The notes below the pieces were generated by a model. That model worked only from the letters and a program-made list of their open reading frames with translations, had not been told where the DNA came from and made no database searches. Shown here piece after piece: positions 1 through 39,220 of a stretch of DNA of 39,220 bases. The stretch covers positions 1 through 39,220 of the forward strand of contig JACRJN010000100.1 in the NCBI GenBank assembly GCA_016235675.1. The letters run 5' to 3'. Each line of letters opens with the position of its first letter. Within the stretch, counting starts at the first letter, position 1. This stretch comes from Candidatus Schekmanbacteria bacterium. Its GTDB lineage: Bacteria > SZUA-182. A program made the translations under genes and the position numbers.

Positions 1-13
1 CCCCCCCCCCCCC
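1..13. other. Poly-C run at window edge
   Basis: The window begins with 13 consecutive C residues. A pure homopolymer at the very end of a sequence most often reflects a contig end or a sequencing or assembly artefact, so nothing biological is inferred. Confidence 0.6.
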
Positions 14-154
14 AATTTTAAAGTTCATTAAAATCAGATAACTAGAGCACTTTTTGTTGTATGCCGCGAATATTTTTTTTCAAGCGATTGCCCTGCGGGT
101 TGCCGACGGCAAGATTGGAATTATATTAAATTATTTGAAGGGATACAAATATTT

Positions 155-183
155 TTCAGATTATCTGTAATCTTTGGTATAAT
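155..183 (+). promoter_or_regulatory. Possible promoter with small palindrome before the first gene
   Basis: A perfect TATAAT lies at 178-183. The -35 position at 17-bp spacing reads TTCAGA, a poor match. Between them lies the inverted repeat AGATTA-tctg-TAATCT (158-173), which could be an operator or merely chance. The rest of 14-299 is AT-rich and shows nothing else that I recognise. Confidence 0.25.
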
Positions 184-299
184 TAATTCAGCCGATTTTT
201 AAGCAAGCATAAAAGCTTTAGCGTACTTGTTTTGCGCCGGTTTTTGTGTTACCATGATACGATGTAATTTTTACCAGCCGTTTAAAGGAAGGAAGTACT

Positions 300-698
300 A
301 TGGAGCCGATTAAGAAAGATTTTTCTCCCAATCAACTCAAGGATTTACTTTGGGAAATCGATCGGGCTCCCGAAGATGTCGCAACCGCCACTCTTCCCAA
401 GGAAAAGAGCATTAATTTTGCCCAGTGCCTGGGGGATGAGCTGGAAGAAATTGTCAATATTTCCGATGATTTTAACATCCAGGAAACGGCGGGGGGCGCA
501 CCGGCAATCAAAGAAAGCGGGTTAGGCTTGGATAGCTGGCTGCGGGAGATGGCATTACAAAAAATCGACGATTTGATAAAGAAGCAAAACCTGGAAAAAA
601 CCGTCAGCCAAATGCTCCAGCAAATCCTCCCCACCATCGCCGAAAATCTGATCAGCAAGGAAATCGAGAAGATCAGGAAGCAGATTGAGAATCTGTAA
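300..698 (+). CDS. Small acidic helical protein of unknown function
   Basis: This is a 132-residue cytoplasmic protein with no signal peptide or membrane segment. The ATG follows a good ribosome-binding site (AAAGGAAGGAAG, 284-295). The N-terminal half is acidic and probably disordered. The C-terminal half, from about residue 85, is predicted helical and contains the segment QMLQQILPTIAENLISKEIE. That pattern, hydrophobic-rich with LxxxxPxIAExLIxxEIxxI, resembles the short C-terminal helical tails seen in PopZ-like proteins and some deltaproteobacterial response-regulator-like proteins; this is a resemblance only. It lies upstream of valS, separated by a palindromic repeat, so co-transcription is uncertain. 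The function is not known. Confidence 0.75.
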   Translation: MEPIKKDFSPNQLKDLLWEIDRAPEDVATATLPKEKSINFAQCLGDELEEIVNISDDFNIQETAGGAPAIKESGLGLDSWLREMALQKIDDLIKKQNLEKTVSQMLQQILPTIAENLISKEIEKIRKQIENL

Positions 699-721
699 GC
701 CTGCGTGTTTGCTATCATATT

Positions 722-836
722 TTTTCACCACAAAGCACACGAAGGCCACGAAGAAAATAATTTACCTTTTACCGCATTATCTAACAAAAAATATTATTTA
801 AATTCTTCGTGTACTTCGTGTGCTTCGTGGTGAAAA
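722..836. repeat. Palindromic repeat, family F (CACGAAG type)
   Basis: The arms TTTTCACCACAAAGCACACG at the left and CGTGTGCTTCGTGGTGAAAA at the right are near-perfect inverted copies around an AT-rich centre. The repeat fills the gap between the first gene and valS. Related arms occur at 7360-7382, 7578-7608, 19578-19606 and 19966-20000. Confidence 0.85.
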
Positions 837-868
837 TAAAGTACCCATAGTTTATTGATAGGAGAATA

Positions 869-3547
869 ATGGCCAAGCAAACCTTGGAAAAGGTTTATGA
901 CCCGCAGGCTTGCGAGAAGCGCTGGTACGAGTTTTGGGAGCAGCAGGGGGTTTTCCGGGCTGCCATGAATTCCGGCAAGCCGTCTTATTCGATCGTTATC
1001 CCGCCGCCGAACGTTACCGGCTCATTACATATCGGACACGCCTTGAATAACACCTTGCAGGACATTATGGTGCGCCATAAACGGATGCAGGGCTACAATA
1101 CCCTGTGGATTTTCGGCACCGATCACGCCGGAATCGCCACTCAGAACGTGGTGGAACGGCAGTTGGCCGCACAAGGCTTGAACCGTCAGCAGTTGGGCCG
1201 GGAGGATTTCATCCGCCGGGTTTGGGAATGGCGCAAAGAATCCGGCAACATCATCACCAAGCAATTAAAGCTGTTGGGCGCTTCCTGCGATTGGGAGCGG
1301 GAACGCTTTACCATGGACGAGGGGCTATCCCGCGCGGTACGGCAGGTTTTCGCCCGGCTCTATCAGGAAGGCTTGATCTACCGCGGCAACTATATTGTCA
1401 ACTGGTGCCCGCGTTGCGCTACCGCCTTATCTGACCTTGAGGTGGAGTTTGAGGAACGAAACGGCCATTTATATCATATCCGCTATCCCTTAATCATCGC
1501 TGGTGCGGAAAGCCAGGAATATTTGATCGTGGCCACCACCCGCCCGGAGACCATGCTGGGCGATACCGCCGTCGCCGTCAATCCCGATGACGAGCGTTAC
1601 AATAAATGGATCGGGCAAAAAGTATTGCTCCCCTTATGTCAACGGGAAATACCAATCATCGGCGACAGTTACGTTGATCCGGCCTTCGGCACCGGCTGCC
1701 TGAAAGTCACTCCGGCGCATGACGCCAATGATTTTGAGATCGGCAAGCGTTATCAGTTGCCGCAGGTGGTGGTCATGAATATCGACGCCACCATGAATAA
1801 AGAAGCCGGGGTTTATCAGGGTTTGACCCGTGAGGAATGCCGCAAAAAAGTGAGCCATGACTTAGAACAGGGCGGCTATCTGGAAAAGATTGAGGATTAT
1901 CGCCATGCGGTGGGGCATTGTTACCGCTGCAAGACGGTAATCGAGCCGACTGTATCACAGCAGTGGTTTTTGCGCATGAAAGACTTGGCACAGCCCGCCA
2001 TAGATGCAGTACGGGAGAAAAAAGTTCAATTAATACCAAGTCATTGGGAAGCCACCTACTTTGATTGGATGCTGAACATCCGCGACTGGTGCATTTCCCG
2101 CCAAATCTGGTGGGGGCATCGGATTCCGGCCTGGTACTGCAAGGATTGCGGACATATCAACGTCCACCTGGAAGATGTTACCGCCTGTCAAAAATGCGCA
2201 GGTAAAAACCTGGATGCGGAAACCGATGTGCTGGACACCTGGTTTAGCTCGGCGCTCTGGCCGTTTTCAACCATGGGCTGGCCGGACAAAACCAAAGAGA
2301 TGGAGTTTTTTTACCCCACCTCGCTTTTAGTGACCAGTTTCGATATTTTATTTTTCTGGGTGGCGCGCATGATTATGCTGGGGCTGAAGTTCAGGGGACA
2401 GGTTCCCTTCCATCAGGTCTACATTCACGCCCTGGTGCGGGATGCGGAAGGCCGCAAGATGAGTAAATCCAAGGGCAACGTGGTTGACCCTCTGACCAAG
2501 ATGGAAGAGTACGGCACCGACGCCCTGCGCTTTACCCTGACCTCGTTGACCGCCCAAGGCCGCGACATTTGCCTGGATGAGAAACGCATCGAAGGTTACC
2601 GCAATTTCATGAACAAAATTTGGAACGCGGCCCGTTTCAGCCTGCTGAATCTGGAGGATTTCTCCTGTCAGGACATGGCGAATAACGCTCTGGAATTTAC
2701 TTTGGCCGATGTCTGGATTTTGAGTGCCTTGCAGCGTTTGATTGCCGATGCGGACAGCGCTTTGGCGGAATATCGCTTCAACGATTATGCGGGCGCCTTA
2801 TATCATTTCTTCTGGCATGAATTCTGCGACTGGTATCTGGAAATGATTAAGTTGAGATTAAACGACCCGCAAGCCACCAAGATACAACGCTACAGCACGC
2901 AATTAACCCTGGTGACGGTTCTGGAACAATGCCTGTGCCTGTTGCATCCGATCGTTCCCTTTATCAGCGAGGAAATCTGGCAGCAGTTGCCCAGGAAAAA
3001 CGGCCATGTTGCAAGCATAATGATTACCCCTTGGCCGAAATTCGAGGAAAGGTTGATAAATAAGGAAGCGGAAGCCAGGATCGACACCATCAAAGAGGTG
3101 GTGGGTGCTATCCGCAACTTACGGGCGGAGCTTAATCTTTCACCGGCGATGGTGTTGCCCAAGGTTTTGCTTTCCCTGGGAAATATTAAGGTCAGAGAGA
3201 TTTTGCGCGCTCATGAAGCCTATCTGCGCAGTTTATGCAAGGTCGGGCAGTTTGAGATCGGCACAGGGCTGACCAGACCATCCGGCAGTATCAGCGCCGT
3301 CGACCAATATGGGGAGATATTTCTGCCTCTGGCGGGTGTCATGGACATCGGGCAGGAAATCCAGCGGCTGCAAAAAGCCGTTAATCAGACCAAAGAGGAA
3401 TTGGAGAAGGTGGAAGGCAAGCTGAATAATCCCGCTTTTGTGGAAAAAGCCCCGGCGGTGGTGGTGGAAAAGGAGCAATTGCGGCGCAGCGAATTGCAGG
3501 AGAAGTTGTCCAAACTGTTGAGTAATATAGATAAAATCCGGTTGTAG
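869..3547 (+). CDS. valS: Valyl-tRNA synthetase
   Basis: Class I aminoacyl-tRNA synthetase charging tRNA-Val in the cytoplasm (EC 6.1.1.9). The 892-residue length is typical. The HIGH signature is at residues 54-57 within PPPNVTGSLHIGHALN, and KMSKS is at about 530-534. The editing (CP1) domain lies between them with the TTRPETMLGDTAVAV motif, and cysteine pairs near the GHCYRC and CKDCG segments suggest zinc-binding inserts. The C-terminal about 60 residues form the tRNA-binding coiled coil typical of ValS. The ATG at 869 is preceded by a TAGGAG-like ribosome-binding site. nadC starts 22 nt after the stop, so the two may be co-transcribed. No T-box leader is visible upstream, only a palindromic repeat. 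Confidence 0.97.
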   Translation: MAKQTLEKVYDPQACEKRWYEFWEQQGVFRAAMNSGKPSYSIVIPPPNVTGSLHIGHALNNTLQDIMVRHKRMQGYNTLWIFGTDHAGIATQNVVERQLAAQGLNRQQLGREDFIRRVWEWRKESGNIITKQLKLLGASCDWERERFTMDEGLSRAVRQVFARLYQEGLIYRGNYIVNWCPRCATALSDLEVEFEERNGHLYHIRYPLIIAGAESQEYLIVATTRPETMLGDTAVAVNPDDERYNKWIGQKVLLPLCQREIPIIGDSYVDPAFGTGCLKVTPAHDANDFEIGKRYQLPQVVVMNIDATMNKEAGVYQGLTREECRKKVSHDLEQGGYLEKIEDYRHAVGHCYRCKTVIEPTVSQQWFLRMKDLAQPAIDAVREKKVQLIPSHWEATYFDWMLNIRDWCISRQIWWGHRIPAWYCKDCGHINVHLEDVTACQKCAGKNLDAETDVLDTWFSSALWPFSTMGWPDKTKEMEFFYPTSLLVTSFDILFFWVARMIMLGLKFRGQVPFHQVYIHALVRDAEGRKMSKSKGNVVDPLTKMEEYGTDALRFTLTSLTAQGRDICLDEKRIEGYRNFMNKIWNAARFSLLNLEDFSCQDMANNALEFTLADVWILSALQRLIADADSALAEYRFNDYAGALYHFFWHEFCDWYLEMIKLRLNDPQATKIQRYSTQLTLVTVLEQCLCLLHPIVPFISEEIWQQLPRKNGHVASIMITPWPKFEERLINKEAEARIDTIKEVVGAIRNLRAELNLSPAMVLPKVLLSLGNIKVREILRAHEAYLRSLCKVGQFEIGTGLTRPSGSISAVDQYGEIFLPLAGVMDIGQEIQRLQKAVNQTKEELEKVEGKLNNPAFVEKAPAVVVEKEQLRRSELQEKLSKLLSNIDKIRL

Positions 3548-3569
3548 TTGTTTAACAAGGAGAAATACT

Positions 3570-4397
3570 GTGTGCAAGAACTGTATAATTGATCTGGCTT
3601 TGGTTGAGGATATAGGGAGCGGAGATATCACTACTGCGGCAATAGTTCCTGATGATTTGATTTTAAAAGCTGAATTACAGGCCAAAGAGGACCTGGTTTT
3701 GGCCGGATTGGGAGTGGTCAAGCAGGTTTTTGAACATTTCGACCCCCAAATTACCCTGGAAAGTTTACACACAGACGGCAATACGGTATATAAGGGGGAA
3801 GTCATTGCCCGGATTACCGGCAAAGCCAACGCCATCTTAACCGGAGAACGGACGGCGCTTAATTTCCTCCAGCATTTATCCGGAATTGCCAGCGCGACTT
3901 CATTATATGTCAAATTGCTTGAACCGTATAAGGCTAAGTTGATCGATACCCGCAAAACCACCCCCGGTATGCGTACTTTTGAAAAATACGCCGTTCGCTG
4001 CGGCGGCGGCCAGAATCACCGGCTGGGGCTGTTTGGCGGCATAATGATTAAAGATAACCACATAGCGGCGGCAGGAAGTATCACCGAAGCGGCAAAACGG
4101 GCGCGAAAAAATGCCCCTCCGGTTCTGAAAATCGAAGTGGAAACAACCACCCTGGAAGAAGTAAAGGAAGCCATAGCCGTCGAGGCCGATATTATCATGC
4201 TGGACAACATGGATGTGGAAACTATCGCCCAGGCCGTAAAGTTAATAAACGGGCAGGCGATGACAGAAGCCTCAGGCGATGTAAATTTGAGCAACATCGA
4301 AGCGGTTGCCCAAACCGGAGTGGATTATATCTCCGTCGGACGCATTACCCATTCGGCCAAGTCGGTGGATATAAGTTTGGAAGTAGTGCCTTCTTAA
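3570..4397 (+). CDS. nadC: Nicotinate-nucleotide pyrophosphorylase (carboxylating)
   Basis: Quinolinate phosphoribosyltransferase of NAD biosynthesis: quinolinate + PRPP gives nicotinate mononucleotide + CO2 + PPi (EC 2.4.2.19). The 275 residues match the usual length. Visible signatures are the substrate-binding DTRKTTPGMR (126-135), GGQNHRLGL (146-154), IKDNH (160-164) and the C-terminal VDYISVGRITHSA. The start is GTG at 3570, supported by AAGGAG seven bases upstream; no ATG fits as well. It follows valS by 22 nt. No nadA or nadB is present in the window, so this is not a complete NAD cluster. Confidence 0.96.
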   Translation: MCKNCIIDLALVEDIGSGDITTAAIVPDDLILKAELQAKEDLVLAGLGVVKQVFEHFDPQITLESLHTDGNTVYKGEVIARITGKANAILTGERTALNFLQHLSGIASATSLYVKLLEPYKAKLIDTRKTTPGMRTFEKYAVRCGGGQNHRLGLFGGIMIKDNHIAAAGSITEAAKRARKNAPPVLKIEVETTTLEEVKEAIAVEADIIMLDNMDVETIAQAVKLINGQAMTEASGDVNLSNIEAVAQTGVDYISVGRITHSAKSVDISLEVVPS

Positions 4398-4410
4398 AAA
4401 ACCGTTATCG

Positions 4411-4472
4411 GTTGGTAGCACAGGCATCTTACCTGTGTCCGCTCGCAGGCTGGAAGCCTGCGCTACCAACCG
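4411..4472. repeat. Cruciform repeat, family B (ACAGGC...GCCTGT type)
   Basis: The outer arms GGTTGGTAGC and GCTACCAACC are perfect inverted repeats. Inside are two hairpins, ACAGGCATCTTACCTGT and GCAGGCTGGAAGCCTGC. It sits in the 98-nt gap between nadC and lptF. An open frame runs through it into lptF, but the amino acids it would encode are only repeat sequence. Confidence 0.85.
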
Positions 4473-4495
4473 CCAACCGGCAACCGACAACTAAT

Positions 4496-5692
4496 ATGAA
4501 AATCATACATCGCTACATCTTCAAAGAACTGATGACGCCTTTCGTCTTGAGCCTGGCCGCCTTTACCTTTGTAATCCTGATCAATAAAATTATCCGGCTT
4601 ACTGAATTGATTATCAACAAAGGGGTCGGCTTTTGGACGGCTATCGTTTTATTCAGTTACATCCTGCCCGCTTTTCTGGTACTGGCTATCCCCTGTACCG
4701 TGTTGATTGCTACTCAAGTTGCCTTCGGGCGCCTTTCCAGCGATCAGGAGCTTACCGCCATGTACGCGGGCGGAATCAGTTTTTACCAGTTTTTCCCCTC
4801 CCTGTTATCCTTTTCAACTTTAGCCTGCGGATTAAGCCTGTGGCTGATGGTCTATGCCGTGCCTTACGCCAACCGTGCCTTCAACCGGATGCTTTACCAA
4901 ATCGGCAGTCAGATTGTGCAGGTCGGCTCAGCCCTGGAAATTAAAGAGCGGGTGTTTCTGGACACCTTTCCCGATATGGTGGTTTATATCGACAAGATTC
5001 AGGGTTCCGCGGAAAATCTGGAAGGGGTTTTAATCAGCAATTATCATAAAACCGAAAATCCGCAGGTAATAACCGCTAAATCCGGCAGTATAACCAGCCG
5101 TCCCGATTCTATGAAGGTAATTATTAATTTGCAGAATGGCAGTATTCATAACTATTTCACAGAAAAGCGCTACCGGAAAATTGATTTCGAAAGTTACGAA
5201 GTGCAACTGGATTTGCGCAAAATGCTGCCAGAAGCCGAAAATAAGAGGCAGGAAAAAGAAATGACTTTATCCGAATTAAGGCAAAGCATCAAAAACGGCA
5301 GGAAAAAGCGATTAGCCGTTGCTCCCTATGAAGTCGAACTTCACAAGAGGCTTTCTCTTCCCTTCGCCTGCCTGCTTTTGGGTTTAATCGGTGCGCCTTT
5401 GGGTGGGGGGAATATGCGCAGTATCGGTAAATCGACCGGCTTTATCCTAAGCATGGGAATAATTTTTATTTATTATCTGCTGATGCGCTTTGGGGAAGGG
5501 TTGGGAGAAAGCGGAGCGTTTCCGGTTTTGCCGGCTGTTTGGCTGCCCAATTTAATATTATTGGTTTTTGGTATTTACCTGGTTCGCAAAGCCCAGCAAC
5601 AATCCCCCATCAAAGCGCTGGAATGGATGTCCGATGTGAATGAGGCGGCACGCTCTGTTTTTAAAAAGTGGACGAAAAAATTGGGGGTATAG
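4496..5692 (+). CDS. lptF: LPS export permease, LptF-type (YjgP/YjgQ family)
   Basis: Inner-membrane permease of the LptB2FG transporter that extracts lipopolysaccharide and passes it to LptC. The protein has 398 residues. The N-terminus MKIIHRYIFKELMTPF is a family hallmark, followed by membrane segments at about 12-32, 47-72 and 95-120. A periplasmic beta-jellyroll region (about 130-270) and three C-terminal membrane segments follow, including GAPLGGGNMRS. The start is set at ATG 4496 because the upstream frame is a palindromic repeat. No clear Shine-Dalgarno is visible before it, which is unusual. The N-terminal pattern is closer to LptF than to LptG. Its partner lptG lies 1.9 kb downstream, beyond rmuC. 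Confidence 0.88.
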   Translation: MKIIHRYIFKELMTPFVLSLAAFTFVILINKIIRLTELIINKGVGFWTAIVLFSYILPAFLVLAIPCTVLIATQVAFGRLSSDQELTAMYAGGISFYQFFPSLLSFSTLACGLSLWLMVYAVPYANRAFNRMLYQIGSQIVQVGSALEIKERVFLDTFPDMVVYIDKIQGSAENLEGVLISNYHKTENPQVITAKSGSITSRPDSMKVIINLQNGSIHNYFTEKRYRKIDFESYEVQLDLRKMLPEAENKRQEKEMTLSELRQSIKNGRKKRLAVAPYEVELHKRLSLPFACLLLGLIGAPLGGGNMRSIGKSTGFILSMGIIFIYYLLMRFGEGLGESGAFPVLPAVWLPNLILLVFGIYLVRKAQQQSPIKALEWMSDVNEAARSVFKKWTKKLGV

Positions 5693-5741
5693 ATTTTTGT
5701 ATTGCAATAATAAACACTATGAGTTAGCTAATCTTTGAATT

Positions 5742-5797
5742 CCGTAGTCCCAGCCCTTTAGGGCTGAATATCCGGGGCTAAAGCCCCGGCACTACGG
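5742..5797. repeat. Double-hairpin repeat, family A (CGTAGTCCC type)
   Basis: CCGTAGT and ACTACGG form outer arms around two hairpins, AGCCCTTTAGGGCT and CCGGGGCTAAAGCCCCGG. The right arm ends immediately before the ribosome-binding site of rmuC. Related copies lie at 11561-11614, 14871-15025 and 19905-19953. Confidence 0.9.
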
Positions 5798-5814
5798 TAG
5801 GAGAGAAATTTTTA

Positions 5815-7341
5815 ATGCTTGAAACATTATTACTCATTAGTCTGGTAATCCTTATCGCCAATCTCTTCCTTGGCTACAAGGCATATTCCAGGGGAGAACA
5901 AAAGCAGGATTTACTTGAGCCGCTGGAAAGGGGGCTGTCCAAATTAGAAACTGCTCTCAAGGATGAGTTTACGCGCAACCGGGAGGAAATGAACCGCAAC
6001 GCCAAAGATGCACGTGAGGAATTCGCCCGCTCTTTCCATACCTTCGGTGAGTCGGTTTCCGCCCGGATGACTCAAATTGCCGATATGCAGAAAAATCAAC
6101 TGGACACCTTTTCCCAACAATTAGTCTCTCTGTCCCAAACCAATGAGAAAAAGTTCGGCGAGCTTACCGAAACGCTTGCCGGTAAACTGGCTTCCTTTCA
6201 AGAACGGATGGATTTGGGCGCTAAAGACAATCGAAATGAACTTGCCGCGGCTCTAAAGTATTTCCAGGAACAATTTAAGGCCAGCGTGTCGGAGTTCAAC
6301 GAACTTCAAAAGCAAAAGTTCGATCAGCTTTCCAATAAGCAAAGCGAGCTTTTGCAAACCACGGAGCGGCGTCTAAACGAAATGCGCAGCGACAACAACG
6401 AAAAACTGGAGCGGATGCGGCAGACCGTTGATGAAAAGCTGCACAAAACCTTGGAAGACCGGCTTGGCCAGTCCTTCCAGATAGTTACCGACAAACTGGA
6501 GATGGTTCATAAAGGCTTGGGCGAAATGCAAATATTGGCAAACGGCGTAGGCGATCTAAAGAAAGTGCTGTCCAACGTGAAAACACGCGGCTCGCTTGGC
6601 GAATACCGGTTGGAGATGATTTTAGAACAAATCATGGCGCCGGATTTATACCAGAAAAATGTCGCCACCAATCCGGACAGCCGGGAAAATGTGGAATTTG
6701 CGATCAAGATTCCTGCCAAGGATACCGAAAATGGGACAATTTGGCTGCCTATTGATTCCAAATTCCCCCAGGATAAATATCAGGTTCTGCTTGACGCCTA
6801 TGATCAAGCCGATCCGCTATTGGTCGACGCTGCTATCAAAGAACTGGAAAAGACGATTAAATTATTGGCCAAAGACATCCGCGACAAATACATCAATCCG
6901 CCGTTTACTACCGATTTCGCCATTATGTTTTTACCCTTCGAGGGGTTATATGCCGAGGTAGTCAAGCGCCCGGCTCTTTTTGAAACCCTGCAAAGAGATT
7001 ATCGGATCAACATCTCCGGGCCGTCGACGATTGCCGCTTTTTTACACAGCCTGCAAATGGGATTCAGAACCCTGGCTATCCAAAAGAGATCCAGCGAGGT
7101 TTGGACGCTGTTGGGAGCCGTCAAGACGGAATTTGGGAAATTCGGGACATTTTTAGACGGGGTACAGAAGAATCTGGAAGCTACCCGCAACAAAATCTTG
7201 CAAGCCAGCCAAAAATCACGTACTATCGAACGTAAATTAAGAGATGTTCAGGCGCTCCCACAGGAAGAAGCGGTTAAATATATCGGCGATGCCGCCGAGT
7301 TGGATGTTGAGGATGAAAGTAATAATCAAGCTATGGTATAA
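5815..7341 (+). CDS. rmuC: DNA recombination protein RmuC
   Basis: RmuC family protein of 508 residues. In E. coli RmuC limits rearrangements at inverted repeats; the C-terminal domain is related to PD-(D/E)XK nucleases. Residues 1-22 form a membrane anchor, about 30-230 a long coiled coil rich in E, K and Q, and about 255-450 the RmuC domain. Signatures include GSLGEYRLEMIL, WLPIDSKFPQDKY, FLPFEGLYAEV and GPSTIAAFLHSLQMGF. The ATG at 5815 follows TAGGAGAG, which abuts the end of a palindromic repeat. It sits between lptF and lptG, an unexpected place. Its presence in a locus crowded with inverted repeats is notable given the family's reported role. Confidence 0.95.
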   Translation: MLETLLLISLVILIANLFLGYKAYSRGEQKQDLLEPLERGLSKLETALKDEFTRNREEMNRNAKDAREEFARSFHTFGESVSARMTQIADMQKNQLDTFSQQLVSLSQTNEKKFGELTETLAGKLASFQERMDLGAKDNRNELAAALKYFQEQFKASVSEFNELQKQKFDQLSNKQSELLQTTERRLNEMRSDNNEKLERMRQTVDEKLHKTLEDRLGQSFQIVTDKLEMVHKGLGEMQILANGVGDLKKVLSNVKTRGSLGEYRLEMILEQIMAPDLYQKNVATNPDSRENVEFAIKIPAKDTENGTIWLPIDSKFPQDKYQVLLDAYDQADPLLVDAAIKELEKTIKLLAKDIRDKYINPPFTTDFAIMFLPFEGLYAEVVKRPALFETLQRDYRINISGPSTIAAFLHSLQMGFRTLAIQKRSSEVWTLLGAVKTEFGKFGTFLDGVQKNLEATRNKILQASQKSRTIERKLRDVQALPQEEAVKYIGDAAELDVEDESNNQAMV

Positions 7342-7397
7342 TAACATGAATCTTTATTATTACCACGAAGCACACGAAGAATAATTCAATATGGTAT

Positions 7398-7482
7398 TGT
7401 CATTGCGAGGCAGCCTTATCTCCGAAGCAATCTCGGAAGTGCCCAGTAGAATCGAGATTGCTTCGCTCCGCTCGCAATGACA
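7398..7482. repeat. Palindromic repeat, family D (TGTCATTGCGAG type)
   Basis: TGTCATTGCGAG at the left and CTCGCAATGACA at the right are perfect inverted ends of an 85-bp unit with internal GAAGCAATCTC and GAGATTGCTTC arms. Standalone relatives lie at 13393-13476 and 25017-25098, and the same core is nested within the 159-bp J element. Confidence 0.9.
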
Positions 7483-7515
7483 GGTTTGTATACCTTTTTA
7501 TGAAACGTTATAGTT

Positions 7516-7540
7516 GTGGGGTGGGCACAGCCCACCCCAC
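7516..7540. repeat. Short palindrome, family C (GGGTGGGCACAGCCCACCC)
   Basis: A near-perfect palindrome built on GGGTGGGCACAGCCCACCC, followed by a CTCGCAATGACG fragment of family D and then a family F fragment (7578-7608). Together these fill the 289-nt gap before lptG. Confidence 0.8.
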
Positions 7541-7630
7541 CCAAAGCTCGCAATGACGTTTTTATAAAATATTTTTTCTTCGTGTGCTTCGTGTGCTTCG
7601 TGGTAAAAAAGTATCTTAAGGACAACAACC

Positions 7631-8710
7631 TTGCGCATCTTAAGCAAATACATCGCGGCAGAATTCATCAAATGGTTTTTCCTGCTGCTGTTAATCTTCG
7701 GCGGATTATATTTACTTGTCGATTTAGGGCGCATCGAGGGATTTGTGAAACACCATGCCTCCTGGCAGGACATGGCGGCCTATTATTTGTACCGAATCCC
7801 GCAGATAATTTCCCAAACCGTGGCGGTGGCGGTTTTATTAGCCAGCACCATAACCTTATCCACCATGAGCCGGTACAATGAAATCAGCGCCATGAACGCT
7901 GCGGGAATCAGCATTTACCGAATCATTACCCCGATTCTGGCCTTAGCCCTGTTGATCAGCGCAGCCATCTGGGCAGGCAATGAAAAACTTCTGCCCCTGA
8001 CCAATAAAAGGATGGAGTATATAAAGAGGATAAAAATCCGTAAAGAAACACCCCGGAGCTTATTCAAAGACGGGCGGATTTGGTTTCGCGGCGAAGAAGG
8101 CGTTTTTTATAACATCCGCTATATGAGTCCGCAGCAGGATTTTTTGCAGGAGGTAACGGTATATTATTTCGACGGCTATTTCAGGCTGATAAAGCGCATC
8201 GATGCGGCCGCAGCCAAATGGGTTAACGACCGGTGGGTTTTTGAAAAGGGAACGGTTTATAAATTTCCTCCCAATGCAATACCTCAGAGCGAAGCATTTG
8301 AAAGTAAGCCCGTTGAATTAAATGAGATGCCAAGCGATTTTAAGCAGATAGAAAGCAATCCGGAATCCATGAATTATCAGGAATTGCATGATTATATCCA
8401 GAATTTGAGAAATAAGGGACATGAGGTAATTTCTTATCTGGTGGATTTGTACGCCAAGCAAGCTATTCCTTTCATCAGTTTAATCATGGCATTGATCGGC
8501 ACTCCCTTTGCCCTGCGCCATGAACGCCGCGGCGGAAAAGCCTTAGGAGTTGCGCTAACCTTAGGAATCGGCTTCGCCTATTGGGTGGTGCTGGCAATGG
8601 GGCTGGCTTTAGGACGCGGTGGCGTAATCCCACCCTTTCTGGCCGCCTGGGGCGCGAATTTGCTTTTTGCCGGATTGGGTTTTTATTTATTGGCGGAATT
8701 GAGTTTGTAG
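7631..8710 (+). CDS. lptG: LPS export permease, LptG-type (YjgP/YjgQ family)
   Basis: Second inner-membrane permease of the LptB2FG LPS transporter, 359 residues. The N-terminus MRILSKYIAAEFIKWFF matches the family and more closely resembles LptG. Membrane segments lie at about 10-30, 50-75 and 95-115, with a periplasmic jellyroll region from about 125 to 265 and three C-terminal segments beginning near YAKQAIPFISLIMALIG. The start is TTG at 7631, supported by AAGGA eight bases upstream; no in-frame ATG is better placed. It lies 1.9 kb from lptF. LptB, LptC and LptA are not in the window. Confidence 0.87.
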   Translation: MRILSKYIAAEFIKWFFLLLLIFGGLYLLVDLGRIEGFVKHHASWQDMAAYYLYRIPQIISQTVAVAVLLASTITLSTMSRYNEISAMNAAGISIYRIITPILALALLISAAIWAGNEKLLPLTNKRMEYIKRIKIRKETPRSLFKDGRIWFRGEEGVFYNIRYMSPQQDFLQEVTVYYFDGYFRLIKRIDAAAAKWVNDRWVFEKGTVYKFPPNAIPQSEAFESKPVELNEMPSDFKQIESNPESMNYQELHDYIQNLRNKGHEVISYLVDLYAKQAIPFISLIMALIGTPFALRHERRGGKALGVALTLGIGFAYWVVLAMGLALGRGGVIPPFLAAWGANLLFAGLGFYLLAELSL

Positions 8711-8759
8711 GCTTGTAGGGTGGGCTGTGTCCACCGGTTGGTGGGCTTGTATCTTGAAC

Positions 8760-8887
8760 GGTAGCACAGGCATCTTGCCTGTGAGGTGGGCAACGCCCAC
8801 ACAAAAACGGCACAATCAGCGGAAGTTGTCGGTTAAATCGAAAGCTTGCATTCTATGCCGCGACACAGGCTGGAAGCCTGTGCTACC
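8760..8887. repeat. 128-bp composite repeat, family B, uninterrupted copy
   Basis: GGTAGCACAGGC at the left and GCCTGTGCTACC at the right form perfect ends. Within are a GTGGGCAACGCCCAC hairpin and a unique stretch (CGGCACAATCAGC, ATTCTATGCCGCG). The same unit is present in reverse orientation at 32754-33019, where it is interrupted by another repeat. Family C palindromes flank it at about 8715-8736 and 8893-8909. Nothing else is seen in the 254-nt lptG-thiC gap; in particular no thiamine riboswitch is recognisable. Confidence 0.85.
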
Positions 8888-8964
8888 AGTGAGGTGGGCA
8901 CAGCCCACCCTACATTAGAATAGTCCTTAGAATAGTCCTTTATCATTAAAAAAAGGAGCGAATT

Positions 8965-10242
8965 TTGCTGACTATATCGGCACAACAGGAAATGGCGTTA
9001 GCGCGGTTGGGCGAGGCAGAACACCGCCCTTTGGATTATCTGAAAGAGAAATTCTCCCAAGGGAGAATAGTTATATCCCTGAATCCCAAAAGACCATCCA
9101 CCAGGATAACCGGCATAGGAGAGGGGCTGGCTACCAAGGTTAATGCCAATATAGGCACATCAGGCGTGCGAACGGATTTGTCCCAAGAAGTCAAAAAATT
9201 GCAGGCCGCCTGTGACGCCGGAGCCGATACTATCATGGATTTGAGTACCGGCGGCAATTTAACGGCTATCCGGCGGCATTTGTTGGCAGAATGTCCCATC
9301 CCTTTCGGAACGGTACCGATTTATCAGGTTCTGGTCGAGACTATCAACGGCCAAGGCTCCATCAAACATATGGACCCGGAGCGGCTTTTTGACGTCATCG
9401 AGGAGCAGGCCGCCGACGGGGTCGATTTTATGACCCTGCATTGCGGCGTCACCCGGCAAGTTTTAGAGCATTTGCAGAAACACCAGCGGGTAATGGGCAT
9501 CGTCAGCCGGGGCGGAACTTTCCTGGCCGAATGGATGCTGCATAATAAACAAGAAAATCCGTTATATGAGCAATTCGACAGACTATTGAAAATTGCTGGA
9601 AAACATAAGATCGTAATAAGTTTGGGAGATGGATTACGTCCGGGAGCGCTAATCGATGCCGGGGATCAGGCTCAGGTAGCCGAGTTGGAGGTTTTAGGTG
9701 AACTGACCAAGCGCTCATGGGAAGCCGATGTCCAGGTAATAGTGGAAGGGCCGGGGCATGTCCCGCTGCATCAGATTCAAAGCAGCGTGCAGCAGCAAAA
9801 GGCCATCTGCCATAATGCCCCCTTTTATGTTTTAGGGCCGTTGGTTACCGATATAGCACCGGGCTATGACCATATCACATCGGCGATAGGAGGGGCGGTA
9901 GCCGGGGCTGCCGGGGCTGATTTCCTCTGTTATGTAACACCCTCCGAGCACTTGGGATTACCGGGAGTGGATGAGGTGCGCCAGGGTGTGACGGCATCCA
10001 GGATTGCCGCCCATGCCGCCGACATTGCCAAAGGCGTTCCCGGAGCTATGGATCGGGACGTTGCCATGTCGAGGGCGCGGCGCTCATTAAACTGGGACAA
10101 ACAATTGGAACTGGCCATAGAGCCGCAGCGCGCCCGCACTCTATTGGAAAAAACCCACAGCAATATCCAGACGTGCAGTATGTGCGGCGAATTTTGCGTA
10201 TTAAAACAAGAACATAGTCTCGCGGTTTGCGCAAACCGTTAA
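8965..10242 (+). CDS. thiC: Phosphomethylpyrimidine synthase (ThiC)
   Basis: Radical SAM enzyme that rearranges aminoimidazole ribotide into hydroxymethylpyrimidine phosphate for thiamine synthesis (EC 4.1.99.17). It has 425 residues, the short ThiC form. Visible features include GVDFMTLHCGVTR, GDGLRPGALIDAGDQAQ, VEGPGHVPLHQI and LGPLVTDIAPGYDHITSAIG. The C-terminal iron-sulfur motif reads CSMCGEFC (CX2CX3C); the E. coli form has one more residue between the last two cysteines. The start is TTG at 8965 with AAAGGAG six bases upstream. No other thi genes are nearby. No THI-box riboswitch is recognisable in the 254-nt leader, so control is not visible here. Confidence 0.97.
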   Translation: MLTISAQQEMALARLGEAEHRPLDYLKEKFSQGRIVISLNPKRPSTRITGIGEGLATKVNANIGTSGVRTDLSQEVKKLQAACDAGADTIMDLSTGGNLTAIRRHLLAECPIPFGTVPIYQVLVETINGQGSIKHMDPERLFDVIEEQAADGVDFMTLHCGVTRQVLEHLQKHQRVMGIVSRGGTFLAEWMLHNKQENPLYEQFDRLLKIAGKHKIVISLGDGLRPGALIDAGDQAQVAELEVLGELTKRSWEADVQVIVEGPGHVPLHQIQSSVQQQKAICHNAPFYVLGPLVTDIAPGYDHITSAIGGAVAGAAGADFLCYVTPSEHLGLPGVDEVRQGVTASRIAAHAADIAKGVPGAMDRDVAMSRARRSLNWDKQLELAIEPQRARTLLEKTHSNIQTCSMCGEFCVLKQEHSLAVCANR

Positions 10243-10253
10243 GGAAATAATTT

Positions 10254-10393
10254 GGTAACGTTCTCAATCAAAGACCCGGAGCGTCATTGCGAGCTTTAGC
10301 GAAGCAATCTCCATGCGTGCGTATGAGATTGCTTCGGTGGTAAGGCTGCATCGCTTTTGACATTTTTCAGCCGGAACAAATTTATTGCTCAGG
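10254..10393 (+). mobile_element. J element copy 1 (MITE-like, right end missing)
   Basis: About 140 bp matching the two complete 159-bp J elements in this window, from GGTAACGTTCTCAA to TTTATTGCTCAGG. The last about 20 bp, including the right inverted end, are absent, and no target duplication is seen. A family D palindrome is nested inside. The truncation point meets the ribosome-binding site of the following gene. Confidence 0.8.
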
Positions 10394-10405
10394 GGAGGGT
10401 TGATT

Positions 10406-11548
10406 ATGAAGTTAAGAACAGGGATTCTGGGGATTTGCTGTGTTTTTTCCGTTAATTATGCATCGGCTGCGGTTCTGAATGTACCCCAAAACTATAAAAG
10501 CATCCAGACTGCTTTGGAAACCGCCGATGACGGCGATAAAATTCTGGTGGCCGCAGGCACATACAACGAGCGGATTAATTTTTACGGCAAGAAGGTTATT
10601 CTGGAATCGACAAACGGTGCGGCGGCAACTAAACTTTCCGGCGATAAAAAGGGCAGTGTGGTTACCTTCAGTTCGCGGGAGGGAACGGAGTCGGTGCTAA
10701 AAGGTTTCACCATCACTGACGGCTTGGCGGAAACGGGAGGCGGGATTTATTGCCAGGAAGCTTCACCCACCATTAAGGATTGTATTATCAGCGGAAATTC
10801 CGCGACCTGGGGCGGCGGCATCTATTGTTATCGGCAAAACCCCCAGATTTTAAACTGCACCATCGCCGAGAATAAAGCGGCCAAGGACGGCGGGGGGATT
10901 CTTTGCGATGAATCGTCCCCTGTCGTTAAAGATTGTGTCATCAGTAAAAATTCGGCGGGAGAATTTTTCGGCGGGGGGATTTTTTGTAATCGCGGTTCCG
11001 CCCCGCTTATATCCAAATGCAGATTTACCGATAATTCGGCTCAATTCGGAGCGGCAATCGGCAGCCAGAGCGGTTCTTTTCGCATCACCAATTCAATTCT
11101 GGCCAATAACCGCGCCGCTTTTGAAGGCGGCGGGATTTTTTGTGAAGCGACTACCTTTGTCGCGCTGCATGTGACATTCTTTTCCAATTCGGCCAAAGAA
11201 TCAGGCGGGGCGATTTCCTGCGACAAGAAGTCAGGCGGAACGGTGGTCAACAGTATTTTATGGGGGGATACCGCTCAAGGGACGGCAAATGAGATTTATC
11301 TGAAGGAAAGCGGTCTGCAAATCAGTTATTCGGCTGTCCAGGGAGGACGATCTGGAGAGGGCAATATCAGCGCCGAGCCTAAATTTATGGATTTGTTTAA
11401 AGGGGATTACCGGCTAAAGGAGGGGTCTCCTTGTATTGACAAAGGCACCGCCGCCCCGGATAAAAATTATAAACTGCCTGATGAAGATATGGCCGGACGC
11501 AAACGTCCGCAAGGCAAAGGGCCTGATATGGGAGCGTTTGAATTTTAG
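10406..11548 (+). CDS. Exported right-handed beta-helix protein
   Basis: A 380-residue secreted or surface protein. Residues 1-22 form a Sec signal peptide (positive MKLR, hydrophobic core, likely cleavage after YASA). The mature protein begins VLNVPQNYKSIQTALETADD, the usual opening of pectate-lyase-like parallel beta-helices. Repeated coils of the form GGGIYC...P.I.(D/N)C.I..N.A follow from about residue 100 to 310, then a C-terminal GSPCIDKGT and MGAFEF tail typical of choice-of-anchor-type beta-helix proteins. No catalytic residues are identified, so binding to or modification of polysaccharide is only a possibility. The ATG at 10406 was chosen because AGGGGAGGG lies six bases upstream; an in-frame TTG at 10385 lies inside the repeat. 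Confidence 0.85.
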   Translation: MKLRTGILGICCVFSVNYASAAVLNVPQNYKSIQTALETADDGDKILVAAGTYNERINFYGKKVILESTNGAAATKLSGDKKGSVVTFSSREGTESVLKGFTITDGLAETGGGIYCQEASPTIKDCIISGNSATWGGGIYCYRQNPQILNCTIAENKAAKDGGGILCDESSPVVKDCVISKNSAGEFFGGGIFCNRGSAPLISKCRFTDNSAQFGAAIGSQSGSFRITNSILANNRAAFEGGGIFCEATTFVALHVTFFSNSAKESGGAISCDKKSGGTVVNSILWGDTAQGTANEIYLKESGLQISYSAVQGGRSGEGNISAEPKFMDLFKGDYRLKEGSPCIDKGTAAPDKNYKLPDEDMAGRKRPQGKGPDMGAFEF

Positions 11549-11560
11549 CATTTCCCCTGT

Positions 11561-11614
11561 CGTAGTGCCGGGGCTTTAGCCCCGGAAATTCAGCCCTAAA
11601 GGGCTGGGACTACG
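11561..11614. repeat. Double-hairpin repeat, family A
   Basis: Inverse orientation of the copy at 5742-5797: CGTAGTGCCGGGGC at the left, GGGCTGGGACTACG at the right, with hairpins GGGGCTTTAGCCCC and AGCCCTAAAGGGCT. Confidence 0.9.
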
Positions 11615-11658
11615 ATATTAATTGATGTTTTGGCCTATCCCCAGGATACGGGGTTCCT

Positions 11659-11730
11659 GCGTCTACTGTTGGGGATAAACCCCAACGCTACGTCTTAAGT
11701 CAATAGCATTGGGGCTAAACCCCGCACTAC
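11659..11730. repeat. GGGGATAAACCCC hairpin repeats (family K)
   Basis: Two adjacent hairpins, TTGGGGATAAACCCCAA and GGGGCTAAACCCC, joined by CTTAAGTCAATAGCATT. A reverse-orientation relative lies at 19622-19664, and the CTTAAGTCAA linker recurs as the outer arm of the repeat at 25003-25135. Confidence 0.7.
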
Positions 11731-11765
11731 CTTAGCCCAAACCAAAAGTACTAAAATGGAGTAAG

Positions 11766-13331
11766 ATGGAAACAGAAAAAAAGCTGCTAAAAGCCATGGG
11801 AGTGATCAGCCTGGCTACCTTGGCCAGCCGCATATTAGGCTTTGTGCGGGATATAGTGATTGCCTCGATGTTTGGTACCGGGATGGCAGCGGACGCCTTT
11901 TTCGTAGCCTTCCGCATCCCCAACCTTTTCCGTAGGGTTGCCGGGGAAGGTTCGCTGAACGCCTCATTCATCCCGATTTTTACCGAGTATTTAAACAAAA
12001 GATCGAAAAAAGACGCATGGTCGCTGGCCAGCAACACCCTGTGCGTGGCTACCGTATTTTTATTTATCCTGTGTGTACTGGGAATTATTTTTAGCCCCGC
12101 GCTGACCAGAATGACCGCTTCGGGCTTTAGCAAGTTTCCCGCCAAAGAACAGTTAACCATATTGCTTACCAGGGTCACCTTTCCCTACCTGTTTTTCATC
12201 TGCCTGGTGGCCTTTGCCATGGGGATTTTAAATTCCCTGCACCATTTTGCCGCCCCCGCCGCCGCCCCGATCATGCTTAATCTGTCGATTATCGGAGCGG
12301 CATATTTTATCGCCCCCAGGCTGGATCAGCCGGTAGTCGCTTTAGCCATCGGCGTAACCTTGGGCGGACTTTTGGAATTATTGCTGCAACTGCCCTTTCT
12401 GAAGCGGGAGAAGATGGAGTTTACCCCCCATATAGATTTTCAAGACGACGGCCTGCGGCGCATCGGACGTTTGATGCTGCCGGCGGTCATCGGCGGTTCG
12501 GCCTATGAAATCAATAACCTGATTGATATGCTTATGGCCTCGTATCTGCCGGAGGGAAGCGTCTCCTATCTTTATTACGGCAATCGTCTGGTGCAATTCC
12601 CCTTAGGGATATTCGGCACCGCCTTGGGCACGGCTTTGCTGCCGATGCTTTCCCATCATGCCGCACGGGAGGAATTCGATCGATTAAAAGACACCTTCTC
12701 CTTCAGCCTGCGCAATGTTTTATATGTCTGTATACCGGCGATGGTGGGACTAATCGTGATGAGTGAGCCGATTGTGCGCCTGTTATTCGAACGCGGGCAT
12801 TTCGACCGTCAGGCGACGATCGGGACAACCGACGCCTTGATTTTTTATTCCTTAGGGCTTTGGGCTTACGCCGGGGTAAGAATTGTCATCGCGGTTTTCC
12901 ATTCTTTGCAGGATACGGTCACTCCGGTAAAAATCTCCATTTGTGCCATGGGTATCAATGTGATTTTAAATTGGATTTTAATGCGTTACCTTTTACATGC
13001 CGGTTTAGCTTTGGCAACATCCATATCCAGCATTTTAAATATTATTGTCCTGACCGCGATCCTTAGAAAAAGGTTGGGGAAAATCGGCGGGAAAAAGATT
13101 TTTAATTCTTTGCTGCGCACCTCCCTGGCTTCAGTGTTAATGGGAGCGGCTTGCTGGATAAGCCTGCATTACGCTAATCTGTCCGCCTGGAGAAGCAAAC
13201 CGATGCAGATGGGCTTTCTTTGCTTGGTAATTATAGCGGCGACAACTTTTTATATTTACTTAACTCATCTGTTTGCCTGCGAAGAGTTTCAATATTTCAG
13301 CAAGTTAATCCGAGATCGTGCTAAGAGGTAA
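11766..13331 (+). CDS. murJ: Lipid II flippase MurJ
   Basis: Polytopic inner-membrane flippase that moves lipid II to the periplasmic face for peptidoglycan synthesis (MviN/MOP superfamily). It has 521 residues and about 14 predicted membrane segments. The N-terminal block contains SLATLASRILGFVRD, ADAFFVAFRIPNLFRR and GEGSLNASFIP, the diagnostic MurJ signature. Later family features include VRLLFERGHF and the YYGNRLVQFPLGIFGTALGT segment. The ATG at 11766 has TGGAGT about five bases upstream. It is separated from neighbours by repeat-filled gaps, so it probably has its own promoter, which I could not identify. Confidence 0.96.
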   Translation: METEKKLLKAMGVISLATLASRILGFVRDIVIASMFGTGMAADAFFVAFRIPNLFRRVAGEGSLNASFIPIFTEYLNKRSKKDAWSLASNTLCVATVFLFILCVLGIIFSPALTRMTASGFSKFPAKEQLTILLTRVTFPYLFFICLVAFAMGILNSLHHFAAPAAAPIMLNLSIIGAAYFIAPRLDQPVVALAIGVTLGGLLELLLQLPFLKREKMEFTPHIDFQDDGLRRIGRLMLPAVIGGSAYEINNLIDMLMASYLPEGSVSYLYYGNRLVQFPLGIFGTALGTALLPMLSHHAAREEFDRLKDTFSFSLRNVLYVCIPAMVGLIVMSEPIVRLLFERGHFDRQATIGTTDALIFYSLGLWAYAGVRIVIAVFHSLQDTVTPVKISICAMGINVILNWILMRYLLHAGLALATSISSILNIIVLTAILRKRLGKIGGKKIFNSLLRTSLASVLMGAACWISLHYANLSAWRSKPMQMGFLCLVIIAATTFYIYLTHLFACEEFQYFSKLIRDRAKR

Positions 13332-13368
13332 AAATTGTTTATATGCTTACCCGATCTAGTAGAGCGTT

Positions 13369-13500
13369 CCATAAATAATGATGCACAAAACCTGTCATTG
13401 CGAGCGGAGCGAAGCAATCCCGATTTTATTGTAGCGTCTGAGATTGCTTCGGCGGTAAGGCTGCCTCGCAATGACAGTAAACGCGGCATATTATTTATGG
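13369..13500. repeat. Family D palindrome within outer arms
   Basis: TGTCATTGCGAG (from 13393) and CTCGCAATGACA (to 13476) bound the core. The core is framed by a perfect 11-bp outer inverted repeat, CCATAAATAAT (13369-13379) and ATTATTTATGG (13490-13500). The right outer arm contains the probable ATG of the next gene. Confidence 0.85.
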
Positions 13501-14798
13501 ACCATTACACTAGCTATATTCTATATTTGCTTCCGCTATTTTGCCTGCTCCTTACTCCCAACAACATCAACGCCCAACCCAACAAAACCAAAATACTGCT
13601 AATCGGGATCGACGCCGCCGATTGGGAGATGGTCAGACCGATGGCGGCCAACGGGGAATTGCCTAATCTGGCCGGACTGATTAAAAGCGGGACATCGGCA
13701 AAAATCCATTCCTACAACGGCATAAGTCCGGCTTACTGGACAAGCGTGGCCACCGGGGTAATGCCGAAAAAACATGGGATTTGGAATTTTACCGTCAAAG
13801 ACCCAGGCACCGGCGAAGATATACCTTATACCAGCAATATGCGCCGGACTAAGGCTTTTTGGAATATCCTCAGCGAACAAAAGATTAACGTCGGGGTGGT
13901 GGGCTGGTATATCACCTGGCCGGTGGAGCAGGTTAACGGCTTTATGGTATCGTCATATTATGCCCGCCAGGGGCTGGAAACCTCCAAAGGGCAGCAGCCT
14001 TCCACCAGGGGTACTTTCTATCCGACTGCCCCCCAAATGGTTTATCCGGAAAATTTAAATGACGCTTTAGGGCAAATCAGTTTGAAGGCGCAGGAAAATT
14101 GTAAGGGGAAAATCCGGGAAATCTTCCCTCCGGCGGTCTTGCAAAATCCCTATTATCTGAGAATAACCAAAGAGGATCGCTATCGCAGTGGGATCGGAAT
14201 CCGGGCGGTAAAATGGGCGCTTATGGCTGATGAGATTTACAAAGAAATCGGGGTGGATTTATACCGGAAGTTTAAACCGCAGGTGTTTGCCGTCTATTTA
14301 GGCGGCCTCGATACCGTCGGACATGTCTTTACTCATTTCCGGAAGAAAATACATAACGAGATGCTGGGGATTTTCGGAAATCCGCACAAAAATTATTATA
14401 AATATATCGACGAAGCCATCGGGGAAATCATCCGGGAGGCGGATAAAGATACCGTCATTATTGTTCTCTCCGATCACGGCCTGATGCGGCGCTTTCACAC
14501 CAATAACGGGATCTTTATAATCTCCGGCCCCAATATCAAAAAGAATTTCCGCTCAAGCGAGCCGGTCAACCTCACCGATATTTTCCCGACTATGCTTTAT
14601 CTGCTGAATATGCCGCAGGCAAAAGATCTGGACGGTGCGGTTTATCAGGAGGCATTCCTGGAAAGTTACCTGAAGGGGCATAAGCGGTCTTACATCCAAT
14701 CTTACGGGCCGAGGGCAATTAGTGTTCCCGATCCGATCCGTTCCCGCTTTGATGATGAGATTCGCCAGCGGTTGAAGGCGTTGGGATATTTGAATTGA
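13497..14798 (+). CDS. Exported phosphodiesterase/nucleotide pyrophosphatase-like protein
   Basis: A 433-residue member of the alkaline phosphatase superfamily, type I phosphodiesterase branch. Visible metal or catalytic positions are the Asp of KILLIGIDAADWE, the Thr/Ser region of SPAYWTSVATG (nucleophile), the Asp and His of GGLDTVGHV, the Asp-His of VLSDHGL, and His of FHTNNG. NLTDIFPTMLYLL is a family signature. Residues 1-26 look like a signal peptide ending NINA. The start is ATG 13497: the open frame extending further upstream only translates a family D repeat. No good Shine-Dalgarno is visible. The substrate is unknown; relatives act on phosphodiesters, nucleotides or lipid-linked groups. 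Confidence 0.85.
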   Translation: MDHYTSYILYLLPLFCLLLTPNNINAQPNKTKILLIGIDAADWEMVRPMAANGELPNLAGLIKSGTSAKIHSYNGISPAYWTSVATGVMPKKHGIWNFTVKDPGTGEDIPYTSNMRRTKAFWNILSEQKINVGVVGWYITWPVEQVNGFMVSSYYARQGLETSKGQQPSTRGTFYPTAPQMVYPENLNDALGQISLKAQENCKGKIREIFPPAVLQNPYYLRITKEDRYRSGIGIRAVKWALMADEIYKEIGVDLYRKFKPQVFAVYLGGLDTVGHVFTHFRKKIHNEMLGIFGNPHKNYYKYIDEAIGEIIREADKDTVIIVLSDHGLMRRFHTNNGIFIISGPNIKKNFRSSEPVNLTDIFPTMLYLLNMPQAKDLDGAVYQEAFLESYLKGHKRSYIQSYGPRAISVPDPIRSRFDDEIRQRLKALGYLN

Positions 14799-14837
14799 AA
14801 GTCTTGTAGGGTGGGCTGTGCCCACCAAATTTGCCGG

Positions 14838-14865
14838 CCTGACATTATTTATGCCGGTCAAATAT
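14838..14865 (+). repeat. Direct repeat, left copy
   Basis: A 28-bp core beginning CCTGACATTATTTATGCCGG is identical to the copy at 15081-15108; with flanks the similarity covers about 42 bp. The two copies frame a family A composite repeat. Confidence 0.85.
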
Positions 14866-14870
14866 TAGTT

Positions 14871-15025
14871 CGTAGTCCCAGCCCTTCAGGGCTGAACTTC
14901 AGGGCGTTAGCCCTGCAATTATGATTCTCAATACTTTCGGCGCGTTCCATATTTATTTTACACGAACATACCTTTTTTGCAGCCCTAAGGGGCTGAAAAT
15001 ACGTGGCTGAAGCCACGGGACTACG
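14871..15025. repeat. Composite family A repeat
   Basis: CGTAGTCCC at the left and GGGACTACG at the right bound a set of hairpins including AGCCCTTCAGGGCT, AGGGCGTTAGCCCT and CGTGGCTGAAGCCACG. The central 14920-14978 portion is not recognised. With a family C palindrome at 14806-14826 and the direct repeats, this fills the 366-nt gap between the convergent phosphodiesterase and aroA genes; no terminator is evident. Confidence 0.75.
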
Positions 15026-15080
15026 TTTTTTAAATATATAAATATCTATCTTTAGGTGAACACTCTCCCAAATTTGATGA

Positions 15081-15108
15081 CCTGACATTATTTATGCCGG
15101 TCAAATAT
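15081..15108 (+). repeat. Direct repeat, right copy
   Basis: Second copy of the 28-bp core at 14838-14865, in the same orientation, 243 bp away. A family C fragment follows at about 15131-15149. Confidence 0.85.
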
Positions 15109-15164
15109 CAGCCAGGAATAGTTTAAAATGGCGGGCAAAACCCACCCTGCTATTGCTCCCGGCA

Positions 15165-16475
15165 TCATGTTACCGGAATCTCTTGCCCCGTCAATCCTGC
15201 CAATAAGTCGAAAAATCCGGGGAATGAGGTCTGCACGCAGGCCACATCCTCGATATGGCTGTCTTTTTTGGCGATAAGCGCCCCGATTGCCATGGACATA
15301 GCCAACCGGTGATCCCCGTGGCTGGTAAAGTTAGCGCCCTTGAAATGGGTTCCGCCGCTGATTACCATCCCATCCTCATATTCTTCCACCTTAACCCCGG
15401 CTTTGCGCAATTCGGCGGCAAGGCGGCCGATACGGTCGCTTTCTTTAACCCGCAGTTCCGCGGCCTGGCGGATGACCGTTTCCCCTTCGGCAACCGCGGC
15501 CAGGACGGCGAAGATCGGGAATTCATCGATCATGCGCGGCACCATTTCACCTTCGATGTTTATTCCCTTCAAATGACTGCTCTTTACCCATAAATCGCCC
15601 ACCGGCTCTTCGCCAACCCGATATTCACGAACTATTTCAATCTGCCCGCCCATCTGTTGTACCGCTTCCAGGAAACCTATGCGGGTGGGATTCAAGCCTA
15701 CCCGCTCGATTGTCAGTTCCGCATCCGGGACAATTAAAGCGGCGGCGATAAAAAAGGCTGCGGAGGAAAAATCGCCGGGGACATCGATTTCAAGCCCCTG
15801 TAAAGTGGGTTGTCCCTCCAGAATTACGGTAGAATCCTCGCGGTAAATATTGGCCCCCATAGCCTTGAGCATTCGTTCAGTGTGGTCACGGGAAGGGTGA
15901 GGCTCCAGCACCTGAGTTACGCCGCCGGCATATAACCCGGCCAGTAAAAGCGCCGATTTGACTTGGGCGCTGGACTGTTTCAATTTAAATTGTATCGGTT
16001 GTAATTCCACCTTCCCATTAATCGCCAGCGGTGCGTAATTTCCCCCGCCCCGTCCCCAGATTTGGGCGCCCATTAAGCGCAACGGCTCGATCACCCGGTT
16101 CATGGGACGTCTGCGCAAGGAACTGTCTCCGGTCAATACGGAGAAAAAGGATTGACAGGCCAGAATACCGGTCAACAGACGGGTGCTGGTGCCGGAATTT
16201 CCCATGTCCAGGACGTCTTCCGGTTCCTTTAAGCCCCACAATCCGCCGCCGTGGACGATTACCTCATCCCCCTGATCTTCTATCGCGATCCCCATGGCCT
16301 GCAATGCCTTTAGGGTGCATAGACAATCCTCCCCGCGCAACAGACCGCGGATGACGGTCTTGCCTTGCGCCAACGCTCCCAACATCAGAGCGCGATGGCT
16401 GATGGATTTATCGCCGGGAGGGATAATCCGGCCATGCAAACTTTTTATTGGGGTGATGGTGGCTTTTTGGGTCAA
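15165..16475 (-). CDS. aroA: 3-phosphoshikimate 1-carboxyvinyltransferase (EPSP synthase)
   Basis: Shikimate-pathway enzyme joining shikimate-3-phosphate and PEP to give EPSP (EC 2.5.1.19). It has 436 residues. Signatures are PGDKSISHRALMLGAL (residues 20-35), GNSGTSTRLLTG, DSSLRRRPM, the KSALLLAGLYAGG segment and the C-terminal ESDRI with DHRLAMSMAI. The GNSGTSTR form resembles the class II enzymes. The start is TTG at 16475, supported by AAGGAG about eight bases upstream. That ribosome-binding site overlaps the stop codon of the methyltransferase gene, so the two are probably translated from one message. Confidence 0.97.
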   Translation of the reverse strand: MTQKATITPIKSLHGRIIPPGDKSISHRALMLGALAQGKTVIRGLLRGEDCLCTLKALQAMGIAIEDQGDEVIVHGGGLWGLKEPEDVLDMGNSGTSTRLLTGILACQSFFSVLTGDSSLRRRPMNRVIEPLRLMGAQIWGRGGGNYAPLAINGKVELQPIQFKLKQSSAQVKSALLLAGLYAGGVTQVLEPHPSRDHTERMLKAMGANIYREDSTVILEGQPTLQGLEIDVPGDFSSAAFFIAAALIVPDAELTIERVGLNPTRIGFLEAVQQMGGQIEIVREYRVGEEPVGDLWVKSSHLKGINIEGEMVPRMIDEFPIFAVLAAVAEGETVIRQAAELRVKESDRIGRLAAELRKAGVKVEEYEDGMVISGGTHFKGANFTSHGDHRLAMSMAIGALIAKKDSHIEDVACVQTSFPGFFDLLAGLTGQEIPVT

Positions 16476-16484
16476 GGCAACTCC

Positions 16485-17405
16485 TTAGCAAAGTGGTTGC
16501 GCCGCCATATCGAATAACGACGGCTGCACGATTTTGGGCTTTTCAATCTTACCGCAGCCAGGGATAAAATTCATCACCAGGGCTTCCAGCATGGGATTCC
16601 GATTGTCTTCTTTTGCTCCTACATGATAAAAGTGTTCTTGTGTAATTACCTGGAAGCGAGACCATAAAGAGGTTAAAAAATCGTTGGAACGATATTTATT
16701 GCTGTGCCATGTCGAGAGGATAAATTTGGCTTGGGTTGCGGATAAACACTTAAATAGCCGTTCTTCGTCCGCATTTGTCCAAGTATTAAAATAATCAACA
16801 TGCCTGCCGGAATAAGGCGGATCGCAGTAAATAAAATCGTTTTCCGTCGCCGAATTCATGGTTTGTTCAAAGTCCTGACAAATAAATGACCAATCAAATA
16901 ATTGCAATAAAGTATAGAATTTAGCAATTTGATTGACGATTTTAGTTATGTATGACTTGGAAAAACGCTGTGGCTTTCTACAAAATGGTACATTGAAGCC
17001 GCCTTTGCCGTTAAAACGAATCATGCCGTTGAAACAAGCTCGTGATAAAAACAAAAAATCCAACGGGTTGCCTTCGCGGTTAAAACGTTGGCGAAGGCTA
17101 TAGTAATACTCTTCACCCCGTTCTGCAAGTAAACAACCTTCTTTTTCCAAATATGCCCTGGCAATTTCCGGAGTAATGGCAGATGCTTTTAAAGCAGCAT
17201 AAAAATTAATCAGATGAGGATTTAAATCAGCATATAGCGCTTTTTTAGGGCGAACATTTAGTCCTACAACCGCAGACCCCATAAACGGCTCAATCCATAC
17301 CCCATTGTTTGGAATTCTTGCATTCGCTAATATTAAAGGGACTAATTTAGTTTTAATTCCCTGACACTTAAGGGGAGGAACGATTATTTTAGGTAAGGTG
17401 TGCAT
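16485..17405 (-). CDS. D12-class adenine-specific DNA methyltransferase
   Basis: Predicted N6-adenine DNA methyltransferase of the Dam/DpnM (D12, alpha) class, 306 residues. The order is motif X (PPLKCQGIKTKLVPLI, about 10-25), motif I for AdoMet (IEPFMGSAVVGLN, 38-50), an acidic AdoMet contact (LYADLNPHLINFY) and the catalytic DPPY (about 194-197, in FIYCDPPYSGRHVDYF). No restriction endonuclease is adjacent, so it looks like an orphan or solitary methylase; recognition sequence unknown. It starts at ATG 17405, 12 nt after the antitoxin stop, with no strong ribosome-binding site, suggesting translational coupling. Only nine bases separate its stop from aroA. Confidence 0.9.
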   Translation of the reverse strand: MHTLPKIIVPPLKCQGIKTKLVPLILANARIPNNGVWIEPFMGSAVVGLNVRPKKALYADLNPHLINFYAALKASAITPEIARAYLEKEGCLLAERGEEYYYSLRQRFNREGNPLDFLFLSRACFNGMIRFNGKGGFNVPFCRKPQRFSKSYITKIVNQIAKFYTLLQLFDWSFICQDFEQTMNSATENDFIYCDPPYSGRHVDYFNTWTNADEERLFKCLSATQAKFILSTWHSNKYRSNDFLTSLWSRFQVITQEHFYHVGAKEDNRNPMLEALVMNFIPGCGKIEKPKIVQPSLFDMAAQPLC

Positions 17406-17417
17406 ATAATTCTGCTG

Positions 17418-17705
17418 TCAGGCTTTTTTCTCTACCAAGCGTCCTGAAATATATTTATGCAGAATGCTTGCTATCAGCGTTTGATATGGAACCCCCTCTT
17501 CCAGCGCCTTTTTCTGAATAGCTTCCGCATCCTTTTGGGAGATAAGAATATTGATTTGCTCATCTGTGTTGAAGGTCGCTTTGGCATAATTCTGATAACG
17601 CCGGGCTTCGGTCTCCAGCTTAGCGATTGATTTCCATTCCCCCTTCTCAAGCGACTCAACTAATTCCTTTTCTTCCTGATCCAATTTGGGATTTAATTTA
17701 GGCAT
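17418..17705 (-). CDS. Antitoxin of BrnT-like module (ribbon-helix-helix type)
   Basis: A 95-residue predicted antitoxin. Residues about 1-45 are acidic and helical (PKLDQEEKELVESLEKGEW), probably the toxin-neutralising part. Residues about 48-90 (INILISQKDAEAIQKKALEE then PYQTLIASILHKYISG) have the pattern of a CopG/ribbon-helix-helix DNA-binding domain. Its ATG lies one base after the toxin stop and has a very strong ribosome-binding site (AAAGGAGGGG, 17711-17720) inside the toxin gene. That would favour higher antitoxin output and autoregulation of the pair, as is common in type II systems; the regulation is inferred. Confidence 0.82.
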   Translation of the reverse strand: MPKLNPKLDQEEKELVESLEKGEWKSIAKLETEARRYQNYAKATFNTDEQINILISQKDAEAIQKKALEEGVPYQTLIASILHKYISGRLVEKKA

Positions 17706-17706
17706 C

Positions 17707-17985
17707 TTAATCCCCTCCTTTAAGGTATTTTCTGGTGGCCTTCCGGTTTGGGATAATGGTTTTCAAAAAAACCTGGGTTTCAGTCTCTACAAATGGCACC
17801 CAATAGGCGTAGTTGTTGATGTTCACGACAAAAATGCACTGCCCCCGGTATTTTACCGGATTCGGATGTTCAACTATATCCACTAATTGGCCTTGGCCGA
17901 TACAGGAAACCACCTCTTCAAATGAAACACCCCGCTCCTTTTTCAACTTTTCATTTTTTTCATTATTCCACAGGAAATGTTTCAT
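17707..17985 (-). CDS. BrnT-like toxin
   Basis: A predicted 92-residue type II toxin. The opening FLWNNEKNEKLKKERGVSFE and the C-terminal FLKTIIPNRKATRKYL match the BrnT-like/DUF497-related toxins, which are small RNases of the RelE-like fold. In such proteins basic residues of the central and terminal strands are catalytic; Lys and Arg residues are present here but I cannot assign them. The ATG at 17985 is preferred because family members start just before this motif; GGAG lies 13 nt upstream. An in-frame TTG at 18036 would add 17 residues. The antitoxin follows immediately downstream. Confidence 0.8.
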   Translation of the reverse strand: MKHFLWNNEKNEKLKKERGVSFEEVVSCIGQGQLVDIVEHPNPVKYRGQCIFVVNINNYAYWVPFVETETQVFLKTIIPNRKATRKYLKGGD

Positions 17986-18066
17986 GACAAAATATTTTTC
18001 TCCAAAAGCAGCGATAGGGAGATGTTGATGTTCCAAAAGGCGGAGCCCAAATACTTAACATCTTTT

Positions 18067-18319
18067 TTACTTCTGCATAGGGGACCATATCCACATACGG
18101 GAGGTATCTCCTGGGGAGAGGGGCGGAAGCGGCGCATAGCGGTCAATTGTGCCATCACTCCATGCTCTATAGAACTTCCCCTTTGTCATCCACGGCCACA
18201 CCAACACACTGCCGTCCTTGTGCCTGAACAGCATTTGTTTGCAAGAACGGTGACAATAGGTTTGCTGCCAAGAGAATGGCAATAACCGTCAATAGCACTT
18301 TTACAGACCGATTACCCAT
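18067..18319 (-). pseudogene. Frameshifted gene for a small secreted protein
   Basis: From ATG 18319, after a consensus AGGAGGT (18327-18333), the frame encodes a signal peptide (MGNRSVKVLLTVIAILLAAN, cleavage likely after AVQA) and then CVGVAVDDKG before reaching a stop. In the +1 frame the sequence continues KFYRAWSDGTIDRY and ends WSPMQK. The break coincides with a run of four G (CCCC at 18178-18181 on the plus strand). Removing one G gives a continuous protein of about 83 residues with the joined motif VAVDDKGKFYRAWSDGT. The YRAWSDGT motif recalls short secreted proteins of environmental genomes; their function is unknown to me. A true mutation, a sequencing error or programmed frameshifting are all possible. 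Confidence 0.78.
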
Positions 18320-18390
18320 TTGGCTTACCTCCTATTTTGAATTGTAAATTGTTTGGATATTTTTTGCAAGCTTTCATCCCTATAAATTTA

Positions 18391-18515
18391 TATCGTTTTC
18401 TGGTTGTCATTCCCGAATGGTGTTATCGGGAATATGATTTTAACTGTTTGAAAAACCAGATTCCCGATAAAGACGTTCGGGAATGACAGTTTGCCATATC
18501 AACCAGAAAACGATA
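18391..18515. repeat. Nested palindrome, family G (GTCATTCCCGAAT type)
   Basis: Outer arms TATCGTTTTCTGGTTG and CAACCAGAAAACGATA enclose inner arms GTCATTCCCGAA and TTCGGGAATGAC. A second copy lies at 21885-22004. The rest of the 330-nt gap 18320-18649 shows nothing else. Confidence 0.9.
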
Positions 18516-18649
18516 TTAGTCATCAAATAGATTCGGCAATGGACTTTATTTAAGTTCTTTCGGCCTATCCTGCAACGTGAGTGTTTCGGCTTGGGAACAA
18601 ACCGAAACAAAAAATATTAAACCGACAACAGTCAACCGACAACTGTTTT

Positions 18650-19555
18650 TTACTGCCAGCGATATTGAAGGGACAACCCCGGTTTTTGGATGCTGGAGGG
18701 CAATAGGCTCCCGATACCGCCGTTAAATATTCCTTCCAGGAATTGCGCTACGGGGTTGCGTTCCTTTTCTTCCAGGATTACCAGCGGGCGGGCGGTGATA
18801 CCGGCCATTTGCGCGGTTACTTCCAGGGCTTCGTTAATATTCCCCAAATCATCGATCAAGCCCAGTTCCTTGGCTTTACGCCCCGAATAAATGCGCCCGT
18901 CGGCCAGGGGTTTTATCTGCTCGATTTCCATATCCCGTCCTTCTGAAACCGCCTGCAAAAATTGATCGTATACGTCGTCAATCATTTCCTGCATAACGGC
19001 CAAATCCTCCGGGGTCATTTCCCTGGTGGGCGATCCTAAATCTTTATGCGGACCGGTTTTGACTACGGTGGTTTTGACTCCCACCTTTTTGATCAATTCC
19101 TCGATATTGGCAAACTCCATAATCACCCCGATGCTGCCGGTAATCGTTCCCGGATTGGCGATAATACTGTCCGCCGCGCAGGCAATGTAATAACCGCCGG
19201 AGGCCGCCACCGATCCCATGGACACCACCACTTTTTGTTTGCCTTCCTCGGTAATTTTTTTCACCGCCTGATAAATTTCCTGTGAGGCCGCCACCCCTCC
19301 GCCGGGGCTGTCGATGCGCAGCAGAATAGCTTTTACCGTATCATTTTTATGGTACTCATCCAATTGTTTCAGGACATCCCGGCTATCGGCAATGACGCCT
19401 TCCACCCGTACCAGGGCGATTTTATCCGGCCCGACGTAATCCCGTTTCCCCATCCAGACGCCTACCAACATCAACAAAACAAAACATAACACCAGAAGCC
19501 CGAAAAAAGCCGCCACTCCAGTCCAGACCGAGCGTTTTTTATTGTTTAGATCCAT
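18650..19555 (-). CDS. sppA: Signal peptide peptidase SppA, short form
   Basis: Membrane-anchored serine protease that degrades leftover signal peptides (clan SK, S49). It has 301 residues, the single-domain form typical of Gram-positives and many candidate phyla rather than the about 600-residue E. coli protein. Residues 12-34 form the anchor. The nucleophile is Ser119 in VAASGGYYIA and the general base Lys171 in GPHKDLGSP. ILLRIDSPGGGVAAS is the oxyanion region. ATG 19555 is chosen because GAGG lies seven bases upstream; a TTG two codons earlier overlaps that site. Confidence 0.95.
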   Translation of the reverse strand: MDLNNKKRSVWTGVAAFFGLLVLCFVLLMLVGVWMGKRDYVGPDKIALVRVEGVIADSRDVLKQLDEYHKNDTVKAILLRIDSPGGGVAASQEIYQAVKKITEEGKQKVVVSMGSVAASGGYYIACAADSIIANPGTITGSIGVIMEFANIEELIKKVGVKTTVVKTGPHKDLGSPTREMTPEDLAVMQEMIDDVYDQFLQAVSEGRDMEIEQIKPLADGRIYSGRKAKELGLIDDLGNINEALEVTAQMAGITARPLVILEEKERNPVAQFLEGIFNGGIGSLLPSSIQKPGLSLQYRWQ

Positions 19556-19577
19556 TATCAAACCTCAAATTTAGTTA

Positions 19578-20000
19578 TTGGCCACGAAATTCACCAAAAA
19601 CACGAAAGGTAAAGTTTAAGCAGTGTAGCGTTGGGGTTTATCCCCAACAGCAGACGCAGGAATAACCCATACGGCATAAGCGGGAGATAAACCCCATAAG
19701 CGTTAACTTAGGCATTTAAAGTCCCCTCTCCCCCTGGGAGAGGGTTAGGGTGAGGGTACCATAATTTAATTTTTTAAGCTTTTGTACCCTCATCCCGACC
19801 TTCTCCCAAGGGGAGAAGGAGCCTAAGTTTTACAGGGTGGGCACAGCCCACCCTGCTATTGCCTCGCTTCTCAGCTATAATTCCAGCCTTCCCGGATGAA
19901 CATACCTTTAGTCTCAGCCTGAGGCTGAAAATGCGCGGCTAAAGCCACGGGACTACAATTTTTATTAATTCTTCGTGTCTTTCGTGCAATTCGTGGCTAT
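19578..20000. repeat. Block of nested repeats between sppA and rpsA
   Basis: The outermost sequences are family F arms (GGCCACGAAATTCACC near 19580 and AATTCGTGGC near 19990). Inside are a family K unit (19622-19664), a CTCTCCCCCTGGGAGAG/GGTTAGGGTGAGGGTAC hairpin set (19721-19820) framed by AACTTAGGC and GCCTAAGTT, a family C palindrome (19834-19854) and a family A fragment (19905-19953). No gene is seen in this gap of about 510 nt. Confidence 0.75.
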
Positions 20001-20008
20001 AAATCTAA

Positions 20009-20041
20009 TAAAAAAGGGCACGGTAAACCATGCCCCTTTTA
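20009..20041 (-). terminator. Rho-independent terminator of rpsA
   Basis: Read on the minus strand, GGGCATGG-TTTA-CCGTGCCC forms a strong stem followed directly by TTTTTT, 27 nt beyond the rpsA stop codon. It is the only classical intrinsic terminator recognised in the window. Confidence 0.85.
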
Positions 20042-20067
20042 ACGACATATACCTTATTTATAAGGTG

Positions 20068-21840
20068 TCAGGCATTCTCACCGGTCGAATTTCCCTTGTT
20101 ATCCTTACTTAGAACGGTATTTCCCAACTGTTCGGTATTCTGATAACCTTGAACATTATCCCGGGTCTTATCTTCTAAAAAGGCGCGCACGCTCAAGCTA
20201 ATCTTGCGCGCTTCCGCATCGACTTTAAGCACCTTCATATCCAGTTCATCCCCTTCTTTGACTATATCCTTAGGGGCTACCTTCTTAGTGCTCAGTTCGG
20301 AAACGTGAATCAAGCCTTCGATTCCCACTTCGATCTCGACAAAAGCCCCGAAATCAGTGACTTTGGTGACTTTGCGGCGGATAAGGGCACCTTCCGGATA
20401 TTTTCCGGGGATGTCCAGCCAGGGATCGTTGACAAGCTGTTTGATTCCTAAGGAAAGTTTTTCGTTTTGAGGGTCGATACTCAAAACTACCGCCTCGATT
20501 TCATCACCCTTCTTTAAAATCTCCGACGGATGATTGATGCGCTGCGTCCAGGATAAATCGGAGATATGAATCAGGCCGTCGATACCCTCGGAAAGCTCGA
20601 CAAACGCCCCGAAATCGGTGAGATTACGCACCTTGCCGGTTACTTTGGAGCCGACTTGATACTTTTGAGCCACCAGATCCCAGGGATTAGGTTCAGTCTG
20701 CTTCAATCCTAACGATATACGCTTATTGCCCTTATCCACACCCAATACCATTACCTCGACATTATCGCCCATGGCTAATATTTTATTGGGATGTTTTACC
20801 TTGCGCGTCCAGGACATTTCCGAGATATGGATCAAACCTTCCACGCCCTCTTCCAATTCCACAAAAGCGCCGTAATCCACCAGGCTGACGACTTTTCCGC
20901 GCACCCTGGTGCTTACCTGATATTTGGCCTCCACATTTTCCCACGGATCGGAGGTCTTTTGCTTTAAACCTAAAGAAATACGTTCGTTGGCGGCATCGAA
21001 TTTGAGCACCACCACTTCCACTTCATCCCCAAGCATGAACATTTCAGAGGGATGACGCACGCGTCCCCAGGACATATCGGTAACGTGCAAGAGACCGTCC
21101 ATGCCACCTAAATCCACGAAAGCGCCGTATTCGGTGATGTTTTTGATCACGCCCTTCATGACCTTGCCCTCGGACAATTCCTTTAGAATTTCCTGCTTTT
21201 TGGCGGTTCTTTCTTCTTCCAGCAATTGGCGGCGTGACAGGACGATATTGCCGCGTTTGGCGTTTAGTTTTATAACTTTAACCCGGATATGCTGGCCGAG
21301 CAGTTTATCCAAATCCCGTACCGGGCGCAAATCCACTTGTGAGCCGGGCAGGAAGGCCGGAACGCCGACATCCACGGTCAGGCCGCCTTTAATCTTGCGC
21401 ATAACCCGACCGGTGATTTCGATGCCTTCTTCATGTGCCCTGTTAATCGCTTCCCAAACCTTAATTTTATTGGCCTTTTCCTTGGAGAGCACTACCAGCC
21501 CGTCGTTATCTTCTTTTTTCTCCAGGTAGACTTCAATTTTATCGCCTACTTCCACCGCCGGTTTGCCGTCTTTGGAAAACGGGAATTCCGACAAGGGGAT
21601 GGCTCCCTCGGATTTATATCCGACATCCACCAAAACCTCGCCGTTCCCGATTTGGACTACAGTCCCGATTACTACTTCACCTTCTTCGAAGCTCTTCAGG
21701 GTTTCGGAATAGAGTTTTTCCATCTCGGAAAAATCCAGTTCCTCTTCCTGAGAGTTCGCATCCAATCCCACATTCTCTCCCAGGGGGGAGATTTCCGGAA
21801 CGATCGGATTGGACTGTTCTGTTGTTGCTAGTTGTTCCAT
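20068..21840 (-). CDS. rpsA: 30S ribosomal protein S1
   Basis: RNA-binding ribosomal protein that helps 30S subunits capture mRNA. The 590 residues hold six S1 (OB-fold) domains at about 53-125, 137-207, 222-293, 308-380, 395-467 and 481-552. The last four carry the classical YGAFV(D/E)L or FGAFVE(L/I) and GL(I/L)H(V/I)(S/T) signatures; the first two are the diverged ribosome-binding type. This six-domain build is the Gram-negative form. The ATG at 21840 has AAGGAGG 11 nt upstream. ispH lies just upstream on the same strand, a neighbourhood also known from clostridial-type genomes, where the two can even be fused. A terminator follows at 20009-20041. Confidence 0.96.
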   Translation of the reverse strand: MEQLATTEQSNPIVPEISPLGENVGLDANSQEEELDFSEMEKLYSETLKSFEEGEVVIGTVVQIGNGEVLVDVGYKSEGAIPLSEFPFSKDGKPAVEVGDKIEVYLEKKEDNDGLVVLSKEKANKIKVWEAINRAHEEGIEITGRVMRKIKGGLTVDVGVPAFLPGSQVDLRPVRDLDKLLGQHIRVKVIKLNAKRGNIVLSRRQLLEEERTAKKQEILKELSEGKVMKGVIKNITEYGAFVDLGGMDGLLHVTDMSWGRVRHPSEMFMLGDEVEVVVLKFDAANERISLGLKQKTSDPWENVEAKYQVSTRVRGKVVSLVDYGAFVELEEGVEGLIHISEMSWTRKVKHPNKILAMGDNVEVMVLGVDKGNKRISLGLKQTEPNPWDLVAQKYQVGSKVTGKVRNLTDFGAFVELSEGIDGLIHISDLSWTQRINHPSEILKKGDEIEAVVLSIDPQNEKLSLGIKQLVNDPWLDIPGKYPEGALIRRKVTKVTDFGAFVEIEVGIEGLIHVSELSTKKVAPKDIVKEGDELDMKVLKVDAEARKISLSVRAFLEDKTRDNVQGYQNTEQLGNTVLSKDNKGNSTGENA

Positions 21841-21884
21841 TGTTAAAAAATCCTCCTTAGATTCATATAATTTTAACCCCTCAA

Positions 21885-22004
21885 ATCATTTTCTAGTTGA
21901 TAAGACAACCGTCATTCCCGAATGCCTTTATCGGGAATATGGTTTTACCTGTTTGAAACCAGATCCCCGATAAAAACATTCGGGGATGACAACCAGAAAA
22001 TGAT
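21885..22004. repeat. Nested palindrome, family G, second copy
   Basis: Outer arms ATCATTTTCTAGTTG and CAACCAGAAAATGAT, inner arms GTCATTCCCGAATG and CATTCGGGGATGAC. It fills most of the ispH-rpsA gap, so a readthrough message would carry this hairpin in the rpsA leader. Confidence 0.9.
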
Positions 22005-22011
22005 ATTAGGG

Positions 22012-22851
22012 TTAAGCTGCTAGAGATTCCAGCTTCTGAACCACCTCGGTTATAATCCAGTTAGGAGTGGATGCACCGGCGGATACACCGATCTCCTTTT
22101 TGTCTTTTAACCATTCCGGTTGAATTTCATCAGCCGTTTCCAGCAGGTAGGTGGGCGTATCAGCATCGCTACAGATTTTAGCTAATCGTGTAGTGTTGGC
22201 GCTGTTGCGTCCGCCTACAATCAGCATCAAATCCACCTGACGGGATAAATCCATAGTGGCTTTTTGCCGCACCATGGTTGCGCCGCAAATGGTGTTGAAT
22301 ATTTTCAATTCCCGTGCCGATTTTAAAAGCTCGTCGACAATTTCGATAAAATTAGATAAAGATTGAGTGGTCTGGGCGACTACCCCGATCTTGGTTTTCA
22401 GATGCAACTTCTTGACTTCTTCCGGGCAGGCTACCACTAAGATATTACCCCCCGAATAGCCTTCGATCCCCTGCACCTCCGGATGTTGGCGATCCCCCAC
22501 CACTACTACCTGATAGCCTTCTTTTTTGAGTAAAGCGGCGTAGCTTTGCGCTTTTTTTACAAAGGGGCAGGTAGCGTCGACGATTCTAAAGCCCTTGGCC
22601 TTAGCCTCTTTTAATATAGTGGGATGTAGCCCGTGGGAACGAACGATTAACGTCCCTTCTTCTACCCCATTGAGATCGGTAACTACCTCCACTCCCTCGT
22701 CTTTAAGCTTTTGCACAACCTGGGGATTATGAATCAGAGGGCCGAGAGTAAACACATGCCCCTGAGTCGTTGCGGCAGTCTCGAAAGCCAGTTTAGTCGC
22801 CCGCTGCACGCCGAAACAAAACCCCGCATTTTCAATCACCCGGACACGCAT
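22012..22851 (-). CDS. ispH: 4-hydroxy-3-methylbut-2-enyl diphosphate reductase
   Basis: Last enzyme of the non-mevalonate (MEP) isoprenoid pathway, reducing HMBPP to IPP and DMAPP with a [4Fe-4S] cluster (EC 1.17.7.4). It has 279 residues. The three cluster cysteines are Cys12 (AGFCFGV), Cys95 (VDATCPFVKK) and Cys189 (NTICGATMVRQ). Substrate-pocket residues include His41, His73 and His123 (HPEVQG), the VGGRNSANT loop and AGASTPNWII. ATG 22851 is chosen because it is where the family starts and because a good sigma-70 promoter lies at 22882-22910. Longer frames would start upstream of that promoter. AAGGG precedes the start. Confidence 0.96.
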   Translation of the reverse strand: MRVRVIENAGFCFGVQRATKLAFETAATTQGHVFTLGPLIHNPQVVQKLKDEGVEVVTDLNGVEEGTLIVRSHGLHPTILKEAKAKGFRIVDATCPFVKKAQSYAALLKKEGYQVVVVGDRQHPEVQGIEGYSGGNILVVACPEEVKKLHLKTKIGVVAQTTQSLSNFIEIVDELLKSARELKIFNTICGATMVRQKATMDLSRQVDLMLIVGGRNSANTTRLAKICSDADTPTYLLETADEIQPEWLKDKKEIGVSAGASTPNWIITEVVQKLESLAA

Positions 22852-22881
22852 TTTAGCCCTTAAACCAATTGGCAAAACAAA

Positions 22882-22910
22882 ATTATAATACGTTAATTCG
22901 AAAAAGACAA
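22882..22910 (-). promoter_or_regulatory. Sigma-70-type promoter of ispH
   Basis: On the minus strand TTGTCT (22910-22905) and a perfect TATAAT (22887-22882) are separated by exactly 17 bp. Transcription would begin about 22875, giving a leader of about 24 nt to the ATG at 22851. Confidence 0.65.
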
Positions 22911-22932
22911 GCAAAATAATACCCCAAGCCAG

Positions 22933-23060
22933 GACAAGCCGGAACCAAAGAAGATTAGTTCACCGCAGAGACGCAGAGAACGCAGAGTTTTTATGATTTA
23001 GGCAATAACCCTCTGGCATTAAATTCTCTGCGTACTTTGCGCCTCTGCGGTGAAATCTTA
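22933..23060 (+). repeat. E repeat copy 1 (CGCAGAGACGCAGAG palindrome)
   Basis: The left flank GACAAGCCGGAACCAAAG is followed by CACCGCAGAGACGCAGAG. The unit ends GCGCCTCTGCGGTGAAATC. The centre reads GGCAATAACCCTCTGGCATT. Copy 2 (29949-30077) has the same flanks with the centre reversed. Confidence 0.9.
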
Positions 23061-23078
23061 ACTGGTTATGATTACGTA

Positions 23079-23135
23079 ACTTGCGAGATATTTTGCTCAA
23101 GTTTTGTCAAGAGTGAAGTCCTAAGAGACTAAGGA
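23079..23135 (+). repeat. About 55-bp conserved element, copy 1
   Basis: Contains TTTTGCTCAAGTTTTGTCAA and GACTAAGG. It matches, in reverse orientation, the segment at about 39080-39136 just upstream of the 2007-residue protein gene, with only a few mismatches. Function unknown. Confidence 0.75.
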
Positions 23136-23138
23136 TTT

Positions 23139-23297
23139 GGTAGCGTAGAAATGCAGAGACCTGAGCAACAAATTTGTTTCGGCTGAAAAATGTCATAGCT
23201 CAGCAGCCTTATCGCCGAAGCAATCTCTACGCACGCATGGAGATTGCGTAGCTAAAGCTCGCAATGACGCTTCGGGTCTCCTGTTGAGAACGCTATC
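23139..23297 (-). mobile_element. J element copy 2, complete, 159 bp, with 8-bp target duplication
   Basis: The ends GGTAGCG and CGCTATC are inverted repeats. AAGGATTT occurs immediately before (23131-23138) and after (23298-23305), a perfect 8-bp direct repeat as left by transposition. It carries no open frame that could be a transposase. It is inserted at the stop codon of the membrane-protein gene at 23296-24933. Confidence 0.88.
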
Positions 23298-24933
23298 AAG
23301 GATTTAATATATATACCGCGTTTAATTCTAAATCGACCATTTGCCGTCGAGTTACATAATTATTCCAAGGTGTTTGCAAGTCGTCTCTTCCCAAATTCCC
23401 CAACGCTTCCTCAAAGATTATTATTTTATGCCCTTCGGCCAAGGTATGATCAAGTAGTTTTTTCAACTGTGATTTTTCTTCAAATAGATTCAGGTTGATG
23501 ACATCGGCGGGGGTGTATTTTAACAGATAGAAATATAATAATTCCACGTTCCAGGATTCTAAAGCGCTTTGTTCGTCGTTAATGGATTGGCCGACGATTA
23601 TTAGATCCCGTTTGGACACCAAACCGGCTAAGGGCGCGCTCTTTTTATAATAGAAATCATTGTTTTTATCCCGGAGAAATCTCAACCCTCCGAAAAAATT
23701 CAAGGTCAATAGCAATCCCGCCGCCGTTAACAACCAGCGCGCTTTTTTCTCTGATTGCGCTAAGATTACCAATCCCATTAACCAAAAACAGAGGGATTGG
23801 GGAATCCAGAACTCCAGGTTATGCCCTACCCAGAAAATAAAAAACAGGGCATAGACGGCAAACCAGATTCCGGCAAGCTGGAAAATATCGCGGCTTTCCG
23901 GATTTAAAAGGCGACTCTTGCGCCATAATCTGAAGCCGGCATAAATTAACAGGGAAAAGAATATCCCCGACAACGCCAATAAAAAGTAGGCCCCGTTTGT
24001 CTCTAAGTTTCGTACCAAATAAACCTCATCCCGCAAATCGTGGCCGGATAAAAATTTATTGATGATTTCCTTGGCCCAAGGGATGGCGAAGATAAAATTC
24101 GCGCCGATCAGGGAACGGCCAAAACCGATGGCGGCTTTCAACAGGGTGGCTAGTGACAAGGGATGGATATTCGCCGATTCATGGGCGTAACTGGTTAACC
24201 AGCCCCATAATTTAATTATAGAATCAAAGCGCAAAATATAAAAAGATACAATTAGATAAGGAATAGCCACGCCGGATATAAAGGATATAAGATAGCAAGA
24301 TATTGCTTTGACTCTTGTGATAGCTAATCGTTCCCGGCCCAACCAGATTGCTCCCAGAACTACCATTAAAAATAGTACGTGTGCCTGATGCAAAAGTACC
24401 GCCAAAGCCTGAAACATTCCCGCAAGGTAAAGGGATTTTCCGTCTAATTCTTTCCCGGTCAGTAAATAGAAGCTAAGAAGCAGGAAAAACAAGGGGATGA
24501 TACAGACCTCGACGCAAACGCTATAAAACCAGAAGCCGAAGGAAAAGGCGGGCAGCATGGTTCCAAGTAATGCGGTAAAAGGGTGGTATTTAAGTCTGTC
24601 CCGCAGCAGCCGGTAAAAAATCGTCAGGCTTCCGCTTCCCCATAAGGCGTTAAATCCGGCGATTAAAAGGTCCGATTCGCTTGTAACTCCTGTTAACCGG
24701 CAGAATTTCAGCCAGAGGCGGGCTAGCCCGTTAAAAAGCAGATGATGGGGATGAAACAAGGGGTTGTAGGGGTAATTCAGGCCCAGGGTGTTATCGATCC
24801 TGAGCAGATAGTCGATGCTGTCGGGAGCGGCGGCGGAAATCCCGCAAAGGGTGGGAAGATAGAAGAGAAAAAACAGGAGAAATACCAACGGTGCTTCCCA
24901 GTTATGTTCTTCAGATAATTGCGCTTTGTTCAT
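23296..24933 (-). CDS. Multi-membrane GT-C-like protein (paralogue 1)
   Basis: A 545-residue integral membrane protein with about 10-12 hydrophobic segments and a soluble C-terminal tail from about residue 430. The first periplasmic loop has PDSIDYLLRID and FHPHHLLFN, and SFGFWFYSVCVEV follows in a later segment. This arrangement, an early acidic motif in a loop plus FWxxxVxxEV, resembles DUF2723/TMEM260-like and other GT-C polyprenyl-phosphate-dependent glycosyltransferases. The sugar and acceptor are unknown. The ATG at 24933 is preceded by CAGGGA. It is a clear relative of the protein at 25150-26829. The present stop TGA comes from the J element inserted at its 3' end. Confidence 0.75.
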   Translation of the reverse strand: MNKAQLSEEHNWEAPLVFLLFFLFYLPTLCGISAAAPDSIDYLLRIDNTLGLNYPYNPLFHPHHLLFNGLARLWLKFCRLTGVTSESDLLIAGFNALWGSGSLTIFYRLLRDRLKYHPFTALLGTMLPAFSFGFWFYSVCVEVCIIPLFFLLLSFYLLTGKELDGKSLYLAGMFQALAVLLHQAHVLFLMVVLGAIWLGRERLAITRVKAISCYLISFISGVAIPYLIVSFYILRFDSIIKLWGWLTSYAHESANIHPLSLATLLKAAIGFGRSLIGANFIFAIPWAKEIINKFLSGHDLRDEVYLVRNLETNGAYFLLALSGIFFSLLIYAGFRLWRKSRLLNPESRDIFQLAGIWFAVYALFFIFWVGHNLEFWIPQSLCFWLMGLVILAQSEKKARWLLTAAGLLLTLNFFGGLRFLRDKNNDFYYKKSAPLAGLVSKRDLIIVGQSINDEQSALESWNVELLYFYLLKYTPADVINLNLFEEKSQLKKLLDHTLAEGHKIIIFEEALGNLGRDDLQTPWNNYVTRRQMVDLELNAVYILNP

Positions 24934-24949
24934 GTTGTCCCTGCGTCAG

Positions 24950-24973
24950 GACAGGCTGGAAGCCTGTGCTGCC
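24950..24973. repeat. Family B hairpin fragment
   Basis: GACAGGCTGGAAGCCTGTGC matches one hairpin of the family B repeats. A partial family C unit (GGGTGGGCTGTGCCCC) follows at about 24980. Confidence 0.75.
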
Positions 24974-25002
24974 AAAATTGGGTGGGCTGTGCCCCAATGT
25001 TG

Positions 25003-25135
25003 TTGACTTAAGGAATTGTCATTGCGAGGCAGTTTTATCGCCGAAGCAATCTCCAGCCGCTCGGAACTAGAGATTGCTTCGCTTCGCTCGCAATGACAGA
25101 TTACGGAAAACCCTTTCCATTATTCCTTAAGTCAA
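25003..25135. repeat. Family D palindrome within perfect outer arms
   Basis: The outer arms TTGACTTAAGGAAT (25003-25016) and ATTCCTTAAGTCAA (25122-25135) are a perfect 14-bp inverted repeat. The core runs from TGTCATTGCGAG (25017) to CTCGCAATGACA (25098). It occupies most of the gap between the two GT-C-like genes. Confidence 0.9.
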
Positions 25136-25149
25136 CAGCATTCCCCACC

Positions 25150-26829
25150 CTACACCGGTTCCAGCAGATAGAGAGTTTCTCCCCCCACGTCTATTTTGCG
25201 GGCGCGGTCTTGATAAATCTGGCGCAATTGCTGCAATAAAAATGGGTGCACCGTCAGATAGCTGGCTGTTCTTCGATCTGTGGTCATTACTTCTGCATAA
25301 ATAAAAACGCGCCGTCCGTTTTTCAGAGCGTTATCGATTGATTTAATCAGATGGGAAAAATTATGTTTATGATGCTCCGGCTGCGCCGCCCGGAAAAGCT
25401 CCACCAGGTCTATGGCATCCGCTTGCGTATAACGGAAAAGATAGGCTTTTAAAGCCTCCGATGTCCAGGATTGCTCCGGTATGGCTGTCAGCTTAGGGCC
25501 GACCACCACTAAATCCCCCGTTTGCAATTCTTTAGATAAGGCGCTGATTTTGGAGTAATATAAATCATTGTTATCATTCTGGATAAATCTTATATTCCCG
25601 CCATAATTTATGACTAAAAGCAGCAAAGGGAGTATAAATAAAATCGGGGGCGTTTTCCCCCGCTCCCCGGAGAAAATCAAGATCAAAAACAGCAGCCAGC
25701 AGCATACCGATTGGGAAATCCAGAATTCTATGTTGTTCGGCACCCAGAAGAAAAAGAAAAGGCTGTAAACGGCAAGCCAGACCCCGGTCAATACAGCCAG
25801 ACGTGAATGATTTTCCTTTACTTTCCGCAAGTTACCGGAATAATACCGGATGCCGATAAACAGCGTCAAAAAAAAGATTAGCGCTAACAATAACAATGTC
25901 CAGGCAGTTGCCGGACTCAAGTTGCGGACAAGAAATGCCTCATCCCAGAGAAAACCGTCGATATATTTTTTATTCATAAGGGTTTTCAGATAGGGGACGC
26001 CTAAGATAAAATAACCTTCGATAAGTGCGCGCCCGAATCCGGTTTGAGCCTTCAGCAGGGTGGAAAAGGCCAAAGGCTGCCAAAAACCGGGATAATGGCT
26101 GAAGCGGGTTAACCAATACCAGGCGTCTTCCCAGGCGGCAAATTGATTCATTTTGAATATCACCAGCAAATAAGGGATGGCCACAGTCGGGATTAAACAG
26201 GCAAAATATTTCAGCAAGGAGCGCAAATTCAGGGGTCGCGAGTCTAATAGTAAGGCCGATATAATGACCAGCCCGAACAATACATTTACCTGGTGATAAA
26301 CGATAGACAGCCCGTGCAACAGGCCGATCAGATAATAATCTTTCGACCGGAATCGATCCGCGGATAGCACATAGAGTAAAAGCAGCGACCAGAAAAGCGG
26401 CGGGGCGTAAACTTCGACCGATACGCTATAAAACCAGAAAGCGAAGGAAAAGGCACAACAGGCGGTACCCAACAAGGCCGCAAGAGGTTTAGCTTGTAAT
26501 CTGGTACGTAAAATCAGATAAAAAACGCTCAAAGCCAGCGCACCCCAAATGGCGTTGAACCAGGCGATGATTAAATCCGCCGCAAAATTTATATTAACCC
26601 CGCGGCAAAAGAGCAGCCAGAGCCGGGCCGACAAGTTGTAAAGTAAATGATGGGAGTGAAACAGCGGATGATAGGGAAAGTGAAAGTAGCTTTTGCTGTC
26701 GATTTGATTCAGATAGTAGATGCTGTCATGCGCCACCGTAGAAACCCCGCAAAGGGTCAGGCTGTAAAGGGCAAGAAAGATAGAGAAGGGAATTAGTAAT
26801 TCGGTTAATTTTAGGGATTTTCTATTCAT
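25150..26829 (-). CDS. Multi-membrane GT-C-like protein (paralogue 2)
   Basis: A 559-residue integral membrane protein, about 10-12 segments, paralogous to the 545-residue protein downstream. Shared motifs are AHDSIYYLNQID in the first loop, FHSHHLLYN and SFAFWFYSVSVEVYAPPLF. The last resembles the FWxxAVxxEVY segment of DUF2723/TMEM260-like proteins, so a GT-C glycosyltransferase acting on a lipid-linked sugar is plausible but unproven. Its ATG overlaps the polX stop by one base (TAATG), so the two are translationally coupled. Its TAG stop falls within the first bases of a GTAGGGTGGG repeat. Confidence 0.75.
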   Translation of the reverse strand: MNRKSLKLTELLIPFSIFLALYSLTLCGVSTVAHDSIYYLNQIDSKSYFHFPYHPLFHSHHLLYNLSARLWLLFCRGVNINFAADLIIAWFNAIWGALALSVFYLILRTRLQAKPLAALLGTACCAFSFAFWFYSVSVEVYAPPLFWSLLLLYVLSADRFRSKDYYLIGLLHGLSIVYHQVNVLFGLVIISALLLDSRPLNLRSLLKYFACLIPTVAIPYLLVIFKMNQFAAWEDAWYWLTRFSHYPGFWQPLAFSTLLKAQTGFGRALIEGYFILGVPYLKTLMNKKYIDGFLWDEAFLVRNLSPATAWTLLLLALIFFLTLFIGIRYYSGNLRKVKENHSRLAVLTGVWLAVYSLFFFFWVPNNIEFWISQSVCCWLLFLILIFSGERGKTPPILFILPLLLLVINYGGNIRFIQNDNNDLYYSKISALSKELQTGDLVVVGPKLTAIPEQSWTSEALKAYLFRYTQADAIDLVELFRAAQPEHHKHNFSHLIKSIDNALKNGRRVFIYAEVMTTDRRTASYLTVHPFLLQQLRQIYQDRARKIDVGGETLYLLEPV

Positions 26830-28583
26830 TAAAATTGTGTATCTCGGTCTTTCCTCTGCCCGCGCAAAAATTTAAGCAACTCATCACCGGGCAGGGTATT
26901 AATCACATCCCCCGCCTCAAGCCAGCCGCGGCGGGCGGTGGAAATCCCGTATTGAATTACCGGCAGTTGCAGGCAATTGTGGGAATCGGTGGAAATCGAA
27001 ATTTTTACCCCCAGTTCTTTGGCTAAATGGCAGTGGGCATCGTGTAAATCCAGGCGGTTGCCGTGGGCGTTCAGTTCCATGACCACCCCCTGCTTTTTGG
27101 CAGCCTTCATTACCTCCAGCATATCCAGTTCCACCGGTTCGCGCTCCTGCAAAAGACGGGCGGTAGGATGTCCGATGATATTTACCACCCCGCTTCTGAT
27201 AGCCTTGATCATGCGGGCGGTGGTTTCCTCCTTGGGCTGATTGAAATAGGAATGGATGCTTCCCACCACACAATCCAGTTTTTGTAAAACCTCGACGGGC
27301 AAATCCAGGGAGCCGTCTTTGAGAATATCCACCTCCATCCCCTTCAACACCCGGAAATCTTTCAGGTTAGCGTTTAATTGGTCGATTTGCTCGATCTGCT
27401 GCAACAACCGGTTTTCATCCAGGCCGCGGGCCTGAGTCTGGGACTTGGAATGATCGGTTATGGCCAAATACTGATAGCCCATATTTTTGGCGGCTTCGGC
27501 CATCTGCTCCAAACTGTGATAACCGTCGCTGTGGTTGGTGTGATCGTGCAGGTCACCCTTTAGATCCTCCTGTCGAATCAGCCTGGGCAGCCGGCCCGAT
27601 TCTGCCGCCTCGATTTCCCCCTGATCCTCCCGCAATTCCGGCGGGATGAAAGGCAAATCCAAAATCCGGAAAATCTCCTCCTCCGTCACACCTGCAATAC
27701 GCTTTTCTCCGCTGAACAGACCGTATTCGCTCAACTTCCAGCCGCGTTCTAAAGCGCGGCGGCGCAGGGCGATATTATGCTGCTTGGAGCCGGTAAAATA
27801 GAGCATCCCGGCGCCAAAACTTTCCGGCGCAAGCAAGCGCACGTCGGATTGGATCCCCATTTCCATGACCAGCGTTATCTTGGTTTCGCCGTGAGCGGGG
27901 ATTTCCTTGATTTTATTATATCCTTTCAAATGGTTATACAAAGGAATATCGGGTTTTCCCGCCACCAGAATATCCAAATCCGCCACCGTTTCCCGGCGCC
28001 GCCGTACACTGCCAGCCATTTCCACCATGGCCACCCCCGACATTTGCCTGATATAATCCACCAATTCCTGAGCATAGGGCAAGGCGCGTACCAGCAAGTA
28101 GCGTCCGACATGTTTTTCATAATCTGTTACGCCTTTAATGATATTTTCTTCGCTTTTTTCCCCGAAACCAGGCAATTGTCTTATTTTCCCCCCGTTGGCG
28201 GCTTTTTTTAAATCATCCAGATTGTTGATGCCCAACTTTTCATGCAGGGTACGCAAACGGATCGCTCCCAACCCCCGGATGTCCACCAGATGCAGCAATT
28301 GAGGCGGAATCTCCTGCTGCAACTGCTGATATTGCGCAAGACCCCCGGTTTCCAAAATCTCCACAATCTTTTGGGCGATATTTTTGCCGATGCCGGGCAG
28401 ATTCTCCAGCCCCTTTTCCCCTTCTTCTTGATAGACGATGCTCAACGGCTTGGCCAAATTAGCAATTACCAGGGACGCTTTGCGATAAGCGCGGATACGA
28501 AAGGGGTTTTCAGCCTGAATTTCCAGAATGCTGGCTATTTCGGTAAGGATTTGAGCGATTTCTTGATTATTTGGGTCAGGCAT
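26829..28583 (-). CDS. polX: DNA polymerase X family protein with PHP domain (PolX)
   Basis: Family X DNA polymerase for gap filling in base-excision repair, fused to a C-terminal PHP phosphoesterase/exonuclease. The 584 residues are the usual PolX length. Residues 1-90 hold the 8-kDa HhH region (NLPGIGKNIAQKI), with a second HhH near 135-148. The nucleotidyltransferase motif is MAGSVRRRRETVADLDIL with metal Asp202, Asp204 and Asp247. The PHP domain begins at about 341 with HDHTNHSDG and continues through AITDHS, LKGMEVDIL, GSIHS, GHPTARLL and STDSH. ATG 28583 has AAAGGAA five bases upstream. Its neighbours give no hint of a specialised role. Confidence 0.96.
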   Translation of the reverse strand: MPDPNNQEIAQILTEIASILEIQAENPFRIRAYRKASLVIANLAKPLSIVYQEEGEKGLENLPGIGKNIAQKIVEILETGGLAQYQQLQQEIPPQLLHLVDIRGLGAIRLRTLHEKLGINNLDDLKKAANGGKIRQLPGFGEKSEENIIKGVTDYEKHVGRYLLVRALPYAQELVDYIRQMSGVAMVEMAGSVRRRRETVADLDILVAGKPDIPLYNHLKGYNKIKEIPAHGETKITLVMEMGIQSDVRLLAPESFGAGMLYFTGSKQHNIALRRRALERGWKLSEYGLFSGEKRIAGVTEEEIFRILDLPFIPPELREDQGEIEAAESGRLPRLIRQEDLKGDLHDHTNHSDGYHSLEQMAEAAKNMGYQYLAITDHSKSQTQARGLDENRLLQQIEQIDQLNANLKDFRVLKGMEVDILKDGSLDLPVEVLQKLDCVVGSIHSYFNQPKEETTARMIKAIRSGVVNIIGHPTARLLQEREPVELDMLEVMKAAKKQGVVMELNAHGNRLDLHDAHCHLAKELGVKISISTDSHNCLQLPVIQYGISTARRGWLEAGDVINTLPGDELLKFLRGQRKDRDTQF

Positions 28584-28644
28584 CGGGTTTCCTTTATTAG
28601 GGGAGGTGGGTATTTTTGAATTGTATATTTATAGATGGTGGGTG

Positions 28645-29039
28645 TCAACAATTTATTGTAGGAGCACCTGGTTTGGCGCCCGGTTTCTTTTTCCCGACGG
28701 CAGGCGTAGTGGCTTTTATGGGCACTTTGGAGGAAGGGGTTGAAGAGCCAAACGCACCTTCTCCCTGCTTACGTTCCTGAACATGCAGCTTAGCCTTGAG
28801 ACGACTAACCTCTTCTGTGAGTTCATCTATCTTGCGCTGCTTATCAAAACATTGGTAGCGTTCTCAACAGGAGACCCGTAGCGTCATTGCGAGCGGAGCG
28901 AAGCAATCTCCATGCGTGCGTATGAGATTGCTTCGGCGATAAGGCTGCTGAGCTATGACATTTTTCAGCCGGTACAAATTTATTGCTCAGGTCTTTGTAT
29001 TTCTACGCTACCAAAACATTCGGAACAATTATTTATCAT
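28645..29039 (-). pseudogene. N-terminal remnant of IS66-like transposase, split by a MITE-like insertion
   Basis: Reading the minus strand from ATG 29039 gives MINNCSECF up to the J element. If the 159-bp element and one 8-bp duplicate are removed, the frame continues DKQRKIDELTEEVSRLKAKL and then GEGAFGSSTPSSKVP, KKKPGAKPGA and a stop at 28645. A CxxCF opening, a leucine-heptad helix and a (P/A)FGSSTPSSK motif are familiar from the N-terminal parts of IS66-like transposases. The remaining about 400 residues are missing, so this is a decayed fragment. The family call rests on motif memory only. Confidence 0.75.
28854..29012 (+). mobile_element. J element copy 3, complete, 159 bp, with 8-bp target duplication
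   Basis: The ends GGTAGCG (28854-28860) and CGCTACC (29006-29012) are perfect inverted repeats. AAAACATT is duplicated at 28846-28853 and 29013-29020. A family D palindrome (GTCATTGCGAG to GCTATGACA) is nested inside. There is no coding capacity, so it is a non-autonomous element; the driving transposase is not in the window. Confidence 0.9.
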
Positions 29040-29140
29040 GCCCTTATTTATAACAGATTGAATTCTATAAATCAACTATAATATACAACTATTAATACTC
29101 TTTTCCACCCTTTCACTGAAGGGTTACAAATTTTTACGTC

Positions 29141-29169
29141 TTGCAATGGCATATATATTGCTATATAAT
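29141..29169 (+). promoter_or_regulatory. Possible sigma-70 promoter for the 210-residue protein
   Basis: TTGCAA (29141-29146) and a perfect TATAAT (29164-29169) are 17 bp apart, about 175 nt upstream of the ATG at 29346. The remainder of 29040-29345 is AT-rich with nothing else recognised. Confidence 0.45.
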
Positions 29170-29345
29170 GCATTGTTAATGTAAGCTTAGATACACCGCA
29201 CGCCTGGCATTGCTCAATAGTATACTCATATTTAAATACAGTAAGTTAATGGATATAACACCCTGCGGAAATTACCTCAATCCCGATAAAGGATATGGTT
29301 TGATTACCATACTTTAAGGGTATCGTTTATATAGGATTGCTGATT

Positions 29346-29978
29346 ATGGTCAGACAACTTGTGTACATCCCCATTATCCATACCCAGGCCGATATGGGGG
29401 CGTTAAAGGGGCCGATCGAACGGGTGACCGTCCAAAAGTTAGGTGCTGACGGCTGGCAGCGCCGGATTCAGGCGATCAACCAGGTATGGGAAAGAATCGA
29501 GCGGGAGATTGCCGGTTTAGCCCTGGATTATCCCAAGGTAAAGCTATACCAGGACGGACTCCCCCTTTGTGATCAAGTGTTCGATATTGTTAAAAATTTA
29601 GCCGGAAAGGGCAGCCGAAATCATCAACTCCTGCTCAAATTACAGGAAAAGGGAGCGACGATCGTCGGCTCAGAATCGCCGGAGCTTTTGCTGGAAGAAT
29701 ATCAACGGATAAAGCATATGCTGGACGTCGAAAATTATGAGCAAATCGTCCAAAAAGAAGAGCAGCAAAAGGAACTGGGGCAAGCTTTGTTAAAAAAGCG
29801 TGACCGGTTTATTGCCGGGCGGATCAATAATACCTTACAGATCGGCGAAACCGGCCTGCTCTTTATCGGGATGCTGCATTCATTGAATGGTTCTTTGGCT
29901 GATGATATTGAGATTATAAATCTCCTGAATTTTGAAAGCCCTAACCCCGACAAGCCGGAACCAAAGAAGATTAGTTAA
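29346..29978 (+). CDS. Conserved protein of unknown function (IHTxAD motif)
   Basis: A 210-residue soluble protein. It opens VRQLVYIPIIHTQADMGALK and has KLYQDGLPLCDQ, GSRNHQLLLKLQEKGATIVG, LKKRDRFIAGRINNTL and GETGLLFIGMLHSL. I recall proteins of this pattern (IPIIHT..D.G near the start, KRD.FIA.RIN.TL and GE.G.LFIG..H near the end) scattered through bacteria as uncharacterised. The late GETGxLFIGxxH recalls TraB/PrgY-like and ChaN-like proteins, but that link is weak. The ATG at 29346 has AGGA nine bases upstream. The last about 10 codons (DKPEPKKIS and stop) are read from the flank of an E repeat, so the C-terminus is probably not ancestral. Confidence 0.8.
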   Translation: MVRQLVYIPIIHTQADMGALKGPIERVTVQKLGADGWQRRIQAINQVWERIEREIAGLALDYPKVKLYQDGLPLCDQVFDIVKNLAGKGSRNHQLLLKLQEKGATIVGSESPELLLEEYQRIKHMLDVENYEQIVQKEEQQKELGQALLKKRDRFIAGRINNTLQIGETGLLFIGMLHSLNGSLADDIEIINLLNFESPNPDKPEPKKIS

Positions 29979-30077
29979 CCGCAGAGACGCAAAGTACGCA
30001 GAGAATTTAATGCCAGAGGGTTATTGCTTAAGTTATAAACTCTCTGCGTTCTCTGCGCCTCTGCGGTGAAATCTTAA
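29949..30077 (+). repeat. E repeat copy 2, interior inverted relative to copy 1
   Basis: Left flank GACAAGCCGGAACCAAAG and right end CTCTGCGGTGAAATCTTAA match copy 1 (22933-23060) in the same orientation. The centre reads AATGCCAGAGGGTTATTGC, the reverse complement of the copy 1 centre. The arms are CCGCAGAGACGCAAAG and the near-complement on the right. Confidence 0.9.
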
Positions 30078-30111
30078 TGTGTATTCTGTGGTTAAAAAAT
30101 TGGAGGTAAAT

Positions 30112-30615
30112 ATGCAAAAGAAACAAAGCTCAGGCGGCCTCGAAGGAATTCTGAAAGGGTTGACCGGTTTAACGGAAGCCTTGGGGGATTTGGCGGAAAA
30201 GGGAGGCAAACTTTCGCAGACCAAGGAATTTCAAGTCAAGGGTAAAAATAATGAACCGCTGAAAGGGGTTTACGGTTTTTCCGTAAAAATGGGATTGGGC
30301 AATGAGGAAATAAAAGTCGAACCGTTCGGCAACATCCGCAAAACCAAAAGCGGCGGGAAATCGATCGTTCATGAGATCAGGGAACCGATGGTCGATGTGC
30401 TGGAAGAAGAAGACGGCGTCCTGGTGGTGGCGGAAATGCCCGGAGTGGAAGCCGGGGACATAAAAGTTGACCTCAAAGACGATATTTTAAGCATTCACGG
30501 TGAGCGCGGGGATAAAAAATACAGCAAGGAACTATTGTTGCCGGGCAGTTTCAAGAAAAGCCAGATGACCGTTTCCGCCAAAAACGGGATTGTAGAGATC
30601 AAGTGTCGGAAGTAA
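30112..30615 (+). CDS. Hsp20/alpha-crystallin family small heat-shock protein
   Basis: A 167-residue ATP-independent chaperone. The first about 90 residues are a basic, Gly-rich and presumably flexible arm (GGLEGILKGLTGLTEALGDL), and residues about 92-167 are the alpha-crystallin domain: EPMVDVLEEEDGVLVVAEMP, GVEAGDIKVDLKDDILSIHG and the closing NGIVEIKCRK. The arm and domain resemble archaeal Hsp20/GvpH-like proteins more than bacterial IbpA. No IxI tail is visible, so oligomer assembly may differ from IbpA. ATG 30112 follows GGAGG (30102-30106). The CDC48 gene begins 38 nt later, pointing to a joint quality-control unit. Confidence 0.9.
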   Translation: MQKKQSSGGLEGILKGLTGLTEALGDLAEKGGKLSQTKEFQVKGKNNEPLKGVYGFSVKMGLGNEEIKVEPFGNIRKTKSGGKSIVHEIREPMVDVLEEEDGVLVVAEMPGVEAGDIKVDLKDDILSIHGERGDKKYSKELLLPGSFKKSQMTVSAKNGIVEIKCRK

Positions 30616-30653
30616 TCGAGAACGAATCAAAGGGCCGGACAGAAAGGCGCATT

Positions 30654-32729
30654 ATGAAATTAAAGGTGACCGAGGCTTTGAATAAGGATGTAGGCCGGGC
30701 ATTGGCGCGCATCGATCCGGAGGACATCAAAAAGCTGGAGCTGCAAATCGGCGACACGGTCGAGGTAACCGGCAAGCGCAGGACGGTCTGCCGGGTAATG
30801 CCCGCCTACAAAGAGCAGCGGGGCCAGGCGCGCATCCAGATGGACGGGATAACCAGGGAAAACAGCGGCAGCGGTTTGGACGAATTTGTTACCGTCCGTA
30901 AGATTACCTGCCAGAACGCTCAGCGGGTGGTTATCGCTCCCACCAACATCAAACCGACCGAACGGGATTTGAATTATATCGGCAGCCTGCTTGACAATCT
31001 GCCGGTTCAGGACGGAACTTTGATTCGCGTGCCGTTGTTTGGCAGCCGCTCAGCCGATTTCAAGGTGGAAAACACCGTTCCCAAAGGGCCGGTACTGATT
31101 CATGCCAATACCCAATTGGTAATCGGCAAGGTCAATGAGCAACCCACCGAGTCATCGCGGGTATCTTATGAAGACATCGGGGGGTTGAAACCCCAATTGC
31201 AGCGCATCAGGGAAATGATCGAACTGCCCCTGCGCTACCCTGAGGTCTTTCAACGCCTGGGAATCGACGCCCCAAAAGGCGTGTTGCTGCATGGTACGCC
31301 GGGCTGCGGCAAAACCTTGATCGCCCGCGCCATCGCCCATGAAACGGAGGCCAATTTCTACTCCATCAGCGGCCCGGAAATCGTGCACAAATTTTACGGC
31401 GAAAGCGAAGCCCAACTGCGCAAGATTTTCGAAGAAGCCTCACGCAAGGGGCCGAGCATCGTTTTCTTAGACGAAATCGACGCCATCGCCCCCAAGCGCG
31501 AAAAGGTCGTCGGGGATGTGGAAAAAAGGATCGTCGCTCAATTGCTGGCGCTAATGGACGGCGTCACCTCCCGGCAAAATGTGATCGTGATTGCCGCCAC
31601 CAACATCCCCAATGCCATCGACCCGGCTTTACGCCGCCCCGGACGCTTCGACCGGGAAATCGCCCTCCCCATACCGGATCGCAACGGGCGTGAGGAAATC
31701 CTGGGCATCCACAGCCGGGGAATGCCGCTTTCCACGGATGTCGATTTGGGTTATCTGGCCGAGCATACCCACGGTTTTGTAGGGGCTGACCTGGAGGCGC
31801 TCTGCCGGGAAGCCGCCATGGTGTGTCTGCGTACCATTATGCCCGATATAGACTTTGCCCAGACTAATATTCCTTATGAGCAATTGGCCAGGCTGGAAGT
31901 GCAGATGGAGGATTTTTTTGCCGCCCTGCGTGAGGTAGAGCCTTCGGCTGTCCGTGAGGTTTTTGTCGATGTGCCCGATGTATATTGGGATGATGTGGGC
32001 GGATTGGCCACGGTTAAGGAGCATTTAATCGAGGCGGTGGAATGGCCGTTGAAATATGCCGCCCTCTTTGAAGAAGCCGGGATCAAGCCTCCCAAGGGGA
32101 TTTTGCTGACCGGCCCTCCCGGCTGCGGCAAGACTTTGCTGGCAAAAGCCATTGCCAACGAAAGCCAGGTGAATTTTATCTCGGTAAAAGGCCCGGCATT
32201 GCTTTCCAAATATGTAGGCGAATCCGAACAAGGGGTAAGGGAGGTATTCCTAAAGGCGCGCCAGGCCGCTCCCTGCATTATCTTTTTCGATGAAATCGAC
32301 GCCCTGGTGTCTACCCGCTCTGGTGCCGGCGATTCCCATGTTTCGGAGCGGGTGTTGAGCCAGTTCCTTACCGAATTGGACGGCATCGATGAATTGAAGG
32401 GGGTATTGGTGCTGGGTGCCACCAATCGTGTGGATATGCTGGATCCGGCTATTCTGCGTCCGGGGCGCTTCGATGAAATTGTACAAATCCCCCCGCCGGA
32501 TGAAGCAGGACGCACCGATATTTTCCGGGTGCATCTTACGGGTAAGCCGGTTGCCCCAGACATCGATCCGGCAAAACTGGCAGCCAAAACCGTCGGCTTC
32601 AGCGGTGCCGAAATAGCCGCCGTCTGCCGGCAAGCCGCGTTATGCGCTGTACGGCGGGTTATCAAAGGCGAAAGCGCTAAGGTCTTGATAACCTTAGCGG
32701 ATATTTTGGAGTTTATTCAAGCGAAGTAG
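30654..32729 (+). CDS. CDC48/VAT-type double AAA+ ATPase
   Basis: A hexameric unfoldase/segregase of the CDC48/p97 family, cytoplasmic, 691 residues. The N domain (about 1-185) opens MKLKVTEALNKDVGRALARI, the double-psi barrel start shared with archaeal VAT. D1 has Walker A GTPGCGKT (about 214-221) and Walker B IVFLDEIDA (about 269); D2 has GPPGCGKT (about 487) and IIFFDEIDA (about 542). Both have AATN/GATN sensor and RPGRFD arginine-finger motifs, so both rings should hydrolyse ATP. The C-terminus stops at EFIQAK without the HbYX proteasome-docking tail. ATG 30654 was chosen over an in-frame GTG at 30603, inside hsp20, because it starts the family N domain and has AAAGG upstream. The stop TAG is the first part of a GTAGGGTGGG repeat. 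Confidence 0.93.
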   Translation: MKLKVTEALNKDVGRALARIDPEDIKKLELQIGDTVEVTGKRRTVCRVMPAYKEQRGQARIQMDGITRENSGSGLDEFVTVRKITCQNAQRVVIAPTNIKPTERDLNYIGSLLDNLPVQDGTLIRVPLFGSRSADFKVENTVPKGPVLIHANTQLVIGKVNEQPTESSRVSYEDIGGLKPQLQRIREMIELPLRYPEVFQRLGIDAPKGVLLHGTPGCGKTLIARAIAHETEANFYSISGPEIVHKFYGESEAQLRKIFEEASRKGPSIVFLDEIDAIAPKREKVVGDVEKRIVAQLLALMDGVTSRQNVIVIAATNIPNAIDPALRRPGRFDREIALPIPDRNGREEILGIHSRGMPLSTDVDLGYLAEHTHGFVGADLEALCREAAMVCLRTIMPDIDFAQTNIPYEQLARLEVQMEDFFAALREVEPSAVREVFVDVPDVYWDDVGGLATVKEHLIEAVEWPLKYAALFEEAGIKPPKGILLTGPPGCGKTLLAKAIANESQVNFISVKGPALLSKYVGESEQGVREVFLKARQAAPCIIFFDEIDALVSTRSGAGDSHVSERVLSQFLTELDGIDELKGVLVLGATNRVDMLDPAILRPGRFDEIVQIPPPDEAGRTDIFRVHLTGKPVAPDIDPAKLAAKTVGFSGAEIAAVCRQAALCAVRRVIKGESAKVLITLADILEFIQAK

Positions 32730-32753
32730 GGTGGGCACAGCCGATCCTACTGG

Positions 32754-33019
32754 CAGCACAGGCATCCTGCCTGTATTGCGGCATAGAATGGAGGCTCTGA
32801 TACTAATTCGCTATCAAAGATTAATGTAGCGCGGGAGTTCATCTCCCGTAAGCAGGCGCTGCAAACGGGGGATAAACCCCCGTGCTACGAACTATTCTTC
32901 AATGTTTGATAGCGAATTGGTATTAAGTGAACAGTATTGGATTTAACCCACAACTTCCAGTCATTGTGCCGTTTTTGTGTGGGCGTTGCCCACAGCACAG
33001 GCAAGATGCCTGTGCTACC
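32754..33019 (-). repeat. Family B composite repeat interrupted by element H
   Basis: Read on the minus strand this matches the intact 128-bp unit at 8760-8887: GGTAGCACAGGCATCTTGCC, the GTGGGCAACGCCCAC hairpin, CGGCACAAT, then, after an insertion, CATTCTATGCCGC and GCCTGTGC. The insertion separates GGTTAAATC from CATTCTATGCCGC. It fills the gap between the convergent CDC48 and 2007-residue protein genes. Confidence 0.8.
32801..32922. mobile_element. H element, 122-bp palindromic insertion
   Basis: The ends TACTAATTCGCTATCAAA and TTTGATAGCGAATTGGTA are near-perfect 18-bp inverted repeats. Inside are hairpins GCGGGAGTTCATCTCCCG and CGGGGGATAAACCCCCG. It carries no open frame. A further single end, TACCAATTCGCTATCA, is at 33026-33041 and overlaps the stop codon of the large gene. 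Confidence 0.8.
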
Positions 33020-33038
33020 ATCTTATACCAATTCGCTA

Positions 33039-36000
33039 TCAGAGTTCATTTACATCATACAGATAAATCCGTTTGATAATATCCTGATACTCCTGGGGGA
33101 TATGGGGATGGTTGATGGGGGCGGCTTGTTTCTGGTCAGCGGACAATTTTTGATCGACCTCTAATTTGGTGACCGGATTGCGGGATTCCAGCGGGATGTT
33201 TTGCAGGTCTTTCCCCTGGTCGGGCAGATCGCTGCTTTTTAGCGGGACTTTAACGGTGTCATTTAGTTTATTGAAGTCTTTATTGTAAACGATCGGGACA
33301 TTACTTCCCGGCGCTTGCGGTTCGGCCAAGACCTTTACCGGGCGCGGGGCCTCCCCTCCGCTGGGAAGGCCCAATTCCATGCGCGGGTCGCTTTTCAGTT
33401 CAGGCTGTTTGGTGGTGGTGGTCTCCCTTTTGGCAGTTTTGGTATTGGCTTTGGAAAGACTGCTTTGCGGCAAGGTTTCTGAGGGGGTTTGCACCAGTTT
33501 TTCCCGATACTTTTTCACCCGCTTCATGATCTTTTCGAAAACCTCAGGGGAGGCTAAATTCTCTTCCATGGGATAAGCGTTATCAATATCTTCGGAAATG
33601 GGAACGCCGCTCACCCCCCGTCCGTTATCGCCGTCGTCGGAGGTGCCTTTGCTGAACAATGACTGGCGATTTTTGCCGCCCTGTCCCTTGCTGGTGGCGG
33701 AAACAATCTTTTCGTCGCGTGAGGCGTTCTTGGAGAAATCTTTCAGGCTGTACTTGCCCATCTTTTGCTGTTGATCCATCAAATCATCCAAAAAAGTATC
33801 GATGGATTGCAGGGCGGCCTGGCGTTTCATCTCCTGCATACTCTCCTGCTCGTTTAATTCGCCGGACGATTGGTGTTCAGACTGCTTTCGGGCGGCCTTT
33901 ACGCTTGGACGCAAAGTGGGATCGAGCGCCTTTTGCTGTGCAGGAGAATCCTTCATTTTCTGGCCCAATCCCTTCAATTGATCGGCAATTTGCAGCAAAC
34001 GATCGGAATCAAAAGCTTTTTGCAGCCCCAATTCCAGTTTTTTGATGGCTTTCCCGCTGGGAAGATTGGCGTCGGCGCTGGCGGCTCCATCGGCAATCTG
34101 GCGATCCCCCATATTTCCCAATTCCATGTTGCCTAATTTGTTGGCATATTGAGCTAATTGCGGCAATATCTGATTGAGCGGGGTGTTTTTAATATCCATT
34201 TTAGTGCCCTTCCCCATTTGACCTTTATCGCTGCCTCGATCTTGATTTTGATCTCGGTCTTGACCTTGCTCTTGCTCTTGCTCTTGCTCTTGCTTTTGAT
34301 TAGGTTCCCTAGCTGTCGGGTTTTTGGATATTTTTTGGGCTATTTTCAGCAGATCATCGGATACCGTTTTCAGGTTGGCGCCCTCCTGCTCGGTCAGATT
34401 CTTTTTCGATGCCTGACGCAGGGAGGATGCGATGGAATCTAGCTGCAAACCGACATCCTTTAAATTCAATTCCCCGCGGTGTTCGCTGATGCGGTTTAAT
34501 AACTGCTGCAATTTCTTGCCGCCCTCCTGCACCGCATTCTGGGCGGCGCTTTTGGCTTCCGGGGCAAAGGAGGCTTTGGCCTTGCCGAGTCCCATATTAT
34601 ATTTAACATCGCTCAATTCATCGGAAAGCTTGACCAGTTCCTGAGCGGCCTTTTGGATTTGCTCCGGGTCGTCGCTGGTGGCGATGGTCTGGCTCAATTC
34701 CTCCAGCCGATGCGCATCCCGCCGGTTGAGCATTTCCTGGCGCTGCCGGTCGTCGATGCCTTGAGTTAAAATATCCTCCTTGAGGGCCTTCTTCAACATG
34801 TCCGCAGTACGTTCGACCTGCGTAGCGTATTTTCTGACCCCTTTGCCTTCCTGCCAGCCCAAGGCGTCGGCCTTATCCCCCATGGTTTTCAGCTTGGCCG
34901 CATAGAGTGAAAGCTCCAGAGAATAACCGTCCAGTTTTTGGGGGTCTTGCTCTTTATTTATCTTCTGGCTTACGTCCTGAATCTTTTCCCCCTGGCGTTT
35001 CACCCCTTCTTTGAGAATGGCTACCGTTTGATCGCTGCGTTTAGGGGTAAGCTGATACAAATCCTGGGAAAAATCGAGGATTTCCTTAGATAATTTTTTG
35101 GCCTCTTCCGGACTTTTAGTTTTTTGCAGCCGGTCGTTCATCTTCTGTAGGTTGGCTAAACCGTTCTTGACTTCTTTAGGCAGGGGAACGGCTTCCCGCT
35201 TCTTCAGCAAATCCCGGTTATTTCCGGTTTTCATCTCCCCCAACTCAGGATAAACCAGGTTGCTACCTGAGGGTGTGGCCGCACCCTGCAAGCCGTCGGC
35301 GCTTTGGGTGATAAACTGCTCGCCGACCTTTTTCCCCGGTTTTACCTCCGACCCCATGAGCATAATATTTTCCATGCCGTTTTGTTCCATTTTTTTGGAC
35401 AGGTTAATCATCTCCTGGGTGATTTCCTTGATTTTTACGTTCTGGGTCGTACCCGTCATGGATGTGCGCAACTTGGCGAATTCAGCGGCAATCTGGGTAT
35501 AGCTGTTGTTTCCTGTGGATAAACCGGCAGGGGTTTTGTCCGTCTGGGGAATTTGGTCGTCTTTGGCCAGCCCGCCATCTTTTTTGATTTGCTTATAGCT
35601 ATCCAATTGGTTGGGCAGTTTGGTATTTTCCGGCTGCGTTTTGTTGTTGATTCCGCCCGCATCTTTTTTGGAACTATAGGGAACATTCTTCAGATTTTGG
35701 CCGGGATTGTCTCCCGGCCCTGCTTTATCCACGTCTTGGCCTGCCGGGACCGATTTATTCACGGCTTGTGCTTCCGACGGCATGGCTTGTGCCAATTGCA
35801 GGCTGACATTTTCCAAGTCCTTTGACAGGCTGCTTAGCTGTTTAGTAATCTGGCTCATTTCGTTGGGAGCCATGGGGCGATCCATGGCCGTTTTGATCTG
35901 CTGCAATCCCCGGCGCTGCTGATTAATGAAATCCTGAGCCGACGGGGTTCCTCCAGTAAGGTTATTCATGTTCATAGAATTGCCGTCGGGCAATTGGCCC

Positions 36001-39000
36001 TGGCGCATCAGGGAAAGCCGCTTTTGCGGGTCGGGCTGGAAGTTATTTTGGTTCTCCGGCAGGCCGGTTTCCAGGGAGATATTGGTAATCGACTGATGAT
36101 TCGGTTGATGTGTCGGTAACTTCTGCAATCTTATGCCGGCTGTGTCCTGCACCGAATTTTCCGGGCTTTGACCGTTGATGGCTACGGCATCCTGTTTGCC
36201 GCTGCCTGTACCGCCGCTGAAGGTTTCGCTTTTACCGAGGTCGACGTCTCGTTTCGTATCCTTGTCTTTAGTTCCGTTGTTTTGGGTATCGGTCAGAAGG
36301 GTCTGCAATTCATTGGATACCGCGGCGGTAAGCTTTTGATATTCGTTGGCCGGATCGGGGGTTTGGCTCAGACCGGGAGCGGTTTTCCCGCCGGGAGCGG
36401 CATTAACGGCCAGGTTTTTGTTCATAAAGCCCCTCAGCCCCTGCTTGGCCTTTTCCGAAACATCCACTCCTTGCGGATTGGAGACCATCATCATTTGACC
36501 GGCCAATAATTCCAGTTTTTGCGCGCTTACTTTGATCTTGTCCTGCACCTCGTCTTTAAAAGGGGCGACAGGCGGCGGTTGCGGCAGTTTACTTTCATCC
36601 TGCCATTTTTGGATGTACCACTCGTAAAATTCATCGGGCAGTGCGTTTAGCTGAGATTTCGGGGCAACTTCTATATTCCGCGGATTCATGCGGGTCGCGA
36701 TAAACTGGTCTCCCATCCCCTCAAAATTCTGGGGAGGGTTGATGTTTTTACCGGCGGCTTTTTGCTGATTGGCGGAATTTCCCCTTTGCACTTTGGTAGT
36801 GGAATCCTGGGGAATATCGCCCAGTTTCCTGAGTTCCGAAGATAAGCCGTCCAGTTTTTGGGCGGCTGTTTTTACATCCTTAAGCAAATCGGCAGAAGGT
36901 GTTTGCCCAAGCTGTTTTCCCTGGGAATAATCCTGATTAGGGTTATTCAACAAGTCGTTTTTGTCTCCGGAAAGGGTATTGTCTTTACCATCTTTGGGCA
37001 GTTTGCGCTTCAGTTCATCTGAAGTGCGGTCTTCCCGCGCGGCCTGCTGGTCATCATAATATCCGGTTTGGGGGTTATCTCCTGCCGTGGTTTTGTCGCC
37101 TATTTTCTCCGGCTCCAGACCGGTGGAGGTTTTGGCGCTTTGATCCTGGTTGTAATTAAAGCCGCGCTGCGCCTGGTTTTGGTTGCTGCCGGTATCCGGA
37201 CGATCCTCAGGTGTAGTTTCCCCTTTGTTTTGGGCATCAGGTTTCTTGGCCAAGCTGGCCGCCTGTTTATTATCAGGCTGCTTGCCGATATTAGGGTTAT
37301 CAGCATCCGCCGGTTTTATCCCGCGGCTTTTTCCTTCTTGGGATTGCGGTTGTTTGTCGTTTTTGTCGCCGCCGAATATATTGTCCAATAACTTGCTTAT
37401 CAAATTACCGCTTTGCTTTTCCGAATTTGCCGCGCCGCCGCCTGTCGGGTTTTGAGCACCGGGAGGGGTCTTGCCTGCCTGGTTTGGATTGCCGGAATTC
37501 GTTTCGCTGTCGGATTTATATTGATTCATGGTATTTTTGAGCTTATCGTATTTATCCCCCTTCGACATGGCAGCCAGGCGATTCTCACCGCCTCCCTGAT
37601 TTGGGGCGCCGCTGGAATTTGGGGCGGGTTTGTCCTTAGTGTCGGCGCCTCCGGTACCGCTTTTCCCGCCGCCTCCGGTTTCAGCTTTTTGCTGATTGGC
37701 TGTATTGAGCAGATCCATGGCCATCTGATGCAGTTGCCTGGAGATGTCGCCTTTAAGCTGATCGGAGGGCGTATCCATCGGATCGAAAGGTATGGGGGTT
37801 TTGTTGCTGATCGGAGGCAGAGCCGGTTCGCGCGCGGACAGGGCTTTTTGTTTTTGGGCGGGCGGGTCATCTTTGGGGGTTAATTTAGCCAATTCATTAG
37901 CCACCAGGGCTTTTAAAAGATTAGGCTTCGACGACGACGGTTTATTGGCGACTTTTACCGCTCCTTGTACCGCGGCGTCTTTATTGGAGACGATGCTTAC
38001 CGGTTTTTTTTTACTCAGATCGATTAATTCATCCCCCAATTTTTGTAATGAGGGAACGATTTTTTCCGCCAGTTCGGAATCATTGTCCCGGGCTATTTCC
38101 AGGCTGAGCTTTTGTAAACCCTTGCCTTCTTCCTCCAATAAATTATTCAAGGGCAATTTATTGGCCAGTAGGTTTTTAGTTGAGGAATCGGAGACTGTTT
38201 TCAGATAATTTTTCAGTTTATTTCTCAATTGCGGCAAGGCGAAAGCGCTGGAAAAGGATACCCCGCCTGCCAGCACTAAGGGAAAGATGAAATTGGAAAG
38301 TCCGGGACTGGGAAAGCGGTGAGGAAAGACCAATTCCGGTTTGAAGCGTTTTAATTTTTCTATTATCCGCTGTGCCAAAACCAGATAAAGCGGGGAGGGA
38401 TTTTCGGCGTTTTTATTGTCCCATAAGGTCAATAAGCCTTCTTTTAACTGCATACGGTTGTCGATTAGTGAAATCACCTGGCGGGGGGTATGGAATTTCA
38501 CCCGAAAATAGTGGATAGTATAGATATAACTGTAACCGATAAAGCATAACAAGGTAGCCCCGTCTATAAAAGGCAGGCGGGTAATCAGATATTCCCTCCC
38601 AAATAATAAGAGGAGGAAAAGGGAGGCGCCTACCGCAAGAATGCTGAAGCTGGTTTTTTCCAACTCCAACAATCTTGCGCGCCAATAGGTTTTGCCGATA
38701 TGGGTTTGAACCGGGGCTAAGTTAATCGGGGCATCGGGTTTAGATTTAGCGGATTTTTCGGCTAGCGATTTATACCCCCAGATACTGACCAGTACATAAA
38801 TAAGTGAAGGGGCAAGCCAGCCGAGCAGCAATCCGCCCATAAACCAATCATTCCAGAGATTATGCTGCCGCTGGTATACGGACAGGAAATCAACCCCTTT
38901 AAAAAGGATGCTCATCAGATTATAAAGCAAGTTCATGCCGAAAGCGGTTAATGCAGGGCTAAACCAGGTGCGGAGAATCCACCAAAATGCCGCTAGAATT

Positions 39001-39062
39001 ACCAGGGATGACATGGAGATGATGATTGATTTTTGTGTTTTTCCGGATATGTTGAAACGCAT
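33039..39062 (-). CDS. Giant membrane-anchored Q/K/N/S-rich protein, possibly DUF4175-like
   Basis: A 2007-residue protein. Predicted membrane segments lie at about 13-33, 73-97, 140-157, 166-186 and 257-276. Between the last two is VISLIDNRMQLKEGLLTLWD, which resembles the (I/V)DRRLxLKxRLxT motif of large proteins in MoxR/BatA-type operons (DUF4175 and relatives). Residues about 330-700 are low-complexity and probably disordered. About 715-1720 hold a series of amphipathic helical modules of the form L..L...(S/D)PE......EL..LS..L. Residues about 1580-1610 are an EQ/DQ-rich tract encoded by a hexanucleotide repeat. The protein ends IPQEYQDIIKRIY, similar to the (I/V)PxEYRDLVxxYF tail of such proteins. 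Start ATG 39062; the ribosome-binding site is weak. No enzyme motif was found, so a scaffold or envelope-spanning role is only inferred. Confidence 0.8.
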   Translation of the reverse strand: MRFNISGKTQKSIIISMSSLVILAAFWWILRTWFSPALTAFGMNLLYNLMSILFKGVDFLSVYQRQHNLWNDWFMGGLLLGWLAPSLIYVLVSIWGYKSLAEKSAKSKPDAPINLAPVQTHIGKTYWRARLLELEKTSFSILAVGASLFLLLLFGREYLITRLPFIDGATLLCFIGYSYIYTIHYFRVKFHTPRQVISLIDNRMQLKEGLLTLWDNKNAENPSPLYLVLAQRIIEKLKRFKPELVFPHRFPSPGLSNFIFPLVLAGGVSFSSAFALPQLRNKLKNYLKTVSDSSTKNLLANKLPLNNLLEEEGKGLQKLSLEIARDNDSELAEKIVPSLQKLGDELIDLSKKKPVSIVSNKDAAVQGAVKVANKPSSSKPNLLKALVANELAKLTPKDDPPAQKQKALSAREPALPPISNKTPIPFDPMDTPSDQLKGDISRQLHQMAMDLLNTANQQKAETGGGGKSGTGGADTKDKPAPNSSGAPNQGGGENRLAAMSKGDKYDKLKNTMNQYKSDSETNSGNPNQAGKTPPGAQNPTGGGAANSEKQSGNLISKLLDNIFGGDKNDKQPQSQEGKSRGIKPADADNPNIGKQPDNKQAASLAKKPDAQNKGETTPEDRPDTGSNQNQAQRGFNYNQDQSAKTSTGLEPEKIGDKTTAGDNPQTGYYDDQQAAREDRTSDELKRKLPKDGKDNTLSGDKNDLLNNPNQDYSQGKQLGQTPSADLLKDVKTAAQKLDGLSSELRKLGDIPQDSTTKVQRGNSANQQKAAGKNINPPQNFEGMGDQFIATRMNPRNIEVAPKSQLNALPDEFYEWYIQKWQDESKLPQPPPVAPFKDEVQDKIKVSAQKLELLAGQMMMVSNPQGVDVSEKAKQGLRGFMNKNLAVNAAPGGKTAPGLSQTPDPANEYQKLTAAVSNELQTLLTDTQNNGTKDKDTKRDVDLGKSETFSGGTGSGKQDAVAINGQSPENSVQDTAGIRLQKLPTHQPNHQSITNISLETGLPENQNNFQPDPQKRLSLMRQGQLPDGNSMNMNNLTGGTPSAQDFINQQRRGLQQIKTAMDRPMAPNEMSQITKQLSSLSKDLENVSLQLAQAMPSEAQAVNKSVPAGQDVDKAGPGDNPGQNLKNVPYSSKKDAGGINNKTQPENTKLPNQLDSYKQIKKDGGLAKDDQIPQTDKTPAGLSTGNNSYTQIAAEFAKLRTSMTGTTQNVKIKEITQEMINLSKKMEQNGMENIMLMGSEVKPGKKVGEQFITQSADGLQGAATPSGSNLVYPELGEMKTGNNRDLLKKREAVPLPKEVKNGLANLQKMNDRLQKTKSPEEAKKLSKEILDFSQDLYQLTPKRSDQTVAILKEGVKRQGEKIQDVSQKINKEQDPQKLDGYSLELSLYAAKLKTMGDKADALGWQEGKGVRKYATQVERTADMLKKALKEDILTQGIDDRQRQEMLNRRDAHRLEELSQTIATSDDPEQIQKAAQELVKLSDELSDVKYNMGLGKAKASFAPEAKSAAQNAVQEGGKKLQQLLNRISEHRGELNLKDVGLQLDSIASSLRQASKKNLTEQEGANLKTVSDDLLKIAQKISKNPTAREPNQKQEQEQEQEQGQDRDQNQDRGSDKGQMGKGTKMDIKNTPLNQILPQLAQYANKLGNMELGNMGDRQIADGAASADANLPSGKAIKKLELGLQKAFDSDRLLQIADQLKGLGQKMKDSPAQQKALDPTLRPSVKAARKQSEHQSSGELNEQESMQEMKRQAALQSIDTFLDDLMDQQQKMGKYSLKDFSKNASRDEKIVSATSKGQGGKNRQSLFSKGTSDDGDNGRGVSGVPISEDIDNAYPMEENLASPEVFEKIMKRVKKYREKLVQTPSETLPQSSLSKANTKTAKRETTTTKQPELKSDPRMELGLPSGGEAPRPVKVLAEPQAPGSNVPIVYNKDFNKLNDTVKVPLKSSDLPDQGKDLQNIPLESRNPVTKLEVDQKLSADQKQAAPINHPHIPQEYQDIIKRIYLYDVNEL
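34265..34294. repeat. Hexanucleotide tandem repeat (CTTGCT)x5 inside the giant gene
   Basis: Five perfect tandem CTTGCT units, read as (EQ)-type codons on the minus strand. As the unit is six bases, changes in copy number would alter length without shifting the frame. Confidence 0.95.
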
Positions 39063-39079
39063 TTTTCGATAAGCCTTTT

Positions 39080-39136
39080 TTAGTCTCTTACGACTTCAAT
39101 CTTGACAAAACTTGAGCAAAATCTCTTGCAACTTCA
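39080..39136 (-). promoter_or_regulatory. About 55-bp conserved element upstream of the giant gene
   Basis: On the minus strand it reads TTTTGCTCAAGTTTTGTCAA, then TGAAGTC and AGAGACTAA, ending about 18 nt before the ATG at 39062. The same sequence with a few changes is at 23079-23135. It contains TTGTCA, a possible -35, but no convincing -10. It could be a leader or promoter element, or a piece of an unrecognised repeat. The remaining bases to 39220 hold a CACAGAAACACGGAA repeat-like fragment. Confidence 0.5.
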
Positions 39137-39220
39137 ATAATTGTCGCTAGTTATATTAACCACAGAAACACGGAATTATAGAGACACGGAAAGGACAAAA
39201 AACATTAATTTCTTTTTCCG

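What the first reader, a model, noticed from the sequence alone, without database searches (positions are those of the whole stretch)
28645..29039. 159-bp MITE-like element with perfect 8-bp duplication; removing it restores a transposase reading frame
J copy 3 is bounded by GGTAGCG/CGCTACC and flanked on both sides by AAAACATT. Deleting the element plus one AAAACATT rejoins two frames into an IS66-like N-terminus (CSECFDKQRKIDEL... FGSSTPSSK). This is direct evidence of transposition of a non-autonomous element into an older mobile element. A family D palindrome, common elsewhere as a standalone repeat, is nested inside J, so J may be a D-type repeat captured by mobile ends.
Basis: partly seen in the sequence, partly recalled or inferred. 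Interest (0 to 1): 0.75.

Follow-up and report, generated by a model that had tools for sequence, protein, structure and literature searches.

The report
ISH6-type miniature transposons with shared hairpins
A 159-base non-coding DNA element that jumped into an old transposase gene belongs to a genome-wide family of well over 60 miniature transposons whose ends match the ISH6 kind of insertion sequence, and the hairpin it carries also turns up inside several other kinds of miniature element in the same genome.

Summary
Element 28854-29012 (159 bp) is flanked by AAAACATT on both sides. Joining the flanks with one AAAACATT copy gives a site that aligns gap-free at the junction to an intact IS66 transposase gene elsewhere in the same genome, a paralogous empty site. 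The element is a MITE. The genome holds 98 "left" and 54 "right" ends (0 in controls). Of 62 paired copies in fetched DNA, 37 have perfect 8-bp duplications (1.4 expected), with consensus AAnnnnTT.

A 257-Gb scan with the end pattern found at least 77 hits (about 4 expected), mostly beside the same AAnnnnTT sites. Where sequence allows, the end abuts an ISH6-like (Mutator-superfamily) transposase. Both MITE ends match the corresponding IS end at 21 of 24 positions. ISH6 is published with 8-bp duplications and target AANATNTT. No such transposase was found in this draft genome, but comparable drafts lose multicopy ISs.

The inner "D" hairpin is shared with at least three other end frameworks here, and the same ISH6-type ends also carry a different hairpin. 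Cores and ends are thus mixed and matched. How cores are exchanged is not shown.

The parts
28846..28853 (.). left copy of the 8-bp target duplication AAAACATT
28854..29012 (+). 159-bp MITE 'J' (no coding capacity seen), ISH6-type ends
28854..28877 (+). left terminal repeat GGTAGCGTTCTCAACAGGAGACCC (T-type; consensus 21/24 to the T-type end of ISH6-like ISs, which abuts the 3' end of their transposase gene)
28989..29012 (-). right terminal repeat GGTAGCGTAGAAATACAAAGACCT (A-type; consensus 21/24 to the A-type end of ISH6-like ISs)
28883..28959 (+). 'D' hairpin core GTCATTGCGAGC...GAGCTATGAC, also found inside other end frameworks
29013..29020 (.). right copy of the 8-bp target duplication AAAACATT
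28645..29039 (-). IS66 transposase gene remnant (N-terminal part), interrupted by the MITE
   Evidence: 83.6% to intact copy L174; detectable DNA homology 28667-29131
23139..23297 (-). second complete J copy, duplication AAGGATTT on both sides
10254..10393 (+). third J copy, right end missing

Best explanation
J is a non-autonomous miniature element (MITE) moved in trans by a transposase of the ISH6 type (prokaryotic Mutator-like, p-MULT 2). The transposase binds the two unlike 23-24-bp ends, cuts the element out or copies it, and joins it to an AAnnnnTT site with an 8-bp stagger, leaving the 8-bp duplication. Here one copy landed in a decayed IS66 transposase gene and split its frame. Shown: the insertion, the duplication, the empty site, the family and its target consensus, and the match of both ends to ISs that encode an ISH6-like transposase. 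Inferred: that this transposase, present now or in the past in this lineage, did the moving. The core between the ends is an exchangeable REP-like hairpin, most often D.
For: 8-bp duplication and paralogous empty sites. 37 of 62 paired copies with perfect duplications, 5 more by a looser end search. Duplication consensus AAnnnnTT, with exceptions that repeat on both sides (AAAAAACT, AGTTAATT, AAAAATTC), so the duplication really is 8 bp. End-pattern scan of 257 Gb: at least 77 stretches, about 4 expected, 64 of 77 flanked by AAnnnnTT. ISH6-like transposase C-terminus abuts the T-type end in many of these loci; a 1,524-bp IS with a 406-aa transposase in L238; NCBIfam transpos_ISH6 at 185.6 and 156.1 bits over nearly the full length. 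MITE-T/IS-T 21/24 and MITE-A/IS-A 21/24, against 16-17/24 for crossed pairs. Published ISH6 features: target AANATNTT (PMC3942029); ISH6 1,456 bp with 8-bp duplication (PMC10264941). TSD-bounded elements without a transposase and with these ends in other genomes: L187 219 bp, L197 168 bp, L236 144 bp, all with perfect 8-bp duplications.
Against: No ISH6-like transposase found in this genome by protein or by family model, though the assembly is 89.65% complete in 190 contigs. Genomes whose contigs break inside such ISs also return nothing (Desulfocapsa N3_15, G146). The bacterial transposases score below the curated ISH6 equivalog cut-off (185.6 against 240 bits). Similarity between MITE and IS is confined to the terminal 23-24 bp. 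The one complete IS examined (L238) does not show a perfect duplication (AAAATCTT / AATCTTTT).
Confidence: 0.88

Rival explanations
1. The element is moved by an IS66-type transposase (also 8-bp duplications), and its place in an IS66 gene is a sign of that.
For: 8-bp duplication. Two IS66 transposase matches in the genome, one an intact-length 482-aa frame.
Against: The ends match ISs that carry an ISH6-like transposase, with the same AAnnnnTT sites. The other sampled insertions lie in many kinds of site.
Confidence: 0.04
2. The mobile unit is the D hairpin; the GGTAGCG ends are a passive preferred landing site into which D inserts.
For: D occurs inside several end frameworks with closely similar boundaries and in other genomes without these ends.
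Against: The 8-bp duplications lie outside the GGTAGCG ends, not around D. The empty sites lack ends and D together. The same ends with a different hairpin (L070) also carry a perfect duplication.
Confidence: 0.04
3. The family moves by an unknown transposase of this phylum that converged on ISH6-like ends.
For: No ISH6-like transposase in the draft genome or its phylum-mates.
Against: Both unlike ends match the corresponding IS ends separately, and the target consensus is the same.
Confidence: 0.04

Closest known systems
ISH6 family insertion sequences (p-MULT 2; ISH6 of Halobacterium, ISDesp5 of uncultured Desulfobacterium; PMC3942029, PMC10264941)
   Same: 8-bp duplication; AT-rich target AAnnnnTT / AANATNTT; the bacterial ISH6-like ISs have near-identical unlike ends
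   Different: J is 159 bp, has no gene, and only the terminal 23-24 bp correspond. The bacterial transposases score below the curated ISH6 cut-off. ISDesp5 itself was not available for comparison.
Bacterial MITEs (e.g. NEMIS/Correia, ERIC, RUP, Nezha; listed in PMC3733652)
   Same: 70-300 bp, terminal inverted repeats, target duplications, high copy number, no coding capacity
   Different: ISH6-type ends. The core is a hairpin shared with MITE-like elements that have other ends.
REP / REPIN-type palindromes (GTAG- and CGTC-tagged; PMC3733652)
   Same: the D core is two inverted REP-like arms and is abundant, as REP dimers are
   Different: here the palindromes are carried inside terminal repeats with target duplications. 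No match of D to a named REP family was found.
Pack-MULEs (eukaryotic Mutator elements carrying captured fragments; mentioned in PMC3942029)
   Same: non-autonomous, Mutator-type ends around interchangeable inner sequence
   Different: what is carried here are hairpin repeats, not gene fragments. Resemblance only.

Membership tests
MITE | short (<~600 bp), no transposase gene | tested here: met
   most paired copies 119-201 bp, holding no transposase gene
MITE | terminal inverted repeats | tested here: met
   GGTAGCGT.........GAGACC at both ends
MITE | target-site duplications and many dispersed copies | tested here: met
   37 of 62 paired copies perfect, 1.4 expected; 5 further
MITE | empty sites | tested here: met
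   paralogous empty sites for J (L174) and for L032, L094, L157, L161; none in relatives because none close enough is held
ISH6-type element (mobilised by) | 8-bp duplication, AT-rich AANATNTT-like target | tested here: met
   AAnnnnTT; published features
ISH6-type element (mobilised by) | ends shared with an IS encoding an ISH6-like transposase | tested here: met
   21/24 for each end; transposase adjacent to the end
ISH6-type element (mobilised by) | transposase over the curated ISH6 cut-off (240 bits) | tested here: not met
   185.6 and 156.1 bits, near full length; hence 'ISH6-like', not filed as a strict ISH6 member
ISH6-type element (mobilised by) | autonomous partner in the same genome | tested here: inconclusive
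   none found, but drafts with the IS at contig ends also give none
ISH6-type element (mobilised by) | mobilisation by the transposase in an assay | not testable with these tools
   needs an experiment
IS66 (host of the insertion) | IS66 transposase domain / homology | tested here: met
   intact paralogue over cut-off, 139.7 bits; remnant 83.6% identical to it

The most novel reading that the evidence does not exclude
Hairpin cores are exchanged between unrelated miniature-transposon families in one genome. The D core sits inside ISH6-type ends, inside TAGTNNAACGTTYCAT-type ends (two variants), inside AATGCTGTTGACTTAAGGAAT ends and inside GGGACTTAGAAATTTC ends, while ISH6-type ends also carry a second hairpin. 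There would be a process that moves hairpins into, or swaps them between, MITE frameworks, a bacterial counterpart of Mutator-type capture.
Probability: 0.3. Interest if true: 0.72.

Novelty: new variant of a known kind. Interest (0 to 1): 0.5.

Why it matters
ISH6 has been described as a small, mostly archaeal family tied to salty habitats (PMC9208149). Here its characteristic ends and targets recur across Desulfobacterota, anammox planctomycetes, Nitrospinota, nitrifiers and others, and they power a family of miniature elements with dozens of well-marked insertions. The shared hairpin cores make a concrete case for asking how bacterial MITEs acquire their inner sequence: the same cassette in several frameworks, with duplications and empty sites to fix each event.

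Tried and rejected
Autonomous element in the own genome: the three longest end pairs (C68 1,326 bp; C155 1,408 bp; C39 2,507 bp) hold no transposase; C68 turned out to be two separate elements with other genes between, and extra ends lie inside the C155 and C39 stretches. ISH6 transposase in the own genome by protein and by NCBIfam model: only a 20.5-bit match to a different, ISKra4/ISLre2-looking gene on C78. IS66 as the mover: considered because of the 8-bp duplication, set aside once the ends matched ISH6-like ISs. A shorter duplication with TT...AA as part of the ends: rejected because rare exceptions repeat on both sides. Viral contigs: no end match. Relatives: 145 genomes match mainly the D arm, none with the ends; the 8 held phylum-mates have no ends. 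Rfam on the element: nothing. Papers on ISH6-derived MITEs: none found in the open-access library. D arm sequence in papers: the listed hits were unrelated. Terminal-repeat test around D with re-paired flanks as control: misleading because copies share ends; repeated with shuffled flanks.

Full report
WHAT IS THERE. The 159-bp element occupies 28854-29012 and is flanked by AAAACATT at 28846-28853 and 29013-29020. On the minus strand the surrounding frame is broken by it. Joining the flanks with a single AAAACATT gives one frame from the ATG at 29039 to the stop at 28645, reading MINNCSECFDKQRKIDELTEEVSRLKAKLHVQERKQGEGAFGSSTPSSK...KPGAKPGAPTINC*. This is the N-terminal part of an IS66 transposase. 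An intact-length 482-aa copy lies on contig C17 of the same genome (L174; IS66 domain 139.7 bits), and the joined site aligns to it over 298 bp at 83.6%, with the two flanks meeting at L174 353|352. So a paralogous empty site exists and the insertion is proven at base level. The host gene is only a remnant: its open frame ends after about 75 codons.

A LARGE FAMILY. The window is contig C51 of a 2.98-Mb, 190-contig draft. Two end types occur genome-wide: T-type GGTAGCGTTCTCAAYARRAGACC (98 matches) and A-type GGTAGCGTAGAAATACARAGACC (54 matches), both at up to 3 mismatches, with none in reversed-pattern controls. In the DNA I fetched, 62 copies pair two ends, most of them 119-201 bp long. Of these, 37 have perfect 8-bp duplications, against a permuted expectation of 1.4 (maximum 6 in 1,000 permutations), and 44 have at most one mismatch; a looser end search adds 5 perfect ones. 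The duplications read AA-nnnn-TT almost without exception, and rare exceptions (AAAAAACT, AGTTAATT, AAAAATTC) repeat on both sides, which fixes the length at 8. Further paralogous empty sites exist: several copies (L032, L094, L157, L161) sit in copies of another repeat whose uninterrupted version aligns across the junction at 91-99%. The two other J copies in the window are 23139-23297 (duplication AAGGATTT) and 10254-10393 (right end lost).

WHAT MOVES IT. No pair of ends in this genome encloses a transposase. I therefore scanned 257 Gb of genomes with a pattern allowing both end types. They come from Desulfocapsa, Anammoxibacter, Brocadiaceae, Syntrophaceae, Geobacter, Nitrospinota, Nitrotoga, Nitrosomonas and others; 64 of the 77 ends are flanked by AAnnnnTT. 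Many lie within about 140 bp of a contig end, as expected when a multicopy IS breaks an assembly. In 19 loci the C-terminal part of one transposase family lies next to the T-type end. The complete case is L238 (Anammoxibacter), 2974-4497: 1,524 bp with a 406-aa transposase. NCBIfam names it ISH6-like: 185.6 bits over residues 11-402 of 406, below the curated 240-bit cut-off. Consensus MITE and IS ends agree at 21 of 24 positions for T with T and for A with A, but only at 16-17 when crossed; so both ends individually correspond to those of an ISH6-like IS. Published ISH6 features agree: Mutator superfamily p-MULT 2, duplicated target AANATNTT, one bacterial example ISDesp5 (PMC3942029), and an 8-bp duplication for ISH6 of 1,456 bp (PMC10264941). 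Short TSD-bounded elements with these ends occur elsewhere too: L187, L197, L236.

LIMITS. I did not find the transposase in this genome. That is weak evidence. The same family search fails in Desulfocapsa N3_15, where the IS visibly sits at contig ends, while it works in genomes where the IS is assembled (G145, G149, G156, G158). Loss of the autonomous copy, or activity only in the past, also remains possible. Mobilisation itself is inferred.

THE CORE. Between the ends of J lies the palindrome D (28883-28959), two inverted REP-like arms. The exact arm pattern occurs 229 times in the genome. Among the first 96 D palindromes listed, 35 lie within 170 bp of a recorded J-type end (a lower bound) and 61 do not. 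Twenty of the latter were fetched: two proved to be J-type with a damaged partner (L263, L279), and nine of 23 D copies tested (those fetched plus the window's) show terminal repeats around D above the 99% level of shuffled flanks. These fall into other frameworks: TAGTNNAACGTTYCATAAA-type ends, in two variants; AATGCTGTTGACTTAAGGAAT ends; GGGACTTAGAAATTTC ends. Others show one recognisable end of the same kinds. In the same class (G003, G007), D lies between TCGTAAAAAG repeats. Conversely, ISH6-type ends also carry a different hairpin (CGTAGTCCCAGCCCTTTAGGGCTGAA...), in L070 with a perfect duplication and in L071, L149 and several single-ended copies. Ends and cores are therefore mixed and matched. 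Whether D entered each framework once, by insertion into the loop of a MITE hairpin, by recombination between MITEs, or with the help of another enzyme is not known.

VERDICT. The addition is the identity of the mover (ISH6-type, confidence 0.88) and the correction that many D copies taken as free-standing are parts of other end frameworks. The element is a new MITE family of a known kind. The shared cores are the part that could be surprising.

Noticed in passing
window 13356-13513: D hairpin inside a different terminal-repeat framework, CTAGTAGAGCGTTCCATAAATAAT...ATTATTTATGGACCATTACACTAG; further copies in L264, L269, L271, L272. The ends suggest a TA-duplicating, IS630-like MITE (not tested).
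   Followed up: partly
window 24996-25142: D hairpin between AATGCTGTTGACTTAAGGAAT inverted repeats; same framework in L265 and L278.
   Followed up: partly
window ~7399-7515: D hairpin with a one-sided ACTATAACGTTTCATAAAAAGGTATACAAACCT arm, as in L262, L267, L281.
   Followed up: partly
window 10254-10404: Truncated J copy ends directly before GGAGGGTTGATTATG, the likely ribosome-binding site and start of the gene at 10385-11548; it may have replaced the gene's upstream region.
   Followed up: no
L033 (C186) 492-650: A 159-bp J copy with perfect duplication whose D core is inverted relative to the ends, so the core can flip.
   Followed up: no
L253 (C78) 3-299: Gene fragment resembling a REP-associated (Y1) transposase, beside a gene that looks like an ISKra4/ISLre2-type transposase.
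   Followed up: no
L186 5971-, L219 2912-, L227 4919-5017, L233 403-523 (Brocadiaceae): Very short (about 100-120 bp) elements with two A-type ISH6-like ends, apparently another MITE family of this kind.
   Followed up: no
L073/L021 and L032, L094, L157, L161: A CCCCTTTGGCAAAGGGG-type repeat ('E') is a repeated landing site for J-type elements, with occupied and empty copies in one genome.
   Followed up: partly

Follow-up and report, generated by a model that had tools for sequence, protein, structure and literature searches.

A repeat-lengthened relative of MoxR-operon membrane proteins in a Candidatus Schekmanbacteria genome

Profile comparisons identify both ends of a 2007-residue protein of Candidatus Schekmanbacteria, the N-terminal membrane module and the C-terminal tail, as homologous to a family of short membrane proteins encoded in MoxR operons. 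What is unusual about this protein is its membership in a lineage-specific family of paralogues whose middle part has been lengthened by repeats. We tentatively propose, with confidence somewhat short of even, that it is a lengthened paralogue of the small MoxR-adjacent protein and acts as a tether or scaffold across the periplasm. The gene is located in a window of 39,220 nucleotides that constitutes an entire contig (G000:C51) of a 2.98-Mb genome, assembled in 190 contigs and approximately 90% complete. It forms a single open frame with an ATG start (Table 1), and it is not a chance ORF, since a second long homologue exists in the same genome and others are present in two related genomes. 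The sequence-only reading of a membrane-anchored protein rich in K, Q, N, and S was borne out by the reading frame, the multi-pass N-terminus, the composition of the body, and the quoted motifs. In this region, promoter- and terminator-like sites are no more numerous than expected by chance.

Table 1. Features of the long gene and its flanks (window coordinates; residues of the 2007-residue protein).
Feature	Position	Strand	Basis or remark
Whole 2007-residue gene	33039..39062	(-)	Single open frame; homologues in same and related genomes
Non-coding stretch upstream of the gene, to contig end	39063..39220	(-)	
Membrane module, 4–5 predicted TM helices (residues 1–276)	38235..39062	(-)	Hydropathy, alignment A1, hhalign 98.5%
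IDNRMQLKEGLLT motif, residues 200–212, in positively charged TM4–TM5 loop	38427..38465	(-)	ID...LKxGLxT conserved in A1
K/Q/N/S-rich body, residues 277–1827	33582..38234	(-)	Composition, helix-prone segments, repeat statistics
First hairpin unit, residues 313–350, directly after TM5	38013..38126	(-)	Leave-one-protein-out score 11.1, best shuffle 7.7
M0 island, IRLxxxPxHxPxHxxxxNIS, residues 976–998	36069..36137	(-)	Alike in four long proteins
Hairpin unit, residues 1302–1339	35046..35159	(-)	Leave-one-out score 11.5; helices 7–25 and 29–49 of AF2 model 1290–1720
Hairpin unit, residues 1450–1487	34602..34715	(-)	Leave-one-out score 18.4
Hairpin unit, residues 1538–1574	34341..34451	(-)	Motif pair spaced 23
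M1 island, NAYPMEENLASPEVFEKIMKRVKKYREKL, residues 1828–1856	33495..33581	(-)	Kept in 4/4 full-length long proteins
M2 tail, residues 1985–2003	33054..33110	(-)	Common to short MoxR-operon proteins; hhalign 87%, E 4e-6
135-bp element, perfect 17-bp terminal inverted repeats	32907..33041	.	Its end supplies the TGA stop of the 2007-aa gene

Transmembrane (TM) peaks of hydropathy are found at residues 12–30, 74–92, 137–155, and 258–276, with a weaker peak at approximately 166–186 that is clear in the paralogues. Residues 116–330 align with the short MoxR-operon proteins (alignment A1), the TM1–TM2 hairpin being extra. The loop containing IDNRMQLKEGLLT has 12 K/R vs. 6 D/E residues, the TM2–TM3 loop is also K/R-rich, and the other two inter-TM loops are K/R-poor. 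By the positive-inside rule, this charge bias would place the IDxxxxLKxGLxT loop in the cytoplasm and the body of about 1700 residues outside it. The body would then be periplasmic, as LptF/LptG, encoded in the window along with MurJ, suggest the presence of an outer membrane. An AF2 model of residues 1–420 from three sequences was useless (pLDDT 42).

The short MoxR-operon proteins (360–620 aa; e.g., L014:2815-4074 and L015:8093-9439) share with the window protein a TM pair, an IDxxxxLKxxLxT loop, a further TM helix, a helical segment, and an IPxxYxxxVxxYF tail, and are matched with profile E-values from 1.7e-58 (a seed member) to 7e-6. The window protein, whose 2007 residues lie outside their length range, differs from them in the additional N-terminal TM hairpin, a body longer by some 1500 residues, the iterated hairpins, the M1 island, and the lack of a visible MoxR neighbor. 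In hhalign comparisons, where each E-value refers to one pair and is not database-wide, the N-terminal modules of the long and short proteins are linked at 98.5% (E 2e-15) and those of the short proteins and DUF4175 at 96.8% (E 2e-10); the direct link between the long proteins and DUF4175 is weak (43%, E 2.5e-4; reversed control 0.9%). For the tails, the respective values are 87% (E 4e-6), 94%, and 13%. Reversed controls did not exceed 13%, column-permuted ones gave an E-value of 0.26 at best, and alignments of BatA or permeases reached at most 0.3%.

No meaningful Pfam or NCBIfam match was obtained for the long and short proteins, and PHROGs and PDB sequence searches with the long protein also yielded nothing meaningful. 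At its curated cut-off, the HMM of DUF4175 (PF13779) matched neither the whole protein, nor its N-terminus, nor anything in its own genome; this domain is present in 49 of 193 bacteria and in none of nine genomes of the window's class. DUF4175 proteins (approximately 1000–1300 aa) have a similar N-terminal membrane layout and a YPxxYxxxIxxYF tail, and one examined member adjoins BatA/VWA genes; the window protein is unlike them in having no match to the HMM. In G275 and G281, two A1 matches from outside the class with frames longer than 1000 aa resemble DUF4175 in Pfam, with E-values just under the cut-off (5e-5 and 2e-6, respectively), and the one from G281 comes after BatA and another large membrane protein. 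Given the stepwise profile links from long to short to DUF4175 proteins, the window protein and DUF4175 appear to be members of one superfamily, but by the curated definition the protein is no DUF4175 member. Hence, the earlier guess at a relative of large proteins accompanying MoxR and BatA, to be checked by profile searches with the termini, stands in part: at either end, the protein is related to membrane proteins encoded in MoxR-DUF58-BatA operons, and the short MoxR-neighbor proteins were found, but the expected DUF4175 hit did not materialize. TIGR02302 comprises alphaproteobacterial low-complexity membrane proteins in which TM helices are followed by a Q/G-rich tail. The window protein resembles this family in general layout and has no match to its NCBIfam model.

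The short members are closely associated with MoxR in diverse bacteria: for 11 of 14, a MoxR gene lies within 2.4 kb, and for ten of these within 300 nt. The short homologues in G003, G005, and G035 (414–448 aa) directly precede a MoxR gene, followed in G003 and G035 by DUF58, BatA, and a VWA protein. MoxR/DUF58/BatA operons are widespread, yet no family model covers the small membrane protein that, in the sample examined, is often encoded ahead of MoxR. None of the three complete long relatives belongs to a MoxR operon, the closest MoxR gene being 8.9 kb away (G005:C11), and thus the MoxR connection of the long proteins may be ancestral only. No genomic link was found between the 2007-aa gene and MoxR or BatA genes. 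The contig stops 158 nt upstream of the ATG, short of the partners supposed to lie to the right of the window; the 158 nt contain no MoxR, DUF58, or VWA gene, and none occurs elsewhere near the gene. The predicted operon partners are unsupported, and the suggested undescribed system finds no support as an operon. The same assembly yielded no short member, which may be due to its incompleteness. This genome carries its MoxR-system genes at scattered sites: contig C127 has a BatA/VWA pair without MoxR (L106:5627-10443), and contig C137 has MoxR-DUF58 plus a separate second DUF58 (L029, L042).

The absence of complete long members from MoxR operons would fit a family that has drifted from MoxR and now serves as a stand-alone scaffold, e.g., in cell division or envelope stiffness, an explanation we regard as unlikely but deserving of weight. 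In its favor, AdvA of Acinetobacter baumannii, annotated as DUF4175 and a conjectural relative of the long family, is an essential mid-cell division protein (PMC7481262), and work on how Rhodobacter sphaeroides regulates its division and envelope lists a TIGR02302 gene among the targets of CenR, an envelope regulator (PMC9275681); the same target list includes a MoxR-type gene. Against this, the long proteins have retained the C-terminal tail of the operon family.

Searching 97 genomes with residues 1–330 identified, besides short proteins, five further long relatives or fragments. These are a second long gene in the same genome (C108, 1501 aa), three genes in G005 (C85, 1839 aa; C11, approximately 1847 codons; C52, at least 1218 aa up to a contig end), and one in G003 (C51, at least 493 aa, broken off at a contig end); the complete relatives are 1501–1848 aa long. 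The A1 profile, built from long and short members, has matches in 29 of 386 genomes. Among these matches, open frames exceeding 1400 aa were limited to G000 and G005, and truncated long forms occurred in G003 and G005. The long forms (1500–2007 aa) were seen in only three genomes of one class, with at most three per genome, and are absent from the other six genomes of the class. In the tree, the long proteins form a single clade (98/98) separate from the short members of their own class; the deeper order is unresolved. A scan of genome contigs with the single protein found no relative.

One of these relatives, G005:C11 (L012:9720-15263), has one in-frame TGA inside the TM5 region, which may reflect a pseudogene, recoding, or a sequencing error. 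An interrupted frame of this kind, together with the fast divergence of the body (22% identity in alignment A4), is what one could expect if the low-complexity part had grown largely neutrally and only the membrane module and the tail mattered. We consider this quite improbable, as a length of 1500–2000 aa is retained in four paralogues despite the low identity, and both the iterated hairpin and the M1 island score far above shuffles.

The composition of residues 331–1900 is dominated by K (10.9%), Q (9.4%), L (9.0%), A (8.0%), G (8.0%), D (7.5%), S (7.5%), and N (6.9%), and the body may be mostly disordered. The earlier description of a low-complexity helical body is correct as regards composition, but the body is not featureless: it carries an iterated hairpin and, toward the C-terminus, conserved islands. 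The body contains 17 instances of the motif phi-x-x-phi-[SAG]-x-x-phi vs. 2.1 in shuffled sequences (maximum 9 in 500). In five long proteins, the distances between pairs of relaxed motifs have peaks at 7 (20 pairs) and 23 (10 pairs vs. 1.8 expected). This pattern corresponds to two helices connected by a short loop, LxxLSxxL-x15-LxxLSxxL. A first HMM of this hairpin proved circular, scoring strongly on its own seeds and on little else, and was replaced by a leave-one-protein-out profile trained on the units of the other proteins. With the latter, the window protein has seven matches, three of them above every shuffle, as compared to one in the reversed sequence and 0.46 on average in shuffled ones; in some paralogues, this signal is less pronounced. 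A helical segment likewise follows the last TM helix of the short proteins, at the position of the first hairpin copy, and the unit was not significantly detected by the profile in either short or DUF4175 proteins.

An AF2 model of residues 1290–1720, computed without an alignment, shows helical hairpins with pLDDT of approximately 80–91 over residues 1300–1338 and 1350–1420. Foldseek with this model gave nothing at E<=0.001; the Foldseek and VIA-align matches are generic helical bundles or designed repeats, no better than the noise level stated for helical proteins, and the lack of a fold match does not constitute evidence for a new fold. Along the body, predicted helical segments alternate with presumably disordered linkers.

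Of the conserved islands, M1 scored 22–33 bits in leave-one-out tests vs. at most 6.3 for shuffles, and the M2 tail, with IPQEYQDIIKRIY at residues 1988–2000, exceeded all shuffles in each of the four tests on full-length long proteins. The histidine island M0 is convincing by eye and was only marginal in the same kind of test.

The long paralogues keep both ends and lengthen the middle, which points to the membrane module and the tail as the parts that matter. In the tether reading proposed here, the module would be seated in the cytoplasmic membrane, and the hairpins would make up stretches of a helical rod, with flexible linkers between these stretches. M1 together with the IPxxYxxI tail would bind an envelope partner, for which a VWA/BatA-type protein is the likeliest candidate. 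The result would be a long periplasm-crossing tether or scaffold, whose assembly or remodelling may depend on MoxR/BatA proteins from other loci of the genome. Together with VWA partners, MoxR ATPases are known as remodelling or assembly factors, as in the case of NorQ/NorD (PMC13036017), and a report on RavA/ViaA describes such a role for another pair of MoxR ATPase and VWA partner (PMC3893208). In Riemerella anatipestifer, MoxR and BatA affect survival of heat and oxidative stress (PMC11834572). The long paralogues offer a test of the tail as a docking site.

The activity of MoxR/VWA pairs on other complexes (PMC13036017; PMC3893208) is equally what one would expect if the long protein were itself a substrate, i.e., an envelope structural protein folded, assembled, or remodelled by the MoxR/VWA proteins. 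The location of the gene outside an operon and the occurrence of several paralogues per genome agree with this; the homology of its N-terminus to an operon member fits a co-factor role just as well, and we hold the substrate explanation to be rather improbable. A bolder extension of the tether reading, which we offer as speculation with a low likelihood, is that a MoxR-operon co-factor has been turned into a family of repeat-built, periplasm-spanning rods of 1500–2000 residues, each bearing a conserved docking site at its C-terminus; these would extend the reach of the MoxR/VWA machinery, with paralogues of different rod length serving different envelope sites.

Several other features of the window and the genome were observed. 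Two adjoining elements (32800-32923 and 32907-33041) have terminal inverted repeats of 17–23 bp (TACCAATTCGCTATCA) and share the middle repeat. The 15-mer ACCAATTCGCTATCA has 26 copies in the genome, in several places arranged as facing pairs approximately 120 bp across (none for the reversed control), and these elements constitute a MITE-like family. A palindromic repeat, GCACAGGCA-NNN-TGCCTGTG, is found in the window at 8764-8784, 32756-32775, and 32995-33015, and also at 4418-4437, with none expected by chance. Downstream of the 2007-aa gene, its convergent neighbor (30603..32729) encodes a CDC48-type ATPase of the bacterial type, preceded by an Hsp20 protein with a weak match to GvpH (window 30079-32729). 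Contig C127 of the same genome encodes three GvpL/GvpF proteins, an AAA protein, and another Hsp20 protein (L044:788-7772). Taken together with the Hsp20 gene in the window, these genes suggest that the organism probably makes gas vesicles.
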